The position numbers and the translations under genes were made by a program. The notes under the pieces are model-generated. The model saw nothing but the letters and a program-made list of their open reading frames with translations. It did no database searches and was not told the DNA's origin. Shown piece after piece: positions 1 through 64,000 of a DNA stretch of 64,000 nucleotides. The stretch is from IMG/VR virus record IMGVR_UViG_3300020183_000001, positions 18,634 through 82,633 of that record; one strand, written 5' to 3'. The first letter of the stretch is position 1. Every line of letters begins with the position of its first letter. Origin of the DNA: a virus.

Positions 1-156
1 CTCATAAATTGCTTTGTCGTAATGACCGCATCCACGAAGAAAACAAATGAATGAATCAATAATTTCACCAACAAACATTGCGTTAACAGTGTTTGTTATT
101 GTGGTGTTATCATCAACATGTTTGAATTCAAAGTGGTTAAACTGTTTTTCAGTCAT
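1..156 (-). CDS. hypothetical protein, 3' part outside window
   Basis: An ATG at 154-156 opens a frame of 52 codons that runs off the left edge without a stop. It starts MTEKQFNHFEFKHVDDN and shows no motif I recognise. It begins three bases after the SSB stop codon, so it is probably the next gene of the same leftward operon. The product cannot be named from this fragment. Confidence 0.6.
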   Translation of the reverse strand, partial: MTEKQFNHFEFKHVDDNTTITNTVNAMFVGEIIDSFICFLRGCGHYDKAIYE

Positions 157-158
157 GA

Positions 159-974
159 TCAGAAAGGAGGTTCTCCATCGTCATCGGTAACTGAAGCCAT
201 TGCGTAACCAGGAAGATCAGGAAGGCTGGTACCAGTCTGCGCACCCCAAGGTTCAGCAAGATCTTCAGCAACCTTTCCACCCCACAGGCTAGCTACTCCT
301 GAGCCAGAAGCAACGGTTGTTTGCGGTTGAATTGGTTTGGCTTCATTGTTTCCTTTAGGTGCCAAGGTCATTGACACCAACTGAATCTTGGTAGCAACCT
401 TCTTCTCTTTGGTTTCTTTATCTGTCCAGGCATCTGTTACCAGTCTCCCCTGGATCGTAAGCCCCACACCTTTACGTGTAAAGTTAACAAGAAGTTCAGC
501 ATAGTTTAACTTATCTTCTGCAGCGTTAATTGCATAGAAGTTAAACAGATCTGATTGATTACGACCTGTATTAACACCAAGGGTTTGATTACAGATCATC
601 AACCCATCGGCCGTAGTTTTGAATGCACGTGCATCATCTTGATCGATGTCCTTAACACAGCGTCCGCTGAGAACAACTGTATTGAGGATTGGGAATGATG
701 CGTCAACTTGCGCAACAATTCCTCCATGTAAGGAATACGTTTTCGTATCGAGATCATATCGAAGCTTGGCGCCGTGAATGTAGATCTGTGCACCGGCTGG
801 AATACGGGCAAATCGTTCAGCAGCTTTACCATAAACATTTAGTTGAATTGGGGTTGGAGCTTTGTTACCTACTGGAGGCAACAACACATTACATACGGTT
901 GCAAAAGAGCTTTCGCTAATTGCTTTTTCTTTAGGAGCTTCGGCAGTTTGTGCACAAAGGAATGAAAGATTCAT
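159..974 (-). CDS. ssb: single-stranded DNA-binding protein, two OB-like regions
   Basis: A 271-residue protein that should coat single-stranded DNA during phage replication. Two beta-rich OB-like stretches are visible, about residues 20-95 and 100-215, followed by a low-complexity linker and an acidic tail ending DDDGEPPF, which matches the partner-binding tip of bacterial SSBs (DDDIPF). The frame is open upstream to a TTG at 1028, but that extension lies over a repeated pseudoknot element (996-1022). I place the start at the ATG at 972-974, 22 bases after the pseudoknot and lacking a clear Shine-Dalgarno sequence. It lies two small steps downstream of the DNA polymerase. The single chain with two OB regions is longer than a bacterial SSB (about 170 residues). 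Confidence 0.75.
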   Translation of the reverse strand: MNLSFLCAQTAEAPKEKAISESSFATVCNVLLPPVGNKAPTPIQLNVYGKAAERFARIPAGAQIYIHGAKLRYDLDTKTYSLHGGIVAQVDASFPILNTVVLSGRCVKDIDQDDARAFKTTADGLMICNQTLGVNTGRNQSDLFNFYAINAAEDKLNYAELLVNFTRKGVGLTIQGRLVTDAWTDKETKEKKVATKIQLVSMTLAPKGNNEAKPIQPQTTVASGSGVASLWGGKVAEDLAEPWGAQTGTSLPDLPGYAMASVTDDDGEPPF

Positions 975-995
975 GAGATCAAACAGTTGGTGGTA

Positions 996-1022
996 AGGCA
1001 GTTTAACGTCATACCTGGGACG
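996..1022 (-). promoter_or_regulatory. RNA pseudoknot motif PK1, copy a (ssb leader)
   Basis: Read on the - strand: stem 1 CGUC pairs with GACG, stem 2 AGGUA pairs with UGCCU, and the third loop is UUAAAC. The order of strands is that of an H-type pseudoknot. It lies in the leader of ssb, where a translational operator is expected. The stem 2 sequence differs from the other copies but still pairs. Confidence 0.65.
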
Positions 1023-1028
1023 GAACAA

Positions 1029-1175
1029 TTAAAATTCTTTTTTTATCTCATCTAAATACTCTACATACTTTTCAAAAAGAGCACCATCATTTCTTAATGA
1101 TGAATCAAAATGAGAATGAAAAAAGAAAGTTGCAATTTCATGCAGTTGTTTTGCAGTAGCTTTCCAATCAGTCAT
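1029..1175 (-). CDS. small hypothetical protein, 48 aa
   Basis: ATG at 1173-1175, TAA at 1029-1031. The protein starts MTDWKATAKQLHEIATFFF and has the look of a short helical protein with aromatic residues. It starts one base after the polymerase stop codon and ends just before the ssb leader, so it is read in the same transcript. No family is recognised. Its tight packing between two replication genes and good reading frame argue that it is real. Confidence 0.6.
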   Translation of the reverse strand: MTDWKATAKQLHEIATFFFHSHFDSSLRNDGALFEKYVEYLDEIKKEF

Positions 1176-1176
1176 G

Positions 1177-3042
1177 TCAGTGCGTATCAAACCAGGTGCA
1201 GCCTACTTTAGCATCGCCATCGATAGGACAACGGAAGTTAAAGAATTGTTGAGCCTTTGGAAAAGCATCCAGTGCTACAGACTTAAGAATGTCTGTTAAT
1301 TCGGGTTTGCAAGCTAACTGAACTTCATCATGAATCATCGCAGCTTGTTGCCAATCAACACCATGTACATAACCAAGTTCATCCATATCTGTATGAATGT
1401 TAATAACAACTTGCTTCATAATTAATGCACCTGCTGATTGCAATAAAACATTTAATGCTTTGAAATCTGATCTACAATAAAGAATACGTTTATCTAAACC
1501 ACGTAACCAATTGTTTTCTTGTAGTGTTTTTGCAAGATGCTCTTTAAGTTTACGTAGTGCTGGTACACCATCCATGAATGAATTAATTGCAGTACTACCT
1601 AGTTTGCGCAGAACTACTTCATTTTTTTCATTCGGATCAATAACAGTTCCTGCTTTAAGTGCACCAGCTCCATAAGCCACAGCATAAAGTAAACGCTTAC
1701 TTATGTCTCTGGTAGCCACACCAAAACGTTCTTGATTATAAACGTGAATATCAATTGATTCATCTGTTACTACACGTGCATACTCGCCATCATCCCAGTA
1801 AGCAAGGTAACCAGCAAGGCACCTAAGTTCAAGAGCTTTAGCATCTACACCAATTAAGTTCCAACCATCTGGTGCATGAAACAAAGATCTACATTCTTTT
1901 CCGTAAGGTGAGTATGCTGCTGGTACCTGAGCCATGTTGGGGTTGCGATGACTGCAGCGACCAGTAATACATCCGTTTGTTACAACGTCACCATGAATAC
2001 ATCCTGTTTCATTGTTGACTAACTTAAGCCAAGCATTTTTACCATCAGCAATCTGACCAAGACGTTTCTCAATCAGCATGTACTCAGCTAATGGTTTGGC
2101 TTCTGGGTAAGGCAACTGTTCAAGTACGTCATCATCAAGGACAGGGTTTCCTTTTTCAGTTGATTTACTTGATTTCCATCCATACTTCTGCTGGAGCCTA
2201 CTGACAATTTGTTGCCTGGATCCAGGATTAAATTCTTCCAGTCGAACTTTTTCAAATGGAACCCCCTTTACATAACCACGTGTTTTGTTATTGACCTTTG
2301 GTACAAATACTTCTTTGTGTTCAATGGGTGGAAAGATTTCTTTTAAGTGTGTTTCAAGTTCTGTTTCTTTTGCTCTGAGACTATCCACCAGATCAAGAGC
2401 TGCATCCACATCAAAAGAAAAACCTGTTCGCACTTGTGCTTCAATGCATCCAGCAAAGTCATGTTCAAGTTTGAGTGCAGGTTCTGGATAGTTTTGTTTT
2501 TGGATTTTTTCAAATAGTTTTGTGGTAACTGCCACGTCTTGACGGCAGTAGTCTGCCATTGCTTCGGAGTATTCTGAAAAATCTTTGAAGTCAATCTTGT
2601 AATCAGCCAACCGATAACCCCACGCTTTAAGTGAGGCTGAACCACGGAGGCCCTTTGGAACCTCCGTATATTGTTCTTCATCAAGGTCATACAGTTTTTC
2701 TTTGGGCCAGATGAGTCGAGTACAAATGAGTGTATCAATAATTCGTGCAGCTCTAAACGTATAGAACGGATAAAGTTTACGAATTACAGGTAAGTCGTAG
2801 AACAGGATGTTATGGCCAATGAGCACATGAGCCCGAGCCAAATGCTCGAGACCACTAGCAATATCATCAGGCCCATAAGTAAAAGTTTGTTTTCGCTGGA
2901 CATCATACAGTACCAAGCAATGTATCTTCGTGACTTTGTCATAAAGATTATCGGTCTCCAAATCGAACACGTAATACTTCTCAACCTCTGAACTTGCCTT
3001 CAGCGGAAACTTCAAGTTTTTGACAGGCGAGATCTGAGTCAT
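1177..3042 (-). CDS. polA: DNA polymerase, family A with 3'-5' exonuclease
   Basis: A 621-residue replicative polymerase of the phage T7 / Pol I type. The exonuclease domain shows motif Exo I (FDLETD, D27 and E29), Exo II (IGHN, near 76-79, then YDLP) and Exo III (YCRQD, D169). The polymerase domain shows motif A (GVDAKALELR, D400), motif B on the O-helix (KRLLYAVAYGAG, about 449-460) and motif C (IHDEV, H571-D572-E573). All catalytic acids are present, so it should be active. The frame is open 12 codons further to a TTG, but I chose the ATG at 3040-3042. The upstream small gene overlaps the start by 62 bases. There is no 5'-3' exonuclease domain, as is usual in phages. Confidence 0.95.
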   Translation of the reverse strand: MTQISPVKNLKFPLKASSEVEKYYVFDLETDNLYDKVTKIHCLVLYDVQRKQTFTYGPDDIASGLEHLARAHVLIGHNILFYDLPVIRKLYPFYTFRAARIIDTLICTRLIWPKEKLYDLDEEQYTEVPKGLRGSASLKAWGYRLADYKIDFKDFSEYSEAMADYCRQDVAVTTKLFEKIQKQNYPEPALKLEHDFAGCIEAQVRTGFSFDVDAALDLVDSLRAKETELETHLKEIFPPIEHKEVFVPKVNNKTRGYVKGVPFEKVRLEEFNPGSRQQIVSRLQQKYGWKSSKSTEKGNPVLDDDVLEQLPYPEAKPLAEYMLIEKRLGQIADGKNAWLKLVNNETGCIHGDVVTNGCITGRCSHRNPNMAQVPAAYSPYGKECRSLFHAPDGWNLIGVDAKALELRCLAGYLAYWDDGEYARVVTDESIDIHVYNQERFGVATRDISKRLLYAVAYGAGALKAGTVIDPNEKNEVVLRKLGSTAINSFMDGVPALRKLKEHLAKTLQENNWLRGLDKRILYCRSDFKALNVLLQSAGALIMKQVVINIHTDMDELGYVHGVDWQQAAMIHDEVQLACKPELTDILKSVALDAFPKAQQFFNFRCPIDGDAKVGCTWFDTH

Positions 3043-3214
3043 GTTCAATAATCCATTGCAAGATCTGTGCTGCACCAACGCGATATGGATGGCAAAAAAC
3101 TTTGGACAGATCCGAATCAGATTCTACAGGAATCAAGACGAACTTGTTCTTATTTGAATCTGCTCGGACGCAATAGTTAACACCATCTTTACATGTAGCA
3201 ATAACGTAAGACAC
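2981..3214 (-). CDS. small hypothetical protein, 77 aa, overlaps polA start
   Basis: GTG at 3212-3214, ending inside the polymerase gene, which it overlaps by 62 bases. The sequence (MSYVIATCKDGVNYCVRADS) has a regular beta/alpha pattern typical of a folded protein. No family is recognised. The start codon directly follows the U-run of a strong hairpin (3215-3264), leaving no room for a Shine-Dalgarno site. Either an antitermination event precedes its expression or the true start is further in. Confidence 0.55.
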   Translation of the reverse strand: MSYVIATCKDGVNYCVRADSNKNKFVLIPVESDSDLSKVFCHPYRVGAAQILQWIIEHDSDLACQKLEVSAEGKFRG

Positions 3215-3264
3215 AAAAAGTTCCAGAAGAAAGAACAGTTAAATGATACTGTCCTTCTTCTGGA
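3215..3264 (-). terminator. intrinsic terminator / attenuator before polA block
   Basis: On the - strand a stem of about 18 bp with two mismatches (arms at 3254-3264 and 3221-3231 extended inward by ACAGU pairs) is followed by five U at 3219-3215. It follows the GP88-like gene and precedes the polymerase block. The U-run touches the GTG of the next gene, so it may work as an attenuator rather than a simple end point. Confidence 0.75.
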
Positions 3265-3291
3265 ATGCAACTATGTCAGCCAATCAGTATT

Positions 3292-4062
3292 TTATTTTTT
3301 GTAACCAGTCCATTGACCGTTCTTGCGTCGAGCCGCCAGTGCTTTGGATGCTTCGGATCCAGCACGTTGAACATTATGTACAAGTAAAGCAAAAGAGCTG
3401 GGACCAAAGCAATGACTGTCATCGTGGTCAATTTCCAATCCCATTTGCTCAGCCTGTTCTTCTGTGTATACAACATAAGCAACACGATAAAATACTTCTG
3501 GATACTTGGGAAGCAGGTAGTCAAGCGTACCACCAACTGATGCAGTCAGATAAAAGTTATCTGGAATTACATGACGTAACTCATACCACATACCCAAAGA
3601 TTTTGTGTAGGCATAAAACTTAACATCAGGATTTTGTCTAGCAACCTGGAGCCATGCACGGAAATACAACTCAGTATAAAAATCACCACTCTCATGTACA
3701 CGTACAAGATCACAAGGTTCACGTACGGGTTGTGCAGCTTGAATTGATTCATGAATAAGTTGAGTTAACAATACAAGTTTTTCTTCTGGTCGATCAACAG
3801 AATACATTACTTCCTTGATCAGATCCCAGTTACCCCAACGTGAATCACGTACGCCTGGCCTAGTCTCTGCCATTGCAGCAAAGCAGCGATAGTCTTGCCA
3901 GCTAGGACCATTCTCTTGTGGCAGATCAATGATCTTCCCTGTGGTACGATCAGCCATAGTTTTGCACACACCAGCGTGCGGACATGTATAACCAGCAGGC
4001 AACGAAAAGATTAATCGTTTACCAAGTTTGGCATTGCCGGTAGAAAAACTAAGTTGTTCCAT
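3292..4062 (-). CDS. GP88-like phage protein
   Basis: A 256-residue protein that resembles the 'gene product 88' family of phages (Pfam GP88), whose biochemical role is unknown to me. Matching features are the early LPAGYTCPHAGVC segment with two cysteines, a later CFAAM, then RVHESGDFYT and FYAYTKS, which are the family's conserved blocks (around residues 120-130 and 150-160). The start is the ATG at 4060-4062; an in-frame TTG eight codons upstream lies in the leader. The leader has no Shine-Dalgarno site, is rich in CAACT, and is preceded by pseudoknot PK1 copy b. ThyX lies upstream. Confidence 0.75.
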   Translation of the reverse strand: MEQLSFSTGNAKLGKRLIFSLPAGYTCPHAGVCKTMADRTTGKIIDLPQENGPSWQDYRCFAAMAETRPGVRDSRWGNWDLIKEVMYSVDRPEEKLVLLTQLIHESIQAAQPVREPCDLVRVHESGDFYTELYFRAWLQVARQNPDVKFYAYTKSLGMWYELRHVIPDNFYLTASVGGTLDYLLPKYPEVFYRVAYVVYTEEQAEQMGLEIDHDDSHCFGPSSFALLVHNVQRAGSEASKALAARRKNGQWTGYKK

Positions 4063-4084
4063 GGTTGTGTTGAGTTGAGTGAAC

Positions 4085-4111
4085 AAGCAGTTTAATGTCG
4101 TGCTCAGGACA
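4085..4111 (-). promoter_or_regulatory. RNA pseudoknot motif PK1, copy b (GP88 leader)
   Basis: Stem 1 is UGUC with GACA instead of the CGUC/GACG of the other copies, a compensatory change of both partners. Stem 2 is GAGCA with UGCUU. The UUAAAC loop is kept. It lies 22 bases upstream of the GP88-like start codon, after the thyX stop. Confidence 0.7.
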
Positions 4112-4128
4112 AATCAATTGTTTGTAAC

Positions 4129-4755
4129 TTAACTAAATGCAGCCTCACCAATAATTGGAAACTGTTTACAAAAAATTTCTTTACACTGTTCTGCAATACG
4201 TCTGTGTTCAAGTTGTGTGCTTACATCAGTTCGTATTTGAATGTAATGTAGCCAACTACGTAATGTACCTGACATGTGCATAGTTGTTTGTGTACACAAA
4301 GGAAGTATGCGCCTGGCACACTCCTTTGCTACACCCGCTTCCAACAACTCTTCATACAGTTGAGTAACAGCAAGTAATACTTCTGTTGTTTTATTTTTTA
4401 AATTTACTTTAACGACTGGATCAATATTATCAATTGAATTCTGTCTGTTCTTCAAGTCTTGTCTTCTGTAATCAGGGATTGTAAATGGTTGAGCTTTAGC
4501 ATAACGAGTTGAATATTCTTGAAATGAAAATGAACGATGCCTAAGTATTTGTGCAGCAATATCACGTTCTGTGTGAATAGTTAAAGTCATGTGCGCCATT
4601 TCAAATGGCGACCAGTGTTTGTGTGTAATTAAATAACGCAACAACTTTGGAGCGGTCACCATATTAGTTGCGTTATCAGGATTAGAAACCCTGGCTAACT
4701 CAACAATAATTTCTTCTGCATTAGGTGTTGCAGATTTAAAAACAACTTGCGTCAT
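4129..4755 (-). CDS. thyX: FAD-dependent thymidylate synthase ThyX
   Basis: A 208-residue ThyX that makes dTMP from dUMP using methylene-tetrahydrofolate, FAD and NADPH. The signature RHRxxSxxxxSxRY is complete at residues 72-85. Length is typical of the family (about 200-250). With the dCTP deaminase at 48.5 kb, which feeds dUMP synthesis, it forms a phage route to dTTP. The ATG at 4753-4755 follows a CTAAACAAACTACT leader with no Shine-Dalgarno sequence. The gene is followed by the PK1-led GP88-like gene. Confidence 0.95.
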   Translation of the reverse strand: MTQVVFKSATPNAEEIIVELARVSNPDNATNMVTAPKLLRYLITHKHWSPFEMAHMTLTIHTERDIAAQILRHRSFSFQEYSTRYAKAQPFTIPDYRRQDLKNRQNSIDNIDPVVKVNLKNKTTEVLLAVTQLYEELLEAGVAKECARRILPLCTQTTMHMSGTLRSWLHYIQIRTDVSTQLEHRRIAEQCKEIFCKQFPIIGEAAFS

Positions 4756-4778
4756 AGTAGTTTGTTTAGATGATCGGA

Positions 4779-4973
4779 CTAAGAGGCTGAAGGATAGTTA
4801 AACAGTTTCTCAATTCGGGCTACTTCGTTTTCGTAAAACTCCATAGCTTCAAACGGGTCCATGTCGTAGGTAAAAGCCAGCACATCTAGTTTGTCCCTCA
4901 GTTCACCAGGCTCTTGTAGTTGCCGAAGAATAAACAGCCGGACTTCGTCTTTGTGGGATTTTTTCAAAGTCAT
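4779..4973 (-). CDS. small hypothetical protein, 64 aa
   Basis: ATG at 4971-4973. The protein (MTLKKSHKDEVRLFILRQLQ) is charged and predicted helical, without a known motif. Upstream on the - strand a strong AGGAAAGGA site starts a nine-codon reading frame (MLKPSNQHH) whose stop overlaps this ATG as TAATG, so the gene may be translated by coupling to that leader peptide. Confidence 0.65.
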   Translation of the reverse strand: MTLKKSHKDEVRLFILRQLQEPGELRDKLDVLAFTYDMDPFEAMEFYENEVARIEKLFNYPSAS

Positions 4974-5037
4974 TAGTGGTGTTGATTACTAGGTTTAAGC
5001 ATTCCTTTCCTCTACTGTGTTGGTTTAAATTGATAGA

Positions 5038-5319
5038 TTATTTTTCAAACTCTTTTTTTAATTCTTCGTATTCCTTGCGCCGTTTTTCTTCTCGTTTTTT
5101 CAACGATTTTATTCGTCTTTCGTATTCTTTGTCGGTCTCCAAACGATGTTTGTAAACGTAATATTCCACACCATCGTATCCCCTGTTTTCCATTTCAATT
5201 CCTTCCCAACCATCATCTAGCTCTGATTGCAATAAAGAAATAATCTTTTCAAGAGGACCTTGGAAATCATCCCAAAATCGTTCGGTTTCTTTAACTTGAA
5301 TTTTAAAAGAAGTAGTCAT
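5038..5319 (-). CDS. charged hypothetical protein, 93 aa
   Basis: The first half (MTTSFKIQVKETERFWDDF) is mixed and the last 30 residues are almost only Lys, Glu and Arg, which suggests a long single helix or coiled coil. A strong Shine-Dalgarno site, AGAGGAAAGGA, lies just before the ATG at 5317-5319. The same site with flanking bases is repeated near 4995-5008. Function unknown; it sits in a run of small leftward genes. Confidence 0.65.
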   Translation of the reverse strand: MTTSFKIQVKETERFWDDFQGPLEKIISLLQSELDDGWEGIEMENRGYDGVEYYVYKHRLETDKEYERRIKSLKKREEKRRKEYEELKKEFEK

Positions 5320-5331
5320 TAGTCCTTTCCT

Positions 5332-5646
5332 CTACTGTTCAAGAATGAAGTTCAGTGGCATTGCTGAGTAGTCCAATTCGCGGGCAATTTGAAGCAGTTC
5401 AGGTGCGGCAATCATCCCTTGGCCGTCTTGGCACTGGTTAATCACTTCACGCAAAGCGGCGGCCAGCATTTCCTTGTCGCTGACCTCACGGTTGCGCAGA
5501 TCAGCAAGTGTGCAGTAGGCGTCAAAGATTGCTTCTGTTTTCTCTTCAACCTTTTTGCGGGCAGCCTTCTGCCACCAACACGGTTCAAGTTTAACGCCAG
5601 ATACATCAGCGCTGGCTTGGCGCAGGTTATTCATGGGGTCACTCAT
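5332..5646 (-). CDS. hypothetical protein, 104 aa
   Basis: The start is the ATG at 5644-5646 (MSDPMNNLRQASADVSG), which overlaps the previous gene's stop as ATGAGTGA. The body (WWQKAARKKVEEKTEAIFDA) is helical and amphipathic. No family is recognised. Its context among small early genes suggests a host-takeover or accessory role, which is inference only. Confidence 0.65.
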   Translation of the reverse strand: MSDPMNNLRQASADVSGVKLEPCWWQKAARKKVEEKTEAIFDAYCTLADLRNREVSDKEMLAAALREVINQCQDGQGMIAAPELLQIARELDYSAMPLNFILEQ

Positions 5647-5839
5647 CAGAAGAAAACCGCCAGAAACTAATCTTGAAAAACGGGAAAGACTTAATAGGAA
5701 ATACAATCCACGTTTTTTGGCTAGTCAAATCAATCCATCCGGTAAGCCCTCGTGGATTAAGACACCCTTGGTTGTGCCAGACCAAACCAAATACTTTGCC
5801 CCAGTCAGACGTGATCTGGATAGGAAGGTCGTCAGTCAT
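5639..5839 (-). CDS. small hypothetical protein, 66 aa
   Basis: ATG at 5837-5839 with AGAGAAAGCG upstream. The sequence (MTDDLPIQITSDWGKVFGLV) is rich in Trp and Phe. Its last eight bases overlap the next gene. No family recognised. It could be a small beta protein; confidence in the reading frame comes from the Shine-Dalgarno site and the overlap on the downstream side. Confidence 0.55.
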   Translation of the reverse strand: MTDDLPIQITSDWGKVFGLVWHNQGCLNPRGLTGWIDLTSQKTWIVFPIKSFPFFKISFWRFSSDE

Positions 5840-5869
5840 TAGTCGCTTTCTCTTGTGTGTGTAGTTAAG

Positions 5870-6169
5870 TTATTCAATAGCATTGCGGTAATCCTGGAGC
5901 ACACCAGCTAGTTCATGTTCGTGGCACAGACGGAACTGTGCATGTGTTGATGATCTGCCGTTGTCCCAAGCTACATCGTAGTAGGTGTAGGTGTGTTTGC
6001 GTGCATCTTTTTTTTCAAATACATTGGTTACAACACCAATGCGTTGAGTTGAATTACGCAACACAACAATTGTTTTTTCTGGTCTGATAGTTGGGATGTA
6101 ATTGTCTTTTGGTTTTTCAGCAACGCGATCACCAACCTTGAATCGAATAATCTTAACGTGTTTAGACAT
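5870..6169 (-). CDS. hypothetical protein with SH3-like beta pattern, 99 aa
   Basis: The start is the ATG at 6167-6169 (MSKHVKIIRFKVGDRVAEK), overlapping the zinc-ribbon gene stop. The segment KVGDRVAEKP ... RIGVVTNVF ... YYDVAWDNGR alternates like small SH3/KOW-type beta barrels used to bind nucleic acid or ribosomes. This fold assignment is an inference from pattern, not from a family match. It is co-transcribed with the regulator upstream. Confidence 0.65.
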   Translation of the reverse strand: MSKHVKIIRFKVGDRVAEKPKDNYIPTIRPEKTIVVLRNSTQRIGVVTNVFEKKDARKHTYTYYDVAWDNGRSSTHAQFRLCHEHELAGVLQDYRNAIE

Positions 6170-6500
6170 GGGTCCAGACTTTGTAGTTAACAATACGTGA
6201 CACGTGGCCACTGTTGATTCCGTAGATAACAGCAATAGCACGGTTTGATTTGCCTTGACGTTTTAATCTACGAATATCAAGGATGTTCTTTTCAATTAAT
6301 ATTGCATTACCATTTTTAACTCCTTGTGTGTCAGGTAGTTTACCACCACGCTTAGGTCCTCGCTGGTACTTGAGATACCGTTCAACTGTTAAGAACTTTT
6401 TGTTGCAATCAAAGCATTGACAATACCGTTTGGTAAAAGTGTCATAACGATCTGTTGAACTAATTTTTGTATTAGTGCTGTGACATTTAGGACAACGCAT
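6162..6500 (-). CDS. zinc-ribbon plus helix-turn-helix regulator
   Basis: A 112-residue probable DNA-binding protein. Residues 1-45 form a zinc ribbon with CPKC (3-6) and CQCFDC; the spacing and the flanking FLTVERYLK resemble the N-terminal ribbon of NrdR (which ends RFTTYER). There is no ATP-cone. Instead residues 65-112 look like a homeodomain-type helix-turn-helix (ILDIRRLKRQGKSNRAIAVI ... HVSRIVNYKVW), as in phage HNH/resolvase-type DNA readers. It overlaps genes on both sides by one to eight bases. Likely an early transcription regulator. Confidence 0.75.
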   Translation of the reverse strand: MRCPKCHSTNTKISSTDRYDTFTKRYCQCFDCNKKFLTVERYLKYQRGPKRGGKLPDTQGVKNGNAILIEKNILDIRRLKRQGKSNRAIAVIYGINSGHVSRIVNYKVWTHV

Positions 6501-6661
6501 TAATTCTTTTCAGTAACTAAGTTGTCTACTACTGCAGGTAAGTATTCATCCAACCAATCTTCAACAGTAAGCTGATCTTCTGCAGCAATAGCAACAAGTT
6601 TCCAATAGGTGCTTTCTTTTAAAGAAAGACGTACATCAATAAACTTTTCTCGTTCAGTCAT
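6500..6661 (-). CDS. small RHH-like protein, 53 aa
   Basis: ATG at 6659-6661, overlapping the upstream gene as ATGA; the TAA at 6500-6502 overlaps the next ATG. The segment KFIDVRLSLKESTYWKLVAI fits a ribbon-helix-helix: a short strand followed by a helix with regular hydrophobics. It may be a small DNA-binding regulator acting with the zinc-ribbon protein. The fold is inferred from pattern. Confidence 0.65.
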   Translation of the reverse strand: MTEREKFIDVRLSLKESTYWKLVAIAAEDQLTVEDWLDEYLPAVVDNLVTEKN

Positions 6662-6936
6662 GATTCAATTTCAGTAGGAACTTTATTAAGCTGGAGCGAA
6701 TCTAACACATGTACTGTGGTATCAATACCAACAAAAGAAATAAGATCTTGAATGATCTCATCTTTATGTTCGTGATAATACTCAGAGAGTGATAGTTCTG
6801 CAAGCTTAAGCAATGTATTGAGATCCATCAAATCTACAATCTGTGCAATAGCTGCATCTCTTACTAGATCCCATGTGTGGTCAGGAATGTTGTCGTTGAT
6901 TTGTTGGATGAGCTGTTGAAGTTCTTCTGGTTGCAT
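6658..6936 (-). CDS. hypothetical acidic helical protein, 92 aa
   Basis: ATG at 6934-6936 (MQPEELQQLIQQINDNIPDH). The protein is acidic and predicted all-helical, with no family match that I know. Its start codon directly follows the U-rich run of an intrinsic terminator (6937-6964), so expression may depend on antitermination. The GGGGG of the hairpin arm is the only purine stretch that could serve as a ribosome site. Confidence 0.65.
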   Translation of the reverse strand: MQPEELQQLIQQINDNIPDHTWDLVRDAAIAQIVDLMDLNTLLKLAELSLSEYYHEHKDEIIQDLISFVGIDTTVHVLDSLQLNKVPTEIES

Positions 6937-6964
6937 AAAATAAATACCCCCGTTTGCACGGGGG
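6937..6964 (-). terminator. intrinsic terminator with UGCAAA loop
   Basis: On the - strand CCCCCG-UGCAAA-CGGGGG is followed by UAUUUAUUUU. The run touches the ATG of the next gene. The hexaloop UGCAAA is also the loop of the two hairpins at 16502-16537 and 16805-16840, which suggests a shared binding partner. Confidence 0.8.
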
Positions 6965-6987
6965 CTGAGTTGTGTTTCGTAAGTAGT

Positions 6988-7344
6988 TTAAACAGCTTGA
7001 GCACTGGTGTCAATGATGTTATCCATCATGCCAGCCTCACGCATCTTATCCAACATTGCGCACATAATGGTAGCGTGTTCATGTGTTTTATCCATGAATG
7101 CTTTAGCGCGTTCAGGAGTAATGGCATGAACAGTACCATTGGCTTCTACGTATTGCCAGCTACCATCAGGCATTGGTTCTCCCTGGAGTGCAAGACGCTC
7201 TGAGTTGCGTACGTACCTGAACTCAAGATTGTGACAATCAGTAAGACCGTCTACATCAGTCCAGGTCAAGCCAAGGTTGTAACGCTTGTCCTCATCCATG
7301 TAACCATGGGGTTGAGGAATGAGATGTTTGAAGTAGGAAAACAT
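6988..7344 (-). CDS. hypothetical protein, 118 aa
   Basis: ATG at 7342-7344 (MFSYFKHLIPQPHGYMDEDK) after a leader ending ACTCAATTCACACC with no Shine-Dalgarno site. RNA motif M2 copy a lies 30 bases upstream. The N-terminal two thirds look beta-rich (LEFRYVRNSERLALQG), the C-terminal third helical and Met-rich. No family recognised. Confidence 0.65.
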   Translation of the reverse strand: MFSYFKHLIPQPHGYMDEDKRYNLGLTWTDVDGLTDCHNLEFRYVRNSERLALQGEPMPDGSWQYVEANGTVHAITPERAKAFMDKTHEHATIMCAMLDKMREAGMMDNIIDTSAQAV

Positions 7345-7373
7345 GGTGTGAATTGAGTAAATGAACTATTAAA

Positions 7374-7402
7374 CCTGGGACTTACACTGTATAGATGCCC
7401 AG
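7374..7402 (-). promoter_or_regulatory. RNA hairpin motif M2, copy a
   Basis: The - strand reads CUGGG-CAUCU-AUAC-AGUG-UAAGU-CCCAG. The outer stem CUGGG/CCCAG, the CAU and the UAAGU side of the asymmetric internal loop are shared with three other copies; the inner stem differs but pairs. It lies 30 bases upstream of the start at 7344. Confidence 0.65.
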
Positions 7403-7406
7403 TTAG

Positions 7407-7904
7407 TCAAACGTTTTTCCAAGTAACTCCCCTGTGGATAAATTGAATACACATATAAGTAACACCATAAACGCCAGCAATTTCTTTATATGCTTGATAA
7501 CAAGATGGATAAGTAGCCATAAACTTTGGATCGTAAAGCATTGTTTTAATTTCCATAACTTGTGATCGAGTAAGTTTAGATGTAAATGGTTTTAGGTTTT
7601 GATTTCTATTTTTTATATATTTCTTGGGTTCTTCTCTTGGAAGTTTTGTAATCTTTGGTTCAATACGTTGTTCAATTTGCCGACCATCTTCTGTATAATC
7701 AATGCGTACAACAGTAGGTTTACTAACTTTTGGTTTGGTTACAACAGGAGCTTGTTCTACTTTTTTAATTACTTTGGTTGTACTGGTTGGCAACTTAATT
7801 GATTGCTCAATTCCATTGTCATCAGTAACAGAGATGTGGAAATAGTTATCTGTTTTAAATACAGATACTTGTTGTGGCTTGGTGTAAGTAACAATAGGTT
7901 GCAT
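7407..7904 (-). CDS. DNA-binding-like protein with C-terminal HTH, 165 aa
   Basis: The start is the ATG at 7902-7904, directly after the tRNA; the frame extends 16 codons further back through the tRNA and is not credible there. Residues 1-110 are Lys/Thr/Pro-rich and probably flexible. Residues 110-165 (LTRSQVMEIKTMLYDPKF ... IAGVYGVT ... IHRGVTWKNV) match the short helix-turn-helix repeat that ends many HNH endonucleases and readers, with the typical final 'TWKNV'. There is no nuclease motif, so it may be a regulator or a relic of a homing protein. Confidence 0.65.
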   Translation of the reverse strand: MQPIVTYTKPQQVSVFKTDNYFHISVTDDNGIEQSIKLPTSTTKVIKKVEQAPVVTKPKVSKPTVVRIDYTEDGRQIEQRIEPKITKLPREEPKKYIKNRNQNLKPFTSKLTRSQVMEIKTMLYDPKFMATYPSCYQAYKEIAGVYGVTYMCIQFIHRGVTWKNV

Positions 7905-7924
7905 GATTTTAATAGCAAATGGAT

Positions 7925-8000
7925 TGGTACCTGAGGTGAGATTTGAACTCACGCTGGAACGATTTTAAGTCGTTTGCCTCTTCCGCTGGGCTACTCAGGC
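7925..8000 (-). tRNA. tRNA with anticodon UAA (Leu codon UUA), short variable loop
   Basis: A 76-base cloverleaf with encoded CCA. The acceptor stem GCCUGAG pairs with CUCAGGU (G1-U72 wobble), the discriminator is A, the D stem is G10-C25/C11-G24/C12-G23, the anticodon stem AACGA/UCGUU is perfect, the loop is CUUAAAA, and the T stem GUGAG/CUCAC encloses UUCAAAU. The anticodon UAA reads leucine UUA. The variable loop has only five bases (CCAGC), whereas bacterial tRNA-Leu normally has a long variable arm. A73 and the acceptor end GGUACCA resemble tRNA-Leu. Its first ten bases overlap the end of the upstream coding sequence. Confidence 0.9.
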
Positions 8001-8206
8001 ATACTTGGATTTACACTCACATCTATTGATGTGTGATACCAAGTATGATCATGAGGCAGCGGTTCGCAGCCATAGTTCCACGTATCGTAATCATTCTCGT
8101 TACGTGGGTCTTCAATCAGGATGTACTGAGGTGAGTTGTCATGAATGTAGTTACTAATAGTTGCCATTGCCATGGCAAGAAGTTGATCGTCTGTGTAGTC
8201 AGTCAT
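7991..8206 (-). CDS. small hypothetical protein, 71 aa
   Basis: ATG at 8204-8206 (MTDYTDDQLLAMAMATISNY). A helical start is followed by an aromatic, His- and Asp-rich part. Its stop codon lies inside the 5' end of the tRNA, so RNase P processing of the tRNA would cut this message at its last codons. No family recognised. Confidence 0.6.
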   Translation of the reverse strand: MTDYTDDQLLAMAMATISNYIHDNSPQYILIEDPRNENDYDTWNYGCEPLPHDHTWYHTSIDVSVNPSMPE

Positions 8207-8212
8207 TAAGTG

Positions 8213-8246
8213 TGACCCGTCCTATCCTCGACAATAGGGCGGGTCA
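8213..8246 (-). other. strong RNA hairpin between genes
   Basis: A 13-bp stem with one wobble position (UGACCCGCCCUAU type, apical loop UGUCGAGG) lies between the stop of the PcfJ-like gene and the ATG at 8206. No U-run follows on either strand, so it is not a usual terminator. It may protect the 3' end of the upstream message or mark a processing site. Confidence 0.6.
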
Positions 8247-8257
8247 GCCTGTGGGGG

Positions 8258-10015
8258 CTAAGCAGATGCTAGCGCAGACTCACGTTGCGTCAACGCCTTG
8301 CTGAATGCAGTTGTGTACAACTCACGTTCCTCATCCGTAAGCCTGGCGTTGCTAATACCAGCGATCTGTTTAACGGACATCATACCCATGTTGACTTCCA
8401 ATTGGATTGTGAACATGGGTTTGCTATCAATCATGCACAGCACAATGAAGTGCTTCTTCTTACGAACACCATCTGCATAACCACTGGCACTACCGACGCA
8501 ATTACGTACGGCTTGTCCCCATGCAGCTAGTTGATGGGTATCAACTGGTTGGAAAAATGTCCACCTACTGGAACCAAGTTCAAGCTTGACTGGTTCTGGG
8601 AACAAATCCTGGGGTAGTGATTCGTTTTTGTTCTTGACCTTCCATGCAACAGACTGAACGTGATCATGGAACTCCATGAGACGCCAACGTTTTGGAACAT
8701 CAAGAGTTAGTGGTTCCGTTGCACATGCATTGTGTGCAAGGATTGTATCTAGCATTGATACCGTATCACTCCAGTTGGAATAATAAAAACGTGGACACTG
8801 TAGATCTGAGTCATAATAGTAACGAGTGTGCGTATTGTTTATTTCTCGTTCATATTCTTTTTCAAGAATAGAAAAGAATGAAGCAACAGGCATGTGTTTG
8901 TTCAACCATGCTTGTGTAATAATTGTACCTTGACGTGTTGATTTAAAACTTAACAGTTGAACAATGTAAGTTTGATAGTAATCAATGGGACACTCAGGCC
9001 ATACGTCATACACAAAAGCAATAGCATTAAATAGTACATGGATCTGAGCCCATGGTCCACGGATACACCTAAGATATTGATTACTAGTATCGTTAAACAT
9101 TGCATTGACTTGATCACATCTTGCTTGAATCCATTTCTTAAAGAACGGAGTAGCAATAATGTGCAGCATCTTGTTTAGTTGCCTATAGATATCACCGTCA
9201 TATCCACTGTCGTGTGCATAATGAGTGATAAGTTTGAACAACAAGTCATATGAGATTACAGCTTTGGTAATGTCATGTTGTTGCCAGAATGTTCTACATT
9301 CTTGACCATAATGATAACCATTAGTGAAGATAACAGAAGCTGGATTGATTGCCCGGAGCCGAGCAAAAGTTGATTGACTGTCAGACCACATAGGGATTGT
9401 GTTAAACAGTTGATCTTCAAATGCTTTTACTTGTTGGCACAGATTACCAGACTTTTTGTAGTAAGCTTGAGCACCTGGGATGTTCCAGTTCTTTGCATCG
9501 TAACCATCAATAATATCTTGTCTGGTTACTAGTTTGTTGAATGTAAAATACTGAACGCGGCCAAGCTGATATGTAGATAGTTTGTTTGGATTGTCAACGT
9601 ATAAGTGCTTACGAACTCTATGTGGCAGCATCTTGTGTGCAGATGCGTTGTCTTTGAATGCAAACGAGTATCCATAAATGTACTGATCTTTTTGATGCTT
9701 AGGTGGTAGCCATGCTGCATACCACACTTGCTCAAAGTGATACAAGATTGCATACGGAGTTACTGCACCTTCAACAATTCGTGTAAACAGTTGGTAACGA
9801 TCAGGTGCAGCCTGCAAATTAATATTGTCAATAGCATCGTTATATAACGATACTGGCAATACTTCAGTTGGAATCAGTTGGTTGGGTTTACCCAGTGGGT
9901 GTGCAGCTTTCTTAGTCTTGTTGTTAATTGTTTTCTGTTGTTTAGCCAGTGCTTTAAGAGCTGGGTCATACGCCAACAACTCTTGTTGTAGTTGAGTAGG
10001 AAGACGGAATTGCAT
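8258..10015 (-). CDS. PcfJ-domain protein
   Basis: A 585-residue protein of unknown role. The C-terminal 100 residues match the PcfJ-like family found on plasmids and phages: a conserved 'WGQAVRNCVGS' segment, then a beta pair (FIVLCMIDSKPMFTIQLEV) and 'QIAGISNARL'. The N-terminal 450 residues are aromatic and without known motifs. The start is the ATG at 10013-10015; a frame extension to 10060 lies over the pseudoknot PK1 copy c and is not credible. The leader (GAACTCACC before ATG) lacks a Shine-Dalgarno site. PcfJ is linked to conjugative plasmids, but here it sits among early phage genes. Confidence 0.75.
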   Translation of the reverse strand: MQFRLPTQLQQELLAYDPALKALAKQQKTINNKTKKAAHPLGKPNQLIPTEVLPVSLYNDAIDNINLQAAPDRYQLFTRIVEGAVTPYAILYHFEQVWYAAWLPPKHQKDQYIYGYSFAFKDNASAHKMLPHRVRKHLYVDNPNKLSTYQLGRVQYFTFNKLVTRQDIIDGYDAKNWNIPGAQAYYKKSGNLCQQVKAFEDQLFNTIPMWSDSQSTFARLRAINPASVIFTNGYHYGQECRTFWQQHDITKAVISYDLLFKLITHYAHDSGYDGDIYRQLNKMLHIIATPFFKKWIQARCDQVNAMFNDTSNQYLRCIRGPWAQIHVLFNAIAFVYDVWPECPIDYYQTYIVQLLSFKSTRQGTIITQAWLNKHMPVASFFSILEKEYEREINNTHTRYYYDSDLQCPRFYYSNWSDTVSMLDTILAHNACATEPLTLDVPKRWRLMEFHDHVQSVAWKVKNKNESLPQDLFPEPVKLELGSSRWTFFQPVDTHQLAAWGQAVRNCVGSASGYADGVRKKKHFIVLCMIDSKPMFTIQLEVNMGMMSVKQIAGISNARLTDEERELYTTAFSKALTQRESALASA

Positions 10016-10042
10016 GGTGAGTTCGTAGTGAGTGTGTGGTGT

Positions 10043-10070
10043 TGAGCAGTTTAACGTCATGCTCAGGACG
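10043..10070 (-). promoter_or_regulatory. RNA pseudoknot motif PK1, copy c
   Basis: Stem 1 CGUC/GACG, loop 1 C, stem 2 UGAGCA/UGCUCA, loop 2 U, loop 3 UUAAAC. This is the cleanest copy, with six Watson-Crick pairs in stem 2. It ends 27 bases before the start codon of the PcfJ-like gene. Confidence 0.7.
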
Positions 10071-10075
10071 ATGGA

Positions 10076-10276
10076 TCAGATACGCATTACCTCTTCACCG
10101 TTACAGGTAAAGACTAGTTGATCGTCATAGTCATCCATGTATTCCTGCAATGTCATAGTCTTCTCTGGTGTGAAGACAGGCATTTCGTTTGCAAAACCAA
10201 ACGCACTGTACACACGACCTTTGGGACCACGAATTACCAGGTACCACCGTTTGAATTCGATAGAGAAACCAATCAT
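10076..10276 (-). CDS. small hypothetical protein, 66 aa
   Basis: The start is the ATG at 10274-10276 (MIGFSIEFKRWYLVIRGPKG), overlapping the previous stop as ATGA. Alternating hydrophobics suggest a small beta sheet protein. No family recognised. A longer start at 10291 would extend into the neighbour and is less likely. Confidence 0.6.
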   Translation of the reverse strand: MIGFSIEFKRWYLVIRGPKGRVYSAFGFANEMPVFTPEKTMTLQEYMDDYDDQLVFTCNGEEVMRI

Positions 10277-10533
10277 GATGCTAGGTACCAATCAGATGTG
10301 TCGACAAGTTGCCATTGAAGATCTCTGTCAGCAAGATACTGACAGAAGCCATCTTCATCAACAGGGATTTGTTCATCCTCATCCAATTCAAAATCTGCAA
10401 TACAAAGTGCTGGAGCCCATTCATCAGGTTCAAAGTAAGTTGCTTTGTGTAGAAGAAGCATGTCTTCAACAAGTGCAGTAACTGTGACATGGGATTGATT
10501 GATGGTTGTTTCTTCAATTGATAAGATTGTCAT
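10273..10533 (-). CDS. acidic hypothetical protein, 86 aa
   Basis: ATG at 10531-10533 (MTILSIEETTINQSHVTVTA). The protein is strongly acidic in its second half (DFELDEDEQIPVDEDG). It overlaps the downstream gene by four bases and is clearly co-translated. Small acidic phage proteins often act as inhibitors of host DNA-binding proteins, but nothing specific supports that here. Confidence 0.65.
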   Translation of the reverse strand: MTILSIEETTINQSHVTVTALVEDMLLLHKATYFEPDEWAPALCIADFELDEDEQIPVDEDGFCQYLADRDLQWQLVDTSDWYLAS

Positions 10534-10595
10534 GAGTGTAGTTAGTAGAGATAACTATTGTCACTAATAGTGCCTCCGTGGTACAGGTTTGCAGG

Positions 10596-10614
10596 GGGGT
10601 CCAGGGGGGACCCC
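10596..10614 (-). other. GC-rich hairpin
   Basis: GGGGUCC pairs with GGACCCC around a five-base loop. It lies in the 90-base gap between the 58-aa gene and the gene starting at 10533. There is no U-run. Function unclear; it may be a leader structure of the downstream gene. Confidence 0.5.
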
Positions 10615-10625
10615 ATGCATGTACC

Positions 10626-10802
10626 TTAGTCAGGTTCTACAAACTGACAAGCAGTTGTGATGTAACACTTGTATTTGTTCCAGGCACGTGCTGTGCAGAA
10701 CTCGCCATGGAACCGTTGTTCATCACTGCAGTATTCACGTGCACGCTTAGCTGCACACTGTGCAAGATTGATGCGATCAAACATGCTAATGTAGTTGTCC
10801 AT
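10626..10802 (-). CDS. small Cys-rich hypothetical protein, 58 aa
   Basis: ATG at 10800-10802, TAA at 10626-10628. The protein (MDNYISMFDRINLAQCAAKR) has four cysteines (LAQC, REYC, GEFC, KYKC) and many basic and aromatic residues. The cysteine pattern could bind a metal but is not a textbook finger. The leader is CAAC-rich and carries RNA motif M2 copy b about 30 bases upstream, as in other genes of this arm. Confidence 0.6.
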   Translation of the reverse strand: MDNYISMFDRINLAQCAAKRAREYCSDEQRFHGEFCTARAWNKYKCYITTACQFVEPD

Positions 10803-10832
10803 AGTTAAGTTGTTGTTGGGGTTGAAGTTGAT

Positions 10833-10873
10833 GCTGGGACTTACACCACGTACTTATGTAGGTGATGCCCAGT
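10833..10873 (-). promoter_or_regulatory. RNA hairpin motif M2, copy b
   Basis: Outer stem CUGGG/CCCAG, inner stem CAUCAC/GUGGUG (six pairs), UAAGU on the 3' side, apical loop CUACAUAAGUAC. It lies 31 bases upstream of the start codon at 10802. The inner stem is changed on both sides relative to copies a and c. Confidence 0.7.
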
Positions 10874-10876
10874 GTT

Positions 10877-11137
10877 TCAGTCTTCTTTATCAAATGATTT
10901 CATAATTGATTCAGGCATAGACATTTCAATTGAAGGCAAGTCATAGTCGTCATTTGTATCAACAATAATTTTATGTAACGGAAAATATCCATCACTAAGA
11001 TCAGCGTTGAGTTTCCAAATTTCTACTAATAGTTCTCGAAAAAATCTTTTTCGGTCCTCTATGCCTGTAAACTCATCAGCACCATAAACTTTTTTAGTGT
11101 CAGTAAATTTAAATTCAATAGTAAATGAATCGATCAT
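10877..11137 (-). CDS. hypothetical protein, 86 aa
   Basis: ATG at 11135-11137 (MIDSFTIEFKFTDTKKVYGA). Mixed alpha/beta pattern, acidic at the C-terminus. No family recognised. It starts five bases after the DUF4236-like gene and ends just before motif M2 copy b. Confidence 0.65.
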   Translation of the reverse strand: MIDSFTIEFKFTDTKKVYGADEFTGIEDRKRFFRELLVEIWKLNADLSDGYFPLHKIIVDTNDDYDLPSIEMSMPESIMKSFDKED

Positions 11138-11142
11138 GATCT

Positions 11143-11340
11143 TTAGATTATCTTTATGTTTCGTTTGCTTAAACCGGTGCCTGGGATTGAGATAGATCCA
11201 AGGACACCAGACTGCCGTGCGTTAAGTGTTAGTTGGAATGGACCAAGTTTAATTGATTTGGTGTACGATTTGATACCATGTTCAGTTAAGTTAAAGCCAG
11301 CGATAGTACGGTCAAAGTTAATAGGTGATTTCTTTGTCAT
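11143..11340 (-). CDS. DUF4236-like protein, 65 aa
   Basis: The start is the ATG at 11338-11340 (MTKKSPINFDRTIAGFNLTE). The body KSIKLGPFQLTLNARQSGVL ... SIPGTGLSKR resembles the DUF4236 signature, which has the pattern R-K-S-I-(KR)-GP ... LN-S-SG ... GIPGTGLSY. That domain is found in many bacterial and phage proteins and has no established function. It overlaps the upstream gene by 23 bases. Confidence 0.65.
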   Translation of the reverse strand: MTKKSPINFDRTIAGFNLTEHGIKSYTKSIKLGPFQLTLNARQSGVLGSISIPGTGLSKRNIKII

Positions 11341-11557
11341 AACCAAAGTCGTGAATTTGTTTAACAAGTTTGTGTTCGTCTTGAGTTAATTGTGAATATA
11401 AATATTCAACCATATCATCATCAGATGATAATGAATTGATTGCAGCAATTGCACGATGTTTGTCATGTGTTGTTGTATAAGAATGTGGATGAGAAATAAT
11501 TTTAGATATGCAATCTAAAATTTTATTGTAACGAGCTTCGTTTACTTCATTTGTCAT
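11318..11557 (-). CDS. hypothetical helical protein, 79 aa
   Basis: The start is the ATG at 11555-11557 (MTNEVNEARYNKILDCISKI), overlapping the previous stop by one base. Predicted all-helical. No family recognised. Overlaps on both sides show translational coupling. Confidence 0.65.
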   Translation of the reverse strand: MTNEVNEARYNKILDCISKIISHPHSYTTTHDKHRAIAAINSLSSDDDMVEYLYSQLTQDEHKLVKQIHDFGYDKEITY

Positions 11558-11880
11558 CACCAGTCTCCACAAGTAAATGTTTGAGTAACAACAAATGAAA
11601 GAGCAAAGGTCTCCTCTTCAATCTCGTCTTCTTCTGCTGGATAGTAACGAGCTTCGAATCCGCCAGTGCCTACCGATCGATCATTAATAGATCGATACAA
11701 AAGATTCCGACATGAACGCTTCATACGTTCAATGGTTGGAACAGTTAAGCTACCGTCTTCCATAACGTTAGCCCACTTCCAATCAAGTGCAGTCATTGCA
11801 ATTTGGACTTTCTCAAAGTTAAAACGTTCGAGAAGGTCTTCAATAAGTTGGGATTGATGTTCAGTGATTGTGAATGTCAT
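11557..11880 (-). CDS. hypothetical protein, 107 aa
   Basis: ATG at 11878-11880 (MTFTITEHQSQLIEDLLERF). A helical N-terminus with a conserved-looking 'WKWANV' and an acidic C-terminal beta segment (EEETFALSFVVTQTFTCGDW). Similar small proteins occur in large phages of several hosts, but I cannot name the family. Confidence 0.65.
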   Translation of the reverse strand: MTFTITEHQSQLIEDLLERFNFEKVQIAMTALDWKWANVMEDGSLTVPTIERMKRSCRNLLYRSINDRSVGTGGFEARYYPAEEDEIEEETFALSFVVTQTFTCGDW

Positions 11881-11885
11881 TGCAG

Positions 11886-11963
11886 TTATTCAAACATTTT
11901 GATAAAGAGAATTGTGCCACATATAAAAAATGTGCACAATACTAATGCATCAGGCCAGCTCAT
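11886..11963 (-). CDS. single-pass membrane microprotein, 25 aa
   Basis: ATG at 11961-11963 overlaps the upstream stop as ATGA, and the TAA at 11886-11888 lies six bases before the next gene. The product (MSWPDALVLCTFFICGTILF, then IKMFE) is almost wholly one hydrophobic helix. Tight coupling argues for a translated membrane peptide. Role unknown; it could act on host membranes or superinfection. Confidence 0.55.
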   Translation of the reverse strand: MSWPDALVLCTFFICGTILFIKMFE

Positions 11964-12241
11964 GGTTTGTTGTAAATAGTTCCGTTGCGTTTGTAAAGAT
12001 CAAACCCATGCATAGTCTTTGTGTCAAGTGTAGTGTAAGGACCAATGTTGGCACAGCCAATTAAGTAGTAGAACTTAAAGAAGCCTGGGTGTTCATCCCA
12101 CTCTTCATCAGTACACATAAGTTTAGATCCAACACCAAACGTATTCTTACGTTGGGTAGTCCATATGTCACCTGGCTGAGCAGGCAGGTGACGTGTCTTA
12201 GATTGAGTCTTAGGTTGAGTCTTTGGTTTAGTTGTAGTCAC
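11960..12241 (-). CDS. hypothetical protein, 93 aa
   Basis: GTG at 12239-12241, overlapping the previous stop as GTGA. The first 20 residues are Lys/Thr/Pro/Gln repeats (TKPKTQPKTQSKT), then a compact part with PGDIWTTQRKNTFGVGSKL. The pattern 'PGD-W' suggests an SH3-like barrel. No family recognised. Confidence 0.65.
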   Translation of the reverse strand: MTTTKPKTQPKTQSKTRHLPAQPGDIWTTQRKNTFGVGSKLMCTDEEWDEHPGFFKFYYLIGCANIGPYTTLDTKTMHGFDLYKRNGTIYNKP

Positions 12242-12456
12242 TGCAGATCTCCTGGCATGAGTGCATTGGTGTCTTCATCAGACATATTGGACATAACAAA
12301 TTTGTTTCCATCGGCGTCTACAAAGCCGCCGACAAAACCAATACCATGTCGATCAGCAGATTCTTTCATCTTTGCAACGATTGACATAGCTTGCAACCGT
12401 TGGTTATCAATGGCATCAGGGATGCGTGGTTTGGGTGCGTCGTTAAGTGCAGTCAT
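12238..12456 (-). CDS. small hypothetical protein, 72 aa
   Basis: ATG at 12454-12456 (MTALNDAPKPRIPDAIDNQR). Helical N-terminus, then GIGFVGGFVDADGNKFVMSN, a likely beta hairpin. The leader CTTAACTCACC has no Shine-Dalgarno site and motif M2 copy c lies 27 bases upstream. No family recognised. Confidence 0.65.
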   Translation of the reverse strand: MTALNDAPKPRIPDAIDNQRLQAMSIVAKMKESADRHGIGFVGGFVDADGNKFVMSNMSDEDTNALMPGDLQ

Positions 12457-12483
12457 GGTGAGTTAAGTGTGTAGTAGTTGAGC

Positions 12484-12526
12484 AAGCTGGGACTTACACG
12501 CCTTCTGTCAGAGCGATGCCCAGCTT
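12484..12526 (-). promoter_or_regulatory. RNA hairpin motif M2, copy c
   Basis: Outer stem AAGCUGGG/CCCAGCUU (eight pairs), then CAU with inner stem CGC/GCG, UG and UAAGU on the 3' side. It follows the three-branched element at 12533-12609 in the same leader. Confidence 0.7.
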
Positions 12527-12532
12527 GTGTTT

Positions 12533-12609
12533 ATAAGCTTACCACCCTCTGTCAAGGGTGACCACCCCGTTCATGAGTGGGAGCGTGCATATTTGGGGTG
12601 AAAGCTTAT
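12533..12609 (-). promoter_or_regulatory. three-way-junction RNA element
   Basis: A closing stem AUAAGCUU/AAGCUUAU holds two branches: CACCCC/GGGGUG with a 26-base insert, and CACCC/GGGUG with the loop UUGACAGA. It lies between the AT-rich HNH gene and motif M2 copy c. Only one copy exists, so there is no covariation support. It may be a riboswitch-like leader or the 3' end of the HNH message. Confidence 0.45.
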
Positions 12610-12636
12610 TGAGAATTTAAATAAATGTTTAATTTA

Positions 12637-13008
12637 TTAATTAGCTTTTGTTAATTCAAATGTATTTAAGTTATTGTTCATTGTTTTAAAACCCCATTTT
12701 CTACGGTTAGTATTTTGTTCAGATTTTATTGCCCATTTTAAATTATTTGGATTATTGTTAGATGGACAATTATCAATGTGATCAATAGTCATAGATAATT
12801 TGTATTCATTAAAAGTTAAAACATACACTATTAAATGTACTGGATATTGTTTACCTTTATATGTAACACGCCAATATCCATGTGAAGTTAAACAACCTGC
12901 AACGTTGTTTGCTTTAACACGATTAGTAATTGATATTTTCCATCTTAAAAAAGATGGAGAAGTTTCATCTACATAAAACAAATTTTTAAATAAGGTTAAA
13001 TTGTTCAT
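12637..13008 (-). CDS. HNH endonuclease, probably homing
   Basis: A 123-residue HNH nuclease. The start is the ATG at 13006-13008 (MNNLTLFKNLFYVDETSPSF). The HNH core is VHLIVYVLTFNE ... IDHIDNCPSNNNPNNLKWA, with the paired D-H and the N-N-x-x-N-L that place the metal and third histidine position. The gene is clearly richer in A and T than its neighbours, which fits recent arrival as a mobile homing gene. It sits between two structured leaders and does not interrupt another gene. Confidence 0.85.
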   Translation of the reverse strand: MNNLTLFKNLFYVDETSPSFLRWKISITNRVKANNVAGCLTSHGYWRVTYKGKQYPVHLIVYVLTFNEYKLSMTIDHIDNCPSNNNPNNLKWAIKSEQNTNRRKWGFKTMNNNLNTFELTKAN

Positions 13009-13013
13009 TGCAG

Positions 13014-13337
13014 TTACCGATGCATTTCTTGGTGTTCTTTCCATGCAGCAGTGTGCATTTCATCCATAGTTATCGGTGGTTCACCAACCCATTCATCTGG
13101 TTCATCAGGCCATTCGATAGCTTGCTCAAGTTGACCAATGGCTTCTAACAGATATTCTTCGTAATGATACGGAAGATCATTGTATCCCAAGGGACGATTC
13201 TGTTCCCGTTGGTAGATAGCCATAAGTTCTTCGATGATCAGCGTGATGCGCATGTCATCGTTGAGCTGGTAGGTATGTGTACTACCATCATGACGGGTGT
13301 ACGTGTTGCTGGTGAATTGAAGTTGATGTTTAGCCAT
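13014..13337 (-). CDS. acidic hypothetical protein, 107 aa
   Basis: ATG at 13335-13337 (MAKHQLQFTSNTYTRHDGST). Beta-rich start, then helical and rich in Trp/Glu/Pro (IEWPDEPDEWVGEPPITMDE). The leader CAACTATCAACAAACACACC has no Shine-Dalgarno site; M2 copy d is 26 bases upstream. No family recognised. Confidence 0.65.
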   Translation of the reverse strand: MAKHQLQFTSNTYTRHDGSTHTYQLNDDMRITLIIEELMAIYQREQNRPLGYNDLPYHYEEYLLEAIGQLEQAIEWPDEPDEWVGEPPITMDEMHTAAWKEHQEMHR

Positions 13338-13362
13338 GGTGTGTTTGTTGATAGTTGATTTG

Positions 13363-13407
13363 ATGCTGGGACTTACATCACGTACTTATGTAGTAAATGC
13401 CCAGCTT
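13363..13407 (-). promoter_or_regulatory. RNA hairpin motif M2, copy d
   Basis: Outer stem GCUGGG/CCCAGC, CAU, an inner helix with one bulge and G-U pairs (CAUU-U-AC with GUGAUG), and UAAGU. The apical loop UACAUAAGUAC is nearly the same as in copy b, which suggests one was duplicated from the other. Confidence 0.65.
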
Positions 13408-13422
13408 GTAGTATTAGTACTA

Positions 13423-13449
13423 TTGCCAATACATGGATAGTATTGGCAA
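13423..13449 (-). other. perfect 10-bp hairpin
   Basis: UUGCCAAUAC and GUAUUGGCAA face each other around seven bases, upstream of M2 copy d and downstream of the stop at 13471. There is no U-run on the - strand, so it is more likely a message-stabilising or processing element than a terminator. Confidence 0.55.
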
Positions 13450-13470
13450 GTTTTATGTGCGCTTCAATAC

Positions 13471-13752
13471 TTAGATTAAGCCAAGGATTGAGAGCCAACT
13501 GTTGGGGTCGTCGGGTTCGACCTCGTCCTCCTCTGGCGTGAAACAGACTGAGTCGAAGACCCACTCTTCAATTTCTTCGAGCGTGGGGACGGGGTACCAC
13601 TCACGTTTCCAGAAGATGTGCGGCCAACCGTCTCTGATTTCAACGTCGTGGAAGCAGAGTGTGGTGTCGGCTGGCTCTTGTCCCTCTTCGTTGGTGAGTG
13701 GGGTGTAACCGACGATTGCAGCAATGTCGTGTTGGATGGGTTGGAGGGCCAT
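13471..13752 (-). CDS. acidic hypothetical protein, 93 aa
   Basis: ATG at 13750-13752 (MALQPIQHDIAAIVGYTPLT). Rich in Glu, Asp and Trp (WPHIFWKREWYPVPTLEEIE), with a compact alpha/beta look. No family recognised. A second frame that is open over the whole gene is listed separately. Confidence 0.65.
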   Translation of the reverse strand: MALQPIQHDIAAIVGYTPLTNEEGQEPADTTLCFHDVEIRDGWPHIFWKREWYPVPTLEEIEEWVFDSVCFTPEEDEVEPDDPNSWLSILGLI

Positions 13753-13856
13753 AGTAGTGAGATGAATTGAAGGAACAGTGTAGTGAGAATGGTCAGGATA
13801 ACGATGATGTGTAGTATTACATCATCATTATATTGTTGAGGCTGAGTGTTAGTCAT
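13476..13856 (-). CDS. possible overlapping membrane protein ORF, 126 aa
   Basis: ATG at 13854-13856 overlaps the stop of the 45-aa gene. The first 35 residues (ILHIIVILTILTTLFLQFIS) are a strong transmembrane segment and use bases that code for nothing else. The remaining 90 residues are Ser/Thr/Pro-rich and read through the 93-aa gene in another frame. Either a real overlapping gene with a disordered tail or a membrane peptide whose open tail is accidental. Confidence 0.35.
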   Translation of the reverse strand: MTNTQPQQYNDDVILHIIVILTILTTLFLQFISLLWPSNPSNTTLLQSSVTPHSPTKRDKSQPTPHSASTTLKSETVGRTSSGNVSGTPSPRSKKLKSGSSTQSVSRQRRTRSNPTTPTVGSQSLA

Positions 13857-13986
13857 CAGTTAGTTCATCAGTTGGGTTAGGTGGTTGCATCTCTTCTTGC
13901 ATAGCTTGTTCCTGCTGGTACGCAAGGTCAGACCATGCGTCAAGAAGATCTGCATTGTAGTTCTCATCGAGTTGTTGAGTTGTCAT
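13849..13986 (-). CDS. small acidic protein, 45 aa
   Basis: ATG at 13984-13986, TAA at 13849-13851. The product (MTTQQLDENYNADLLDAWSD) is acidic, helical and Gln-rich. Pseudoknot PK1 copy d lies 19 bases upstream. No family recognised. The leader position of the pseudoknot supports the start. Confidence 0.6.
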   Translation of the reverse strand: MTTQQLDENYNADLLDAWSDLAYQQEQAMQEEMQPPNPTDELTDD

Positions 13987-14005
13987 CGAATGAGTTGATA
14001 AAGGA

Positions 14006-14034
14006 CTGAGCAGTTTAACGTCATACTCAGGACG
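14006..14034 (-). promoter_or_regulatory. RNA pseudoknot motif PK1, copy d
   Basis: Stem 1 CGUC/GACG, stem 2 CUGAGUA/UGCUCAG with one U-G pair, loop 3 UUAAAC. It precedes the 45-aa gene. The base change inside stem 2 (C to U, giving U-G) keeps pairing. Confidence 0.65.
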
Positions 14035-14083
14035 GATATCAAGAATATGAATAAACGACGTTTATCAGAATTCCAAGTAATAG

Positions 14084-14467
14084 CTAGTCAAATGGTTTAA
14101 AATCTGTATCTTTCAAGAGAGAGTCAATGTGTGCAACATCGCATTCTCTCATGTATTCACTTAAGTTTTCTGATGGATCAATCTCATAGTCATCAGTTTG
14201 ATTCTCAACAACTTCGCATCCAATGTCTTCGAGTTGATCAACGTAGTTATCCCAGCTATTGGCATTGCCATAGACATGGGCATAACGCCCGGTCTGGTCA
14301 ACGACAAGTGCTACATAAGTCATGGGTTGAGCCTCAGGTAGTGTGAAGGGTCTTTGTTCTGCAGCCATTAACTTTGCAGTAATGGCACGCAAATCGTGCC
14401 TAGATAGTTCTCCATTTGGTCTCCACTTCAACGCGGTATTTGCAAATGTTGTAGTAGGTAAGACCAT
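14084..14467 (-). CDS. hypothetical protein, 127 aa
   Basis: The likely start is the ATG at 14465-14467 (MVLPTTTFANTALKWRPNGE); a longer frame to 14560 would overlap the upstream gene. The protein has a helical part with basic residues, then a beta part (TYVALVVDQTGRYAHVYGNA) and an acidic C-terminus. No family recognised. Confidence 0.6.
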   Translation of the reverse strand: MVLPTTTFANTALKWRPNGELSRHDLRAITAKLMAAEQRPFTLPEAQPMTYVALVVDQTGRYAHVYGNANSWDNYVDQLEDIGCEVVENQTDDYEIDPSENLSEYMRECDVAHIDSLLKDTDFKPFD

Positions 14468-14492
14468 TGGAATAACAGATAGGTTAATTAGT

Positions 14493-14711
14493 TTACCGTG
14501 GTTCGACCAAGGTTTGTTGGCATGACCACTGTAGTAAAGACTTTGTAAAGTCGGTACCAAGCATAGCGCCTGTTACGACAAAAGCGATACCGATAACAAT
14601 GGTTGCAGATAAAAAGTTACAAAGGTAACGTCCTGCTCTACTGCTGTGGTACTCAGGGTACACATCAGTGTGAATAAATTGTTTAGGTCCAAGTTTAGTA
14701 ATCTGTTTCAT
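14493..14711 (-). CDS. single-pass membrane protein, 72 aa
   Basis: The start is the ATG at 14709-14711 with AGGA upstream (MKQITKLGPKQFIHTDVYPE). One hydrophobic segment, FLSATIVIGIAFVVTGAMLG, spans about residues 33-52. The leader holds motif M3 copy a and a further hairpin (UCAACC-GAA-GGUUGA). Role unknown; possibly host membrane interaction. Confidence 0.6.
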   Translation of the reverse strand: MKQITKLGPKQFIHTDVYPEYHSSRAGRYLCNFLSATIVIGIAFVVTGAMLGTDFTKSLLQWSCQQTLVEPR

Positions 14712-14787
14712 TGGAGAAAGTCCTGTGTAGTAGGAATCAACCTTCGGTTGATGGACGGAGTAATACAACTGTACTACGTTGCAATAG

Positions 14788-14844
14788 GCAGGAGAGGAAG
14801 AAGATCTCCTGCAGAAAACCCACTCATCAATGATGAGCAGGGTT
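14788..14844 (-). promoter_or_regulatory. twin-hairpin RNA motif M3, copy a
   Basis: First hairpin CCC-UG-CUCAUC / GAUGAG-U-GGG, linker UUUUCU, second hairpin GCAGGAG/CUCCUGC. The linker and the start GCAG of the second stem are shared with two other copies. It lies in the leader of the 72-aa membrane protein. Confidence 0.6.
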
Positions 14845-14870
14845 AAGTGCAAGAATCAGTTAGTCAAGAG

Positions 14871-15263
14871 TCAGGCCGCAGCAGTTGCAGCCTTCTTCTT
14901 ACTAGCAGCCTTCGTTCCTTCCTCAGCTTTGGGCTGAGGCTTGGAACCAAAGGCATAATCAGTCACTTTCAGTTGAAACTCTGGTTGCTTGAGCGGCATG
15001 AGCTCTTCATCTTTCATATAGAAAGCACGGATGCCTTGAATTTTACCAGACACCGTGAGCTCTTGGCCTACAACCAGATTGTCATTGGTATAAGCAGTAA
15101 GCAAACCATTGCTGTTGAAGAATTTGATTGTGACCACAGCATCTTTAGAGATACGGTGGTACAAAGTAACAACCAAACAGTCACGCTCATCTTCCGTTTT
15201 GATAACGATAAGACTTGCAATGCGACCAACAACAGTAAACGTTTGCAGATCAGCGTAAGTCAT
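14871..15263 (-). CDS. OB-fold single-strand-binding-like protein, 130 aa
   Basis: The start is the ATG at 15261-15263 (MTYADLQTFTVVGRIASLIV). Residues 8-105 show the five-strand rhythm of an OB fold (TVVGRIASLIV ... LVVTLYH ... TIKFFNSNG ... LTVSGKIQG), as in SSB-type proteins. The C-terminus is a Lys/Ala tail (KAASKKKAATAAA) rather than the acidic SSB tip. It may be a second, specialised nucleic-acid-binding protein. The leader carries M3 copy b and no Shine-Dalgarno site. Confidence 0.7.
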   Translation of the reverse strand: MTYADLQTFTVVGRIASLIVIKTEDERDCLVVTLYHRISKDAVVTIKFFNSNGLLTAYTNDNLVVGQELTVSGKIQGIRAFYMKDEELMPLKQPEFQLKVTDYAFGSKPQPKAEEGTKAASKKKAATAAA

Positions 15264-15293
15264 AAAATTAAATTGAGTTGAGTTGATAAGCAA

Positions 15294-15333
15294 GCAGAGA
15301 TGAACTCTGCAGAAACCCATCGAAATCGATGGG
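15294..15333 (-). promoter_or_regulatory. twin-hairpin RNA motif M3, copy b
   Basis: First hairpin CCCAUCGA/UCGAUGGG, linker UUUCU, second hairpin GCAGAG/CUCUGC. It ends 30 bases before the start of the OB-fold gene, separated by a CAACUCAACUCAA leader. Confidence 0.65.
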
Positions 15334-15345
15334 AATATGCAAAGA

Positions 15346-15498
15346 TCACCAGTCGTAAACACGAATGGCTTTAAGGTTAACAGGAGAGATATCCAGTAGT
15401 TCAGCACCAGCAAGCAATGCTTCTGTTTGTGTGCGAGCCATTAGCTCAATAACAAACTCACTACTAAACACTTTCCAAATAACCAAGGGACGTTCCAC
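15346..15498 (-). CDS. small hypothetical protein, 50 aa
   Basis: I choose the GTG at 15496-15498 (VERPLVIWKVFSSEFVIELM), two bases past the upstream stop; an ATG at 15526-15528 would overlap that gene. The pattern of an N-terminal strand, a helix with 'TEALLAGAELLDI' and a final 'RVYDW' recalls small cyanophage proteins I cannot name. Confidence 0.6.
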   Translation of the reverse strand: MERPLVIWKVFSSEFVIELMARTQTEALLAGAELLDISPVNLKAIRVYDW

Positions 15499-15500
15499 GA

Positions 15501-15743
15501 TTAGTCCACTAGATGTTCTTGTTCCCATTTAAGAAGTGCACGGTTGAGATCAACCTTCTTCTCAAGGACAACACAGAACGGGACCAAGTCTTGGAACTGT
15601 ACCAAGCCATCTTGCCATTGATAAAAGATCTCCAGTGCAGCCTGGCGCTGACTTTCAATCTCCTGATCAATGATAGGAGTGTCTCGACGTGCAAGAAGAC
15701 GAGCTTCTTGGGTAAGGAGACGTTCAACAGCTTTAGGAGTCAT
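15501..15743 (-). CDS. hypothetical helical protein, 80 aa
   Basis: ATG at 15741-15743 (MTPKAVERLLTQEARLLARR). Predicted all-helical with heptad-like hydrophobics. The leader has a CAACTCAACTCAACTCC run and motif M3 copy c upstream, and no Shine-Dalgarno site. No family recognised. Confidence 0.65.
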   Translation of the reverse strand: MTPKAVERLLTQEARLLARRDTPIIDQEIESQRQAALEIFYQWQDGLVQFQDLVPFCVVLEKKVDLNRALLKWEQEHLVD

Positions 15744-15773
15744 AGCGAAACCAAGTGGAGTTGAGTTGAGTTG

Positions 15774-15816
15774 TGCAGATGTAAAGTCTGCAGAAACCCA
15801 TCTTGTTACAGATGGG
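15774..15816 (-). promoter_or_regulatory. twin-hairpin RNA motif M3, copy c
   Basis: First hairpin CCCAUC/GAUGGG, linker UUUCU, second hairpin GCAGA/UCUGC. The loops differ completely from copy b, while both stems are kept. It ends 31 bases before the start at 15743. Confidence 0.65.
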
Positions 15817-15828
15817 AATTTGTAGACA

Positions 15829-16095
15829 TCACATCATTTGTTCGATGCGTTCTTGCTCCATTGTGGTGGAATAGTCGTAATACTCTTGCATCTCCATCAG
15901 CATGTCTTTCATGCTGGTAGGAATTGAACCAAGAGTACGTACGTCGCGATCAATCCACTCTTGCCATGTGGCACCAGTGTCTAGATCATACATGTTCCAC
16001 AACTTCTCAAAGTGAAGCTGTGTAGTTTCAACGTTGTACCAAGTAACGCGATACCGTCCTTCGTCAGGACGGTAGGTAAGTGTTGGGGTAGCCAT
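15829..16095 (-). CDS. hypothetical protein, 88 aa
   Basis: ATG at 16093-16095 (MATPTLTYRPDEGRYRVTWY). A beta hairpin start is followed by helices rich in Met and Glu (MKDMLMEMQEYYDYSTTMEQ). It starts three bases after the upstream stop. No family recognised. Confidence 0.65.
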   Translation of the reverse strand: MATPTLTYRPDEGRYRVTWYNVETTQLHFEKLWNMYDLDTGATWQEWIDRDVRTLGSIPTSMKDMLMEMQEYYDYSTTMEQERIEQMM

Positions 16096-16098
16096 AAG

Positions 16099-16284
16099 TC
16101 AATTAGTTTTGTAACCGTTAGAAGCACACCAATTCATATGAATTTGATGCGCAGGCTTAGGCCAGTCATGTTGAAGGCATTGTTTAGCAGTTGCTTCGTG
16201 CAACAAACGTGCACCAATGCAACTAGCAATACCTCCACCAATAACAACGGTAGCAATGTAAATAACCAATTGATTCTTAGTCAT
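16099..16284 (-). CDS. single-pass membrane protein, 61 aa
   Basis: The start is the ATG at 16282-16284, overlapping the upstream stop as ATGA. A transmembrane helix with glycine-zipper spacing (LVIYIATVVIGGGIASCIGA) spans residues 6-25; the rest is basic with His and Trp. Role unknown. Confidence 0.6.
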   Translation of the reverse strand: MTKNQLVIYIATVVIGGGIASCIGARLLHEATAKQCLQHDWPKPAHQIHMNWCASNGYKTN

Positions 16285-16457
16285 GAGTTGATGTGCAGTT
16301 GACAATCGTTAGGCATAATAAGTGCAGCCGCACGAATGCGGTATTCACTTATCTTCTGTCCAAGCTGCTGTTTAGATGGCAGCTTAGCAGTTTCTACTGC
16401 AGATGCTGTTAGTTTCAGCAATGCAGCAGTATTCTTTCGAATGTGTAGTGCAGTCAT
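16281..16457 (-). CDS. small basic protein, 58 aa
   Basis: ATG at 16455-16457, TGA at 16281-16283. The product (MTALHIRKNTAALLKLTASA) is basic and helical. A hairpin GCCACUC/GAGUGGC sits in the leader, followed by CUUAACUCAAUUCAACUU directly before the ATG. No family recognised. Confidence 0.6.
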   Translation of the reverse strand: MTALHIRKNTAALLKLTASAVETAKLPSKQQLGQKISEYRIRAAALIMPNDCQLHINS

Positions 16458-16501
16458 AAGTTGAATTGAGTTAAGCCACTCTCAGTGAGTGGCAATAGTT
16501 A

Positions 16502-16537
16502 GGCAGGGGTTTGCACCCTGCCACCCGCTTGTACGGA
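16502..16537 (-). promoter_or_regulatory. twin-hairpin RNA motif M4, copy a
   Basis: CCG-UACAAG-CGG followed by GGCAGGG-UGCAAA-CCCCUGCC. It starts at the stop codon of the 72-aa gene and so lies at the 3' end of one gene and in the leader of the next. Confidence 0.6.
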
Positions 16538-16756
16538 TTAACCGTAGTTCTCGGGAAGCTCTACAAGCTCTGCAAGAACTTGGTGTTGCAGCTCGCGTTC
16601 GCCAGCAATCTTCAGTCCCCATGCGGCAATCTGAAGAGCTTGCTCACGGCTTAGTAGCTGCGAGTGGCCTGACTCCATCCAAAACTGGATGAGATCGTAG
16701 GCCGTAGCCGCTAGTTCTTCCCTGGTAGGAAGTACAGCAGCAGTAGTGTTGGTCAC
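16538..16756 (-). CDS. hypothetical helical protein, 72 aa
   Basis: I choose the GTG at 16754-16756 with GGAG seven bases upstream (VTNTTAAVLPTREELAATAY); the frame is open 21 codons further, but that part lies over motifs M5a and M4b. The body is helical (EQALQIAAWGLKIAGERELQ). No family recognised. Confidence 0.6.
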   Translation of the reverse strand: MTNTTAAVLPTREELAATAYDLIQFWMESGHSQLLSREQALQIAAWGLKIAGERELQHQVLAELVELPENYG

Positions 16757-16772
16757 GGTATTCTCCGTGTGT

Positions 16773-16797
16773 GCGGTACCCATCTCCGCTGAGGGTA
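16773..16797 (-). promoter_or_regulatory. RNA element M5, copy a (hairpin with loop complement)
   Basis: UACCC-UCA-GCGG-AGAU-GGGUA-CCGC. The hairpin GCGG/CCGC has GGGUA in its loop, complementary to UACCC just upstream. It lies 16 bases before the GTG at 16756, directly next to the GGAG ribosome site. Confidence 0.6.
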
Positions 16798-16804
16798 ATA
16801 ACTG

Positions 16805-16840
16805 GGACAGGGTTTGCACCTGTCCTCCCGCTTTAACGGA
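16805..16840 (-). promoter_or_regulatory. twin-hairpin RNA motif M4, copy b
   Basis: CCG-UUAAAG-CGG followed by GGACAGG-UGCAAAC-CCUGUCC. Relative to copy a the second stem has changed on both sides (GGCAGGG to GGACAGG) and still pairs, while UGCAAA is kept. Confidence 0.65.
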
Positions 16841-16981
16841 TCAGTTAAGAGACCTAAACTTAATTAAAGCCTCACGAATTGCTTCTTGTACCCAGTGCTT
16901 TGGTACTGGATACAGCTGCCATTGCTTCCACGTCTCAAAAACAAGACGCCGTTCGACAGCTGAAAGATGTTTGTAGCTCAC
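16841..16981 (-). CDS. small hypothetical protein, 46 aa
   Basis: GTG at 16979-16981 with AGGAG upstream (VSYKHLSAVERRLVFETWKQ), TGA at 16841-16843. Basic, Trp-rich and helical. The leader contains PK1 copy e and M5 copy b in tandem. No family recognised. Confidence 0.6.
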   Translation of the reverse strand: MSYKHLSAVERRLVFETWKQWQLYPVPKHWVQEAIREALIKFRSLN

Positions 16982-16997
16982 AGGAATCTCCTGTTGT

Positions 16998-17022
16998 GCG
17001 GTACCCATTTCCGCTGGGGGTA
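16998..17022 (-). promoter_or_regulatory. RNA element M5, copy b
   Basis: UACCC-CCA-GCGG-AAAU-GGGUA-CCGC, directly upstream of the AGGAG site of the 46-aa gene. Only loop bases differ from copy a. Confidence 0.6.
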
Positions 17023-17024
17023 AT

Positions 17025-17053
17025 GCTACGGTTTAACGTCCATCAGCTAGACG
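17025..17053 (-). promoter_or_regulatory. RNA pseudoknot motif PK1, copy e (divergent)
   Basis: Stem 1 CGUC/GACG, stem 2 GCU-(G)-AUG with CGUAGC, loop 3 UUAAAC. Stem 2 is unrelated in sequence to the other copies but can pair with one bulged G. It abuts M5 copy b. Confidence 0.5.
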
Positions 17054-17263
17054 TGAATCGCTGAGATCCCTTGCTACGACTGGGTTCTAAGAACGACAGT
17101 CATTCCTGAACCGCTACCTCGCGGGAGGTTCCCCATATCCACATACTTTTCCACAGGGTGTGGAAAACGTAGTCAGATGTGTGGGTTCCCTGACATGCGG
17201 TGTGCAGGTTAGTGAGAGCTGCATAAACCCCTGCCGTAAAGACGACAGGGGAAGAGGCAACTA
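17054..17263 (-). other. 210-base gene-free structured region
   Basis: No convincing gene. On the - strand it holds CCCCUG/CAGGGG after the 93-aa stop, then GAACC...GGUUC with an inner CCUC/GAGG, then GACUG/CAGUC with an inner GUUCU/AGAAC. It also contains the DnaA-box cluster. It reads as a long structured leader, an ncRNA, or part of an origin. Confidence 0.55.
17135..17167. other. cluster of three DnaA boxes, candidate origin
   Basis: ATATCCACA (17135-17143), TTTTCCACA (17147-17155) and the inverse TGTGGAAAA (17159-17167) lie within 33 bases. TTTTCCACA is the box type I know from cyanobacterial oriC. The cluster is in the gene-free zone at the head of the replication arm, next to an AT-rich stretch (17640-17800). 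Confidence 0.55.
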
Positions 17264-17545
17264 TCAGATCTTGTGAATCACAACGATCTTCAACCCGTCC
17301 TTGTCTTGGTAAATGCGCATGCTCAGCTTATCGCTTTGCATGTCACATACCACTTGGAACAAGTACTGAGGCTGGCATACCTGACGCAGATCGCTATAAA
17401 CAAAGTCGGCGGAGCCAAGCTCCTCCAACATCTGGTAAGCAAATTCCACATAGTTGCGGAAAAGCTCAGCATTCTGTTGCGTCGGACGCTCACCAACTTG
17501 CTGGCGCCAGTCGTGTTGCCAACGCTTAGCCTGTTTCGTTTGCAT
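17264..17545 (-). CDS. hypothetical protein, 93 aa, first gene of left arm
   Basis: ATG at 17543-17545 (MQTKQAKRWQHDWRQQVGER). Basic and helical at the start, then mixed, ending with a strand pair (KLSMRIYQDKDGLKIVVIHK). It is the first coding sequence downstream of the AT-rich control region, so it is likely expressed at once on infection. No family recognised. Confidence 0.65.
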   Translation of the reverse strand: MQTKQAKRWQHDWRQQVGERPTQQNAELFRNYVEFAYQMLEELGSADFVYSDLRQVCQPQYLFQVVCDMQSDKLSMRIYQDKDGLKIVVIHKI

Positions 17546-17799
17546 TGAATTAAACGCGATGGATTACCTGCGTTGCACGGATGCGCAGCCCCCGTTACAC
17601 TTATATACCTACACACCTATTCTTTTTTTCTACCCACAACTCACTACGTATATGTATGTGGAGAACACTCAGACAATTATTACCCCAAAAGGGTTAAAAA
17701 GTTGGTACCCTCATCTGTAATAATGAGTATTTATACTTAAAAAAATATATAAAATACCCATTTGTACACCAAAAGTGCACGTAGCCCAAACTTTTACAC
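17546..17799 (-). promoter_or_regulatory. AT-rich control region of the left arm
   Basis: No gene in 254 bases. On the - strand UAUAUA (17602-17607 region) about 55 bases before the ATG at 17545 is a possible -10 element. The palindrome AGTATTTATACT lies at about 17727-17738 and an AT-only tract at about 17740-17757. This is the expected site of strong early leftward promoters and possibly of DNA unwinding for the nearby DnaA boxes. No -35 element is clear. Confidence 0.5.
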
Positions 17800-17828
17800 A
17801 AAAATGCCGGGGTTATTTATGCCCCGGC
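17800..17828 (-). terminator. intrinsic terminator
   Basis: On the - strand GCCGGGG-CAUAAAUAA-CCCCGGC is followed by AUUUUU. It ends the transcript of the 73-aa gene starting at 18074 and isolates it from the left arm. Confidence 0.85.
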
Positions 17829-17852
17829 TTGGTTAATAAACTTTACTTATGT

Positions 17853-18074
17853 TTATTTTTGTTTTTTACTCATGTAAGCTTTGGTTGCACCCACTGCTTT
17901 TCTAAATGCTTCTTCATCTGGAAGCCCATATGCCAATTCTTTTTTTGCTTCGGTTACAAAATCACGCACTTCTAGCGAATCGCGTCCAGTTTTAGCCATA
18001 TCCATGGCTTTTTCTTTAATTTTCTCCAGGGCTTCTACCCGTTGTTGGCGCACACCTGCGTCCATTTCACACAT
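17853..18074 (-). CDS. hypothetical helical protein, 73 aa
   Basis: The start is the ATG at 18072-18074 (MCEMDAGVRQQRVEALEKIK). Charged, helical, with a C-terminal basic tail (YMSKKQK). It stands alone between a terminator and the divergent start of the virion arm, so it has its own promoter. A stand-alone position at the arm boundary would suit a regulator, which is inference only. Confidence 0.65.
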   Translation of the reverse strand: MCEMDAGVRQQRVEALEKIKEKAMDMAKTGRDSLEVRDFVTEAKKELAYGLPDEEAFRKAVGATKAYMSKKQK

Positions 18075-18126
18075 TACTTCTGTATTTAAATAATATAACG
18101 TACGTACGCTCCAGATTTCTAAACAA

Positions 18127-18132
18127 TAGAAT
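18127..18132 (+). promoter_or_regulatory. -10-like TAGAAT, start of virion arm
   Basis: TAGAAT lies 35 bases before the ATG at 18167. The same TAGAAT/TATAAT at 25-40 bases is found before seven other right-arm genes. No clear -35. Confidence 0.4.
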
Positions 18133-18166
18133 GTAAAAAGATTAAAAGTCGGTTTAAAAGTAATAA

Positions 18167-21100
18167 ATGGCGCTTTCTCAAGCTGATTTCTACGCTTACA
18201 GTCGTGCCACTGGTGCTCCTGTCCCAGAAGATCCCAGGGAACGGGCAGAGATGGCGCCCGAAGTACTGGCATTCCGCCGTAATCAGCTCAAAGCACCTGA
18301 ACAACAGGGTCCAGACCCCTTATCTGTAGGAATTGGGGTAGGTTTGGCTCTTGCTGGAGCAGGTGGAGCATATTTTGGTGCGCGTCGGTTGATGCGTGCG
18401 CCAAAACAAGCTGCAAACGCAGGCGTTCGTGTAGCAGATATTAAAGAAGCAGTTGCGCGAACTCCTGATGTAACAAAAGTTTCTAAAACTTACACACCTG
18501 ACCCTTCTAAAGTTGCAACACCGTCAACTGTTGCAGTAGATATACCAGATCCCTGGAGCGATGCAGAAACAAAATTTACACCACGTTCTTTTTTAGAAGA
18601 GCGAGGTTCAGTTGCTCCACGTGTAGACGTTATTGATAATGCCGATCTTACTTCTAAACAAAAACAGTTAGGTCCTTCACTAACTGATCAAACATACGAC
18701 GCAGTTGAGTCGGGTATTAATCAAGAAGAACAACGAATTGACGTTAAACTTCAACGTCATACAGGTGTTGATGTTCCAGAAGTAGATATTCCTCAAGTAG
18801 AGGATACTTTTGAAGCATATGGTTTATTACCACCTGTCCAACGTACTTTAACAAAAGAAGAAAAAGAAGCAAAGATATTTGCACGTTTAGAAACAGAAGC
18901 ATTAAAACTTGGCAAGACAACGCATTCAGCAGCTAATCCCTTTGGACCAGAAGGAAAACGCATTCCCCCTGGGCCATTGCTATATCCTTCTCAGATTCCC
19001 GCACAAGAAGGTCAAACGGTTGCAGGTGTTTCAAGCCCTACTCGTGAGTTTTTAAGTGCATATGCACAAGGTGATCCCCGCGTACAAGATGTTGTTCGAC
19101 GTGAAAATGTTACAGGGTTTGAACGGATTAAAACTTATGGCGGCGTAAAAGGAGCTTCTTTATTAGAAGGTGATGTTTTTGATCCTTTATCTGGTGAGTT
19201 AATTTCTCAAGGAGAGCAAATTTCTGGTACTGGAAAAACTAAACAGGTACTTAATCCTGCCTGGACCGAGGCGTATAAAACATATTGGGAACGTCGCGCA
19301 GCAGAACTTCCGCATACCCTTGATGATTATGAGGCACGTAAAGCTGTTGGTAAATTAAATTATCAATTACCTGCAGAAGAACAAACTGAAAACAATAATG
19401 CACAAATGTTTGCAAAGTGGGATAAACAAACATCAGGAGCTTTGCAAGAATTGTATGCTGAAACAGTTGGTGATACGCCTCAATACATTACCGAGATTGT
19501 AGAACCCAAAACAAGTTTTGCGGGAACCGAAACCCAATATCGTGGACAAGCTGGAACAACAGGCGAAACAACTGGTGCACCTGTGCCCGTATTAAATCCA
19601 AAAGGGATTGTCTTTGGTGCTCGAAAAAAAGAAGGACCATTTGTTTCTGTCGAAGAAAAGGCTCTTGCTCGCGCGGCGCAAGACCCCTCTTACGCTTCAG
19701 GAAAAGTACTTCGCTTTAAAGGAGAAGGCGGTTCAACCAAACTTGATGTAATGCCTCTTAGTTACGATACTGAAGGCGATGTTCTTCTACCTTCTTCTGT
19801 TTCAGGCCAACAAGTTAGGGGTAAAGCAAAAGTAACGCGCACAGCCCTAGTTCCTTTACAAAAAGCTGTTTTAGTAAAAGACGCAAGAACGGGACAACAA
19901 AAAACACAACTTGTTAATTTTTCTGTTGATTTAATGGCTCCTGTTGGTACGCGCACGGGTATAGATGAATCAGGCAAAGAAATTGCAAAAACAGTAACTT
20001 TACAAGAAGCTGTTAATGATTTACGTAATTATCACGGAAATGATTACGCATCTTTAAATCGTGATGTAGATGCATTGTTAAAACGTACTCATAATGCTTA
20101 TGACGTTCCAGTAATGACACGAAGTGCGTTTGATAAATATGACGAAGGACGCAACGAGTTTATTCGTATGCTTTCTGGTAGTCAATATGAAGCAAAAGAA
20201 TATGGGTTTTTAACATCTGTAGAAGGACAAAAATTACCCTACACAGGACCTATTGGTCCAGGTCAAAAAGGAAATAGAGCCGAAAACGTAGCAAATGCAC
20301 GTTTAATGCTTTCACAAGCAGGTGTTCCTTTGGATAAACTCTCTGATTATTTACCTGATCTAGAAGAGTTGGGAGAAACTCCTCGTGTTGAAACAACATC
20401 TAAACGTGACCTTGGAATTCCCAAGCCAGATGTTATGTCAACTGGTACAGATTTGGGTATTCTTACCAGTACATATGAACGTATTTCTCCCAGGATGGGA
20501 GGTGCTGTCACAAGTCAATTAAGAGATTTAATTTCTAAAGGTGCCAAAGTTGAAAATATTGATGGTAATGTAATTTATTCAACTGAACGAGGTAAGGTTT
20601 CTTATCCAGAAAATCAATTAATTCAAACTTTAAAATCAGAAAACCAAGACGCACCTTCTATTGCTGCTTTAGTTGGCAGATCTATTGCTACAGAAAAAAC
20701 TGATCCTTTAGCTATTCGCAAAGAACCAAGCGTTCTTGCACAAGAGCGAGGTAGTGAAACTGGTTATTATTACGACGAAGCTGGTCAACGGCGTAAAGAG
20801 CCTGTTACAACTCCCTGGGGCTCTTTTACAGGAGCAGCTCGTTTTGCTGCTGGTCCAGCTTCCGTTGCTTCCATGGGAACGTATCCACAAGGAGGCAGTC
20901 GGGTACGCGTAAAAACTTCGCCTACAGATTTAAGTCAACTTCAAGAACGTAATCAATTTGCTTTAACTGCTAACCTTACTCCTGGTGGAACAGTTCGTCA
21001 AGGTGCAATAAACCTGGGCGGCGGCCTTGGTTCAATTGCAGCAGGTATTGAATCGTTACCTAGTGAATCGGCAACGATTGAGCGCTATGGTGTAACCGGC

Positions 21101-21385
21101 GGACAACTCAAACAAGTTGGAGAAACTCTTATGTCTCGTGCTGCACAAAAAAAAGCATCACAACAAACCGCAGCTTCCTTGCCTATTAATCAAGAAGAGA
21201 TTGCCCGTGACCGAGCAACCGCACAACATCTAGCTAATTACATTACAGCAGCAGCTCAACGTTTGGAAGGCCCAGAGACTTGGCAAGGTGATGTTAAGCT
21301 AAAAGGCAGGGGTCAGAGTGCGTTAAGACCGTATCAAGCACCTTCTGAAGCAATGCTTCAACAATTAATGCGTGCGTATCGTTAA
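18167..21385 (+). CDS. large virion protein, 1072 aa (ejection-protein candidate)
   Basis: The first and longest gene of the rightward arm. A glycine-zipper hydrophobic segment (SVGIGVGLALAGAGGAYFGA) lies near residues 53-72; the rest is hydrophilic, rich in Gln, Glu, Thr and Pro, with few cysteines. No enzymatic motif is seen. Long hydrophilic virion proteins with one membrane-active segment are typical of ejected internal proteins or tape-measure-like proteins. The location ahead of other glycine-zipper proteins and the terminase fits a virion role. The ATG is preceded by AAAGTAATAA without a strong ribosome site. Confidence 0.6.
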   Translation: MALSQADFYAYSRATGAPVPEDPRERAEMAPEVLAFRRNQLKAPEQQGPDPLSVGIGVGLALAGAGGAYFGARRLMRAPKQAANAGVRVADIKEAVARTPDVTKVSKTYTPDPSKVATPSTVAVDIPDPWSDAETKFTPRSFLEERGSVAPRVDVIDNADLTSKQKQLGPSLTDQTYDAVESGINQEEQRIDVKLQRHTGVDVPEVDIPQVEDTFEAYGLLPPVQRTLTKEEKEAKIFARLETEALKLGKTTHSAANPFGPEGKRIPPGPLLYPSQIPAQEGQTVAGVSSPTREFLSAYAQGDPRVQDVVRRENVTGFERIKTYGGVKGASLLEGDVFDPLSGELISQGEQISGTGKTKQVLNPAWTEAYKTYWERRAAELPHTLDDYEARKAVGKLNYQLPAEEQTENNNAQMFAKWDKQTSGALQELYAETVGDTPQYITEIVEPKTSFAGTETQYRGQAGTTGETTGAPVPVLNPKGIVFGARKKEGPFVSVEEKALARAAQDPSYASGKVLRFKGEGGSTKLDVMPLSYDTEGDVLLPSSVSGQQVRGKAKVTRTALVPLQKAVLVKDARTGQQKTQLVNFSVDLMAPVGTRTGIDESGKEIAKTVTLQEAVNDLRNYHGNDYASLNRDVDALLKRTHNAYDVPVMTRSAFDKYDEGRNEFIRMLSGSQYEAKEYGFLTSVEGQKLPYTGPIGPGQKGNRAENVANARLMLSQAGVPLDKLSDYLPDLEELGETPRVETTSKRDLGIPKPDVMSTGTDLGILTSTYERISPRMGGAVTSQLRDLISKGAKVENIDGNVIYSTERGKVSYPENQLIQTLKSENQDAPSIAALVGRSIATEKTDPLAIRKEPSVLAQERGSETGYYYDEAGQRRKEPVTTPWGSFTGAARFAAGPASVASMGTYPQGGSRVRVKTSPTDLSQLQERNQFALTANLTPGGTVRQGAINLGGGLGSIAAGIESLPSESATIERYGVTGGQLKQVGETLMSRAAQKKASQQTAASLPINQEEIARDRATAQHLANYITAAAQRLEGPETWQGDVKLKGRGQSALRPYQAPSEAMLQQLMRAYR

Positions 21386-21387
21386 TT

Positions 21388-21606
21388 ATGGCTGAAGAAA
21401 AGAAAAAAGAGAAAAAATGGATTCAAAAAGCTGATATTAAAGAAGGTGTTTTTACAGCTAAGGCTAAGCGTAAAGGAATTACTTCTGCTCAGCTCCAGGA
21501 GAACGTTCTTGCTAATCCTGAGAAGTACGACGAGCGTACGGTAAAACAAGCTAACCTTCGTAAAACTCTTGTAGGATTACATAACAAGAAAAAAAATAAA
21601 GAATGA
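21388..21606 (+). CDS. small very basic protein, 72 aa
   Basis: Starts two bases after the previous stop (MAEEKKKEKKWIQKADIKEG). Lys makes up about a quarter of residues. The motif 'IQKADIKEGVFTAKAKRKGI' resembles small basic proteins of phages and plant viruses that bind nucleic acid in the virion; I do not know its role. It overlaps the next gene by four bases. Confidence 0.7.
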   Translation: MAEEKKKEKKWIQKADIKEGVFTAKAKRKGITSAQLQENVLANPEKYDERTVKQANLRKTLVGLHNKKKNKE

Positions 21607-22247
21607 AAGATGCACGCCTGGAGCTAGGTCGATACATATCCAATCCTTTTGATAACAAAGGACGAATTCCGTCTCAGTTAAATTTTCGTGAGTTGTTTCG
21701 TGATAAATATGCAACGGAATATGGTGGCTCCCCCTGGGTACCGTCTCGATATACTTTTGAAGATTTAACTAAGGCCGTTCAAAATCGTAAAGTAATTCAT
21801 AATCCCCGTCTTAACTACGTTTCTAATTCTCCTTTTTGGGATGACAAGAACGAGCTTCCTCAAGAAGGGTATGAAATGTTCCAGGGGCTGGGGCGATTTA
21901 AAAGAACTGATTATAACTTTGATGAAGGCCGCGCTTTAACACGTGTGCGCCCAGAAGAACAACCAGATTTTAATCCTGGCTGGATAGAAGCTTATAAGTT
22001 AAGTCCTACAGTGCGCCCTGATAAACGCGCTAAAAATCCTATGCCACGTACCAGGAATCCAGATCCAAATGGATTCATTATGCAGCTTGCAGAAAAGCGT
22101 GCAGAAAATGAATTTAAAGATAACGTATCTGTTGCACAACTTCTTGCTGACAAAAAATTAAACCCAACAGAAGAACGGGTTGGCCAAGAAAAAATTACGG
22201 AAGAAGAAGAAAACATATCTCCGGGCAAGACGATTACAACAACGTAA
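21603..22247 (+). CDS. hypothetical virion-arm protein, 214 aa
   Basis: ATG overlaps the previous stop as ATGA (MKDARLELGRYISNPFDNKG). Rich in Arg, Asn and Pro with scattered aromatics, low in hydrophobics, so probably extended. Acidic C-terminus (EEEENISPGKTITTT). No family recognised. Likely a structural or assembly protein from its place. Confidence 0.6.
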   Translation: MKDARLELGRYISNPFDNKGRIPSQLNFRELFRDKYATEYGGSPWVPSRYTFEDLTKAVQNRKVIHNPRLNYVSNSPFWDDKNELPQEGYEMFQGLGRFKRTDYNFDEGRALTRVRPEEQPDFNPGWIEAYKLSPTVRPDKRAKNPMPRTRNPDPNGFIMQLAEKRAENEFKDNVSVAQLLADKKLNPTEERVGQEKITEEEENISPGKTITTT

Positions 22248-22277
22248 AATAAGTACAGAATCATAAGTTAGATATCT

Positions 22278-22895
22278 GTGGTTAAAGCGCAACCCCTAAA
22301 AAATTTATTGTCTTTTTTAAGGTTAGGTAGCCCCGGCTCTAAAGGAGCTGCTCAGTCTGCTGCAATGGGAGCTGGTTTAAGTGGAGCTGTAGGTTTATTA
22401 ACGGGTGGTCCAGTAGAGGCATTGGCTTATGGTGCAGGAGATTTTTTAATTAACTATCCTATTCTTAGGGCGACACGTAAAGTATTTAAACCAACACCTA
22501 AACAGATTTTAGATAAAAAAACTAATAAATACGTAGAAGCACCAGGCGACCCTCATTTTGTTGAGAATATTGTTAACGTTGGCGCTTCTCTTGGCGCAAG
22601 CCAATTGATTGGAAGTATGCTGCCACAACGCGTTGAATCTGTTCAACCTGATGCACAACAGTTTTTAGCGCAACAAGCTCAACAAGTTATTCCTCAAGTT
22701 GAATCTCAAGCGGCGCAAAATACTCAACAAATGATTCAACGATCTCGTGTAAACAGTCTTCCGTTGGGTAGTCTTGATGTTGCTCCCAACACAATGTATC
22801 AAACACAAGGAATTGAACATACCGCTTTTCATTATCCTGGTTTGACGTTGCCTCCTGAACTACTCGCTCAGTTGCAAGAGCAAGGAATGACATAG
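22278..22895 (+). CDS. glycine-zipper virion protein, 205 aa
   Basis: GTG start at 22278 (VKAQPLKNLLSFLRLGSPGS). A hydrophobic Gly/Ala segment (AAMGAGLSGAVGLLTGGPVE) covers about residues 28-47 and a second weaker one residues 100-113. The C-terminal half is Gln-rich. Such composition suggests membrane insertion during genome ejection. Two bases separate it from the next gene. Confidence 0.6.
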   Translation: MVKAQPLKNLLSFLRLGSPGSKGAAQSAAMGAGLSGAVGLLTGGPVEALAYGAGDFLINYPILRATRKVFKPTPKQILDKKTNKYVEAPGDPHFVENIVNVGASLGASQLIGSMLPQRVESVQPDAQQFLAQQAQQVIPQVESQAAQNTQQMIQRSRVNSLPLGSLDVAPNTMYQTQGIEHTAFHYPGLTLPPELLAQLQEQGMT

Positions 22896-22897
22896 TT

Positions 22898-23860
22898 ATG
22901 TTAAAGCAATATCAAGGTTTTCGTGGTGGTGTCAGAGCTGCTCAACAATCTTTAGAAACCTTAGGAACGGGCAAGTCTTATCGTCCAAGGCGTAATATTT
23001 TTTATGATCCAGAGTTTAGGGAGGATATTAAAAAAGCAGGGATTAGTAAAGAAACACCGTTAGCTTTTCTTGGTGCATATGCAACACGTCTTGGTGCTGA
23101 CTTAACCACTGATGAGTTGCGTTCATTGTATTGGCAAATGAGTCATCCATTGGAGATGGCTGATCAAACAATGCGTAAAGTTGTTGATCCAGATAAGCAA
23201 CTTGGTTACGCACGTGGCTTGCTTGCATTAACTGCTATTGCTCCAGCCGCAGCTCTTACTGGTGCATACAACCCATTAAACATTGGAGAGTTAGGTAGGC
23301 CAACTGGTTACAAGCAAAATGCTCCTGACCCAGAAGATCCAACTAAAACAACAGAACCTGGTACTGAACTGTTTCAACGTTTCTTCCAAGGAAGAACAGG
23401 TCGTCCTTTAGCTTTTGAGAAAGCTCGTGAAGAAATTCCTGATTTAACAAAGCAACGGTATGCCAATTACATGAATTTTCTTTATAACGATCCTGGTCCA
23501 ATTGGTAAGGCAACTATGGGTATTGTTAAAGTTACACCAGAGAACCTTCAGGGCGACCCAGAGGCCCGTGTTCTTGGTTACCCGGTCAGTATCCCTTCTG
23601 TTACTGCACTAGCTGGTGGCATCACTGGGTCACGTATGGGAATCCTTTCTTCTCCCACTGTTGAGCGAACTGTCCAGCCAAGCCTGCTCAAAGGTGAGAG
23701 GGCGACTATTACTCGGACGATGGGAAGAAAAAGCCCAGTTCTTGTGCGTGGTTTAGCAGGCGGAGCAATTGGATCTGCCGCTGGTGCAATTGCAGGTGTT
23801 CTTGTCAACCAGGCTATTGCTGCCGCTGGCAATACACAAGATAAATTACCGATGCAATAA
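22898..23860 (+). CDS. glycine-zipper virion protein, 320 aa
   Basis: ATG at 22898 (MLKQYQGFRGGVRAAQQSLE). Two hydrophobic segments: about 107-125 (LLALTAIAPAAALTGAYN) and 283-308 (GLAGGAIGSAAGAIAGVLVN), the second with perfect small-residue spacing. The middle is hydrophilic. Probably a virion protein that can enter membranes. No family recognised. Confidence 0.6.
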   Translation: MLKQYQGFRGGVRAAQQSLETLGTGKSYRPRRNIFYDPEFREDIKKAGISKETPLAFLGAYATRLGADLTTDELRSLYWQMSHPLEMADQTMRKVVDPDKQLGYARGLLALTAIAPAAALTGAYNPLNIGELGRPTGYKQNAPDPEDPTKTTEPGTELFQRFFQGRTGRPLAFEKAREEIPDLTKQRYANYMNFLYNDPGPIGKATMGIVKVTPENLQGDPEARVLGYPVSIPSVTALAGGITGSRMGILSSPTVERTVQPSLLKGERATITRTMGRKSPVLVRGLAGGAIGSAAGAIAGVLVNQAIAAAGNTQDKLPMQ

Positions 23861-23873
23861 ATGTTGCTTCTGG

Positions 23874-23879
23874 TAGAAT
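23874..23879 (+). promoter_or_regulatory. -10-like TAGAAT
   Basis: Lies 28 bases before the ATG at 23907 in a short intergenic gap. Part of the TAKAAT series of the right arm. Confidence 0.4.
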
Positions 23880-23906
23880 TTAAACATCTCAAGAAATATT
23901 ATTAAT

Positions 23907-24734
23907 ATGGACGACGGGTCCTCTTTTGGGTATTTAAGAAACCTTGTAGCATCGCGTGAAAAAGGTGGACAAGGCGTAAACCCGCTTTTAATTCGTTCTT
24001 TGGGGCCAGAAAAAGCGCAGCAATTTCAACAGGGAGTTGGAAATATAGGTCCACAAGCAGAAGCAGTAAGAAAAGGATATATGAAGAAGCCTGGTGCATA
24101 TAGCACTATTGCAGCAACCGCAGGTACTTCTGCTTTACAGGCGTTAGGTGGTGATCCTCTTGGTGCAGTTACTTCTATTCCTGGAACTTTAGCGGGAGGC
24201 GGAGCTGGAAGTCTTCTTGCAGGTCTTATGCCAAAAAGTATTCAACCTATTGCAAAAGCAGTCTTTCCTTTAATCGGCGCTACAGTTGGTGGTAGCGCAT
24301 CAGAACAAGCTGCACGTGCGGGCCTTAATTATCTTGGAGCTAAAATTCCAGGGTCAGAAGAAGTTTCTGCAAAGAGTAAAGAAGAACGGGATCGTGAGTT
24401 TATTCGTGAGCAAGCAAGGAAAGATATTGAAACTCAATCACGGGCCGATCTTGCGCGTGACGTAGAGTATGCAAGGGCAATGCTGCCGTTAACAATTGAG
24501 CAAGAAAAAGCATTAATGCCTCTTCGAGAGCGCCTTATGCGTACACAACTTGTTAACCAACAGGCTCTCAACGCAAGTAACGCAGCCCTTTATCAACAAA
24601 TGGGACGTAGTGCAACGATGGGTAAATACGTGTTAGGAGCACAAGCAGAAGCTGGAGCTACAACTCGCACACTATTATCCCAAAATCCATACGCTGGTTC
24701 TGTTCTTCAAGCTCCTCAAATTAGCTTTGGTTGA
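23907..24734 (+). CDS. glycine-zipper virion protein, 275 aa
   Basis: ATG at 23907 (MDDGSSFGYLRNLVASREKG). A Gly/Ala-rich hydrophobic zone runs from about residue 62 to 130 (TSIPGTLAGGGAGSLLAGLM and AVFPLIGATVGGSASEQAA), followed by a charged helix (EERDREFIREQARKDIETQS) and an Ala/Gln-rich C-terminus. Resembles in layout the other membrane-active virion proteins here. Confidence 0.6.
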   Translation: MDDGSSFGYLRNLVASREKGGQGVNPLLIRSLGPEKAQQFQQGVGNIGPQAEAVRKGYMKKPGAYSTIAATAGTSALQALGGDPLGAVTSIPGTLAGGGAGSLLAGLMPKSIQPIAKAVFPLIGATVGGSASEQAARAGLNYLGAKIPGSEEVSAKSKEERDREFIREQARKDIETQSRADLARDVEYARAMLPLTIEQEKALMPLRERLMRTQLVNQQALNASNAALYQQMGRSATMGKYVLGAQAEAGATTRTLLSQNPYAGSVLQAPQISFG

Positions 24735-24736
24735 TC

Positions 24737-25186
24737 ATGGCTTTTTCTGATACTCTTTCTAAAGGTAATCAAATAGGTATGTTTGGTTGGAATCCTCTTG
24801 CCAATATTCGCTCTCAAGAAGATTACAACAAATTACCTGACGATCTTAAAAAGGTTTATAATGAAGCTCTTGGGTACAGAAATATTGTTCGCGACTTAAA
24901 CGAAACTCCAGATGAACGTCGCGAAAGATTGCAAGTTGAACTTGATGCACAAAAACAAATGCTTAATTTTGCACAAGGCTTAGGCAAAGAATCTGTAAAA
25001 GAAGCATATAAATATTCAACACTTGCTAATATTCCTAAAACCATTGCTCAAGGTTTTGGTAATATTGCGGCAACAAATTTATATGCAGGCCAAGCTGTAG
25101 CAGATACTTTTGCTAAAACTCTTGCTAATTATCCCAGGGCGCAATTCGCTTCTTATCAGTTTCAGCCTGAAAAATACTTTGGGTAG
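24737..25186 (+). CDS. hypothetical virion-arm protein, 149 aa
   Basis: ATG at 24737 (MAFSDTLSKGNQIGMFGWNP), three bases after the previous stop; an overlapping TTG at 24731 is less likely. Helical, with a Gln/Lys-rich centre and amphipathic C-terminus ending QPEKYFG. No family recognised. Confidence 0.6.
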   Translation: MAFSDTLSKGNQIGMFGWNPLANIRSQEDYNKLPDDLKKVYNEALGYRNIVRDLNETPDERRERLQVELDAQKQMLNFAQGLGKESVKEAYKYSTLANIPKTIAQGFGNIAATNLYAGQAVADTFAKTLANYPRAQFASYQFQPEKYFG

Positions 25187-25192
25187 AATATA

Positions 25193-25747
25193 GTGAGTTA
25201 CAGTTTTCCGTCATCATTTTCAACTTTTGATCCGTCAAAAGCTTTTTCTGGTGGTTATGGAAATTTTTCTAGCCTTGGCACGTTAAAAAGTGGAAGTGGA
25301 GGTGGAATGGATCCCTTAAGTCTTGGCCTTGGTTTGGGTGGCAGTTTGATTAGCGGTTTGTTTGGCATGGGCCAGGCACAGACCTCTGCAAGCATTGCAC
25401 AAGCGCAACTTGCCGCTCAGAACCAAGCTATTCTTGAAGGACGTGAGCAAACTAAAGCAGCTCTTGGTTCTTCAATGTGGGGACCTCTGTTTGCTGCTGG
25501 TGCAGGCGGTGATATTGCTTTTGGTCGAGAAAAAGCTGCTAAAAAATGGCTGCAAGGATCTTTTGCAGAGCGTCAACTTGGCCTTGGTTCAGAAGCAGCA
25601 AAACGTGAGCGCCTGGCACGCATTTCACCAGAATCGAAAGAAGCCGCTCAATTTGAAAACCGTTTGGCTATTGAGCGTTCTTTGGCCGAAAAACGCGCAT
25701 TAACTGATGCGATGTTTGGTCGTACATCTTCTAGTTACTTTGCATAA
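25193..25747 (+). CDS. virion protein with glycine-zipper segment, 184 aa
   Basis: GTG at 25193 (VSYSFPSSFSTFDPSKAFSG). A hydrophobic glycine-rich segment (LGLGLGGSLISGLFGMGQAQ) at 43-62 leads into a long helix rich in Gln and Ala (SIAQAQLAAQNQAILEGREQ). This order (hydrophobic glycine segment then Gln/Ala helix) recalls internal virion protein gp14 of T7-like phages, but sequence identity cannot be judged by eye. Confidence 0.6.
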   Translation: MSYSFPSSFSTFDPSKAFSGGYGNFSSLGTLKSGSGGGMDPLSLGLGLGGSLISGLFGMGQAQTSASIAQAQLAAQNQAILEGREQTKAALGSSMWGPLFAAGAGGDIAFGREKAAKKWLQGSFAERQLGLGSEAAKRERLARISPESKEAAQFENRLAIERSLAEKRALTDAMFGRTSSSYFA

Positions 25748-25756
25748 GGAGAAAAT

Positions 25757-26638
25757 ATGGGAGGAGGTCCTACCATTAAATATACTCCGCCACCGCCGGA
25801 CGATAGTTTTGCAAAGTATTTGCAATACACAAAAGAAAAAGAATCTTTAGCAGAAGAACGTGCTGCAACAGAACGTGCAGAAGCTAAAGCTGCAGAACAA
25901 GCACGTAAGGCTTCTGGCGCCGCTGCTTACGGTGGGCTTAAACAAACCACTCAACAACAACTTGCTCAAGGTTTAATTGGTTACGAAAGTGCCGCTAACC
26001 AATTACGTGACTATGCAGCTAAATATGATTTAACTCCTCCTGAAGCAGATATTCAAGAGCTGACCCAACAGTACACAGCAGCTTTACCTGGTAAACGTGA
26101 GACCGGTATTAAAGCATCTTATGAAGAACTTCTTGGTCGTCAAGCAACTACTGAAGAACTTGCCAAAGCTCAAGAGCGTTTTGGACAGGGTTATTATGGT
26201 TCGATGGAAGACTTTAAGTCTTCTCTTACCAAAAGTTCTGAGTATCAAGATAAATTCAATCAAAGCTATCTTGATAATTATTACGACACCATGTACGGTA
26301 AGCAAACGCTTACCGCAGAGGGAAAGAAAACAGGTCAACGCACCTTCAAATTTGATTCCTCTCTTCTTCCCCAGTATGGCGGAGATCTTCAGGCGCGTAC
26401 CAAGGTCACGACACCTGACTTTGGGAAAGAGTTTGTAGGCACTCCGGCAGAGCTGGAAGCGCAACAACAAAACATTCGTGATACTAGACAGTATCTGTAC
26501 AGTGCAGGTCTTACCAACCTCCAAGGTGAGATTGATAAAGAGACACAGAAGCTTAAGAATGAAGGTACAGAAAAAGTTGCAAAGATTGCTTCTGCCGGTA
26601 GCCTGTATTCAAATCTTGTTTCTGGGTTCTGGTCTTAA
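25757..26638 (+). CDS. virion protein with DUF4214-like segment, 293 aa
   Basis: ATG at 25757 after a perfect AAGGAG site. Residues 20-60 form a charged helix. Residues 122-170 (YEELLGRQATTEELAKAQER ... SSLTKSSEYQDKF) match the DUF4214 pattern (Y..LLGR.....G...W... S.EYQ), a short helical repeat found in cyanobacterial and phage surface proteins. Likely a structural protein. Confidence 0.65.
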   Translation: MGGGPTIKYTPPPPDDSFAKYLQYTKEKESLAEERAATERAEAKAAEQARKASGAAAYGGLKQTTQQQLAQGLIGYESAANQLRDYAAKYDLTPPEADIQELTQQYTAALPGKRETGIKASYEELLGRQATTEELAKAQERFGQGYYGSMEDFKSSLTKSSEYQDKFNQSYLDNYYDTMYGKQTLTAEGKKTGQRTFKFDSSLLPQYGGDLQARTKVTTPDFGKEFVGTPAELEAQQQNIRDTRQYLYSAGLTNLQGEIDKETQKLKNEGTEKVAKIASAGSLYSNLVSGFWS

Positions 26639-26649
26639 ATTCATATTGT

Positions 26650-26655
26650 TATAAT
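26650..26655 (+). promoter_or_regulatory. -10-like TATAAT
   Basis: Perfect TATAAT 27 bases before the ATG at 26682. No -35 at the usual distance. Confidence 0.45.
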
Positions 26656-26681
26656 TAATCAAGAGTCAATACTTATACAAG

Positions 26682-26861
26682 ATGACCAGCTCTGTTCCTG
26701 CAGGACAAGGTACTGCCGACGATTACTTTGATATCAATAAGTTCGAGCAACTGCTTGCTCGTCTTGAAGCTTCCAAAGGTCGTCAACAACGTCAGAAATC
26801 TCTTGAAGGCCGTCGCGATATCTTTTCGCAAGGTCTTGCCAGCATGATGTCTAACTTCTGA
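26682..26861 (+). CDS. small paralogous protein 1 of 3, 59 aa
   Basis: ATG at 26682, TGA at 26859-26861. Starts MTSSVPAGQGTADDYFDINK, then a basic Gln/Arg-rich helix. The start is nearly the same as that of the third member at 27023, and the motif (D)YFDINKFEQLLARLEASKGR recurs in the second. Likely arisen by tandem duplication. Role unknown; may be a terminase or head accessory. Confidence 0.65.
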   Translation: MTSSVPAGQGTADDYFDINKFEQLLARLEASKGRQQRQKSLEGRRDIFSQGLASMMSNF

Positions 26862-27013
26862 TGCAAGAAGAAATTCAAGAAGGTCAAATGCCTGAACAAG
26901 GATTTGATCTTGACAGTTACCGAAACCTTCTTGAGCGTTTGCAAGCAAACAAACGTGATCAACAACGGTTGGCTAAAAAACTTCCTGATTCTTCGCAACA
27001 ACAAACTGTATAA
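26861..27013 (+). CDS. small paralogous protein 2 of 3, 50 aa
   Basis: ATG overlaps the previous stop as TGATG. The core GFDLDSYRNLLERLQANKRD parallels the first member (YFDINKFEQLLARLEASKGR); the N-terminus is different and short. TAA at 27011-27013. Confidence 0.6.
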   Translation: MQEEIQEGQMPEQGFDLDSYRNLLERLQANKRDQQRLAKKLPDSSQQQTV

Positions 27014-27022
27014 TTCGTTATC

Positions 27023-27271
27023 ATGACTAGCAGTGTTCCCGCTGGACAAACTGATGTTGATGATTGGTTTGATCTAGATAAATATCGTCAGGCGGCTGGC
27101 GTTGCCTACGAATTTTCCAAAAAGAAAATGGAGACTGCTGGTGAACAAGAGCGAGAAACTATCGGTAAGGGTGCAGAAGAGCAGAGAACTTCCTCTGAGC
27201 AATCCCAGCGATTTAAACAAGAAGACGAAGCCCGAGACTACGGTCAGTCTCAACGAGCATATCGATATTAA
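27023..27271 (+). CDS. small paralogous protein 3 of 3, 82 aa
   Basis: ATG at 27023 (MTSSVPAGQTDVDDWFDLDK), clearly related to the first member at its N-terminus. The rest is a highly charged Glu/Gln/Arg helix. Its 3' part overlaps the next gene in another frame. Confidence 0.65.
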   Translation: MTSSVPAGQTDVDDWFDLDKYRQAAGVAYEFSKKKMETAGEQERETIGKGAEEQRTSSEQSQRFKQEDEARDYGQSQRAYRY

Positions 27272-27758
27272 AGTTTTTGACCACTGGTTAGACAACTTAG
27301 ATTCTCCCACCAGGGAAAGTTTTGTTGCGTTTGCTGAAAGTAATAATTCAGTAATTGAAATTTATCTTTATTCTCGGTTCCTTGGTTACAACGGTTCAAT
27401 TACTTGTTGTAATCTTTGGATTAACGAACACTACTCAAAGCCTGATCACAGGAGTGTACTTCTTGCTGAGATCATGGAGATGCAAGAAGACATCCGTAAA
27501 CTCAGGGAAGATATTGAAAACTTTGCTGTTAAACGTGATTCAGGAGTTGCACGTATTGCTGGTATGCAAAAAGAATTGCGCGGTACTATTGCACAGGTAG
27601 AAAACTATACAGCTAATAAAGATCGTAAAGGTTTGTTGATGGCTGGTGCTGACCAGGCCATTCGTGAGTTATTGATGATTTTTAAAGACGATCCAATTGA
27701 AGGTCCCCTGCAAGAAGCATCAATGTCAGTGTGGGCTAAAATGCAATTAAGTGAATAG
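27102..27758 (+). CDS. putative terminase small subunit, start uncertain
   Basis: The coding signal is strong from about 27215 to the stop at 27758 (HIDIKVFDHWLDNLDSPTRE ... CCNLWINEHY), but no ATG exists before 27475. Non-ATG starts are a TTG at 27102 and GTGs at 27141 and 27171; all overlap the preceding gene. The layout of a helical N-terminal domain, a central coiled coil (MEMQEDIRKLREDIENFAVK) and a C-terminal part, a few genes upstream of the large subunit, fits a small terminase subunit. This is a contextual call with no signature motif. Confidence 0.5.
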   Translation: MPTNFPKRKWRLLVNKSEKLSVRVQKSRELPLSNPSDLNKKTKPETTVSLNEHIDIKVFDHWLDNLDSPTRESFVAFAESNNSVIEIYLYSRFLGYNGSITCCNLWINEHYSKPDHRSVLLAEIMEMQEDIRKLREDIENFAVKRDSGVARIAGMQKELRGTIAQVENYTANKDRKGLLMAGADQAIRELLMIFKDDPIEGPLQEASMSVWAKMQLSE

Positions 27759-27763
27759 TAGTA

Positions 27764-27922
27764 ATGCAACAACTACCAAACTATCAACATCCCCTTCCTG
27801 AGTCGCAACTGCGGACTGGTATTGTCTTTGGACCAGGGAGAACTACTCGTCTACCTGAGAAAGGTACACGCGAGTATCAAGAGCTTATTAATCGTATCCG
27901 TGGTACTGCAGCACAGAACTAA
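27764..27922 (+). CDS. small hypothetical protein, 52 aa
   Basis: ATG at 27764-27766, TAA at 27920-27922. The product (MQQLPNYQHPLPESQLRTGI) has an extended Pro/Gln start and a helical basic end. It overlaps the next gene as TAATG. No family recognised. Confidence 0.6.
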   Translation: MQQLPNYQHPLPESQLRTGIVFGPGRTTRLPEKGTREYQELINRIRGTAAQN

Positions 27923-28077
27923 TGAGTAAGATGCCACCAGAGCTTCTTGAGCACTTTAAGAAGAAAGAAGCCAAGAAAGAAGACGGTACTGAGATGAACG
28001 ATAAGGAAAAACGTAAAGCGGCTCTTGATAAAGCACGTAAGTATCAAGAACAAAAACGCAGTAAAAAAGAAGAATAG
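27922..28077 (+). CDS. small basic protein, 51 aa
   Basis: ATG at 27922-27924, TAG at 28075-28077. Two Lys/Glu-rich helices (MSKMPPELLEHFKKKEAKKE). Directly precedes the large terminase gene. Role unknown. Confidence 0.6.
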   Translation: MSKMPPELLEHFKKKEAKKEDGTEMNDKEKRKAALDKARKYQEQKRSKKEE

Positions 28078-28108
28078 GTTAGTATCAGATTACTAACTGG
28101 TCTTTTCT

Positions 28109-29635
28109 GTGCCTGCGTATCTTCATCAAGCTTATCGACGTAACGCCCAGGCTGCTGCTAAGAATCACAGGGTACGTAAAAAAAATAATGAAGATCTTCT
28201 GGAGCTGGCACGAGAAGACTTTGGTTATTTCTGTGAGTATGTAGCAGATAAACCACCTGCCCAACATCACCAAGAGTGGCACCGTCAATTGGTTACCAAC
28301 CAAGACAGCTCTTGTTTACTGAAGATTGCCGGTCCAAATATTGATCTATTAGCACCACGCGGAAGTGCCAAATCGACTGTTGCAGGTTTGTTTGCTGCCT
28401 GGGCTATTGGTATTCATACAGCAGCTAAACGTCCACTGCAGATTCTTTATCTTTCCTACACGGTTGATATTGCTCGTTCCAAGTCAGCAACAATCAAAAG
28501 ACTTATTGAAAGCAAAAGATATCAAGATGTTTTTCCGACAGTAAAACTTTTAAAGAATGTCACCAGTAATGAGTACTGGTCAATTGATCATCGTTTTGCT
28601 GGTATTGATATTGCTGGTGAAGAACAGTTTACACTCTGCGCTGCTGGCCTAAAAGGTTCAGTTACTTCTAAGCGTAGCCAATTGGTAATCATCGATGACG
28701 CAATCAAAAGCTCATCAGATATTGCCAACCCTGATATCAGGAAGATGATGCAGGATAACTGGAATGCTGTGATTGCACCCACCATGTTTGAAGGGGGAAG
28801 GGCAATCTGTCTTGGTACCAGATTCAGACATGATGACATCCATGCAACTACTTTTAATGAACAAAATAATTGGATGCAGATTGTTCTTTCTGCAATCCAA
28901 AACAATGAGATAACTGGAGAAGAAGAATCTTATTGGCCCGAGATGTGGTCATTGGATTACTTAAAGGAAAAGAAACGGCAAGCACCAATTGCTTTTTCTT
29001 TCCAGTACATGAATCAAATTGTCAGGCAAAACGAGTTGTCATTGGCGCCTGAACTATTGGTCAAAGCAGAGATTGCTACTGAGTTTGATTCACTGGCTGT
29101 TGGGGTTGACCTCTCCGCTGGTACAAAAGAAAAAAATGATTACACCGTTTTTGTGCTCGGTGGAAAATTAGGTGATCAGATTCACATTATTGATTACCGG
29201 CGTATGCGAGTGATGGGTAATCTAGAAAAACTAGATGCTCTTAAAGAATTGCTTAATGATTGGTCCATTCTTGGGCGCGACGAGAACGGCAATTACTTCC
29301 CCACGTACAACACTTGTGATGTCTACTCAGAAGCTGTAGCGTACCAAGCATCTCTTGAAGCTGACTTCAAACGAATTTGTTTGAGAAACGAGAATCTTTA
29401 CAACATTAACTGGCATGCCGTTAAAGGTTTTAGGGCAGATAAACTTGCTCGCTTCCGTGGTTGCATGGGTCTTTTTGAAGATCGAAAAGTTATCTTCAAT
29501 CGGTATCGAAACTTTACTTCAATGTTTGAAGAGCTTACTAACTTTGGCGTGAGTAGTCACGACGATTGTGTTGATGCGCTTGTTTGGTTAATCAATGGAT
29601 TAACACGAAAAGGTACTCTTCAGGTTGATTATTAG
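28109..29635 (+). CDS. terL: terminase large subunit
   Basis: A 508-residue packaging motor that cuts DNA and drives it into the head through the portal. The ATPase shows Walker A (APRGSAKST, 82-90), Walker B with catalytic acids (LVIIDDA, 192-198) and the coupling motif (GTRF, 237-240). The nuclease domain shows VGVDLSAG (D334) with D344 and a C-terminal HDDCVDALVW, the metal-binding acids of the RNase H fold. Start is a GTG at 28109. Length is typical. The portal follows after three small genes. Confidence 0.95.
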   Translation: MPAYLHQAYRRNAQAAAKNHRVRKKNNEDLLELAREDFGYFCEYVADKPPAQHHQEWHRQLVTNQDSSCLLKIAGPNIDLLAPRGSAKSTVAGLFAAWAIGIHTAAKRPLQILYLSYTVDIARSKSATIKRLIESKRYQDVFPTVKLLKNVTSNEYWSIDHRFAGIDIAGEEQFTLCAAGLKGSVTSKRSQLVIIDDAIKSSSDIANPDIRKMMQDNWNAVIAPTMFEGGRAICLGTRFRHDDIHATTFNEQNNWMQIVLSAIQNNEITGEEESYWPEMWSLDYLKEKKRQAPIAFSFQYMNQIVRQNELSLAPELLVKAEIATEFDSLAVGVDLSAGTKEKNDYTVFVLGGKLGDQIHIIDYRRMRVMGNLEKLDALKELLNDWSILGRDENGNYFPTYNTCDVYSEAVAYQASLEADFKRICLRNENLYNINWHAVKGFRADKLARFRGCMGLFEDRKVIFNRYRNFTSMFEELTNFGVSSHDDCVDALVWLINGLTRKGTLQVDY

Positions 29636-29639
29636 ATCT

Positions 29640-29645
29640 TAGAAT
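29640..29645 (+). promoter_or_regulatory. -10-like TAGAAT
   Basis: Lies 20 bases before the ATG at 29665, directly after the terL stop. Confidence 0.4.
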
Positions 29646-29664
29646 AAAAGAAAATCTTTTTGCC

Positions 29665-29955
29665 ATGGGACCCGAGTACCTGGCGATCCTCGTTACAACT
29701 TGTGTAGCTGGAATCTCAGGTGGTACCTGGGCCGCAAATAAGTTACTATCTAGGTCGCATGAAAGAATCAAACAACTTTCTGATCGCGTGACAATTCAAG
29801 AAAAAAAACTTGAGCATCTTGACGAAAGTTTTAATCGGATGCCACTGGAGTACGTGTTAAAAGTTGATTTTCTTCGCGAAATTCAGCACATGCACGACAC
29901 CTTTAAGGAAATTAATAGTAAGCTGGACAGAATGATGGATCGCCTTCTCAAATGA
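29665..29955 (+). CDS. membrane-anchored coiled-coil protein, 96 aa
   Basis: ATG at 29665 (MGPEYLAILVTTCVAGISGG). One N-terminal transmembrane helix (residues 5-25), then a long coiled coil (HERIKQLSDRVTIQEKKLEH and on). This is the shape of phage proteins often annotated as holin- or spanin-associated, but position next to the terminase argues for a virion or assembly role. Function unknown. Overlaps the next gene by four bases. Confidence 0.65.
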   Translation: MGPEYLAILVTTCVAGISGGTWAANKLLSRSHERIKQLSDRVTIQEKKLEHLDESFNRMPLEYVLKVDFLREIQHMHDTFKEINSKLDRMMDRLLK

Positions 29956-30137
29956 CCAGCTACATCGTCGAAGTACAAGAGGATCAAGACGGAGAACTTT
30001 TTATTGAGTTTCCCGAAGAAATCATCGAAGAACTCGGTTGGCAAGAAGGAGATATTCTTTCGTGGGATCTGAAAGGCGAAGGTATTGTCCTTTCTAAACT
30101 TAATGATGAGTCTGGTTACGAAGTTATAGAAGAGTAA
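29952..30137 (+). CDS. AbrB/MazE-like protein, 61 aa
   Basis: ATGA overlap at the start (MTSYIVEVQEDQDGELFIEF). The pattern 'GELFIEFPEEIIEELGWQEGD' followed by a strand pair is that of SpoVT/AbrB swapped-hairpin domains (MazE-type). Similar short proteins are common in cyanophages. No toxin gene lies beside it, so a regulatory rather than antitoxin role is likely. Confidence 0.7.
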   Translation: MTSYIVEVQEDQDGELFIEFPEEIIEELGWQEGDILSWDLKGEGIVLSKLNDESGYEVIEE

Positions 30138-30163
30138 GATAGAAACAAGATAATAACAGGGAC

Positions 30164-30514
30164 ATGGCTGGTTTTTACGGCGGATACATGGGTAACGCTG
30201 GTATAGAGCAATTAATGGCTGGTAATCCCAGTTTTGATATTAACCGTACCCCTGGCGCTTTAGGTGGAAGAAGTGGGGAACAACTAAAAAGACTGTATGA
30301 AGGTGGTACGCAACAAAATCAACAACTAAATGATGAGTTGAGGCAACGGGGAATTATGCCAGGGGGAGCTAAACTTTTTCCGCTTTCTTTACAAAACAAT
30401 ATGCAAGGTGCCGCCATGGGTAATATGGCTGGTCTTACTAACGCTCAGTTTTATGGCGGTCCACAAATGGGACAACAAGTCCCCCCTGGATTTCAAAATA
30501 AAATGGTCTACTAA
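30164..30514 (+). CDS. Gly/Gln/Met-rich hypothetical protein, 116 aa
   Basis: ATG at 30164 (MAGFYGGYMGNAGIEQLMAG). Low-complexity, rich in Gly, Gln, Asn and Met, with a short helix in the middle. Probably disordered virion-associated protein. It lies just upstream of the portal gene. Confidence 0.55.
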   Translation: MAGFYGGYMGNAGIEQLMAGNPSFDINRTPGALGGRSGEQLKRLYEGGTQQNQQLNDELRQRGIMPGGAKLFPLSLQNNMQGAAMGNMAGLTNAQFYGGPQMGQQVPPGFQNKMVY

Positions 30515-30561
30515 TACTTTGTAAAACTGTTAAACTAATTCCAGTGGGTTGAAAATAGTTA

Positions 30562-32916
30562 ATGTCTGCAGACGCTAAATCCAGGCTCAAAGAAATTGTT
30601 GATTCCTATCTTGAAAAAGATGGTGGGGTTGGCGTTGATACTGGTGTCGTAGCAGCACACTTGGCACAAATGAAACTCTTTGGTATCCGCCAGGGGGTAG
30701 AATTTTTCCCAGCTCAAGACAACTTTGGTAATCAACGCAAAGATTTTATTGATCGCGTAGTTAAATACAATCAGATTGACACAAGGCTTGATTCCATTTG
30801 GGATTACTTTTTGTGTGATGGCCAGGGGTTGTTTTACATCCGGCCTACTATCAGCAATTACCGTCTTTATTTTTTCAGGAAGCACGAGTATCGTACCTAC
30901 TACAACGTAGATGGAGAGCTTGATGAAGTTGTCATTATCTACAGTTATAAAGTTAAAAATGGTTTTGGCGTTAATCAAGATATTCAGCAAACTTCAATCA
31001 CGGGGATGGATGGCCTTGGTTCCCCAGGCCAAAAGAAGTATATAAAATTATCAATCAAACGTAAGACTATTGAAGAGACTCATTCAGATGGTGAACTCTC
31101 TTTTGACCAACCTGTGTCTGTGGTACCAGGCAAAACACAAACTTATCGCAACACTCTTGGATTTATTCCTTGTGTAGAGATCTTCAACAACCCCAAAGGT
31201 TTCTCTACTGAAGGTGTTGGTGAGTTTGATTCACTTGCAAATCATATTGTTACGCATGACGAGATGATTCGTACGATGCGGAAGAACGTTCAATTCTTTG
31301 GTAATCCAACTCTTCTTTCGTCTCGTCCCAAGACTGATCTGATTGAGTCAGGTGGAGAAGGCGTGGTACAGCGCCCATCAATCGCTGCCAACTCTGGGTT
31401 TGCAAGCCCGTCTTCTCTTAGTCGTTCCATGTTTAAGGCTGATCCAATCAGCCGTGGAATGGATGGTCAAATTCGTGTTCCAAGGATTATTGCCAACCTG
31501 GAACCAAACGATCGTGTTGGTTACATTGTCCCAGATGCTATTACTGGAGATCAAAACGCGTTTGCTCGCCAATATCGAGAAGAGATTCGTACGGCACTTG
31601 GCGGTGTTGACGAGTTGTCAATTTCTGCAGGTGTGACTGCAACTGAGTACAAGTCACTGTTTGGTCGTGTCTCTGCCACATCCAAGAAAAAAGCAAATTC
31701 TATTTACACATATGGCATCTGCCGTTGCCTGGAACTCATTATTTTCCAAGAAGAACGTTTGTTCCGCGAAACGCTTGCTGCTGCTGCAGGATTAGAGAAG
31801 CCTGTGGAGCCTGACGAAGGTGCAGATGAAAGTATTGTGCAGATGTATAAAGATGCCTTAGTTGGGTTTGAAGATCGCATCAAGCAATTGATGATGGCTT
31901 GTGTGCGCACACAACAAATTCCTCCTGGTGTCCTTGGTTTAATTCCAGATGGCGATCTAACTATTCAGTGGCGCTGGCTCGGACCAGTGTACGAAGATTC
32001 AACGCAAGACATTCTTAACAACTCGATTGTTGTTAGAAACTTACAAGAATTAGGTGTTGATAGCATTGAAGCACTGAAATACCTCTTCCCGTCAAAAACG
32101 GATGAGGAACGGGCCGAGATGTTATCTGGGTTCCCGTTCAGGATGGTGGGTGAACTACAGAATGCATATTCTTCGTTCGCACGCCTGGTGGGGGGCATGA
32201 TGCAGACTCCTCATCCGCAATCACCGGACTTACCGATGGCTGCAGATCCAAGACTGGATTTAACCCCATATCTGTATCGAACTCTTGAAGCATTACAAAA
32301 GGAGATGAGTTATGCAGGACGCTACCGTCCAGTCGATCCCACAGACGAGCCAAGTACCGGCGGCAGTGGCACCAAGCAGCTACGTGGCACCGGCTCCGTC
32401 CAGCCAACCGGTCAATTACCAGGTGGCACCTCAGGCGTATCAGGTGGGTACCAGTTACCCCCAAGCGGTACCTCAGGCAGCCCCCAGCTACCAATCAGCC
32501 CCTATTCAGTACGCCCCCCAATCCCAACCGGAAGCGCCCCAGGGCAATCCATGGGAATCGGCGTTCAACAAGGTGGTGAACCTGCTGAGCGCACCAGTCC
32601 AATCCCCGTTCCAGGGTCAACCCTCAGCGCCGAGTCCGCAGTACGCCCCGGCGAACTTCGGTCAAGTCAGCAGCCCAGCTACGCAACAATCGGCTCCGCA
32701 GACCTGGTCGCCCAGCCCGGCATACTCGCCCAACTATTCCCAAACCTCCTCGACAGTCTCTTTAGAGCAGGTGGCCGACCTGGTGGGAATGAGCCAGGAA
32801 AGCCGTCAGGTGATGGACGCGTTCGGAATCGAAACACCGGCAATTCTGAACAACTACGCCCTGAATCTGGAAGGAATGCTGGACAGCGCCGTCGCGTGGG
32901 GAAACCGCGCCGCTGA
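30562..32916 (+). CDS. portal protein with long C-terminal extension
   Basis: A 784-residue protein at the expected portal position between terL and the capsid gene. The first 585 residues look like a portal: helical start, 'DYFLCDGQGLFYIRP' wing segment, beta part, 'GGVDELSISAGVTATEYKSL' and a long helical stem/crown. Residues 585-784 are Gly/Pro/Ser/Gln-rich and end in a basic Arg tail; this part is encoded in the 605 bases that also code for the N-terminus of the next gene in another frame. Without the extension the length would be normal. Family assignment rests on position and overall look. Confidence 0.75.
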   Translation: MSADAKSRLKEIVDSYLEKDGGVGVDTGVVAAHLAQMKLFGIRQGVEFFPAQDNFGNQRKDFIDRVVKYNQIDTRLDSIWDYFLCDGQGLFYIRPTISNYRLYFFRKHEYRTYYNVDGELDEVVIIYSYKVKNGFGVNQDIQQTSITGMDGLGSPGQKKYIKLSIKRKTIEETHSDGELSFDQPVSVVPGKTQTYRNTLGFIPCVEIFNNPKGFSTEGVGEFDSLANHIVTHDEMIRTMRKNVQFFGNPTLLSSRPKTDLIESGGEGVVQRPSIAANSGFASPSSLSRSMFKADPISRGMDGQIRVPRIIANLEPNDRVGYIVPDAITGDQNAFARQYREEIRTALGGVDELSISAGVTATEYKSLFGRVSATSKKKANSIYTYGICRCLELIIFQEERLFRETLAAAAGLEKPVEPDEGADESIVQMYKDALVGFEDRIKQLMMACVRTQQIPPGVLGLIPDGDLTIQWRWLGPVYEDSTQDILNNSIVVRNLQELGVDSIEALKYLFPSKTDEERAEMLSGFPFRMVGELQNAYSSFARLVGGMMQTPHPQSPDLPMAADPRLDLTPYLYRTLEALQKEMSYAGRYRPVDPTDEPSTGGSGTKQLRGTGSVQPTGQLPGGTSGVSGGYQLPPSGTSGSPQLPISPYSVRPPIPTGSAPGQSMGIGVQQGGEPAERTSPIPVPGSTLSAESAVRPGELRSSQQPSYATIGSADLVAQPGILAQLFPNLLDSLFRAGGRPGGNEPGKPSGDGRVRNRNTGNSEQLRPESGRNAGQRRRVGKPRR

Positions 32917-33277
32917 TACCATCAAGGGTTACGCTGAGTTTGCCGTTAATGAGCACCAGGAAAACCTGGCTTACAACGAGATCCTGACCAATCCCGATGT
33001 CCTGAGCGATTACACGCTGAAGTTCTTCGGTCCTGAAGGTCCGTATCCTGTGTATGAAAATGAACAACAGCTTGAGACTCCTGGGTATCGCACTGAGCCT
33101 GTGAATCCTCAGTATGGTCAGTTCCCCGCTCCTCCTGCTGCAGCCGCTCCTCAGCAACCTGAGAACTTCTGGGGTTCGTTTAATGAGATGATGGCTCGTG
33201 ACCCACAGAATGCCTGGCGCGTCATTAACCAAGCTCAACCTCAAGTCCTGGCAAACAAACTGTTTGTGATGGAGTGA
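32312..33277 (+). CDS. scaffold-like head protein, overlaps portal
   Basis: A 321-residue protein whose first 150 residues are Pro/Gln/Ala/Ser-rich (APSSYVAPAPSSQPVNYQVA) and whose second half is helical and acidic (LEQVADLVGMSQESRQVMDA ... YAEFAVNEHQ), ending LANKLFVME. Flexible N-terminus plus helical C-terminus just before the capsid gene is typical of scaffolds. Start at ATG 32312 after AAGGAG, which is a strong ribosome site inside the portal gene and supports this frame. Confidence 0.65.
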   Translation: MQDATVQSIPQTSQVPAAVAPSSYVAPAPSSQPVNYQVAPQAYQVGTSYPQAVPQAAPSYQSAPIQYAPQSQPEAPQGNPWESAFNKVVNLLSAPVQSPFQGQPSAPSPQYAPANFGQVSSPATQQSAPQTWSPSPAYSPNYSQTSSTVSLEQVADLVGMSQESRQVMDAFGIETPAILNNYALNLEGMLDSAVAWGNRAADTIKGYAEFAVNEHQENLAYNEILTNPDVLSDYTLKFFGPEGPYPVYENEQQLETPGYRTEPVNPQYGQFPAPPAAAAPQQPENFWGSFNEMMARDPQNAWRVINQAQPQVLANKLFVME

Positions 33278-33281
33278 GGCC

Positions 33282-33866
33282 ATGCGTCCACTTCTTAAAC
33301 TGGGTATTCCTGCTGCCGCTGGTTTAGCTACCGGCGGCTATGCCCTCTCCCAAGGTGAAGATCCAGGTTCTGCTGCACTTGCCGGTATTGCTGGAGGCCT
33401 GGGTGGGGCAGCAGGTTTGCTTGGTGCTCGCGGTCTTGCAGGTAAGTACAACCCGGCTTTAATTTCAGCAGCTCAAAAGCAAGTATCCAATCTTGGTAAC
33501 AAGGTGGGTGATGTTGCACGTAATCTTCCTGAAAAGGGATTACGCCGCGGAACCGCTAACATTGCGGCGGATGTTGTATCCGCAGTAGATACACGGTTGT
33601 TTGGTAGCCCTTATGCTGGAATCTCTGCAGCACTACCTTTCCCCACGCAGAATGTTCAAAGAAACATTGGGCGTGGCTTAGCTGCTGGCCTTGTTCCTGC
33701 TTCCGCAGTCGCTGCTGGCCTTGGTGGTGTAGCCCTTGGTGCCATCCCCGGCTCAATGGGAGTTCCAGGTTTCCAGCAAAATGTAATTGCTGATCCCGAA
33801 CTTGCTGCTTCTAGTAATACTCCGATGGCCCGGAGTTATACTCCTACGCTTAAATATCTTGGTTGA
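33282..33866 (+). CDS. glycine-zipper head-region protein, 194 aa
   Basis: ATG at 33282 (MRPLLKLGIPAAAGLATGGY). Two Gly/Ala-rich hydrophobic zones: 8-50 and 135-160 (GLAAGLVPASAVAAGLGGVA). Similar in style to the membrane-active proteins at 22-25 kb and the partial gene at 63.4 kb. Perhaps a minor virion protein. No family recognised. Confidence 0.55.
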   Translation: MRPLLKLGIPAAAGLATGGYALSQGEDPGSAALAGIAGGLGGAAGLLGARGLAGKYNPALISAAQKQVSNLGNKVGDVARNLPEKGLRRGTANIAADVVSAVDTRLFGSPYAGISAALPFPTQNVQRNIGRGLAAGLVPASAVAAGLGGVALGAIPGSMGVPGFQQNVIADPELAASSNTPMARSYTPTLKYLG

Positions 33867-33899
33867 TAAATTATCAACTGTTAAAATTTGTTTTAGATG

Positions 33900-33917
33900 A
33901 GACAATATCTATTGTCT
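33900..33917 (+). promoter_or_regulatory. hairpin in capsid gene leader
   Basis: AGACAAUA-UC-UAUUGUCU, an eight-pair stem in the 98-base leader of the capsid gene. It may stabilise the message of the most highly expressed protein. A second weak palindrome TTGATAA-A-TTATCAA lies at 33862-33876. Confidence 0.5.
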
Positions 33918-33964
33918 GAATCTTTCACCAAATAATCGTCCTGTGTACTGGAGGATAAACTAAA

Positions 33965-35128
33965 GTGTTCCTTGATACCGACTTCCCTAAGATTCTGGGT
34001 GCTGAGCTGTATCGCCCTCACCCCGCTTATATCTGTGAGATGGCGGTAGAGCCTGTGGTTGTCCACGACTTTACCCGTCAACCTGGTCAAACTGTTCAAC
34101 TTGATCGCTACAAGTTCTGGGGTAACCCTGGCACTAAGGACAGCCGTGCTCGTGTGGCTGACCAAACCATTGGTACCGCCAATAGCCGTAACATCACCAA
34201 GGAGAAAGTCCTGGTGGTGCTTAACGAATACACTGGCCCTGCTGATCCTGGCGATCCGACCCAGCCTTCGACCTTTAAGATTGCTCGCGAAACTCTGATT
34301 ACCGCTCAGCGCCTTCTGCTGGACACTGGTAATCTCAACATGTTCCACCAGTCAATCGGTAGCCTGACGCTGCTTGACGACTATCGCCGTTGGCGTGACC
34401 GCGTCTTCATTGACGAACTGTCCAAAGCAGAAGCTAATGGCGCTGCTTCCAGCACTCAAGGCGGTTACTTCTTCCCTGGTGGTAAGACCAAGAATTCTTC
34501 TGGTCAAATCACCTACACTGCCGCTGAATATACTGCTGATCAACAACAGTTTTCGGTTCGTACCGACTTGCTGAACGTTGTTAAGGATCTGCGCAAGCGT
34601 AACGTTCCGACCTTTGCTGATGGTCTGTATCGTTGTATTTGCGATCCTGTGTTCATGATGCATCTGCGTCGTGACCCCGACTTCCGTGAGATCGCCCGTT
34701 ACAGCGGCAACCCTGGTCAAGGCATGTACATGGGCAATCCCATGATGCCTAACAACGCCAGCTTCTACATGGGTCCCCAGGCTGGTCAAGGTTACTTCCT
34801 GGCTGGTGAACCCGTCATGCCGACTGGTGTTCAGTTTGAAGGTGTTAAGTTCTTCGAATCGACCAACTTCCCCAACAAGACCATTGCTGCTTCGTTTACT
34901 GGTGGTGCTCCTTACGCCAACCAAGACGTTGCTCAAGGTTTCTTCTTCGGTCCTCAGGCCGTTGGTGTTGGTATCGGTGGTCCGAACGCTCAAGTGCTCA
35001 TCAATAACAACGATGACTTTAGCCGTTTCATCATCTTGATCTGGCAACTGTACGCTGGTTTTGAAGTTCTGAACAACGACTTCATCACCACTGCCTACAG
35101 CTTCGTCTCTGATGACGGTACCGTCTGA
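33965..35128 (+). CDS. major capsid protein
   Basis: A 387-residue protein that I take as the major capsid protein. Evidence: position after portal and scaffold, a strong GGAGG ribosome site before the GTG at 33965, and codon use biased to C-ending codons in contrast to neighbours, typical of the most abundant protein. The sequence (FLDTDFPKILGAELYRPHPA) has mixed beta/alpha content and a Gly/Met/Pro-rich loop at 255-285 (GNPGQGMYMGNPMMPNNASF). The exact capsid family cannot be fixed by eye; an HK97-type fold is expected. Confidence 0.75.
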   Translation: MFLDTDFPKILGAELYRPHPAYICEMAVEPVVVHDFTRQPGQTVQLDRYKFWGNPGTKDSRARVADQTIGTANSRNITKEKVLVVLNEYTGPADPGDPTQPSTFKIARETLITAQRLLLDTGNLNMFHQSIGSLTLLDDYRRWRDRVFIDELSKAEANGAASSTQGGYFFPGGKTKNSSGQITYTAAEYTADQQQFSVRTDLLNVVKDLRKRNVPTFADGLYRCICDPVFMMHLRRDPDFREIARYSGNPGQGMYMGNPMMPNNASFYMGPQAGQGYFLAGEPVMPTGVQFEGVKFFESTNFPNKTIAASFTGGAPYANQDVAQGFFFGPQAVGVGIGGPNAQVLINNNDDFSRFIILIWQLYAGFEVLNNDFITTAYSFVSDDGTV

Positions 35129-35161
35129 TCTATAACATAAACATACATAAAGGAGAAATAA

Positions 35162-35959
35162 ATGTCCTACCTTTCGTCTAAAAAAATCTACCCCGGCAAC
35201 TGGGCAGAGCCTCTCAACGGTTGGTACAAGAATATTGATACTGACTACAGTGGTGCTAACGACGGTTCGGAAGCAGGTCCTACTTCGGTTCTTGCTATCC
35301 CTGGCTATCGTTATTTCCAACAGCGTGGTTATGTTGCAGTGTCCAACACCTCTGGTGATGGTGCCATTGCTTCTGGTAGCGTTATCGTTCCTTCGCCTTA
35401 CCGCCAAGACGATACCCGTACTGATATCACCGGCATGGTGATCAGTGGTTCTTCCACCTATCCCATCTACGTGTACCGCACCGCAATGTCGGTTGCTTCC
35501 GGTTGGGGTGATGGTCGCGTTGCCTCCGGTATCTACACCGCTACTGGCCGTGTGATCTCGTTTGCTACTGGCCTTGTTTCCAGCGCAGCTTCTGGTGAAG
35601 GTGTGGCCCAGGTCAACTTGGCCTCTACCGTGTCTGGTTCGCAAGAAGGTGAAATCTTCTTTGCTGCTGGTACCAATGCAGTTGCTGCTGTTCCCGTTCC
35701 CGTGGTTAGCGGTGCTGTTGGTATCACCGATGGCAACGTCTACAAGCCTCACACTGCAGCCGCTACTTATAGCGTCTTTACCCGTACTGCTTCTACCGTT
35801 ACTTCTGGTACCGCCGCTGGTTGGTACATCTCTGCTGCTGATAAAGCTGCTGGTCGTACCGGTTACTTTGTTGTTGAAGTCTGCTACATCCAACCCGATG
35901 AAGCTCCTGGTTACAACGACATCGAAGCTTATCTGGTCAACCGCATCGTGAGTAACTGA
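35162..35959 (+). CDS. abundant structural protein, 265 aa (decoration/fibre-like)
   Basis: ATG at 35162 after AAGGAGAAATAA. Beta-rich and full of Gly, Ser, Thr, Val and Ala (SGDGAIASGSVIVPSPYRQD), with the same C-ending codon bias as the capsid gene. That bias and position suggest a highly expressed head decoration or major tail protein. No family recognised. Confidence 0.65.
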   Translation: MSYLSSKKIYPGNWAEPLNGWYKNIDTDYSGANDGSEAGPTSVLAIPGYRYFQQRGYVAVSNTSGDGAIASGSVIVPSPYRQDDTRTDITGMVISGSSTYPIYVYRTAMSVASGWGDGRVASGIYTATGRVISFATGLVSSAASGEGVAQVNLASTVSGSQEGEIFFAAGTNAVAAVPVPVVSGAVGITDGNVYKPHTAAATYSVFTRTASTVTSGTAAGWYISAADKAAGRTGYFVVEVCYIQPDEAPGYNDIEAYLVNRIVSN

Positions 35960-35991
35960 GTTAAACTAGGACCAGGTATTTTCTTGGTCCT

Positions 35992-36423
35992 ATGTCAGTT
36001 GCCACAGAGTTACTCTTGCATCGTCATAAAAAAACAGGTGCACGGGTACGAATCATTAGTGAGTGGGATGAAGGCGATTGGTTCATGGTCGAAGATCAGG
36101 ACGGTCGCCTTTACACCGCTTACAAAACTGAACTTGAACCTGATGAGTCGGCAACTAAAAAAGTAAAGACTCTTCAAGTAAAAGACAAAGCAGCTAACGA
36201 GGAACCTCGTAATTTTCCACCCGATACGCGTCTTAATATTAATGGTGCTACTGCACAAATGATTGCAGACCATATCAAAGGAATTGGTTTGAAAACTGCC
36301 CGAGAAATCAAGGACCTTCAGTTGTCCCTGTCTGGTGAAAGATTCAGTAGTCTTGAGCAGCTACGCCAAATCAAACGAATTGATTGGGATGCAGTATTTG
36401 CCGCAGACCTGGTACGTGTATAA
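35992..36423 (+). CDS. helix-hairpin-helix protein, 143 aa
   Basis: ATG at 35992. Residues 1-45 look like a small SH3-type barrel (GARVRIISEWDEGDWFMVED). Residues 80-140 match a ComEA-type helix-hairpin-helix pair: LNINGATAQMIADHIKGIGL, then FSSLEQLRQIKRIDWDAVFA. This fold binds DNA backbone non-specifically. In a virion operon it may bind genome ends or be a connector component. A strong terminator follows. Confidence 0.7.
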   Translation: MSVATELLLHRHKKTGARVRIISEWDEGDWFMVEDQDGRLYTAYKTELEPDESATKKVKTLQVKDKAANEEPRNFPPDTRLNINGATAQMIADHIKGIGLKTAREIKDLQLSLSGERFSSLEQLRQIKRIDWDAVFAADLVRV

Positions 36424-36443
36424 CTAACATCTCCAACTACAAG

Positions 36444-36467
36444 CCCCTGAGTAATCAGGGGTTTTTT
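36444..36467 (+). terminator. intrinsic terminator
   Basis: CCCCUGA-GUAA-UCAGGGG followed by six U. It ends the capsid-decoration-HhH transcript, 20 bases after the HhH stop. Confidence 0.9.
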
Positions 36468-36493
36468 AGTTTTAAAATAAAAAGAAAAGTATA

Positions 36494-37234
36494 ATGTCAT
36501 ATTTAACAGAGCGATCTGGTTTTACCGCTCCAAAGGGAAAGGGTGGAGTAGGTGATGAATATCATATTGATTTAAAACTTTTATCATCTTTGCCAATTGC
36601 TGAACGAGTAAAAATGTTTGACGCCTTGGCGCGTCAAAAACAAGCAATTGGTAGAGAGATTGAATTTTCTAATCCAGCAGTTTCAGGTCGCCGCTGGAAT
36701 CTCAATGCAGAACTGGCTGAAAAAGTAGATTTATTAGAAAGAGCTGCGGGGGCACACAGTCACAGTCAACATCCTGACTGGCAGTCTTTTGATTATTACG
36801 TACCCTTTAAAGGAAAAAGTAGGTTTGATAAAGGGGCGGTAGAAGACGCTTCTATTTATATTCCTGCTGTTGCGGGTGGGAAAGTGCGCAGGGGATCTGG
36901 TGGTGGTTATGGTTATTTTTCTGAGTCCTTAGATCCCAGTGGAAAAGTTATTGCTCGTGTTGGTCACGGTAATGTCGATCGACCCGAAGTGGGCGATGTA
37001 AATGTTTTAGGCGCTCCTCCGGAAGCCCCACAACTTCCTAGCACAAACACACCAGATCAAAATACAGATAAACTTCTTGAACAGTTACTGGGTAAACAGC
37101 CCACAATAAAAGATATTCTTTTGTCGCGAGCATTAGGTCAAGCCTTGGAACGTAGACAAGAAATGTCAAATTTGTTTAACACACCTCAAGCTGGTTACAT
37201 TTCTCCACAACAAGCAATGAAAATGTTTAGTTGA
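36494..37234 (+). CDS. M23-peptidase-like virion protein, 246 aa
   Basis: ATG at 36494. Residues 80-165 resemble the LytM/M23 fold: HSHSQHPDWQSFDYYVPFKG (the H...D part), then GGKVRRGSGGGYGYFSESLD (the G-V...GYG strand) and ARVGHGNV (the HxH strand with one His replaced). The zinc ligands are therefore incomplete and activity is doubtful. It may be a degenerate cell-wall hydrolase kept as a structural domain. The C-terminal 80 residues are Pro/Gln-rich. Confidence 0.5.
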   Translation: MSYLTERSGFTAPKGKGGVGDEYHIDLKLLSSLPIAERVKMFDALARQKQAIGREIEFSNPAVSGRRWNLNAELAEKVDLLERAAGAHSHSQHPDWQSFDYYVPFKGKSRFDKGAVEDASIYIPAVAGGKVRRGSGGGYGYFSESLDPSGKVIARVGHGNVDRPEVGDVNVLGAPPEAPQLPSTNTPDQNTDKLLEQLLGKQPTIKDILLSRALGQALERRQEMSNLFNTPQAGYISPQQAMKMFS

Positions 37235-37244
37235 TTGTTTGAAT

Positions 37245-37250
37245 TTATAA
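37245..37250 (+). promoter_or_regulatory. -10-like TATAAT
   Basis: Perfect TATAAT 24 bases before the GTG at 37274. Confidence 0.45.
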
Positions 37251-37273
37251 TGTTAAGTAAATGGGTGTAGTTT

Positions 37274-37735
37274 GTGAAACTCAGTGACTTTGATAAGAGT
37301 AGAGTCAGGTATCACCTAGGTTACTACGTGGTTTCTGTCCCAGCAGGCGACTACGCCCGTTTGGAAGAAGCTATGAACACGGTTCCTGATTCATACTTTT
37401 ATAGTAAAATTATTATTCAGATCGATCGTTGTGATACGGCCGAAAAGAAAACTGAGGTTGCAACCACGCCTTCAACAAGGGTTGAAAACATTGCTGGTGA
37501 CGTGGATCGTACCATCCGATCTAGCAATGCCAAAGAAGCATTAAAGACCTGGGATGAGATTTATCTTTACGAGACAAATCGACTTGCCCACATTCTTTAC
37601 GTTCCTAACTACAAAGATCCTTTCCAGGCTCGTTATCGTTACGAACGCTCAGGTGCTGAATTCATTCAGGCCATGCCTGGACCTGCTGACGTATCTGTTG
37701 GCTCTAACATTTTCTTAGCGGAGAATTACCGATGA
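37274..37735 (+). CDS. hypothetical virion-arm protein, 153 aa
   Basis: GTG at 37274 (VKLSDFDKSRVRYHLGYYVV). A helical start (GDYARLEEAMNTVPDSYFYS) and a mixed centre recall head-tail adaptor proteins, which are about this size and follow the capsid gene. No signature is present. It overlaps the next gene by four bases. Confidence 0.6.
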   Translation: MKLSDFDKSRVRYHLGYYVVSVPAGDYARLEEAMNTVPDSYFYSKIIIQIDRCDTAEKKTEVATTPSTRVENIAGDVDRTIRSSNAKEALKTWDEIYLYETNRLAHILYVPNYKDPFQARYRYERSGAEFIQAMPGPADVSVGSNIFLAENYR

Positions 37736-38619
37736 TTGGACCTGCACTACAAGGAGCACAGTTTTTATCACGAGCAGGGCAAATTGCTCCCTGGGCTTTA
37801 AACGTTGGACTTGCAAGCGCACAGTTCGCACCTCAAATTGTTAGTGGTTTAAACGCTTTTGGGGGAGTCTTCAGTCGCCCCGGAGCGCCCTACACTCCTG
37901 GCGGTGGAGGTATGGGAGGGCGCCGTGGGGCCACGAGAACACAAGTAAGTAACTTGGGTAAAAACTATCGTGGTGAAGAGCTTGCCTTGTCTGCTGCCGC
38001 TAGGGCTGCCGCTGGTCCCAGTGCGGGAGGTGGTATTGGCGGAGGGAATATGGCAAGCTACGTTCCCCGCTCAACAACTTTTGCTTCTGTTGATACACCG
38101 AGCCAACGTGAAGAAAAAGTTGAACGCTCACGTATTGCTCAGTTGAGTGAACAAGATCCTCTGTTTAAAAAGTATCGTGTTGCTGAATTAACTAAAGCTT
38201 ATAACACTGCTAGTCCAGAAGATAAAGAAAAGATTGGTCTTGAGATCTGGGCCACCACAAATCCACAGTTGGCACAAAAACTTAAACCAGGCCAACTTGG
38301 TTACACACAAGCTACCTCTGCCGTCATGTCCCAAAGTCCTCTGGGTCAATTCCAGGCACAGACTGGTGATATGCAGTATGCCAATAAAATGGATCAGGTA
38401 CCAGGTGCAATGGCTGGATTCCAACCACAAACTCCGCTTACTGGTATCCCAACTCCAACAGTTCCTCAGTTTGGTGCTTCTGAAGTTTTTGCCAAAGCAA
38501 CACCAATTCCTGGTGCCACCGAGATGTTTACAGATCCACGTAAGTTTTTAAGCCAGGAAGACCTTGATCAGACTAAGCTTGCACTCCTTAAAAGAGCGTA
38601 TGAAAGCCGCTTAAAATAA
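37732..38619 (+). CDS. Gly/Ala/Pro-rich virion-arm protein, 295 aa
   Basis: ATG at 37732 overlaps the previous stop. The N-terminal 60 residues are hydrophobic and Gly/Ala-rich; a Gly/Arg-rich stretch (YTPGGGGMGGRRGATRTQVS) follows; the rest is helical with Pro/Thr/Gln-rich linkers. No family recognised. Ends before a 235-base gap. Confidence 0.55.
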   Translation: MIGPALQGAQFLSRAGQIAPWALNVGLASAQFAPQIVSGLNAFGGVFSRPGAPYTPGGGGMGGRRGATRTQVSNLGKNYRGEELALSAAARAAAGPSAGGGIGGGNMASYVPRSTTFASVDTPSQREEKVERSRIAQLSEQDPLFKKYRVAELTKAYNTASPEDKEKIGLEIWATTNPQLAQKLKPGQLGYTQATSAVMSQSPLGQFQAQTGDMQYANKMDQVPGAMAGFQPQTPLTGIPTPTVPQFGASEVFAKATPIPGATEMFTDPRKFLSQEDLDQTKLALLKRAYESRLK

Positions 38620-38724
38620 CCCTTTGATAAACTAGGGTTACTTGGCACCACACCTGTGGGTAAGACCACCAACTGGACACAAGACTTTTAGTCGCCGGGG
38701 GCCAGTGTAGTTGCATTATTTCCA
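38620..38724 (+). other. gene-free stretch, part of 235-base gap
   Basis: No gene seen. It contains short complementary pieces (CCCUUUGAUAAACUAGGG and ACCACACCUGUGGGU) that could form hairpins, but no repeated or terminator-like structure. Together with the small reading frame that follows it may be a leader of the transglycosylase-like gene. Confidence 0.35.
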
Positions 38725-38841
38725 ATGATTCTCTGCCGTAATTTTGTCCGTCGACTTACTGCTAAATTGAGTCTGATCGTAGCTCTACAGGCAGTATTTG
38801 TCCCCGGTCTTAAGGCAGAGTCAAATTGGGTAGGAGAATAA
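38725..38841 (+). CDS. possible secreted microprotein, 38 aa
   Basis: ATG at 38725-38727, TAA at 38839-38841. The product starts MILCRNFVRRLTAKLSLIVA and continues LQAVFVPGLKAESNWVGE, with a basic N-terminus, a hydrophobic core and an AxA-like end (LKAE), as in a signal peptide. There is no Shine-Dalgarno site. It lies just upstream of a cell-wall-active gene. Could be chance. Confidence 0.35.
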   Translation: MILCRNFVRRLTAKLSLIVALQAVFVPGLKAESNWVGE

Positions 38842-38854
38842 GGAAACAATTACA

Positions 38855-39550
38855 ATGGCACAACCAAAAGCCAAACTTCGCGTCGGTACTCTTCCCCAAG
38901 AAGAGCGTATGGCGATTATTGAAGGTGCTAGAAAATTAGGACTTGATCCTTACGAGTTTGGTGGGTTTCTTTCTTTAGAATCCGGTATGAATATGGATCC
39001 CAACATAGTTGGGGGAGCTGGAGGTCGCCATAGAGGTTTAATTCAATTTGGTCAAAATGAACAAAGAATGTATGGTATTACGGGTCCGCAAACGCGAGTC
39101 GGGCAAATGCCTAAAGTTCTTCAATATTTTCAAGACCGTGGATATAAACCTGGCATGGGTATTGAACGTGCTTACGCCACAGTATTAGGTGGAAATCCAA
39201 ACGTATCTTTAAATGCTAAAGATTCTTTTGGTACATCAGTGGCAAGTGCTTCAAAAAGATTTAAAAAAGGTGGTGATCTTTATGCGAATGCGCAACGTGT
39301 TCTTGGAGATTTTACGCCGCCCGCTCCAGCACTTCCACCCGCTTCATCTACAGCAGCAGCAAGTCCTAGAGAACAAGGTAATAGCCTTGGTGCAAGTTTT
39401 TTGAATTTAATTAAAGGTTCAGGTTTAGGTACCATATTTCGTCCACAAAGTTCTCTCCCTGGTTACGACGAAATTTTAAACACAATTCCTGATCCACAAT
39501 CTTATCTTCAAGCTTTCGCAAACCGTTTAATGGAAGAGGAAGAGGTCTGA
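38855..39550 (+). CDS. lytic-transglycosylase-like virion protein, 231 aa
   Basis: ATG at 38855 after AAGGA. Residues 28-110 match the SLT/goose-lysozyme pattern: LDPYEFGGFLSLESGMNMDP with the catalytic Glu in LESG, then GGRHRGLIQFG (the G..GL.Q motif) and a later Y-A-TVLGGNP. It would cut peptidoglycan glycan strands, probably from the virion during entry. The C-terminal 80 residues are Ala/Pro/Ser-rich and flexible. Confidence 0.75.
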   Translation: MAQPKAKLRVGTLPQEERMAIIEGARKLGLDPYEFGGFLSLESGMNMDPNIVGGAGGRHRGLIQFGQNEQRMYGITGPQTRVGQMPKVLQYFQDRGYKPGMGIERAYATVLGGNPNVSLNAKDSFGTSVASASKRFKKGGDLYANAQRVLGDFTPPAPALPPASSTAAASPREQGNSLGASFLNLIKGSGLGTIFRPQSSLPGYDEILNTIPDPQSYLQAFANRLMEEEEV

Positions 39551-39813
39551 TGGCTAGGTTTTCTGAATACGTTGATAGCAACGATTATTTACCCGGAGAC
39601 ATCTATTCTGCCGGGTTAAGCGATTATCAACTTTATCCACAGTTGCGGACAGATTACGTCAATCGCAAACGCTGGAAATTTCAACCAAGAAAAGAAGATG
39701 AGGATGGAACATCATTTCAAACATTTTTAGCATTACAAAACAATCCAGAAGCTTTAATGCCGCGCTTACCAGATACTCCGTTTGGTAATTTAAAATCCTT
39801 TATGGGCGGCTAA
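39550..39813 (+). CDS. hypothetical protein, 87 aa
   Basis: ATG overlaps the previous stop as TGATG (MARFSEYVDSNDYLPGDIYS). Tyr/Arg/Asp-rich, few hydrophobics, ends NLKSFMGG. Probably a small virion component. No family recognised. Confidence 0.6.
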   Translation: MARFSEYVDSNDYLPGDIYSAGLSDYQLYPQLRTDYVNRKRWKFQPRKEDEDGTSFQTFLALQNNPEALMPRLPDTPFGNLKSFMGG

Positions 39814-39819
39814 ATCGTT

Positions 39820-39825
39820 TATAAT
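39820..39825 (+). promoter_or_regulatory. -10-like TATAAT
   Basis: Perfect TATAAT 26 bases before the ATG at 39851. Confidence 0.45.
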
Positions 39826-39850
39826 TGGAAATAAAAGTTTGAGTTGGTAA

Positions 39851-40633
39851 ATGAGCAGCACAAGTTCCAATAAACAACCCGTTTTCGTAGATCGTCCTCT
39901 TTACGATTCGGTTCGTGTAACTACTCAGGTTGCTGGTAGTGCAACTTCCAATACGCTTTTTGTGCAGGGTGGTCAAGTTCCGGCAATTCTTGTGGACATG
40001 GATGCCACACTTAGCGAAGATAATAACAGCGGTGGCATTGTTGATTCGGTAAAGATTGTTCGTAATGATTTCTACCGTGATCCTGATTACACGGTAAGTG
40101 CTTCTACTTCTGGTACTGTTATTTCTTTTGTAAGTGGACAGATCGTTAATATTGCTGCTACAGGTGTACTCACTGGTAGTGGCGCTGCAAGTGGGGTTGG
40201 TTATTACACTTACACTGGCGCGGCCACTCTTACAGGGGTAAACACAGCTCTCCACTATTCTGGTGGACTGGTTAATGGCTTTACTTACAACGGGGTAAAC
40301 TACGGTAATCAACCAGCAGTAACCTTCGTGTTTTACCACACCCGTGGTACGACACAACCCGTCCCGGCCTCTGGTGACTACAAAGTTGTGTTCGCCAAAA
40401 CAATCCCTGGTAATGCACAAGAAGCTGACTGTTCTGATGTGATGCCAATCATTGCTACTCCAGCAATGTCCGCAGGCAACACCACAGGGCTCGGGGAGAC
40501 CGCTCCACTACGCAATAAGGGTGTGTACCTGGAACGAGGCGATAGGCTGTACGTAGGCGTCTTTCCGGACGGTCCCAACATCTCTGGTTACATCCCTGGT
40601 GCGCACGTTGTTGCACAAGGTGGTTTCTTCTAA
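39851..40633 (+). CDS. beta-rich structural protein, 260 aa
   Basis: ATG at 39851 (MSSTSSNKQPVFVDRPLYDS). Ser/Thr/Gly/Val-rich with beta rhythm; the C-terminal part 'ERGDRLYVGVFPDGPNISGY' is typical of tail or decoration proteins. It is followed after two bases by a second structural gene, so the two products may assemble together. Confidence 0.6.
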   Translation: MSSTSSNKQPVFVDRPLYDSVRVTTQVAGSATSNTLFVQGGQVPAILVDMDATLSEDNNSGGIVDSVKIVRNDFYRDPDYTVSASTSGTVISFVSGQIVNIAATGVLTGSGAASGVGYYTYTGAATLTGVNTALHYSGGLVNGFTYNGVNYGNQPAVTFVFYHTRGTTQPVPASGDYKVVFAKTIPGNAQEADCSDVMPIIATPAMSAGNTTGLGETAPLRNKGVYLERGDRLYVGVFPDGPNISGYIPGAHVVAQGGFF

Positions 40634-40635
40634 AG

Positions 40636-42156
40636 ATGGCTAAAAAAATTGGAAGTAGCTTTGGTAACTTCCAAGAGGTTAAATCTTTAACACCAAATAA
40701 AATAAAACCGATCACTACAGAGTTTTCTAGGGGCAGCGTCCCTGATTCAATCTACTCTGCAAACAGGGAATCGGCCTGGACCAGATGGAGAAAGGGTTAC
40801 GAACTGGCAACATCTCTTACCTATAACGGTGAGTACACATTCCCTTTTTCTTACACAGTTCCCAACACAACTACTTCTGGTAATCCATCAGTTACAATCT
40901 CTGGTGCATTTGTAGGTTTTCCTACAACCAATAAAGAGTTTGGTATGCATTGGGCCATTTGGCGTTATGCGGGATCTTTTCGCACCGACTCTGTACAAGA
41001 TCCAGTTAGCAGTCAGAAGCTGTTTGTTGAATCCGTCACAGAAGACGCTAGTTACTGGTATGTGAAGTTAGCTGGAACCTGGAGTCCATCTAATCCACTT
41101 CCTCCACCTTTTTACATCCCCGTAACGGGGCAACCCAATGGATTAAAACCTGCCAACACAGAGATCTTTGAGGATCGAATCGTTGTTGATGGTGGTCCGC
41201 TTATTGATAAAGAGACGATTAACCCTGCAAACCAAAGACGATATGGTTATGTCCAGGCAGTTGTTGTCAACATAAACCAAAACACAGGAGTACTGACATT
41301 TAAAAAAGCAGGTTCTGTGTATGTAACTCCTGATGCTGTATTTACCACACCATCACCACAAGGATTTGAAGTTGGTAGATACTTGGTAACAGGATCTAGA
41401 TATTCATGTACTTGTCAAGATTTTACCCATCGCGATTATTCCTTTATTTCAAATGGTGGGAAAAATAATCAACGTCAATTTCCTCGAAGTTCCAGAGCAT
41501 CTGTTAAGCCTGGTCGATTTGAAGAAATTAAAACCAATGGGAGAATTGACAACAGAGCGATGACACGCCCTGATGTTAACAGGGTGCTTGAAACGTATGC
41601 TCCACAGGGTTTTGAGTTGGATTACACCGTAAATGAATCTACTACAGATACAAAAGCAACACGTGATAATCCTGGAGTGTACAGAGATTTTGGGATGATT
41701 TATACACGAAGTACTAGTAACATTGCAACGGTTGGTTCACAGGCAGAGGGTATGCCTGGATACGGCGACTACAGCTCTGCAGCATTCGAGACAGATGCAA
41801 GTGTTGTTCCACAAGATGTCATCTTGACGATTAGTGACAACTGGACGCCACTACTTGATGAGTTACGATACTGCAAACATATTTATGCGCTTAGGTTTAA
41901 AGATCGTGTGTTTCCTCCAGAACCATCTGATTTCCCTGTGGGACCAGATAGCATGGCCAACTGGGAGCAACGGTTAGTTAAACAAACAGAAGAAGATTTG
42001 ACAAAGGCACGCACATTGCAAGAGACCAAACGTGCATTGGCAGTCATGGATGTTCCGCCATATAACTGTCAATCACCAATGATTTATCCAATGGTGCAAA
42101 AAATATTTAACATTGCAACAGATAAGATCACAATCGATAACTTTACAATGCTTTAA
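40636..42156 (+). CDS. large structural protein, 506 aa (tail/neck candidate)
   Basis: ATG at 40636 (MAKKIGSSFGNFQEVKSLTP). Mixed beta-rich protein with many aromatic residues. One short Cys pair within YSCTCQDFTHRDYSF resembles a SWIM-type or structural zinc site, unusual in a virion protein. The C-terminal 100 residues are helical. Probably a tail tube or neck protein; no family match by eye. Confidence 0.6.
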   Translation: MAKKIGSSFGNFQEVKSLTPNKIKPITTEFSRGSVPDSIYSANRESAWTRWRKGYELATSLTYNGEYTFPFSYTVPNTTTSGNPSVTISGAFVGFPTTNKEFGMHWAIWRYAGSFRTDSVQDPVSSQKLFVESVTEDASYWYVKLAGTWSPSNPLPPPFYIPVTGQPNGLKPANTEIFEDRIVVDGGPLIDKETINPANQRRYGYVQAVVVNINQNTGVLTFKKAGSVYVTPDAVFTTPSPQGFEVGRYLVTGSRYSCTCQDFTHRDYSFISNGGKNNQRQFPRSSRASVKPGRFEEIKTNGRIDNRAMTRPDVNRVLETYAPQGFELDYTVNESTTDTKATRDNPGVYRDFGMIYTRSTSNIATVGSQAEGMPGYGDYSSAAFETDASVVPQDVILTISDNWTPLLDELRYCKHIYALRFKDRVFPPEPSDFPVGPDSMANWEQRLVKQTEEDLTKARTLQETKRALAVMDVPPYNCQSPMIYPMVQKIFNIATDKITIDNFTML

Positions 42157-42275
42157 GAAAGGTTTGTATAATGTATACTAATGTTGAGTCTATTAAGACT
42201 CAAAAAGATTTGTCCACCACGGCGTCCCTGGGCTAAGTAAGGTCTAAGGTTTGGTTAGCTCATACGCACCAACCA
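42157..42275 (+). promoter_or_regulatory. 119-base intergenic region with TATAAT and hairpin
   Basis: No gene. Contains TATAAT at 42167-42172 and a hairpin GAGUCU-AUUA-AGACUC shortly after. It precedes the integrase-like gene, so an attachment site is possible, but I see no direct evidence for one. Confidence 0.45.
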
Positions 42276-42707
42276 ATGAAGCACCTACACCCTCCTCCGC
42301 CTGACCAGGCGATTGTTGACGACTATTTCAAACTTCTTCACAAGAAGTCTTTTGGACAAGCAGCCTGGTTTTATGGTATGCTTGCGACTTACGGCGTACA
42401 CCCAAAAGAGCTAAAAGGATTTACCTGGAACGCTGACAACACAATTAATATCAACTCAAAGAAGAAAAAAGTTCGTCCTATGCATCCACAGTGGGTTCTC
42501 CTTTTCCAACTAAAAGAAAAGCAGCCCTCAAAACTTGAGAACTGCTTTAAAGAAATTCAAGACAAACTCGAAGCTGGTATCAAGAACAAAGTAATTAATT
42601 TAAACTTGACGGATCTGATTCTTTCCTATCGAATCAGGAAGGATTTTTATCAGCCGAAGAAAGTGGATCAGCAAATGCAATACCCTGTTTACGCAGTGCT
42701 TTCCTGA
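42276..42707 (+). CDS. degenerate tyrosine-recombinase-like protein, 143 aa
   Basis: ATG at 42276 (MKHLHPPPPDQAIVDDYFKL). Residues 28-75 (FYGMLATYGVHPKELKGFTW ... INSKKKKVRPMHPQW) follow the first half of an integrase catalytic domain (A..TG-R..EL..L.W ... K......P). The key arginine is replaced by His (GVHPKEL) and the rest of the catalytic domain is missing. It cannot be an active recombinase; it may be a DNA-binding remnant. Its end overlaps the convergent excisionase-like gene. Confidence 0.55.
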   Translation: MKHLHPPPPDQAIVDDYFKLLHKKSFGQAAWFYGMLATYGVHPKELKGFTWNADNTININSKKKKVRPMHPQWVLLFQLKEKQPSKLENCFKEIQDKLEAGIKNKVINLNLTDLILSYRIRKDFYQPKKVDQQMQYPVYAVLS

Positions 42708-42879
42708 CGCTGGTCACATTCCAACGATACGAATCACGCGAAAACGTATCCTTAAAAGCTGCAAAGTGAGGACCTAGTTTCATGGTGCCGTCATCTCGCA
42801 TCTTAAACAGTTGTTTTTTGTCGAGCCCAAGAAGCTCGCACGCTTTGTTGGCTGTGACCCAGCCGGTAGAAGCAGTCAT
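42634..42879 (-). CDS. excisionase/MerR-like HTH protein, 81 aa
   Basis: ATG at 42877-42879 (MTASTGWVTANKACELLGLD). The segment VTANKACELLGLDKKQLFKM is a winged-helix HTH of the excisionase/MerR type; a wing (YRWNVTSVRKALRKQG) follows. It overlaps the degenerate integrase gene tail-to-tail by 74 bases. Could be a recombination directionality factor or a regulator. A similar HTH is in the gene at 50.6 kb. Confidence 0.65.
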   Translation of the reverse strand: MTASTGWVTANKACELLGLDKKQLFKMRDDGTMKLGPHFAAFKDTFSRDSYRWNVTSVRKALRKQGIAFADPLSSADKNPS

Positions 42880-43003
42880 AAGAACAGGAAGTGTTCATAT
42901 ATACACTACCCATAAACCAAGGTGCGTCAAGGATTTTTAGCAAATCTTAAGACTTTTGGCTCGGTTAAGCAACCTTAAAATAAGGTAACGGCAACTAAAG
43001 AGT

Positions 43004-43366
43004 ATGTTCAGTGACGAGAACGCACCACTCGCCCTACTGATCGAAGTAACTCCAAGGTTAGCAAAGAAACGATTTAAAGAAGATATCTACAAATCCTGGG
43101 ACTACAAATGTGGTTATTGCGAAGATGTAGCAACAAGCCTGGATCACATTGTCCCAAGGTTCAAGTCAGGTTCTAGTAATAGGAACAATCTGATTCCTGC
43201 TTGTCGTCGCTGCAACAGCAATAAAGGCAGCACTGAAGTAGAAACCTGGTACAGACAACAAGAATTCTTTACTCAGGCTAGGATGGAAAGAATTAGTTCT
43301 TGGATGTCGCAAGAGATTATCGACATCTTTTCTTGTCATTTAGACGCATTGCAGGTGGCTGTTTGA
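43004..43366 (+). CDS. HNH endonuclease
   Basis: A 120-residue HNH nuclease. CGYC and CRRC form the zinc site; between them lie SLDHIVPRFKSGSS and the NNLIPAC segment, giving D-H ... N ... and the closing NSNKGS. All expected positions are present. It may help packaging, as HNH proteins near terminases do, or be a free-standing homing nuclease. It starts 124 bases after the excisionase-like gene and ends one base before the next. Confidence 0.9.
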   Translation: MFSDENAPLALLIEVTPRLAKKRFKEDIYKSWDYKCGYCEDVATSLDHIVPRFKSGSSNRNNLIPACRRCNSNKGSTEVETWYRQQEFFTQARMERISSWMSQEIIDIFSCHLDALQVAV

Positions 43367-43367
43367 G

Positions 43368-45953
43368 ATGGGACTTTCATATGATCCTGGTTCGCGCAAG
43401 TGGAATTTAATTTATGAAAAAGTAGATTACAAGACCGATAATCCAACAAACCTTCCCGAAACTAATCAAGTTCAAAGAACTTTTGCGGATCTTCGCTCAG
43501 ATCCTGATATTGAATTTAGGCGTCAGTGGGGAGGACCACAGTTCCCTTGGAGTAAATCTCGACAAAGATATATAGGCCCTGGTAATTTAGGTACCAAAGC
43601 TGTACCGAATGAAGCCAATATAACAACTAATAAGAGGAACAAAGAATTAAATGATTTAAATGCATCTTTAAACACAAGTAACGCAGCCAAGAACGCTGCT
43701 TACGATAAAACAATGGCAGCCGTTAATTCAACACGAGGAGGTGATTATGTTCAACAAAGAGAGTTAATTCGTCAAATTGGTGGAGTTGATTCAGGTTTAA
43801 AAAATACACTCGAAAATTATTACAAGGCGTATTACAGTAATGAAAAACTGCAACCATGGGATTCAAACCTTGGAGCTAAACCTCCCTATGGTACGTTTGA
43901 TCCCAGCTATTACAAAGCTCAAAACCCAGCAGCTACACAACAATGGCAAGCTGCTGTTGCCAACGATGATATTGATATTACACAACGGTATGGTGAGAAT
44001 GGGTTTTACTTAAATCACTACACAACGCAGGGAAAACCAGCAGGTGCCCGTGGGAACAAAGCAGAAGAACTCGCAGCGGCTAAACAATATGTAGAACGTA
44101 AACCAACTGATGTAGACCTCCAACAAGTACGTACAGTTCAACTTGGCGTAGATACAGATACACAAACGGAACGTCTTTTGCGTGTACCAGAAGTGGCTGC
44201 AGCCTGGGAAGCAGCCAAAGCAGGAGATAGTTATTGGAAAGCAAAAGGAAAAGAATTCTTCCTGGACCCCAACAAACCAGATGAGTTTGCTGTTCTCTTC
44301 CGGATGTCTGATCGACCGGAAGATAAAGAGATTGCTTTCAAGTACAACATTAATGCAGATTACGGTATTACTGAGCTGGAAGATGCTCTTAACGTTGCTG
44401 TTGGTGAAAAAGCAATTGTTGACGTAAAGCGTTTTGGTGCGTTAACTCAGAACGTCTTAAAAGATACAATTGATCAGATGAAGCAAGCAAAAGCACGAGA
44501 ACAAGAGCTTGCCATCTTTAATAGCTTTGATACTTTTGGTGAGATCACAAATATTAATAAAGATTTAACAAATTCAATTCTTGGTGATTCTGGGATTGGT
44601 GGAGTTCTTTCATTTATGGGTGGCGATAAAGCTCAGAAATCTTTAGAAAAATCTCTGCGTGGAATTACTGGTATTAATAACGAAGTCACTTATAACTGGC
44701 AGCAATGGTTTGATGATACTCTTAAGAAAAAGTACCAGGAAGATATTGAGCTGGGACTTACAAAAGATGAAGCACAAGAACAAGTAAAAATTCAAGGGCA
44801 GTTTGCACGTGACTTCATTGATCAATATTTGATTCCGCGTTTTAACGAATCAAGATCGATGAATGAATTTGTCGAGTATCTTGATGTACGTCAATCAGAG
44901 CAAAACCCATTTCAGACTCAAGACATTCTTAATGCTGTAAAATTGGTTGCCGATTTGAAAGCTAATCAATATATTGAAGAGTTGCGTAAAACACCAGAAC
45001 GATACTTTAATGCTGAGTTTTATTTCAACCCATCGGGAGACAAAGCAAGAGAAGGTGCTTATGCAACACAAGCGCAAACAGTTAACGCCGACTGGGAAGC
45101 AGCTAAAAATGGAGATCCCTACTGGGCATCACAAGCTTATCGCTTTGGTGTAGACATCAATGACAAAGATGCCTTTGCACGCATGCACTTCCAAGTCAAA
45201 GGACAAGGACAAGGATATGATCCAGCGGATGACATCTTAAATGCTTCTAAAGTCAGCGATTACATCTACAGTAAAATTCTGCCTGCACTTAACGAAGAGG
45301 CCCTGGCGCAAGGGACAGTCTTTGGTCAGTTCCTGCGGCCAGAAGAGTTTGCTGATGAAATGCTAAAAGGACTGGATCCAAACGATAAAGACACTTGGAA
45401 TGAAGTATTGAAGAAGTACGGCCTTGATAAATTTGGCGGAACAATTAATGAGTTAAAGGAGTACATTACTGAAACCGTTAGAACTGGATCAGCACAAGAA
45501 ATCAGAGAACAAATTAAGTATCTAAATGAGAAACGAGAAAAACCAACGCAAGAAATCTTAGGTGTAAGTTACATTCAAAGGGAAGAAGACTACAAACCCA
45601 AAGATACCGTTGAGGGACAGACAGAGCTTTACAAAACGTTCCAGTCTGCTGGTTTTAAAGGTACAGAAGATGAGTTTTACGAAAGTTTTTTCCCCGACCT
45701 TGACCGCTCAGAACAAGTTGCACTTACCAAAGCAGGTACAAACCAAGCATTAAAAACAACAGGTCTTGACTTCTCTGACCCGTTTGCTTCTCTTGGTACG
45801 ATTGAAAGTTTCTTTGGTGAAGGACAGAAGGAAGAAGAAACAAAAAGAAGTAGTTATTTTACAATTGATGAAGATGAAGAATTACCGACCAAAACAAAAG
45901 CTGGTCAAGGATTCTTGGATGAATTTACATCGATGTTTAAAGGGTTTAGTTGA
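43368..45953 (+). CDS. large virion protein with internal duplication, 861 aa
   Basis: ATG at 43368. Hydrophilic, helical, rich in Asn, Gln, Lys and Glu. Two copies of a related segment are visible: AAWEAAKAGDSYWKAKGKEF (about 277-296) and ADWEAAKNGDPYWASQAYRF (about 573-592), each followed by D-N-x-(P)D-(E/A)FA. No enzymatic motif. Size and place suggest an internal ejection protein or a tail protein. It ends FTSMFKGFS; the 130-aa protein at 48.1 kb ends FSGTFRGFS. Confidence 0.6.
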   Translation: MGLSYDPGSRKWNLIYEKVDYKTDNPTNLPETNQVQRTFADLRSDPDIEFRRQWGGPQFPWSKSRQRYIGPGNLGTKAVPNEANITTNKRNKELNDLNASLNTSNAAKNAAYDKTMAAVNSTRGGDYVQQRELIRQIGGVDSGLKNTLENYYKAYYSNEKLQPWDSNLGAKPPYGTFDPSYYKAQNPAATQQWQAAVANDDIDITQRYGENGFYLNHYTTQGKPAGARGNKAEELAAAKQYVERKPTDVDLQQVRTVQLGVDTDTQTERLLRVPEVAAAWEAAKAGDSYWKAKGKEFFLDPNKPDEFAVLFRMSDRPEDKEIAFKYNINADYGITELEDALNVAVGEKAIVDVKRFGALTQNVLKDTIDQMKQAKAREQELAIFNSFDTFGEITNINKDLTNSILGDSGIGGVLSFMGGDKAQKSLEKSLRGITGINNEVTYNWQQWFDDTLKKKYQEDIELGLTKDEAQEQVKIQGQFARDFIDQYLIPRFNESRSMNEFVEYLDVRQSEQNPFQTQDILNAVKLVADLKANQYIEELRKTPERYFNAEFYFNPSGDKAREGAYATQAQTVNADWEAAKNGDPYWASQAYRFGVDINDKDAFARMHFQVKGQGQGYDPADDILNASKVSDYIYSKILPALNEEALAQGTVFGQFLRPEEFADEMLKGLDPNDKDTWNEVLKKYGLDKFGGTINELKEYITETVRTGSAQEIREQIKYLNEKREKPTQEILGVSYIQREEDYKPKDTVEGQTELYKTFQSAGFKGTEDEFYESFFPDLDRSEQVALTKAGTNQALKTTGLDFSDPFASLGTIESFFGEGQKEEETKRSSYFTIDEDEELPTKTKAGQGFLDEFTSMFKGFS

Positions 45954-46252
45954 TGTCAGATAAACGTAAAAAAGCAGCGAAAGCAGCTAAGCTAGCGAAA
46001 GATGATATGGCTTGCAACAAGCCAAGGAAAACTCCTGGTCATCCCACCAAGTCACACGTGGTTAAAGCGTGTAAAGGTGGGGAAGAAAAAATTATTCGCT
46101 TTGGCCAACAAGGCGTTGAAGGCGCCGGTAAAAACCCTACAACTGAAAAAGATAAAGCTAGGCGCAAATCTTATTATGCACGTCATAATGCTCAAGATGC
46201 AAAGCCGGATATCATGTCAGCAAGATATTGGAGTCATCGCGTTAAGTGGTAA
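45953..46252 (+). CDS. conserved basic phage protein, 99 aa
   Basis: ATG overlaps the previous stop as TGATG. The core MACNKPRKTPGHPTKSHVVK, then KACKGGEEKIIRFGQQGV and a C-terminal ARYWSHRVKW, is a widespread family in phages of marine and freshwater bacteria that I recall clearly but without a known function (I believe a DUF). Basic and Lys/Arg-rich, so it may bind DNA in the head. Confidence 0.75.
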   Translation: MSDKRKKAAKAAKLAKDDMACNKPRKTPGHPTKSHVVKACKGGEEKIIRFGQQGVEGAGKNPTTEKDKARRKSYYARHNAQDAKPDIMSARYWSHRVKW

Positions 46253-46274
46253 ACAAAGTTAAATGGTAATTTAA

Positions 46275-46403
46275 ATGGGAAAAGTAAAAGGCAACACGTC
46301 AACCAAGAAAGAGTCTCGTCCTAAGTTAACAAAACAAGGACAAGGGCAACATTCTAAACCTTCCCACGGACGCAAGAAGTCCCGTGGGCAAGGTAAAGGG
46401 TAA
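46275..46403 (+). CDS. small basic protein, 42 aa
   Basis: ATG at 46275-46277, TAA at 46401-46403. The product (MGKVKGNTSTKKESRPKLTK) is made almost only of Gly, Lys, Ser, Gln and Arg, so it is unfolded and nucleic-acid-binding at most. Its place beside another basic protein suggests a genome-packing role. Confidence 0.55.
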   Translation: MGKVKGNTSTKKESRPKLTKQGQGQHSKPSHGRKKSRGQGKG

Positions 46404-46452
46404 CAGTTAGTTTCAATTAAGACTATTATGGGAAATAGATGAACTATTTCTC

Positions 46453-47118
46453 ATGTCCGATTTTTCGCGGGCAATTAAACTAATCAAGAAATATGAGGGG
46501 TTTAGCGAAAAAGCGTACCCAGATCCGTGTACTGGAACAACTCCTTACACCCTAGGGTTTGGAACACAATACTATCCTGATGGTGCTCCAGTGCGTCAGG
46601 GGCATTGTTGTACAGAACGTAAGGCACTGGAATATCTAAACCACGAAGTAGAAGTCATCAACGAAGAATTGATGCGTCTCAACCTAGGCCTTGATGACTC
46701 GATGGTTAATGCGCTAATTTCTTTTATTCATTCCGTTGGTTGGGAACCATTCCTTTACAGTCCCATCATCGATGCAGTAGAGATTGAGGATTGGCGTGGT
46801 GTAGCAGAACAAATCACACGTTGGGTCTTTGATCATTACTACCGGGTAGTAGGCGGACTTCTTGATCGACGCAGGGAAGAATCTTCACTTTTCCTATCGG
46901 AAATACGTTCTTCTCTTTCACCTACAGGGGGCATTCTCCTGCGTGCATTTTCTAATTACGGTGGGGCTGAGCACCAGATCAGATCAATTGAAGCCCTGGA
47001 ACGAAAGCTCAATCCTTATACTCTGGCCGAGTTTGCAAACCAGTTCGATCTAGAAGTCACTTTTGATTTTGGCCAGGAGCATGAATGGAAGGGATCATCA
47101 TTTGACTCGTGGGATTAG
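46453..47118 (+). CDS. GH24 lysozyme (endolysin)
   Basis: A 221-residue muramidase of the T4-lysozyme family that cleaves the peptidoglycan glycan chain. Catalytic Glu is E15 in YEGF, Asp is D24 in YPDP and Thr is T33 in TLGFG, with a six-residue insertion between the last two. 'VVGGLLDRRREE' is the conserved C-lobe motif. Residues 160-221 are an extra domain of unknown role. No signal peptide. A second, unrelated lysin lies at 57.4 kb. Confidence 0.85.
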   Translation: MSDFSRAIKLIKKYEGFSEKAYPDPCTGTTPYTLGFGTQYYPDGAPVRQGHCCTERKALEYLNHEVEVINEELMRLNLGLDDSMVNALISFIHSVGWEPFLYSPIIDAVEIEDWRGVAEQITRWVFDHYYRVVGGLLDRRREESSLFLSEIRSSLSPTGGILLRAFSNYGGAEHQIRSIEALERKLNPYTLAEFANQFDLEVTFDFGQEHEWKGSSFDSWD

Positions 47119-47121
47119 AAT
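47116..47121 (+). promoter_or_regulatory. -10-like TAGAAT before nblA-like gene
   Basis: TAGAAT overlaps the lysozyme stop codon and lies 22 bases before the ATG at 47144. Confidence 0.4.
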
Positions 47122-47143
47122 ATTTGAAGACAAAGCAAACAAG

Positions 47144-47440
47144 ATGGAAGACACTGTTCGTCCCCGCGAGTTAGAACTCCCTCTGCAACTGCAATTTGCC
47201 ATGCGCAAAGCAGAGCTTGAAGCGCAAGAAATGACGTGGGACCAGTTATACGCAGCTCTGTTAAACCTTTATCAACGCCGTCTGATTGAGTGGGCAGCAG
47301 TGAAAGACATCCTTCAAGGCGAAAATATCGAACTTGAATTTGACTGCCCGACTCAACTTGAACTCGTGGAACTCGCCATGATGTGTGAAGGTAACGACGA
47401 TGATGATGACGAAGATGACGAACCGATGTCAGTCTTCTAA
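47144..47440 (+). CDS. nblA: NblA-like phycobilisome degradation protein
   Basis: The likely start is ATG 47144. Residues 9-60 of this 98-residue protein follow the NblA pattern: LELPLQLQFAMRKAELEAQE, then the MTWDQLYAALLNLYQRRLIE helix. Shared positions with cyanobacterial and phage NblA are E-L-x-L-x-x-QF-x-x-R, the M(S/T) after a ten-residue gap, and LY in the second helix. NblA directs phycobilisomes to Clp protease. The C-terminal 40 residues, ending in an acidic DDDDDEDDE stretch, are absent from typical NblA (about 60 residues). If real this is an auxiliary metabolic gene that frees host amino acids. It overlaps the convergent DUF3310 gene. Confidence 0.65.
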   Translation: MEDTVRPRELELPLQLQFAMRKAELEAQEMTWDQLYAALLNLYQRRLIEWAAVKDILQGENIELEFDCPTQLELVELAMMCEGNDDDDDEDDEPMSVF

Positions 47441-47659
47441 GTACTGAATCAAACGATCTAAATACCACTGGGCTTTTTTAAGGGACTCAACACCGCCCTT
47501 GTGACGCTCCCTCCATAAATACTTCACGCAATTTCCTTTCAGGTAACCACGATACTCTTCTGCGGTTAGCTGTGCTTCAATTGCTTCAATACATTCGATA
47601 CCACCTTCTGTGTAGTGCTGGGGGTGGTTCACTACATCCACAACCTTCCGTTGAGGCAT
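47429..47659 (-). CDS. DUF3310 protein
   Basis: Residues 5-70 match DUF3310: VNHPQHYTEGGIECIEAIEA, then YLKGNCVKYLWRERHKGG and KKAQWYLDRLI. This small family is common in phages and is thought to relate to nucleotide metabolism, without proof. I choose the ATG at 47657-47659 with AAGGA upstream; the frame is open further to 47842 but overlaps the preceding gene by 148 bases. It lies in the same block as dCTP deaminase. Confidence 0.85.
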   Translation of the reverse strand: MPQRKVVDVVNHPQHYTEGGIECIEAIEAQLTAEEYRGYLKGNCVKYLWRERHKGGVESLKKAQWYLDRLIQYLED

Positions 47660-47694
47660 TGGACAGAAACCGTCCTTACACCCGTCTTCTGAAT

Positions 47695-48036
47695 CTACCG
47701 GCGTAAACCACGGCGCTGCTTCGACATCTCGATCTCGTCCTCCGGCATCCCCTCCAGTTCCAAGACTAAAGACCTGGGCTTCGGATTGGCGCCCATCTTC
47801 ATCCCTTCTTCCATACTCGGAATATACCCCGTCAGTCCGCATCGCTCTCCTCCTTCAAGTTGTAAGTTCTGGCGCTCACGACCTTCTTGGGTGAGCACTA
47901 AACCACGATTATAAAGGTCTTGAAGAGGAACGTCGTTGGTCTCGTTATCCAACTCCTGTCCAAAATCAGCCAGGCTTAAGCACCTGTTTTTTACTTCATC
48001 ATTATTAACAATGAAGTTATCTAAGAAATCACTCAT
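47695..48036 (-). CDS. acidic hypothetical protein, 113 aa
   Basis: I choose the ATG at 48034-48036 (MSDFLDNFIVNNDEVKNRCL). Acidic, with a possible helix-turn pattern in the middle (LQDLYNRGLVLTQEGRERQN) and a basic C-terminus. No family recognised. It is read with the DUF3310 gene. Confidence 0.55.
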   Translation of the reverse strand: MSDFLDNFIVNNDEVKNRCLSLADFGQELDNETNDVPLQDLYNRGLVLTQEGRERQNLQLEGGERCGLTGYIPSMEEGMKMGANPKPRSLVLELEGMPEDEIEMSKQRRGLRR

Positions 48037-48098
48037 TGATGACGCAGCGTGCATCATTGTTATATCTTGGCCTGAATTCCTTCAAGTAAAATAATAAC

Positions 48099-48491
48099 AT
48101 GGCAAGATTTTTAGACCCCACATACGATCCCAGGAATCAGTCCGGTACCTCTGGAGCTGAGGTAACAGACCTTAATCCTGAACAGGCGTATGACACTGAC
48201 GTTCGTCGATTAGACGAAACAGCACGGGAGATTGCTGATGAAACAGATGTACGCAATACCAGGCAACAAGATCGAGTAGCCAAGTACATGGCAGCAGCTA
48301 AAACCGCTGGTGCATACAAGCAAAGAGCCTCGATTGATGAACCACAGATTCATGGTAGAACTCCTAGGAACGAAGCAAATATCGATGGTGTAGTTCTTCC
48401 CAGCCAGGGAGACTCCGGTGGTAAAGCCGGTGGTGTCAGTTACGCACGAAAGCCTCAACCCTTCTCTGGTACTTTTAGAGGATTTAGTTAA
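48099..48491 (+). CDS. hypothetical protein, 130 aa, virion-like
   Basis: ATG at 48099 (MARFLDPTYDPRNQSGTSGA). Charged helix in the centre, extended Gly/Pro/Arg-rich ends. The last residues FSGTFRGFS resemble the end of the 861-residue virion protein (FTSMFKGFS). It stands between leftward genes, overlapping the convergent dcd gene by four bases. Function unknown; likely structural. Confidence 0.6.
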   Translation: MARFLDPTYDPRNQSGTSGAEVTDLNPEQAYDTDVRRLDETAREIADETDVRNTRQQDRVAKYMAAAKTAGAYKQRASIDEPQIHGRTPRNEANIDGVVLPSQGDSGGKAGGVSYARKPQPFSGTFRGFS

Positions 48492-49075
48492 ACCTGACTG
48501 AACACAACTTCTTTCTTTTGGTCCTGGTACTTACCCTTCCTCATTTGATAATCAACTTCACATTCATTACCACGGAAGAAGAGCAACTGGCAGATACCTT
48601 CGTTTGCGTAGATTCGATTAAAAAGTGCAGTACAGTTACTGATCTCAAGAGTTAAGTGTCCCTTCCACCGTGCTTCCGCTGGAGTAATATTTGCCATAAT
48701 CCCCGATCGAGCATACGTACTTTTCCCAACAGCAACTACAGTAACGTCTTTGGGTAAGTCCAGATACTCCTCTGCAACTCCAAGACAATAACCAAAGGGA
48801 GGAAGAAGGAAGTACTGACCCTTCTCATCTTCTAACAACTCGGCTGGTTTAAGAATATCCGTATCAAACGCTTTGGGATCGCAGTCACCTGCCTGGGTAC
48901 GACCAAAAATCAAACATTGCTTAGGTGAAAGTCGGATATCATACCCGTAAGAACTCAACCCATAGCTCAGCAAACGGCGACCATCCTGTTCATTAATCAA
49001 TCGATCCTGGAACGGTTGGATCATTCCTTCTTCAAGGGCGAGTTGCTTGATTTCTTTATCTGAAAGGATGCTCAT
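48488..49075 (-). CDS. dcd: dCTP deaminase
   Basis: A 195-residue enzyme that converts dCTP to dUTP, feeding dTMP synthesis by ThyX. Family motifs are SSYGYDIRLS near residue 42, GKSTYARSGI, the active-site block TLEISNCT with the catalytic Glu, and EGICQLLFF followed by GKYQDQ for the triphosphate. Length is typical. ATG at 49073-49075. It heads a leftward block with DUF3310, Dam-like and three unknown genes. Confidence 0.92.
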   Translation of the reverse strand: MSILSDKEIKQLALEEGMIQPFQDRLINEQDGRRLLSYGLSSYGYDIRLSPKQCLIFGRTQAGDCDPKAFDTDILKPAELLEDEKGQYFLLPPFGYCLGVAEEYLDLPKDVTVVAVGKSTYARSGIMANITPAEARWKGHLTLEISNCTALFNRIYANEGICQLLFFRGNECEVDYQMRKGKYQDQKKEVVFSQV

Positions 49076-49107
49076 AACGTCAACTAAGCTTTCAAAGTGT
49101 AGCTCAC

Positions 49108-49701
49108 TCAGACAAGAACGCGGCCTTTGGGGCTGTAAATCTCAACAAAATGTTCGGTAGCTTCCGTCACATTTGTCTTAGGTTGAAGAAATACAACAAA
49201 AGAAGCGCACGTATTTCGCACCTTGATTTCGCCCGTGTTAATAAAATGCTGGTTTAGCATCGGTCTCGTTTTCAAAATACAGATTGGATGATCGAAAATA
49301 TCTTGACAGTACAAGAACATGTCCGGTGCATTGGCAAAATACACACCTTGTTCAATTTCACCAGAAACCCATTTCCTTTTTAAGGTTCTCCACCAGAGTG
49401 CATAGGCCGAAGTCAAAGTGGGGGACAATCCCCTGGTCATCTTCCACCGCTGAGACTGCTCATGCCAGAAATATGAATGACGTGGTGGAAATACATACAC
49501 ATTTCCGTGCCACTCCATTTCATTCAACCCGTCTTCCTTGGGTGTATAAAATTGTTTGGCATTGACATACTCATTAGCCTTTGCTGAACTAGCTGGATCC
49601 AGATCAATACCACCCATCAGCAAGTGAGCGGAATCAACCATGTCACGATTACTGATCCACTCATAGTTCTCAACTTTTTTGTTTCCAAGAAAAGCAGGCA
49701 T
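49108..49701 (-). CDS. phage Dam-like N6-adenine methyltransferase family, altered motif
   Basis: A 197-residue protein of the phage DNA N6-adenine methyltransferase family (Pfam Dam). The typical start 'DLDPASSAKANEYVNAKQFY' and 'KEDGLNEMEWHGNVYV' is present. The catalytic motif IV, usually N-PPY or DPPY, reads FPPRHSYFW here, so the first Asn/Asp and the aromatic are both lost. Activity is doubtful. The S-adenosylmethionine site cannot be judged by eye. Confidence 0.75.
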   Translation of the reverse strand: MPAFLGNKKVENYEWISNRDMVDSAHLLMGGIDLDPASSAKANEYVNAKQFYTPKEDGLNEMEWHGNVYVFPPRHSYFWHEQSQRWKMTRGLSPTLTSAYALWWRTLKRKWVSGEIEQGVYFANAPDMFLYCQDIFDHPICILKTRPMLNQHFINTGEIKVRNTCASFVVFLQPKTNVTEATEHFVEIYSPKGRVLV

Positions 49702-50099
49702 CAGTCTTTGATCACTTCATCTTTAGTCTGGTCATACGCTATTTCCAAATAGCGAATACCCTCCTGATCATTCAAGACATAACCAGCTTTTTCTTCTGGA
49801 TCAATCTTTTGTGCAGCACTGAGAATACGCCTAAAAGTCTCCGCCAGATCGCCGTTGTTCTCGCGCTCACACTCTTCTTGTGCCGCGTGAAGTTCTTTAA
49901 GTGTCAAGTAGAACATTGAGCGCTCTACCACCTGAGGCTGAAAACACATAACTCCGGGTCCTTCCGTTTCCCAGAATTTTGTGAACATATCACCCATGTC
50001 TCCGAGGATTAAACGGAGAGTTGTGTCCAACATCTTTGCTTTATCTTCTTCTAGCTCTGGGCCGACCACAGAAGCAATTAATTTTTCACGTCGGTTCAT
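49701..50099 (-). CDS. hypothetical helical protein, 132 aa
   Basis: ATG at 50097-50099 (MNRREKLIASVVGPELEEDK), overlapping the previous stop as ATGA and abutting the Dam-like gene. Acidic and predicted all-helical with Met-rich patches. No family recognised. May act with its two upstream neighbours, with which it is translationally coupled. Confidence 0.65.
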   Translation of the reverse strand: MNRREKLIASVVGPELEEDKAKMLDTTLRLILGDMGDMFTKFWETEGPGVMCFQPQVVERSMFYLTLKELHAAQEECERENNGDLAETFRRILSAAQKIDPEEKAGYVLNDQEGIRYLEIAYDQTKDEVIKD

Positions 50100-50557
50100 T
50101 TTTTTACCAGTCCCTGACGAATAAGTGTATCACGCATCTTAGGGAGCGGCTGGTAAATAACGACTAACTTACCAAGAACACCACGTTTTTTTAGTAATTT
50201 ACCGTTGTCATCCCTCATCTTGTCAAATTCTCCAGCCCTGATAAGATATTCGGCCACACAACGTAACCGTCTTTTCAAGGGTAGATCAGCATTGGGAAAT
50301 TTGCCACAGATTGTATCGGGTGTCATGTCTTGGAACGCCATCCGTAACCTGTTTGCCAGAGTCATTGCAAAACTTGGGTCTTCTTCTTCATAATTTTTTA
50401 AGTTTTCCAGGTATCGGCGCAAGGTTGGATCATCAAAAGAACCGGATGGTGGCAAGAACATCTCGACTTGAACGGCAAGAGACTCCGGTAAAGTTTCTTT
50501 ATAATTTTTTAAGGTTACAACCCCAATTTCCAGGCCGGTAAAGCGGTTCTTCATCAA
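50096..50557 (-). CDS. hypothetical protein, 153 aa
   Basis: ATG at 50555-50557 or the next codon (MMKNRFTGLEIGVVTLKNYK). Helical with a basic C-terminal half (KRRLRCVAEYLIRAGEFDKM ... KKRGVLGKLVVIYQPL) that could be a winged helix. Overlaps genes on both sides by four bases. No family recognised. Confidence 0.65.
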   Translation of the reverse strand: MMKNRFTGLEIGVVTLKNYKETLPESLAVQVEMFLPPSGSFDDPTLRRYLENLKNYEEEDPSFAMTLANRLRMAFQDMTPDTICGKFPNADLPLKRRLRCVAEYLIRAGEFDKMRDDNGKLLKKRGVLGKLVVIYQPLPKMRDTLIRQGLVKK

Positions 50558-51039
50558 CCCTCCTCATCCGTCTCTTCATCAAAGTCTGGGGTTTTAGGTA
50601 CGGATGGGTCTGGGATGTGATCATCTTTGCGATCTCGGGCATACGTGTCATATAAATTGTTGCCCCGACTGCCAGCAAAAGTTAAATAATTTGGTTTCGT
50701 GTCTCGAATAAAACTTTGGATTAGTCGGTTCCAGGGGACACGGATTGTCTGCTTTCGTCCCTCGGTAGCTTCGATGTTGATGTAGTGAACACCGTAGATC
50801 CAACCTTTTTCTGGATTTTTTTTACCAGCAAGAATCCAGTTGCGAATCGTTTGATCTGAAATGCTCAGCCTACGAGCGCACTCTTCAGTAGAAATGTACT
50901 CATCTGCGTACACTTCAGGACCAACCCGATCAGTTTCCCCATTTTGGTACCGTGCATGCCACATCGACGCAAGAATATGCTTAATACCTCGCAGCTCATG
51001 TGCAATGTCTTCTAATCCTTTCCGTAATCCGTGTGTCAT
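50554..51039 (-). CDS. HTH protein, excisionase/MerR-like, 161 aa
   Basis: The start is the ATG at 51037-51039. Residues 45-100 contain ISTEECARRLSISDQTIRNW, an HTH of the excisionase type, and a basic wing (RKQTIRVPWNRLIQS). The C-terminal 40 residues are acidic and disordered. It heads the three-gene unit and may regulate this leftward block. Confidence 0.7.
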   Translation of the reverse strand: MTHGLRKGLEDIAHELRGIKHILASMWHARYQNGETDRVGPEVYADEYISTEECARRLSISDQTIRNWILAGKKNPEKGWIYGVHYINIEATEGRKQTIRVPWNRLIQSFIRDTKPNYLTFAGSRGNNLYDTYARDRKDDHIPDPSVPKTPDFDEETDEEG

Positions 51040-51094
51040 ACCAACAATCAATCTGATTAAATGCTAGTCTTTTTACAGATAATCTGCTTGTTTC

Positions 51095-51451
51095 ATGGAA
51101 GATTTTTTTGCTGCACCCGACAACAGTAAGGAGCCACCGCAGTCGACTATTCCACTACCCAGTCAAATCACCCCTGAGGACCTGGAACGCATGAAACAAC
51201 AAGCACGTGAGCTGGCTGTTGCACAGTACTACGCTCAACAACGTGGAAACTTAGCTCCAGAACCAAAACCAACATTTGAAATCAATCAACCAATACAAGT
51301 TCCAACAAAAGTTGTTTATGTTCGCCGCAACCTGACGATTGCAGAACTGCTGTTGATTTTTGCAGTGTCCTGTGGTTTGGTTTACGGTGTACCAGCAACC
51401 TGGAACCTTGCTACACAAAACTTACCGCGAATTGAAATTCGAGTTAAGTAA
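51095..51451 (+). CDS. single-pass membrane protein, 118 aa
   Basis: ATG at 51095 (MEDFFAAPDNSKEPPQSTIP). Pro/Gln-rich N-terminal 75 residues, one transmembrane helix (TIAELLLIFAVSCGLVYGVP) at about 82-101, short polar end. Directly upstream of the tail fibres. Could be a membrane accessory for lysis or a virion protein. No family recognised. Confidence 0.6.
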   Translation: MEDFFAAPDNSKEPPQSTIPLPSQITPEDLERMKQQARELAVAQYYAQQRGNLAPEPKPTFEINQPIQVPTKVVYVRRNLTIAELLLIFAVSCGLVYGVPATWNLATQNLPRIEIRVK

Positions 51452-51465
51452 GAGGTTGGACGAAC

Positions 51466-51471
51466 TATAAT
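51466..51471 (+). promoter_or_regulatory. -10-like TATAAT before tail fibre
   Basis: Perfect TATAAT 27 bases before the GTG at 51499. Confidence 0.45.
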
Positions 51472-51498
51472 CACTTATAAGGCTTTGTATTCTTATAA

Positions 51499-53325
51499 GT
51501 GGCAAATAGAAGGATTACCGAACTGCCTTCAATTCAGGGCGGGAGCTTAGCAGAGCAAGATCTGTTAACTCTCGTCCGTGTTTTTGAAGTTGACCCGACG
51601 TTAAAAAATAAGAAAATTACTCTTTCAGAGTTTAGTAATTACCTTAACACAAAATATTTAACGCTTAGTGGCGGGACCATGACTGGTCCGCTCACAATCA
51701 ACGCACCTTTAACTGTTTCTGGCCTTACCACGCTTAATGATGTAACGGTAAATGGCGTTGCAAACTTCAGTGGTGTTTACGTTCAAACCACTCTCAACGT
51801 CACCGGAACATTAAGCGGTACCACAATTACTGGTACAACAGTAAACGCAACAAACGCAACGTTCCAAAATCTGACCGCCAGTGGCCACAACATTCAGGGA
51901 GATCTGACCGTCTCTGGCACCCTGTCTGCGCTTGGTAATTCGTTCTTCTCTTCTGGCGTAACGGTTACCGGCACCCTGACAGGGACCACGGTCACTGGTA
52001 CGACTGCCAACTTCTCGTCTGGTGTCTTTACTGGACAGATTTCTGGTGCTGCAGTAACAGGAAATACGGCCAATTTTACAAGTGTCACAGGCGCGACTGG
52101 GGTTTTTACTTCGCTCCTGTCAGGTCTTCTCATCACAGGAAACACCGGTCAATTCTCAAATATTACTGGTGTATCAGGCGTATTTACTGATCGCATCTCC
52201 GGAACAACCGTTACAGGAAACACGGGTCAGTTCTCAAATATCACCGGAATCTCTGGTGTTTTTACTGATCATATCTCCGGGCAAACCATTACAGGGAATA
52301 CGGTCCTTGCTTCTACAGTTACTGGGATCTCTGGCGTCTTTACCGACCAAATCTCTGGGGCAACCATTACTGGTACCAACGTCAATGCAACTACAGGTAC
52401 ATTTGCAACCCTTGTTACCAGTGGTCATACAGTTCAAAACAACTTAACTGTCTCGGGTAATCTTTCGGTTCTTGGTTCAGGGTTCTTTAGTTCAGGTGTT
52501 TCGGTCACTGGAACTTTAAGTGGAACCACAGTTACTGGTACAACAGCAAACTTTGCAACCGGTGTTTTCACCACACTAGCTTCTGGTGCCACAGTAAGGG
52601 GTACCGTCGTTTCAGGTAATACGGTTACCGGTGGAACGGGACAATTCACCACACTTACTGGTGGTACGGCAGGGTTTACAACAGTTACCGGAACCACTGT
52701 TACTGGTACAACAGCTAACTTTGTAACTGTTTCTGGTACCACTGCTACAGGAGGAACAGCTAATTTTGTTTCCGGTGTCTTTACAACGCAAGTCTCTGGT
52801 GCAACCGTCACCGGGGATATCGGACGCTTTACGCAACTATCCGGAATTTCCGGAGTGTTCACTGCACAAGTTTCAGGTGCAACCATTACAGGTAACGTTG
52901 TTAACGCAACGTCTGGTTTCTTTGAATTCTTAACTGCAGTTAACCAGGCATTTGGAGGCAACCTAACTTTCTCAGGAGATACTTTTACTCTTGGCTCTGG
53001 TTTTATCAGTTCTGGATTAAGTGTTACAGGAACTGTTTCAGGTCAGACTTTTACAGGTACAACTGCTCAATTCACGTCAATTACTGGTAGTACGGCAGGA
53101 TTTACCACTGTCACTGGCACAACCGTAACCGGTGTTACCGCTAATTTTGTCACAGTTTCTGGTACTACTGTCACAGGTAATACAGGGCTGTTTACCAATA
53201 TCACTGGAAGCACATTACATGTAACCACACCTTCTGGTGCTACTGCAGCAATTGTGTGCTCTGGTGTAGTGTCTGGTAGTACCAGTGGATTTATAATCCA
53301 AGGTCCATTAATTATTCTGCCCTGA
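51499..53325 (+). CDS. repetitive tail fibre protein, 608 aa
   Basis: GTG at 51499 (VANRRITELPSIQGGSLAEQ), a typical fibre start for trimer attachment. From residue 60 to the end it consists of about 30 imperfect repeats of the type GTTVTGNTGQFSNITGVSGV, alternating T-G-x-T and hydrophobic residues, as in triple-beta-helix fibres. About three blocks start with a longer unit containing 'NLTVSGNLSVLGSGFFSSGV'. No lectin or chaperone domain at the end, so the receptor-binding tip is probably on the next protein. Confidence 0.85.
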   Translation: MANRRITELPSIQGGSLAEQDLLTLVRVFEVDPTLKNKKITLSEFSNYLNTKYLTLSGGTMTGPLTINAPLTVSGLTTLNDVTVNGVANFSGVYVQTTLNVTGTLSGTTITGTTVNATNATFQNLTASGHNIQGDLTVSGTLSALGNSFFSSGVTVTGTLTGTTVTGTTANFSSGVFTGQISGAAVTGNTANFTSVTGATGVFTSLLSGLLITGNTGQFSNITGVSGVFTDRISGTTVTGNTGQFSNITGISGVFTDHISGQTITGNTVLASTVTGISGVFTDQISGATITGTNVNATTGTFATLVTSGHTVQNNLTVSGNLSVLGSGFFSSGVSVTGTLSGTTVTGTTANFATGVFTTLASGATVRGTVVSGNTVTGGTGQFTTLTGGTAGFTTVTGTTVTGTTANFVTVSGTTATGGTANFVSGVFTTQVSGATVTGDIGRFTQLSGISGVFTAQVSGATITGNVVNATSGFFEFLTAVNQAFGGNLTFSGDTFTLGSGFISSGLSVTGTVSGQTFTGTTAQFTSITGSTAGFTTVTGTTVTGVTANFVTVSGTTVTGNTGLFTNITGSTLHVTTPSGATAAIVCSGVVSGSTSGFIIQGPLIILP

Positions 53326-53357
53326 GTTACAATTAAAGAAAGATTTTGTAGAGACAA

Positions 53358-55556
53358 ATGCCGTACGGTCAAATCAAGGTAGATGAGATTACATTTACCA
53401 ATGCAGGCGTAGATCAAACTATCTCTGTTTCTGGTGTTGTTGGTTCTATTTCTGGAAGCATTACAGCAACTGGAACCATCTCCGGTGATGTGATTCGCGG
53501 GGGAACACTTGTTTCTGGCGCCACTGTCACTGGTACGGCAGGCCAGTTTGGTACCATCACCGGTAATACGGCAGCATTTACAACTGTTACAGGCACAACC
53601 GTCACTGGAACTACTGCAAACTTTGTAACTGTTTCTGGTACCACAGTTACCGGGGCGACAGCTCAATTCACAACACTTACTGGTGGTACTGCTGGTTTTA
53701 CTACAATTACAGGTACTACGATCACAGGAACAACACTTACTGTTGCTTCCGGTACTTTTAGCGGCAACTCTACTGCCGCAGCTTTCATCCCTACTGGTAG
53801 CACCGTCCCCACAAATGGAGTTTATCTACCTGCCGCCAACACCGTAGGGGTAGCAACTGGTGGGTCTGGGAGGTTGTTTGTTAATAGCAGTGGGAATATC
53901 GGAATCAATACAACCCCTTCTTCAATTGGCACAAATGTCACGACTCTTGAAATTAAGGGGGCGTCTACCACCAGATCCGGCGGCCTAAGAATTTCTTCAA
54001 GTGATAGTTCCGTAAAAGGTGCTTTTTATATCTATGACGGCGCCGGTGTTTTAGGCACGGAAACGGCAACACCGCTCGACCTTTATACAAACAACGCCCC
54101 TAGGCTCAGAATCACCTCCGCTGGCCTTGTAGGCATAGGGACTTCAAGCCCAGTGTTCTTAACAGATATTCTTTCGGGCACCGCTAACACTGGTGCCAAC
54201 GTCAATAATCCATCGCAACTTAGTGTTACCGGACCTAATAAATCATTAACAGGCGGTGGAGCAACGGTTTTTGTAAACAGCAATTCTGACCTTGCTATTG
54301 ACACTGGCGGCAGTATTGCGCTTTCTGGACGCAATACAACTAGCTCTACAAGTAGCATGGTTTGGGGCGTCGTAAAGGGCGCAAAAGAAAACGCTACCTC
54401 TGCAAATACTGCTGGTTATTTAGCATTTGCTTCTCAAAACCATAACGCTGGTGCGCTTGTTGAGGCAATGCGTATTGACTCGTCACAGCGAGTAGGGATT
54501 GGCACTACGAGTCCTACCGATACAAACGGGTTTGGAAACTGCATCGACATTCGTAGTTCCACTGGCGCTGCCATTTACCTTCGGGACAGTGATGACACCA
54601 CAAATGATACTTTTGTCATCGGCAGAGACAATTCAGATTCTTATTTGATTTCAAATTCTGGCAACCTGCTATTTTCAAATAACGGCAGCGAACGCGCCCG
54701 CATCGACTCCAGCGGACGCCTGTTAGTTGGCACGTCTACTGCGACTAACAACTTGCGCCTGGACGCAAAACTCGCTGTTGTAAGCACAGGCAGCGGAAAT
54801 CTTGGTGGCGTAAACCTTACAAACTATGGCGGAACCGCGGGGGGCGCAGCTTCTTTCATTGATTTCAATAGATCAAGGGGAACAACTGATGGCTCGTTAA
54901 CGAGCGTTGCATCAGGCGATACTCTTGGTTATTTAGTTTGGCGTGGCGCTACGGGAAGTGGATTTAACCACTTTGCTCAAATAACAGCAGAAGTTGATGG
55001 AACACCTGGAAACAATGACGCTCCAGGCCGCCTAGTGTTCAGCACTACCGCCGACGGGGCGAGTTCTCCGACGGAGCGGATGAGGATAAATAACGCAGGC
55101 GCCGTCTTTTTTCCTTCAGTTAGCACCACTGCATCAGCAGCTAACGCTTTCCTGAATAGTGGCAGCTCTCCCGCCAACCAGCTTCTCCGGTCCACATCTT
55201 CGCTTCGTTACAAAACTGACATCGAAGATCTTGAAGAAGAGCGCTCTGCCTCGATCCTCGATTTCCGCCCCGTCTGGTATCGCTCTACGGCAGAGGCAGA
55301 TCGCAGTGACTGGTCTTGGTACGGCCTCATCGCCGAAGAAGTAGCTGAGATCGAGCCCCGGCTGGTTCACTGGACCTACCTTGACGACGCTTATGAAGAA
55401 GTCGATGGGGAAAAACAGCTCAAGCCCGATGCGGAAATGGTGCCCGACGGTGTTCAATACGACCGCTTGACGGTGCTTCTACTGGATGTTGTGAAGCGGC
55501 AACAACAGGCCATCGAAACCCTTGAGGCCAAAGTAACAGCCCTTGAAAGCCAGTAA
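53358..55556 (+). CDS. tail fibre with S74 intramolecular chaperone, 732 aa
   Basis: ATG at 53358. Residues 1-130 share the T-G-T-x-V-T-G repeats with the previous gene. A central part of glycine-rich beta repeats follows (MRIDSSQRVGIGTTSPTDTN). Residues 620-732 are a peptidase S74 chaperone: SLRYKTDIEDLEEERSASIL, a GLIAEEVAEI motif and DGVQYDRLTVLLLDVVKRQQ. S74 domains fold the trimer and then cut themselves off. The central and C-terminal parts have higher G+C and different codon use from the repeats, which suggests that this adhesin end was acquired or exchanged. Confidence 0.88.
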   Translation: MPYGQIKVDEITFTNAGVDQTISVSGVVGSISGSITATGTISGDVIRGGTLVSGATVTGTAGQFGTITGNTAAFTTVTGTTVTGTTANFVTVSGTTVTGATAQFTTLTGGTAGFTTITGTTITGTTLTVASGTFSGNSTAAAFIPTGSTVPTNGVYLPAANTVGVATGGSGRLFVNSSGNIGINTTPSSIGTNVTTLEIKGASTTRSGGLRISSSDSSVKGAFYIYDGAGVLGTETATPLDLYTNNAPRLRITSAGLVGIGTSSPVFLTDILSGTANTGANVNNPSQLSVTGPNKSLTGGGATVFVNSNSDLAIDTGGSIALSGRNTTSSTSSMVWGVVKGAKENATSANTAGYLAFASQNHNAGALVEAMRIDSSQRVGIGTTSPTDTNGFGNCIDIRSSTGAAIYLRDSDDTTNDTFVIGRDNSDSYLISNSGNLLFSNNGSERARIDSSGRLLVGTSTATNNLRLDAKLAVVSTGSGNLGGVNLTNYGGTAGGAASFIDFNRSRGTTDGSLTSVASGDTLGYLVWRGATGSGFNHFAQITAEVDGTPGNNDAPGRLVFSTTADGASSPTERMRINNAGAVFFPSVSTTASAANAFLNSGSSPANQLLRSTSSLRYKTDIEDLEEERSASILDFRPVWYRSTAEADRSDWSWYGLIAEEVAEIEPRLVHWTYLDDAYEEVDGEKQLKPDAEMVPDGVQYDRLTVLLLDVVKRQQQAIETLEAKVTALESQ

Positions 55557-55778
55557 CCCCCTTCTCCTCTGGGTCTGGGAAAGCATTGAATTGCCCCCAG
55601 ACCTAAGCCTGAGGGCGCAGCAGCATCGTAACGCCACTGGGTGAAATCCAAGTCTAGCCCACAAGTCTTTGACGTTACCGATCGGGATTAAAAGATACAA
55701 ATCCTGGTACGAATTTAAAAACATTACCGTTCGGGAACTTCTAATTTGGTTAAAATTAGGAGGTAATTAGGAGTTGGT
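55557..55778 (+). other. 222-base gap after the S74 fibre
   Basis: No gene. It holds a hairpin GGUCUGGG/CCCAGACC near 55574-55605 without a U-run, and shortly before the next gene the string GGAGGUAAUUAGGAG, a double ribosome site. The G+C-rich first half matches the fibre end, the rest is AT-rich like the phage. Confidence 0.5.
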
Positions 55779-55916
55779 ATGAATGATCCTATCGATGATC
55801 TCCTGAACGATCTGTTTGATATGTATGCTGAGCCAGGGACTTTTGGCCTGGAGATGAACAGAAACGAATTTATCGCAGCATGTGAAGACCTCCTGGAACG
55901 CATCAAAGATCTATGA
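55779..55916 (+). CDS. small acidic protein, 45 aa
   Basis: ATG at 55779-55781 after TTAGGAG, TGA at 55914-55916. The product (MNDPIDDLLNDLFDMYAEPG) is an acidic helical protein. It overlaps the next gene by four bases. No family recognised. Confidence 0.6.
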   Translation: MNDPIDDLLNDLFDMYAEPGTFGLEMNRNEFIAACEDLLERIKDL

Positions 55917-56077
55917 CTAAACAACAAAAAGCTGTGCTTACGGCTGCAGTAGATCTTGTTAACGGTGGACAAGACATGGAAGAAGCACTCGGGTGTTATC
56001 GCGTTATTTCCCAGTATGTACTGAATACCGTACCACCAGATGCGGAAGAGCTTGACTCGCCTGGGCTGACCGAGTAG
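55913..56077 (+). CDS. small acidic protein, 54 aa
   Basis: ATG at 55913-55915 overlapping the previous stop, TAG at 56075-56077. The product (MTKQQKAVLTAAVDLVNGGQ) is helical. It lies directly before the integrase and could regulate it; no family recognised. Confidence 0.6.
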   Translation: MTKQQKAVLTAAVDLVNGGQDMEEALGCYRVISQYVLNTVPPDAEELDSPGLTE

Positions 56078-56101
56078 TGTAATCCTTTACTCGACTCAAC
56101 C

Positions 56102-56956
56102 GTGCCCACCACACTCAAAGACTTATGGCTCGCCTTCATGGAAGAGCGTTCCATTTCGTTGTGCCCTACAAGCCTTACGTCAGATTACAGACAAGTAACC
56201 AAATGGTTAACCAGGTGCCCCATTCAAGAGATTGATGAAGCACGCAAGATTATGATCTGGGTACTGGGAGAAAAACCAGTGCTAACTTCCAGACGTGTAG
56301 CCATGTACACAAAAACAATGTACAAATGGGCTGCACAAGAAGATATTGCATATATCCCAAGGAATCCATTGGCAAGTTTTAAAATGCCAAAAGCTCCTCA
56401 AAAAGATGAAGAGATTATTGTTATTCCAAGAAACGAAGTCAGTTTAGTGCTTGCTGCCCTGGAAGCAAAACAAACTTATCGACACGTTAACTGGGCTTGG
56501 TATACAGAGTTTATGCTTCAAACTGCTATGCGCACAGGAGAAGTAAGGGCTTTGCTTTGGGACGACATCAAAGAAAATAAAATCCTTGTACATCAAAACT
56601 GGACATTAACACATGGTCTTAAAGACAGCACTAAAACAAACAAACGACGCTGGGTGCCGCTAAACAGTAAATGTCAAGAACTTTTGAAGCAATTACCACA
56701 AGACAATCGTTTCATCTTTCCCTGGGATAGGCTTGCTTTTCAAAGTTACTTCCGTAAAAAATTACAACCTTTACACACAGGAGAATTAATCAGTCACTTG
56801 TACAGGCCATACGATTGTCGCCACACTGCAATCAGTCGCTGGATTGAGGCGGGCATCCCTGTGCCCCAAGTTGCATCATGGGCTGGTAATACAAGTGAGA
56901 TTATTTTTAAACATTATTGCAACAGCACAAAAGAATACGACATGCCAGAGCTTTAA
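56102..56956 (+). CDS. int: tyrosine recombinase / integrase
   Basis: A 284-residue integrase with all catalytic positions: R144 (AMRTGEVRALLW), K178 or K181 in the beta hairpin (TKTNKRRWVPL), R240-H241 (YDCRHTAIS, with Tyr instead of the first His of HxxR), W260 (VASWAGNT) and the nucleophile Y272 (FKHYCN). The N-terminal 95 residues form a SAM-like core-binding domain. Start is a GTG at 56102. An intact integrase points to a temperate or site-specifically recombining phage. No attachment site could be identified. A degenerate relative lies at 42.3 kb. Confidence 0.88.
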   Translation: MPTTLKDLWLAFMEERSISLCPTSLTSDYRQVTKWLTRCPIQEIDEARKIMIWVLGEKPVLTSRRVAMYTKTMYKWAAQEDIAYIPRNPLASFKMPKAPQKDEEIIVIPRNEVSLVLAALEAKQTYRHVNWAWYTEFMLQTAMRTGEVRALLWDDIKENKILVHQNWTLTHGLKDSTKTNKRRWVPLNSKCQELLKQLPQDNRFIFPWDRLAFQSYFRKKLQPLHTGELISHLYRPYDCRHTAISRWIEAGIPVPQVASWAGNTSEIIFKHYCNSTKEYDMPEL

Positions 56957-56993
56957 ATAGTGTCTTATACTTATACAGAGGTTTTGTTTTTCT

Positions 56994-57296
56994 ATGGCTA
57001 CCACAACCACCTGGCACATTGCTCAGCTTGAGAGGGAAACGAGTGACGGTTTTGTTTTTACCGCTCACTATACGATTGATTCCAAAAATGAGGCTTACAG
57101 TGCCGGAGCCTACGGAAGTATTGGCTTCCAGCGTCCCGAAAATCTCATCCCGTATGCGGACTTAACAGAAGACTTGGTAATTTCTTGGGTTAAAGAAGCT
57201 CTTGGTGACGACAAAGTTACTGAGATTGAAGCTGCTCTCCAGGCTCAACTAGATGAACAAGCACACCCCACCAAACAAGCTGGTGTTCCCTGGTAA
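56994..57296 (+). CDS. conserved cyanophage protein, 100 aa
   Basis: ATG at 56994 (MATTTTWHIAQLERETSDGF). The pattern of W-x-I ... DGFVFTAHYTIDSKNEAYSA ... YADLTEDLVISWVKEALG, ending GVPW, is one that I know from many cyanophages and some other phages, as a small protein of unknown function. Followed by a terminator. Confidence 0.75.
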   Translation: MATTTTWHIAQLERETSDGFVFTAHYTIDSKNEAYSAGAYGSIGFQRPENLIPYADLTEDLVISWVKEALGDDKVTEIEAALQAQLDEQAHPTKQAGVPW

Positions 57297-57315
57297 TTAC
57301 TGACACATAATTAAG

Positions 57316-57342
57316 TGCGGTCCCAGAGGCCGCATTTTTTAT
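57316..57342 (+). terminator. intrinsic terminator
   Basis: UGCGGUC-CCAGA-GGCCGCA followed by six U (57335-57340) and A. It ends the integrase/100-aa gene transcript. Confidence 0.85.
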
Positions 57343-57381
57343 TGGACATTTTATAGTAGTAATGAACTGGTATAAGGCGAT

Positions 57382-58494
57382 ATGACAATTAATGTACTGG
57401 ACGCTGTTCGTTATTTCAAAGGGCTGCCGCATCAGGTAGATGCCTTTGTTTGGTTAGATAAAAACTTGACGCCTGAGCAAAAAATTGAGTTTGCACGGTT
57501 GTATCGAGAAGAAAAAAACCCACCCAAAGAAACAGTTACTAACGATTGGGCTGGAATCTTGGGAGCTGCACGTAAAGCTGGAGCTAAATTCCCAGAAGTT
57601 GTTGCTGCTCAATGGGCGCTTGAATCGGGATACGGTAAACACACCTCAGGTAAAAACAATTTTTTTGGCTTGAAAGGAACAGGTAGTGCAGTAGGAACTA
57701 AAGAATTTGTTAATGATCGCTGGATTGAAATTACAGCTAGCTTTATTGATTTCCCCAACATTCAAACCTGTGTTCAGTACTTAGTTGATCGCTGGTACAA
57801 AGACTACAGACATTTCAAAGGTGTCAACAGAGCTAACAACAGAAATGAATGTGCAAATCTTCTTGTAGCAGAACGCTACGCAACTGACCCCGACTATGCA
57901 ACCAAGTTGATTCAAATCATGGATCGAGAGCTTGGTACAGTGCCAAGTGTACCGGGAGTAATTACAGAAAAATCGTTAGTTGTTCCTTACTTTTACCAAC
58001 TAGATAACTCAAGTGGTACTGGTTATCGCGAATGTTTCTCGTCATCTTGTGCGATGATTGCCGCTTATTACGGTTTAGTCGGCTCGGATGACGAATACAA
58101 CAGTGTGCGTAAGAAATTTGGTGATACAACTGATAATACAGTCCAATTAAAAACACTCAGGCACCTGGGACTAACCGCAAAGTTTGTAACCAATGGAAAC
58201 TCTGCTGTTCTTGAAAATGAAATTCGCAATGGTAGACCAGTTGCTGTCGGTTGGCTTCATCACGGAAACATAAGTAGGCCAACAGGGGGTGGACATTGGA
58301 CAGTGGTGCGTGGATTTACACCTACTCATTTCATTCACAACGATCCACAAGGAGAATGTGACATGGTAAACGGTGGTTATGTTTCGACCAGACCGAAAGC
58401 TGGTAATGGGATTAAGTATTCGCGTAAAAATTGGTTACGTCGGTGGGAAGTTGATGGATCTAGTACAGGATGGGCAATTCTTGTAAACAAATGA
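57382..58494 (+). CDS. two-domain lysin: glucosaminidase plus C39-like peptidase
   Basis: A 370-residue protein. Residues 55-190 match the GH73-type glucosaminidase domain (FPEVVAAQWALESGYGKHTS, catalytic Glu in ALESG, then KNNFFGLKG). Residues 200-370 match the C39-like papain fold: VPYFYQLDNSSG, ECFSSSCAMIAAYYG with the nucleophilic Cys, GGGHWTVVRGF with the His and HNDPQGE. It would cut both glycan and peptide bonds. No signal peptide, so a holin is expected; a holin-like gene lies just downstream on the other strand. Confidence 0.85.
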   Translation: MTINVLDAVRYFKGLPHQVDAFVWLDKNLTPEQKIEFARLYREEKNPPKETVTNDWAGILGAARKAGAKFPEVVAAQWALESGYGKHTSGKNNFFGLKGTGSAVGTKEFVNDRWIEITASFIDFPNIQTCVQYLVDRWYKDYRHFKGVNRANNRNECANLLVAERYATDPDYATKLIQIMDRELGTVPSVPGVITEKSLVVPYFYQLDNSSGTGYRECFSSSCAMIAAYYGLVGSDDEYNSVRKKFGDTTDNTVQLKTLRHLGLTAKFVTNGNSAVLENEIRNGRPVAVGWLHHGNISRPTGGGHWTVVRGFTPTHFIHNDPQGECDMVNGGYVSTRPKAGNGIKYSRKNWLRRWEVDGSSTGWAILVNK

Positions 58495-58649
58495 AAGTCA
58501 AGAGGGATCCGGCAATCAAGGTAAATATCTGTTGGGAAGTAGGAGATGAAAAAAAATGCGTAACACTTCCAAAAGAGGAAGCGTACGCAACAAGAGATTG
58601 GGCCGAGAGAGAAGGAGGAGTAGTGTTTTGGTTTCAACCAGTTAACTAA
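58491..58649 (+). CDS. small hypothetical protein, 52 aa
   Basis: ATG at 58491-58493 overlaps the lysin stop, TAA at 58647-58649. The product (MKVKRDPAIKVNICWEVGDE) is charged and probably a small beta/alpha protein. Translation is coupled to the lysin, so a role in lysis is possible. It ends next to the convergent holin-like gene. Confidence 0.6.
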   Translation: MKVKRDPAIKVNICWEVGDEKKCVTLPKEEAYATRDWAEREGGVVFWFQPVN

Positions 58650-58814
58650 TCAGCGTTGCTTGGCACGACCAATATTTAGTGCAAGAAACTCAAGCACTTT
58701 ATAGGCTTTACCAAGGAAGGCATCATCTTTCCTTGTGGGAGTTAAAGCACAAAGAATAGATGCAGCAGCGTGAATCGCAAGAGCAATCTCGATGTAATGG
58801 TTAAGTTTATCCAT
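58650..58814 (-). CDS. holin-like membrane protein, 54 aa
   Basis: ATG at 58812-58814, TGA at 58650-58652. The product (MDKLNHYIEIALAIHAAASI) has one hydrophobic helix followed by LCALTPTRKDDAFLGKAYKV and LEFLALNIGRAKQ. The sequence 'TPT-KDD ... LALN-G-AK' is a pattern I recall from short holin-like phage membrane proteins. It lies tail-to-tail with the lysin unit. Confidence 0.6.
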   Translation of the reverse strand: MDKLNHYIEIALAIHAAASILCALTPTRKDDAFLGKAYKVLEFLALNIGRAKQR

Positions 58815-58835
58815 GAGTATTTAGTAACTCTTCTT

Positions 58836-59069
58836 TTATTCTACGTACCTTTGTTTATAGAAGGTATAACATTTTAATTCTGGATTACCAACCCACTGGT
58901 ACTGTGCATCTTTACGTGCTAACCACTTACCCCATACTCGATACTGCTTGTCAGGATCAGCACTTTCACAACGGAAGGCAATCATATCCCCTGGTTCCAA
59001 CTCCTCACACCACTGTCGAAGAGTATCAATAACAGTGCGGTAGTGATGGAGAGTAACCTTACCGGTCAA
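58836..59069 (-). CDS. hypothetical protein, 77 aa
   Basis: No ATG is available near the start. I choose the TTG at 59067-59069, which overlaps the upstream stop (LTGKVTLHHYRTVIDTLRQW). The rest (EPGDMIAFRCESADPDKQYR) looks like a real small alpha/beta protein. The frame is open much further upstream, but only as the shadow of the 296-aa gene. No family recognised. Confidence 0.55.
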   Translation of the reverse strand: MTGKVTLHHYRTVIDTLRQWCEELEPGDMIAFRCESADPDKQYRVWGKWLARKDAQYQWVGNPELKCYTFYKQRYVE

Positions 59070-59949
59070 ATTTTGTCCCAAGCGCCTTACGCATGTTCTC
59101 CTCCCACGTTTCTCCAGCCAATCGTTTATCTGGCGCGAACTCTTTCCAGTGGCTAATGAGGCAAGCCATATCATCCCCGCACTGTTTCGTAGGTACGGTA
59201 CCAGCCTCATCTTGAATATCCAGTTGTTCGGTAATCGTTTTGTTACCAGTTTTTTCTTGGGCCTGGGACGCCTGCTCATTTTCTTTTTCTGCTGGAGTTT
59301 TCCAGAAATAATCATCTTGCTCCCCAAGTCGACCCCACTTCGGTACGCATTCAACATCGAAGTAACGAGTTGATACCTTGAAGTCTGGCGTCTTGAGATT
59401 GTGATACGTCAGTGATGGGTCGACCATCCGGCAGCGATTATTAGGATAAGCCCCAATTTGGCCGTTGTCCAAAGCCACAATGTTGTGCGATTTGTGTTCA
59501 TCTGGAAACTCCGAAAAATAAAAGTCGGGTTCATTGCGATGTGGATGGTAATTGTCAATTGTAAACAAGTATGTGCCTTGCATTACACCATGCTCTCTTG
59601 TCAGCACTTCAAAACGCATATTGAAGATCAGATTCTTTTCAATGACCGTCAACCCATGATCAAATCCATTCCAGTACTGAAGATCTGTTAGCGGAAGATC
59701 AGGTGTTGGTTCAACAGGTTTATCTGGACTATCGGAATCCCAGGAAAGAAATGCACTGATTGGCAACTTGTCAAACATTGCGCCGTATTCGGTTAGGTAA
59801 GTTTCGAAGTACAGTGCTCTACCCGTCAAAGACTTACAGGTTACCCAGTAACCAGGAGTGTACTCACCATGCCCCTTTTGAAGATCATACAAATATTCAT
59901 TTCTGACCCACACCTTAACGGGTGGCACATTAGCTACAAGCGTGGTCAT
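59059..59949 (-). CDS. hypothetical protein, 296 aa
   Basis: ATG at 59947-59949 (MTTLVANVPPVKVWVRNEYL). Beta-rich first 200 residues with many aromatics (GEYTPGYWVTCKSLTGRALY), then an acidic linker and a helical end. I recall similar proteins from large cyanophages, of unknown role. No catalytic motif is seen. Confidence 0.65.
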   Translation of the reverse strand: MTTLVANVPPVKVWVRNEYLYDLQKGHGEYTPGYWVTCKSLTGRALYFETYLTEYGAMFDKLPISAFLSWDSDSPDKPVEPTPDLPLTDLQYWNGFDHGLTVIEKNLIFNMRFEVLTREHGVMQGTYLFTIDNYHPHRNEPDFYFSEFPDEHKSHNIVALDNGQIGAYPNNRCRMVDPSLTYHNLKTPDFKVSTRYFDVECVPKWGRLGEQDDYFWKTPAEKENEQASQAQEKTGNKTITEQLDIQDEAGTVPTKQCGDDMACLISHWKEFAPDKRLAGETWEENMRKALGTKFDR

Positions 59950-59982
59950 AGACTTCTCTTCTGTTGAAAAAAGTCTAACAAC

Positions 59983-60906
59983 TTATTGACGAGTAACAAG
60001 CGGAATAAATACGTTCGGGAACTTATCGGTATCCTGGTGTTCACGCTCCCATGCTTCACGCCATTCCGTTAGCGAGTGTTCGTGAATCGAGTTGGGATCA
60101 TAGGTTGGTGATGGATCCAGGAGGAATTTATCTTCTGGTTCTTGAGTGGGTGGTACGACCTCACCAATCAACCAAGACGAGCCAGAAGGAATTTCAACTG
60201 TGACACCAGAGTTAATTGTTGCCAGGGTCTCCGTGAAACCGTTAAAGCCAGAGGGAAGTGTGTAGTTGACAGAGAAAATAGGTCCAATCTCAACCGTATT
60301 GGCGTTATCAATACCATCTTCTAAACACAAAATGCTTCCATCTGTGTCCTCCAGGAGAATGAATAGCTCATCAGAGGGGAACTCAACAACAACACCAACG
60401 TTGTAATTGAGAGGCTCGTTGCGCGTACTGGAAACACAAATTAAATATTTACCAGCACCCAACGGGTAGTAGCGATCATCCCCTTTGTCCAGCAGGTATT
60501 GGTTAAAGGTGTTGTAAAGGTCGGACTGCGCTCCCATCGCATGACCGACGTAGGGATGATACACATCATCCTCTGCATCGTAGAAAAAATCTCCACGTAC
60601 ACTATCAGCCTGGAAGATTGACCGACCTTCAATTGGAACCTGGTTCAGGTCATAAAAAGAAATCTGTACGTACTTAGAACGCTCACCATCTTTTGACAGG
60701 ATGATCCAGGCAGGACTAGTAATTTCAACAGAGAACCAGTGGTTGTATGTACCCCCACCAAAACCATCTGACTGAACGTTATAAACAGCTTGAAGAGTTC
60801 CCTGAAGATAACGTAGGGATGTAGTAGAAAAAGTACCAAGAAACAAAGGGTTGCTTCGTGTCCTGGAACGTTGTGCAAGACTTACTTGATTACTGTAACG
60901 AGACAT
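59983..60906 (-). CDS. beta-rich protein, 307 aa, adhesin-like
   Basis: ATG at 60904-60906 (MSRYSNQVSLAQRSRTRSNP). Beta strands dominate (TYNHWFSVEITSPAWIILSK); three copies of a calcium-domain-like phrase 'Y...VGVVVEF' can be suspected. It resembles the pre-peptidase or virion surface domains of cyanophages. Likely a structural or surface protein; no family match by eye. Confidence 0.55.
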   Translation of the reverse strand: MSRYSNQVSLAQRSRTRSNPLFLGTFSTTSLRYLQGTLQAVYNVQSDGFGGGTYNHWFSVEITSPAWIILSKDGERSKYVQISFYDLNQVPIEGRSIFQADSVRGDFFYDAEDDVYHPYVGHAMGAQSDLYNTFNQYLLDKGDDRYYPLGAGKYLICVSSTRNEPLNYNVGVVVEFPSDELFILLEDTDGSILCLEDGIDNANTVEIGPIFSVNYTLPSGFNGFTETLATINSGVTVEIPSGSSWLIGEVVPPTQEPEDKFLLDPSPTYDPNSIHEHSLTEWREAWEREHQDTDKFPNVFIPLVTRQ

Positions 60907-60929
60907 TTATTTTTATCTTTTTTTCTATT

Positions 60930-61574
60930 TTACTCTTCGGGATACTCCACAAGAGTTGGGTAAGTAATTGATTTCTTAAATTGCTGCTGTATTGGGGTAT
61001 CAAGTGCTGCACCTTGAGTCTCACGGGACGCAGCATGGGCAAGTTTTGCGTAATCAAACGTTGTAAAGAACGGAGTGATTTTGTCAGGCGGGACGTTGTT
61101 GTTCCATTTTGAGACCATGTGGAGAGGGTTGAGACAGTCAGGGTTTCCACACAAACGCTTGACCGTAAGGGAACCAACGTCTCCCCAGGCGCACTGGTAC
61201 ACCAACTTATGAGTACATACGTTCTCTGATTTCTGCTTGCTCCAGAAGGACCTGTAGGAGGGGAAGCAGAAACGTGACTTGATCTTCTGCTGGTCCCAGC
61301 ACTCGCTGAAGGAGGCGACCTGGAGACGCTTCCAGAGGGTCTCGTACTTGACTTTGTAGTCGACGTGGAAGTAGTTGATGTCGAATCCACAGACGTTGCT
61401 GATGATCTTCTGGACGCAGTGGTAGCACCAGTGATCGTTCACATCCCTGATGACGTGACCATGGGCGCAGGGTGCTCCACGGTAGTACAGATGTTTCCTG
61501 AGATCAAGAGTAGGGAGTGCGTCGATCCCTGGGACGAACCGGAAAAGGGAGTTGTAGGTGGGTGTCGTTTTCAT
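60930..61574 (-). CDS. HNH-like zinc protein, 214 aa
   Basis: ATG at 61572-61574. Residues 35-60 hold a zinc site (CAHGHVIRDVNDHWCYHCV), and residues 150-172 the segment CGNPDCLNPLHMVSKWNNN, which matches the end of HNH/His-Me-finger nucleases (C-x-NP-C-x-NP-H). The expected first His is likely in CTHKLVYQ. Probably an endonuclease. The leader is part of the inverted-repeat region to the right. Confidence 0.65.
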   Translation of the reverse strand: MKTTPTYNSLFRFVPGIDALPTLDLRKHLYYRGAPCAHGHVIRDVNDHWCYHCVQKIISNVCGFDINYFHVDYKVKYETLWKRLQVASFSECWDQQKIKSRFCFPSYRSFWSKQKSENVCTHKLVYQCAWGDVGSLTVKRLCGNPDCLNPLHMVSKWNNNVPPDKITPFFTTFDYAKLAHAASRETQGAALDTPIQQQFKKSITYPTLVEYPEE

Positions 61575-61589
61575 GAGTTGAGGTGCTGA

Positions 61590-61930
61590 GGTCGGACTTT
61601 GGCGGAAAAGTCGGACTTGACCCCCCTTTTTATCTTTATAGCACCGAAATTAAAATTTTACCCTTTTTGTACGTACTAGCAGTATGCCTGTACTACTAAT
61701 AGTACGGACCTACCACTACCAATTAAAATTCCACCCTTTTTGTACGAGACTCCCTCCAAACGCTCCTCAACCACTCTCAGTCTCACCCAGTGGTGCAACA
61801 CTTCTCACCACCGGTGGTGGCACACCAGGACACCTGTACTATCAATCCGTACAAAAAGGATAAAATTTTAATTTCGGTGTACTAAAGATAGATCGACCCC
61901 CAAAGTCCGACTTTTTGCCCAAAGTCCACC
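61590..61930. repeat. 340-bp inverted-repeat element with third internal copy
   Basis: Arms at 61590-61673 and 61848-61930 are inverted copies of about 84 bases with few differences; both hold GUCGGACUU units and the core CCGAAATTAAAATTTTA(C/T)CC followed by TTTTTGTACG. A third, shorter copy in the direct orientation lies at 61721-61746. A perfect 14-base palindrome CACCACCGGTGGTG is at 61806-61819. No gene is seen in 61575-62002. It may be a non-autonomous mobile element, an origin, or a promoter array. Confidence 0.7.
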
Positions 61931-62002
61931 CTGGAACCCCACCTAATCTCATTACCGTCTCACATTCGTCTCAACATGAGACACTCCTTACCCTTTCGTA
62001 CG

Positions 62003-62033
62003 CACAAAAAAAGACCCCGCCGAAGCAGGGTCC
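62003..62033 (-). terminator. intrinsic terminator with UUCG loop
   Basis: On the - strand GACCCUGC-UUCG-GCGGGGUC followed by seven U. It ends the glycosyltransferase transcript and separates it from the inverted-repeat region. Confidence 0.92.
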
Positions 62034-62056
62034 CACCTTCCACGCCGAGATCATCT

Positions 62057-63340
62057 TCACACAGCCACCAGCTCCCTGGGACTTCCTTTACGTTTCTTTG
62101 TTTTCTTACTCTTCTTCTCAAGTGCGACCGGTGAGACAGGACTTGGGGTGTCATCAAACGTCCCTTCCAGTACCTCCTGAAACACTTTGTGGAACTCAGC
62201 AGCGACCGTACCCCACTCAAAGCACACATCCGTAGCCCGCTGGTAGCAGAGATCCCCAACCCTCTTCAACCTTTCACGATCCTGGTACAGACCGTCCAGA
62301 AGCTCTGCCAGGTGGTCATCAGAAGGGCAGGGCATCTCTCGTGCGTAGTTCACGTCCACATCCGTGTGATCGCACCTGATCAGCTCCCCATACCCCTCAA
62401 AGATCTCCTTACAGGACGTATGGTCTGGTACCACCTGAGCCACCCTGCAAGCAGCATGCTCAAAGTTGACAAGTCCCCAACCCTCTCCTTTGCAGGTGTT
62501 GACCCCTACATCACATGCGTTATAGATCTGATTCAGAGTCTCAACTGAGACAGACGGTGGATTAGGTGTTGGTGCAGTCATGATGATCCTTCCGTTTGGA
62601 TCCAGACCCTGCTTACTCATTTCTCTGCCGAACACTTGCATCACATCCCAGCCCTGGTCCTTCATCCCCATATGCAAGTACAACTTTGCCTCTGGTTTAC
62701 CAACGGCAAACTTGGCAAAGCCTGAGATCGTAATATCAATCCTTTTCCTGAACTGATTCCTGTTCCCGTTGAACACAATGAAATCATCAGGCTGAAGATT
62801 GAGTGCTTTACGTGCCTCCTGCTTATCCGTGGGATAAAACTGACCAGACGTAAGTCCATGCGGAATTACACTGATCGGCTTCCGCACACCACCCTTAATA
62901 AATTCGTATGCACCAAATTCTGTATACGAAACAATTGCATCCCAATCGTTAGCAGTATCTGAGATCGCACCAATCCAGTTGTAACTATCCATGGGGCAGT
63001 ACCCCACAAACTTAAATTTCCCAGCCTTGTGCAGATCTTGAATACGCCTGTACTGCTCGTTAACAATCCAGATGTCGTTAATTGTAAAAACAATGTCCGG
63101 GTTTTCGCGCTCCACAATTTCCCTAATCCGATCTTCTCCAAAGGGAGCCTGCTGGAATCGATTGGTTGCTGGATAAATTAAATAGTCTTCTTGCAGTGGA
63201 TGCGGATCTCCATGCCAGTTGCATCCGAGCACCACAATCTCATACTCATCCTTCAGTTTTGCCAATACATTTTCAGTGACACGAGCAAAACCAGTAGTGG
63301 CAATGATGTCACCGATCCAAAGCAATTTGCTTTTTTTCAT
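62057..63340 (-). CDS. glycosyltransferase, GT4-like
   Basis: A 427-residue retaining glycosyltransferase of the GT-B fold. The N-terminal domain starts KKSKLLWIGDIIATTGFARV, whose Gly-rich loop is usual in GT4. The donor domain shows SVIPHGL, then FNGNRNQFRKRIDI (the phosphate-binding NR..KR part) and EGWGLVNFEHAA, the E-x7-E motif. The substrate cannot be named; phage GTs may modify DNA, virion proteins or host surface. It stands alone with its own terminator. ATG at 63338-63340. Confidence 0.85.
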   Translation of the reverse strand: MKKSKLLWIGDIIATTGFARVTENVLAKLKDEYEIVVLGCNWHGDPHPLQEDYLIYPATNRFQQAPFGEDRIREIVERENPDIVFTINDIWIVNEQYRRIQDLHKAGKFKFVGYCPMDSYNWIGAISDTANDWDAIVSYTEFGAYEFIKGGVRKPISVIPHGLTSGQFYPTDKQEARKALNLQPDDFIVFNGNRNQFRKRIDITISGFAKFAVGKPEAKLYLHMGMKDQGWDVMQVFGREMSKQGLDPNGRIIMTAPTPNPPSVSVETLNQIYNACDVGVNTCKGEGWGLVNFEHAACRVAQVVPDHTSCKEIFEGYGELIRCDHTDVDVNYAREMPCPSDDHLAELLDGLYQDRERLKRVGDLCYQRATDVCFEWGTVAAEFHKVFQEVLEGTFDDTPSPVSPVALEKKSKKTKKRKGSPRELVAV

Positions 63341-63437
63341 TAGGAAAATCGGAACTTATCCGAGTATACCTAACTATTCAAACAAATAAGCAGTGATGGA
63401 TTTTATTTAAATACACCAGATTTAAAATAAAAAAAAG
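63341..63437. promoter_or_regulatory. divergent intergenic region, 97 bases
   Basis: AT-rich gap between the leftward glycosyltransferase and the rightward gene at 63438. Both transcripts must start here or run in from outside. No precise -10 or -35 is convincing; a TATACC and an A-rich run before 63438 are present. Confidence 0.4.
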
Positions 63438-64000
63438 ATGACAAGACAAGTGCAGTTAGCCGGTAAATTTGCTGACTTAAAAGAAGAAGCCACTGAAGGC
63501 GTGCTGGGAGGTGTAATGGCAGGAGCGGGAATGCTTGGTACTGACACACCATTACCGCAGGTTGCCATTCAAACACTAAGTGCAATGGCATTGGGCACAG
63601 GAATTGGGATGTTAGGTAAGGGGCTTGGCGCAAGAATTGGTAAAGCAATTCATCCACAAGCGTTAAAAAATCAAGAAGGTGCGTTAGCTAATTTTGGTAG
63701 GCTTACAGGACAAAAAACATTACAAAGTGGCGCCGCTGAAGTGTTGCGTCAAGGTAAAGGACAGATCAAACAAGAATTAAAAAAACAAACTTCAGCTAGT
63801 TTAATGAATGAAGCTTTGCAAAACCCTATTGCTTTTGCAGGCAAATATGGAGTAGAAGCAGAAACTTTTAAAAAGTACCATGCTCAAGTGAGTCAAGCAG
63901 GCCAGGGAATGGCGGCCTTAGAAACCCTGGAAAATTTGACTCCTGAAATGCGTAGTCAGGTTGCAGCAAAAGCAAATCAAATGATGAACCAAGGTTTTAA
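63438..64000 (+). CDS. glycine-zipper virion-like protein, 3' part outside window
   Basis: ATG at 63438 opens a frame of 187 codons that reaches the right edge. It begins MTRQVQLAGKFADLKEEATE; residues 22-75 are Gly/Ala/Met-rich and hydrophobic (GVLGGVMAGAGMLGTDTPLP), then a Gln/Lys/Ala-rich helical part follows. The style is that of the membrane-active virion proteins at 22-25 kb and 33.3 kb, so virion genes probably continue beyond the window. Confidence 0.7.
   Translation, partial: MTRQVQLAGKFADLKEEATEGVLGGVMAGAGMLGTDTPLPQVAIQTLSAMALGTGIGMLGKGLGARIGKAIHPQALKNQEGALANFGRLTGQKTLQSGAAEVLRQGKGQIKQELKKQTSASLMNEALQNPIAFAGKYGVEAETFKKYHAQVSQAGQGMAALETLENLTPEMRSQVAAKANQMMNQGF

What the first reader, a model, noticed from the sequence alone, without database searches (positions are those of the whole stretch)
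61590..61930. Inverted-repeat element with about 84-base arms and a third core copy
The two arms match over their whole length, including double GUCGGACUU units, a GGGGG tract and the AT core TAAAATTTTA followed by CCC/AUCC-TTTTTGTACG. A third core lies between them in direct orientation, and a 14-base GC palindrome sits near the centre. There is no gene inside. Such symmetry fits a non-autonomous mobile element, an origin, or a set of outward promoters that drive the HNH-like gene to the left.
Basis: seen in the sequence. Interest (0 to 1): 0.62.

Follow-up and report, generated by a model that had tools for sequence, protein, structure and literature searches.

The report
Phage origin-like paired inverted-repeat site
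A family of freshwater viruses that infect cyanobacteria keeps one large mirror-image DNA element at the same spot, a few genes after its replication-starting enzyme; its spelling changes from lineage to lineage but both halves stay matched, so it is probably where the virus starts copying its DNA or controls the next gene.

Summary
The inverted repeat is real and far beyond chance: 80-nt arms, 79% identical, with three core copies. It is single-copy and is the strongest inverted repeat in the whole 82.6-kb virus record. It is not a mobile element. It lies at a fixed place in S-EIV1-like cyanophages (P4-type PrimPol/D5 primase-helicase, glycosyltransferase, terminator, element, HNH gene): the primase precedes it in 90 of 90 testable loci, and an inverted repeat above every shuffle occurs in 73 of 79 loci and 21 of 22 sequence clusters. 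The arms have unrelated sequences between clusters but match each other within each one. In one cluster of close relatives, the outer repeats of both arms and the first downstream HNH gene share one allele split, while the DNA between the arms does not.

Best reading: a P4-crr/PICI-like replication origin whose outermost repeats are bound by an HNH-family protein, at least in lineages that carry that gene. The main rival is an autoregulatory operator of the HNH gene. Integrase attP and mobile-element readings are rejected. Origin function is inferred from synteny and architecture. Two hoped-for supports failed: the GC-skew peak was an edge artefact, and the AT-rich stretch is not exceptional.

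The parts
61594..61673 (+). Left (HNH-side) arm of the inverted repeat
   Evidence: 80 nt, 79% identical to the reverse complement of 61848-61927; 99% identical to L007 over 61590-61673
61848..61927 (-). Right (GT-side) arm of the inverted repeat
   Evidence: 92% identical to L007 over 61848-61932
61591..61599 (+). Outer repeat unit GTCGGACTT, HNH side, copy 1
   Evidence: sequence
61610..61618 (+). Outer repeat unit GTCGGACTT, HNH side, copy 2 (19 bp after copy 1)
61903..61911 (-). Outer repeat unit GTCGGACTT, GT side, intact copy
61922..61930 (-). Outer repeat unit, GT side, degenerate copy (intact in L007)
   Evidence: sequence
61648..61673 (+). AT-rich core copy 1
61721..61746 (+). AT-rich core copy 2 (third core, direct orientation)
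   Evidence: 92% identical in L007
61848..61873 (-). AT-rich core copy 3
61632..61638 (-). TAAAGAT motif reading towards the HNH gene; the longer TAAAGAT..GGGG form is unique to the element in the genomes that carry it
61883..61890 (+). Mirror copy TAAAGATA in the GT-side arm, reading towards the GT gene
61806..61819 (.). 14-bp GC palindrome CACCACCGGTGGTG; not conserved in relatives
62011..62034 (-). Intrinsic terminator of the glycosyltransferase gene, separating it from the element
60930..61574 (-). HNH/His-Me-type endonuclease-like gene, 214 aa, directly downstream of the element
   Evidence: phrog_1872 endonuclease E 3e-11; invariant Cys/His/Asn motifs
62057..63340 (-). Glycosyltransferase gene, 427 aa, between the primase (outside the window) and the element
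   Evidence: phrog_2170 E 2e-57; synteny

Best explanation
The element is a single-copy cis-acting site of S-EIV1-like cyanophages, most likely the replication origin of the P4-crr/PICI type. Repeat units in inverted orientation flank the site, 3' of a PrimPol/D5 primase-helicase gene; that initiator would bind the inner repeats and open the DNA there (inferred). In lineages with an extra small HNH-family gene (ORF1) just downstream, the outermost repeats of both arms are the binding sites of that protein (supported by linked alleles in one cluster). In the window's own lineage, which lacks ORF1, binding by its 214-aa HNH protein is a guess by analogy. Shown: reality, uniqueness, fixed position, matched arms, co-segregation. 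Inferred: binding, origin firing, melting.
For: (1) Synteny: the primase lies upstream of the glycosyltransferase on the same strand in 90 of 90 loci with enough flank, followed by the element and an HNH gene. (2) That primase has Prim-Pol, PriCT_2, D5_N and DUF5906 domains, and its C-terminal half matches P4 alpha (E about 1e-19, query residues 410-831). P4 alpha is an origin-recognising primase-helicase (Ziegelin 1993, title cited in PMC8628076). (3) In annotated P4 the crr site lies directly 3' of alpha beyond a terminator and holds type-1 iterons in inverted orientation. PICI origins lie 3' of the initiator, with two iteron sets flanking an AT-rich region (PMC6092414). Marinobacter phage PS6, with a P4-like primase, also has its top inverted repeat just 3' of the primase. 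(4) The element is the strongest inverted repeat of the genome in 9 of 9 near-full records. Inverted repeats beat 50 shuffles in 73 of 79 loci and 21 of 22 clusters. (5) Arms are conserved and the centre is not. (6) In L101-L109 the allele split holds at 6/6 left-repeat sites, 4/4 right-repeat sites and 11/26 ORF1 sites, but 0/7 between the arms, 2/163 upstream and 4/441 downstream.
Against: No replication data were available for any of these phages. The cumulative GC-skew peak at the element was an edge artefact (undone). The least stable 50-mer in the element is unremarkable region for region (44th-93rd percentile), and the centre is not AT-rich. In the one cluster where it can be resolved, the outer repeats co-segregate with ORF1 and not with the primase. 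The broad distance-matrix test is mixed. Of the six other phages with P4-like primases scanned besides P4, only PS6 shows the pattern.
Confidence: 0.45

Rival explanations
1. Autoregulatory control region of the HNH gene(s): the HNH-family protein binds the outer repeats, one copy overlapping its own leader and the other about 200 bp away, and represses its own expression, perhaps by DNA looping. Homing endonucleases such as I-TevI are known autorepressors.
For: Outer repeats of both arms co-segregate with the N-terminal residues of the first HNH gene. The HNH-side outer repeat lies within a few tens of bases of the start codon and a TAAAGAT motif faces the gene. I-TevI autorepression through an operator over its promoter is described in PMC2988022. 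Some ORF1 versions appear to have lost the HNH catalytic residues, as expected for a binding-only role (by inspection).
Against: The GT-side arm mirrors the same parts, including TAAAGAT, yet has no gene to drive. No sigma-70-like promoter was found in the element. The element persists whichever gene follows it (ORF1 present or absent). ORF1-like genes elsewhere in G003 and G011 have no comparable inverted repeat.
Confidence: 0.3
2. Target or landing site of HNH homing endonucleases: the repeats are cleavage or recognition sites, and the locus is a hotspot where such genes insert and co-convert.
For: HNH-family genes sit next to the element in essentially all loci, one or two of them, once on the other side (L095). 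An origin-directed nuclease of another phage, Odn of ICP1, cuts satellite iterons and may drive origin change (PMC8263062).
Against: Each ORF1 allele matches the repeats of its own genome, so a cutter would cut its own genome. No allele-linked sites occur in the 183 bp between the repeats, unlike a single co-conversion tract.
Confidence: 0.1
3. Another phage cis-site, such as a partition, packaging or recombination-initiation site.
For: Paired inverted multi-repeat structure and single copy per genome would also fit such sites.
Against: In S-EIV1 the terminase gene lies tens of kb away. No tyrosine integrase in 15 of 17 records. Partition genes were not examined.
Confidence: 0.08
4. Integrase attP site, or a non-autonomous mobile element.
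For: The window encodes a tyrosine integrase 4.6 kb away, and the arms resemble multi-site attP or terminal inverted repeats.
Against: Only 2 of 17 near-full records carry a PF00589 integrase, and L007, whose arms are 92-99% identical to the window's, does not. Single copy in its own genome, fixed position in all relatives, and the linked HNH gene was found only in two metagenome-derived contigs among the genome records.
Confidence: 0.02

Closest known systems
Satellite phage P4 crr/ori with alpha protein
   Same: Homologous initiator half (primase residues 410-831 vs alpha, E about 1e-19); site 3' of the initiator beyond a terminator; short repeat units as pairs in inverted orientation.
   Different: One glycosyltransferase gene and sometimes AdoMetDC lie between the primase and the element; one long 80-nt inverted repeat rather than two 120-bp direct repeats plus a distant ori; an HNH gene follows; the carrier is an 80-kb cyanophage, not a satellite.
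PICI/SaPI replication origins
   Same: Two repeat sets flanking a central region 3' of a primase/SF3-helicase initiator (PMC6092414).
   Different: No exceptional AT-rich centre; outer repeats track an HNH gene rather than the initiator in the one resolvable case.
I-TevI-type homing endonuclease autorepression in T4
   Same: Nuclease-family protein probably binding next to its own gene (PMC2988022).
   Different: Binding sites lie in both arms of a large inverted repeat, about 200 bp apart; HNH rather than GIY-YIG; no promoter identified.
ICP1 Odn origin-directed nuclease
   Same: Nuclease-family gene associated with origin-like repeats and diversification of those repeats (PMC8263062).
   Different: Odn attacks a satellite's origin; here the HNH gene matches the repeats of its own phage.

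Membership tests
P4/PICI-type replication origin | Located 3' of, and close to, a primase/SF3-helicase initiator gene | tested here: met
   90/90 loci, same strand, with the glycosyltransferase (and sometimes another gene) between; domains; P4 alpha homology
P4/PICI-type replication origin | Two sets of repeats in inverted orientation | tested here: met
P4/PICI-type replication origin | AT-rich, easily melted region between the repeat sets | tested here: inconclusive
   AT-rich tracts lie inside the arms; the least stable 50-mer is at the 44th-93rd percentile region for region, so not exceptional
P4/PICI-type replication origin | Repeats bound by the initiator; repeat and initiator specificity co-vary | tested here: inconclusive
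   Outer repeats co-segregate with ORF1, not primase, in L101-L109; the broad test shows a weak partial correlation with the primase C-terminus; the primase C-terminal region is more variable than the helicase core
P4/PICI-type replication origin | Drives autonomous replication with the initiator | not testable with these tools
   needs an experiment
Tyrosine-integrase attP | Integrase present wherever the site is conserved | tested here: not met
   PF00589 in 2 of 17 records; absent from L007, the closest relative with a full record
MITE or other non-autonomous mobile element | Multiple copies or variable insertion sites, empty sites, target duplications | tested here: not met
   single copy; fixed locus in all relatives
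Homing endonuclease autoregulatory operator | Binding site of the nuclease-family protein overlapping its own promoter or leader | tested here: inconclusive
   co-segregation supports binding by ORF1; no sigma-70-like promoter found; binding not testable here
Structured RNA element | Match to a known RNA family above its gathering score | tested here: not met
   only a sub-threshold RsmY match (19.5 bits vs 57) that covers the terminator, not the element

The most novel reading that the evidence does not exclude
A replicon in which an HNH-family protein and the outer repeats of a replication origin form a co-diversifying, exchangeable specificity pair on top of a P4-type initiator, so that closely related phages carry mutually different origin flanks. 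This would make the HNH protein a working part of initiation, or of origin exclusion between phages, rather than a passenger.
Probability: 0.2. Interest if true: 0.8.

Novelty: new variant of a known kind. Interest (0 to 1): 0.58.

Why it matters
No replication origin is annotated in the parts of the S-EIV1 record read here, and no description of this site turned up in the papers searched. A fixed locus with constant architecture and freely changing sequence gives a concrete place to test initiation. The pair of outer repeats plus small HNH gene offers a natural set of matched alleles in near-identical genomes, so DNA-protein specificity and origin or operator function can be tested by swaps in laboratory plasmids. 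It would also bear on why nuclease genes gather next to origin-like sites, as seen with Odn and satellites.

Tried and rejected
GC skew: the cumulative maximum appeared to fall on the element in 6 of 9 genomes, but this was an edge artefact of starting the sum at the element; after detrending it holds only in G008. The GC3-skew difference between GT and HNH genes (19 of 22 clusters) may be gene-specific and is not used. DNA unwinding region: high percentiles per position vanish when regions are compared. Broad Mantel test of arms vs proteins: mixed, not specific to ORF1. Pattern scan for ATAAAGATAAANAGGGGG in viral contigs: the new hits were unrelated sequences. Structure prediction: ORF1 gave a good model (pLDDT 85.5) but no PDB fold match; the window's HNH model is poor (67.7). 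P4-type primase phages as a general test: PS6 and P4 fit, five others do not. Integrase attP, mobile element and known RNA rejected. The original S-EIV1 paper is not in the library.

Full report
Observation. The window is positions 18634-82633 of an 82,633-base IMG/VR virus record. The nearest isolate found is Synechococcus phage S-EIV1 (KJ410740). At 61594-61673 and 61848-61927 there is an inverted repeat of 80 nt at 79% identity. A 26-nt core occurs three times, twice direct and once inverted, and nowhere else in the window (0.01 expected). The outer ends carry GTCGGACTT units spaced by 19 bp; the second unit at the far right is degenerate. In a scan of the whole record in 450-base windows the element scores 33.5 and the next best place 13.5.

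Surroundings. The element sits between a glycosyltransferase gene with its own terminator (62057-63340 and 62011-62034, both on the minus strand) and an HNH/His-Me endonuclease-like gene (60930-61574, minus; phrog_1872). Read along the minus strand the order is glycosyltransferase, terminator, element, HNH. The primase lies beyond the glycosyltransferase; in this record it falls on the other side of the contig ends, in L132 (position inferred).

Relatives. Loci encoding relatives of the two flanking genes were collected. The order glycosyltransferase, element, HNH holds in 97 loci with 79 distinct intergenic sequences, which fall into 22 clusters by blastn similarity. The PrimPol/D5 primase is upstream on the same strand in 90 of 90 loci with enough flank. 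Inverted repeats exceed the maximum of 50 Markov shuffles in 73 of 79 loci and 21 of 22 clusters. In nine near-full records, S-EIV1 included, the element is the top inverted repeat of the genome. Arm sequences differ strongly between clusters, while both arms of one genome match. Between the window and its closest relative L007 the arms are 99% and 92% identical, the third core 92%, the flank 79% and the centre 62% with 22 gap columns.

Linked alleles. In ten close relatives (L100-L109) the outer repeat exists as three alleles, and both arms always carry the same one. Taking the eight genomes with two alleles (3 vs 5), the allele split is seen at 6 of 6 informative sites in the left outer repeat, 4 of 4 in the right outer repeat and leader, and 11 of 26 in the first downstream gene, ORF1, but at 0 of 7 sites between the arms, 2 of 163 upstream (which includes the glycosyltransferase and primase sequence present) and 4 of 441 downstream (Fisher p about 1e-24, which ignores shared ancestry). 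The right repeat and ORF1 are neighbours and could be linked by position; the left repeat, about 200 bp away across unlinked sites, is the informative part. The amino-acid changes are R5G, V6A, H13Y, K17Q, R23Q and a loop change. ORF1 is a small HNH-like family of mostly 100-146 aa (PF13392 marginal, phrog_99), absent from the window and from S-EIV1, where the larger HNH gene comes first. Several ORF1 versions (L010, L019, L022, L032, L036, L044) appear to lack the catalytic H and N (by inspection). The inference is that ORF1 binds the outer repeats of both arms. This rests on one cluster; a broad matrix test did not single out ORF1.

Mechanism. The primase has Prim-Pol, PriCT_2, D5_N and DUF5906 domains and its C-terminal half matches P4 alpha. 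In P4, crr lies 3' of alpha beyond a terminator and holds type-1 repeats in both orientations. PICI origins lie 3' of the initiator with two iteron sets flanking an AT-rich region (PMC6092414). In Marinobacter phage PS6, which has a P4-like primase, the top inverted repeat also lies directly 3' of the primase. From position and anatomy the most likely role is therefore origin: initiator on the inner repeats, HNH-family protein on the outer ones in lineages that have ORF1. None of the binding or firing steps is shown. An autoregulatory operator is the main rival; I-TevI, a phage homing endonuclease, is a documented autorepressor (PMC2988022).

Negative and withdrawn results. The apparent GC-skew maximum at the element came from starting the running sum there; after detrending it disappears except in G008. 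The helix instability is not exceptional when whole regions are compared. No sigma-70-like promoter was seen. Known RNA families do not match. The integrase is absent from 15 of 17 near-full records, which rules out attP as the general role. Among cellular genome records the HNH gene is found only in two metagenome-derived contigs.

Verdict. Observation confirmed with corrections; interpretation partly supported. A new variant of a known kind (paired inverted-repeat origin or control site), with an unusual linked HNH specificity pair in one lineage.

Noticed in passing
L105, L106, L108 vs L101, L103, L107, L109, inner dyad TGACACTTT-NNNN-AAAGTGTCA: The 4-nt spacer of the inner dyad is CAGT in some and its reverse complement ACTG in others, independent of the outer-repeat allele; this looks like inversion or template switching within the small palindrome.
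   Followed up: no
Intergenic elements of 22 clusters: The hexamer GTCTCA/TGAGAC occurs at least twice in 13 of 22 cluster representatives (shuffle maximum 9), although it is not enriched genome-wide; function unknown.
   Followed up: partly
ORF1 of L010, L019, L022, L032, L036, L044: HNH-like ORF1 appears to have lost the catalytic His/Asn (ADVLRPE or ADVKRPE instead of ADVxH...DNR), suggesting a binding-only protein.
   Followed up: no
window 56102-56956: Tyrosine integrase present in this record and one relative (G002) but in no other near-full relative searched at the family cut-off, so temperate ability may be sporadic in this group.
   Followed up: partly
window 57382-58494: Endolysin-like protein that joins a glucosaminidase domain to a C39-like peptidase domain.
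   Followed up: no
window 59059-59949: Protein matching a PHROG annotated as ferredoxin (phrog_3704, E 5e-100), while the S-EIV1 protein at the corresponding place is labelled PurM; annotations disagree.
   Followed up: no
L171 (Marinobacter phage PS6) 15820-16105: Top inverted repeat of the scanned stretch lies just 3' of a P4-like primase, a possible second case of the same arrangement.
   Followed up: partly
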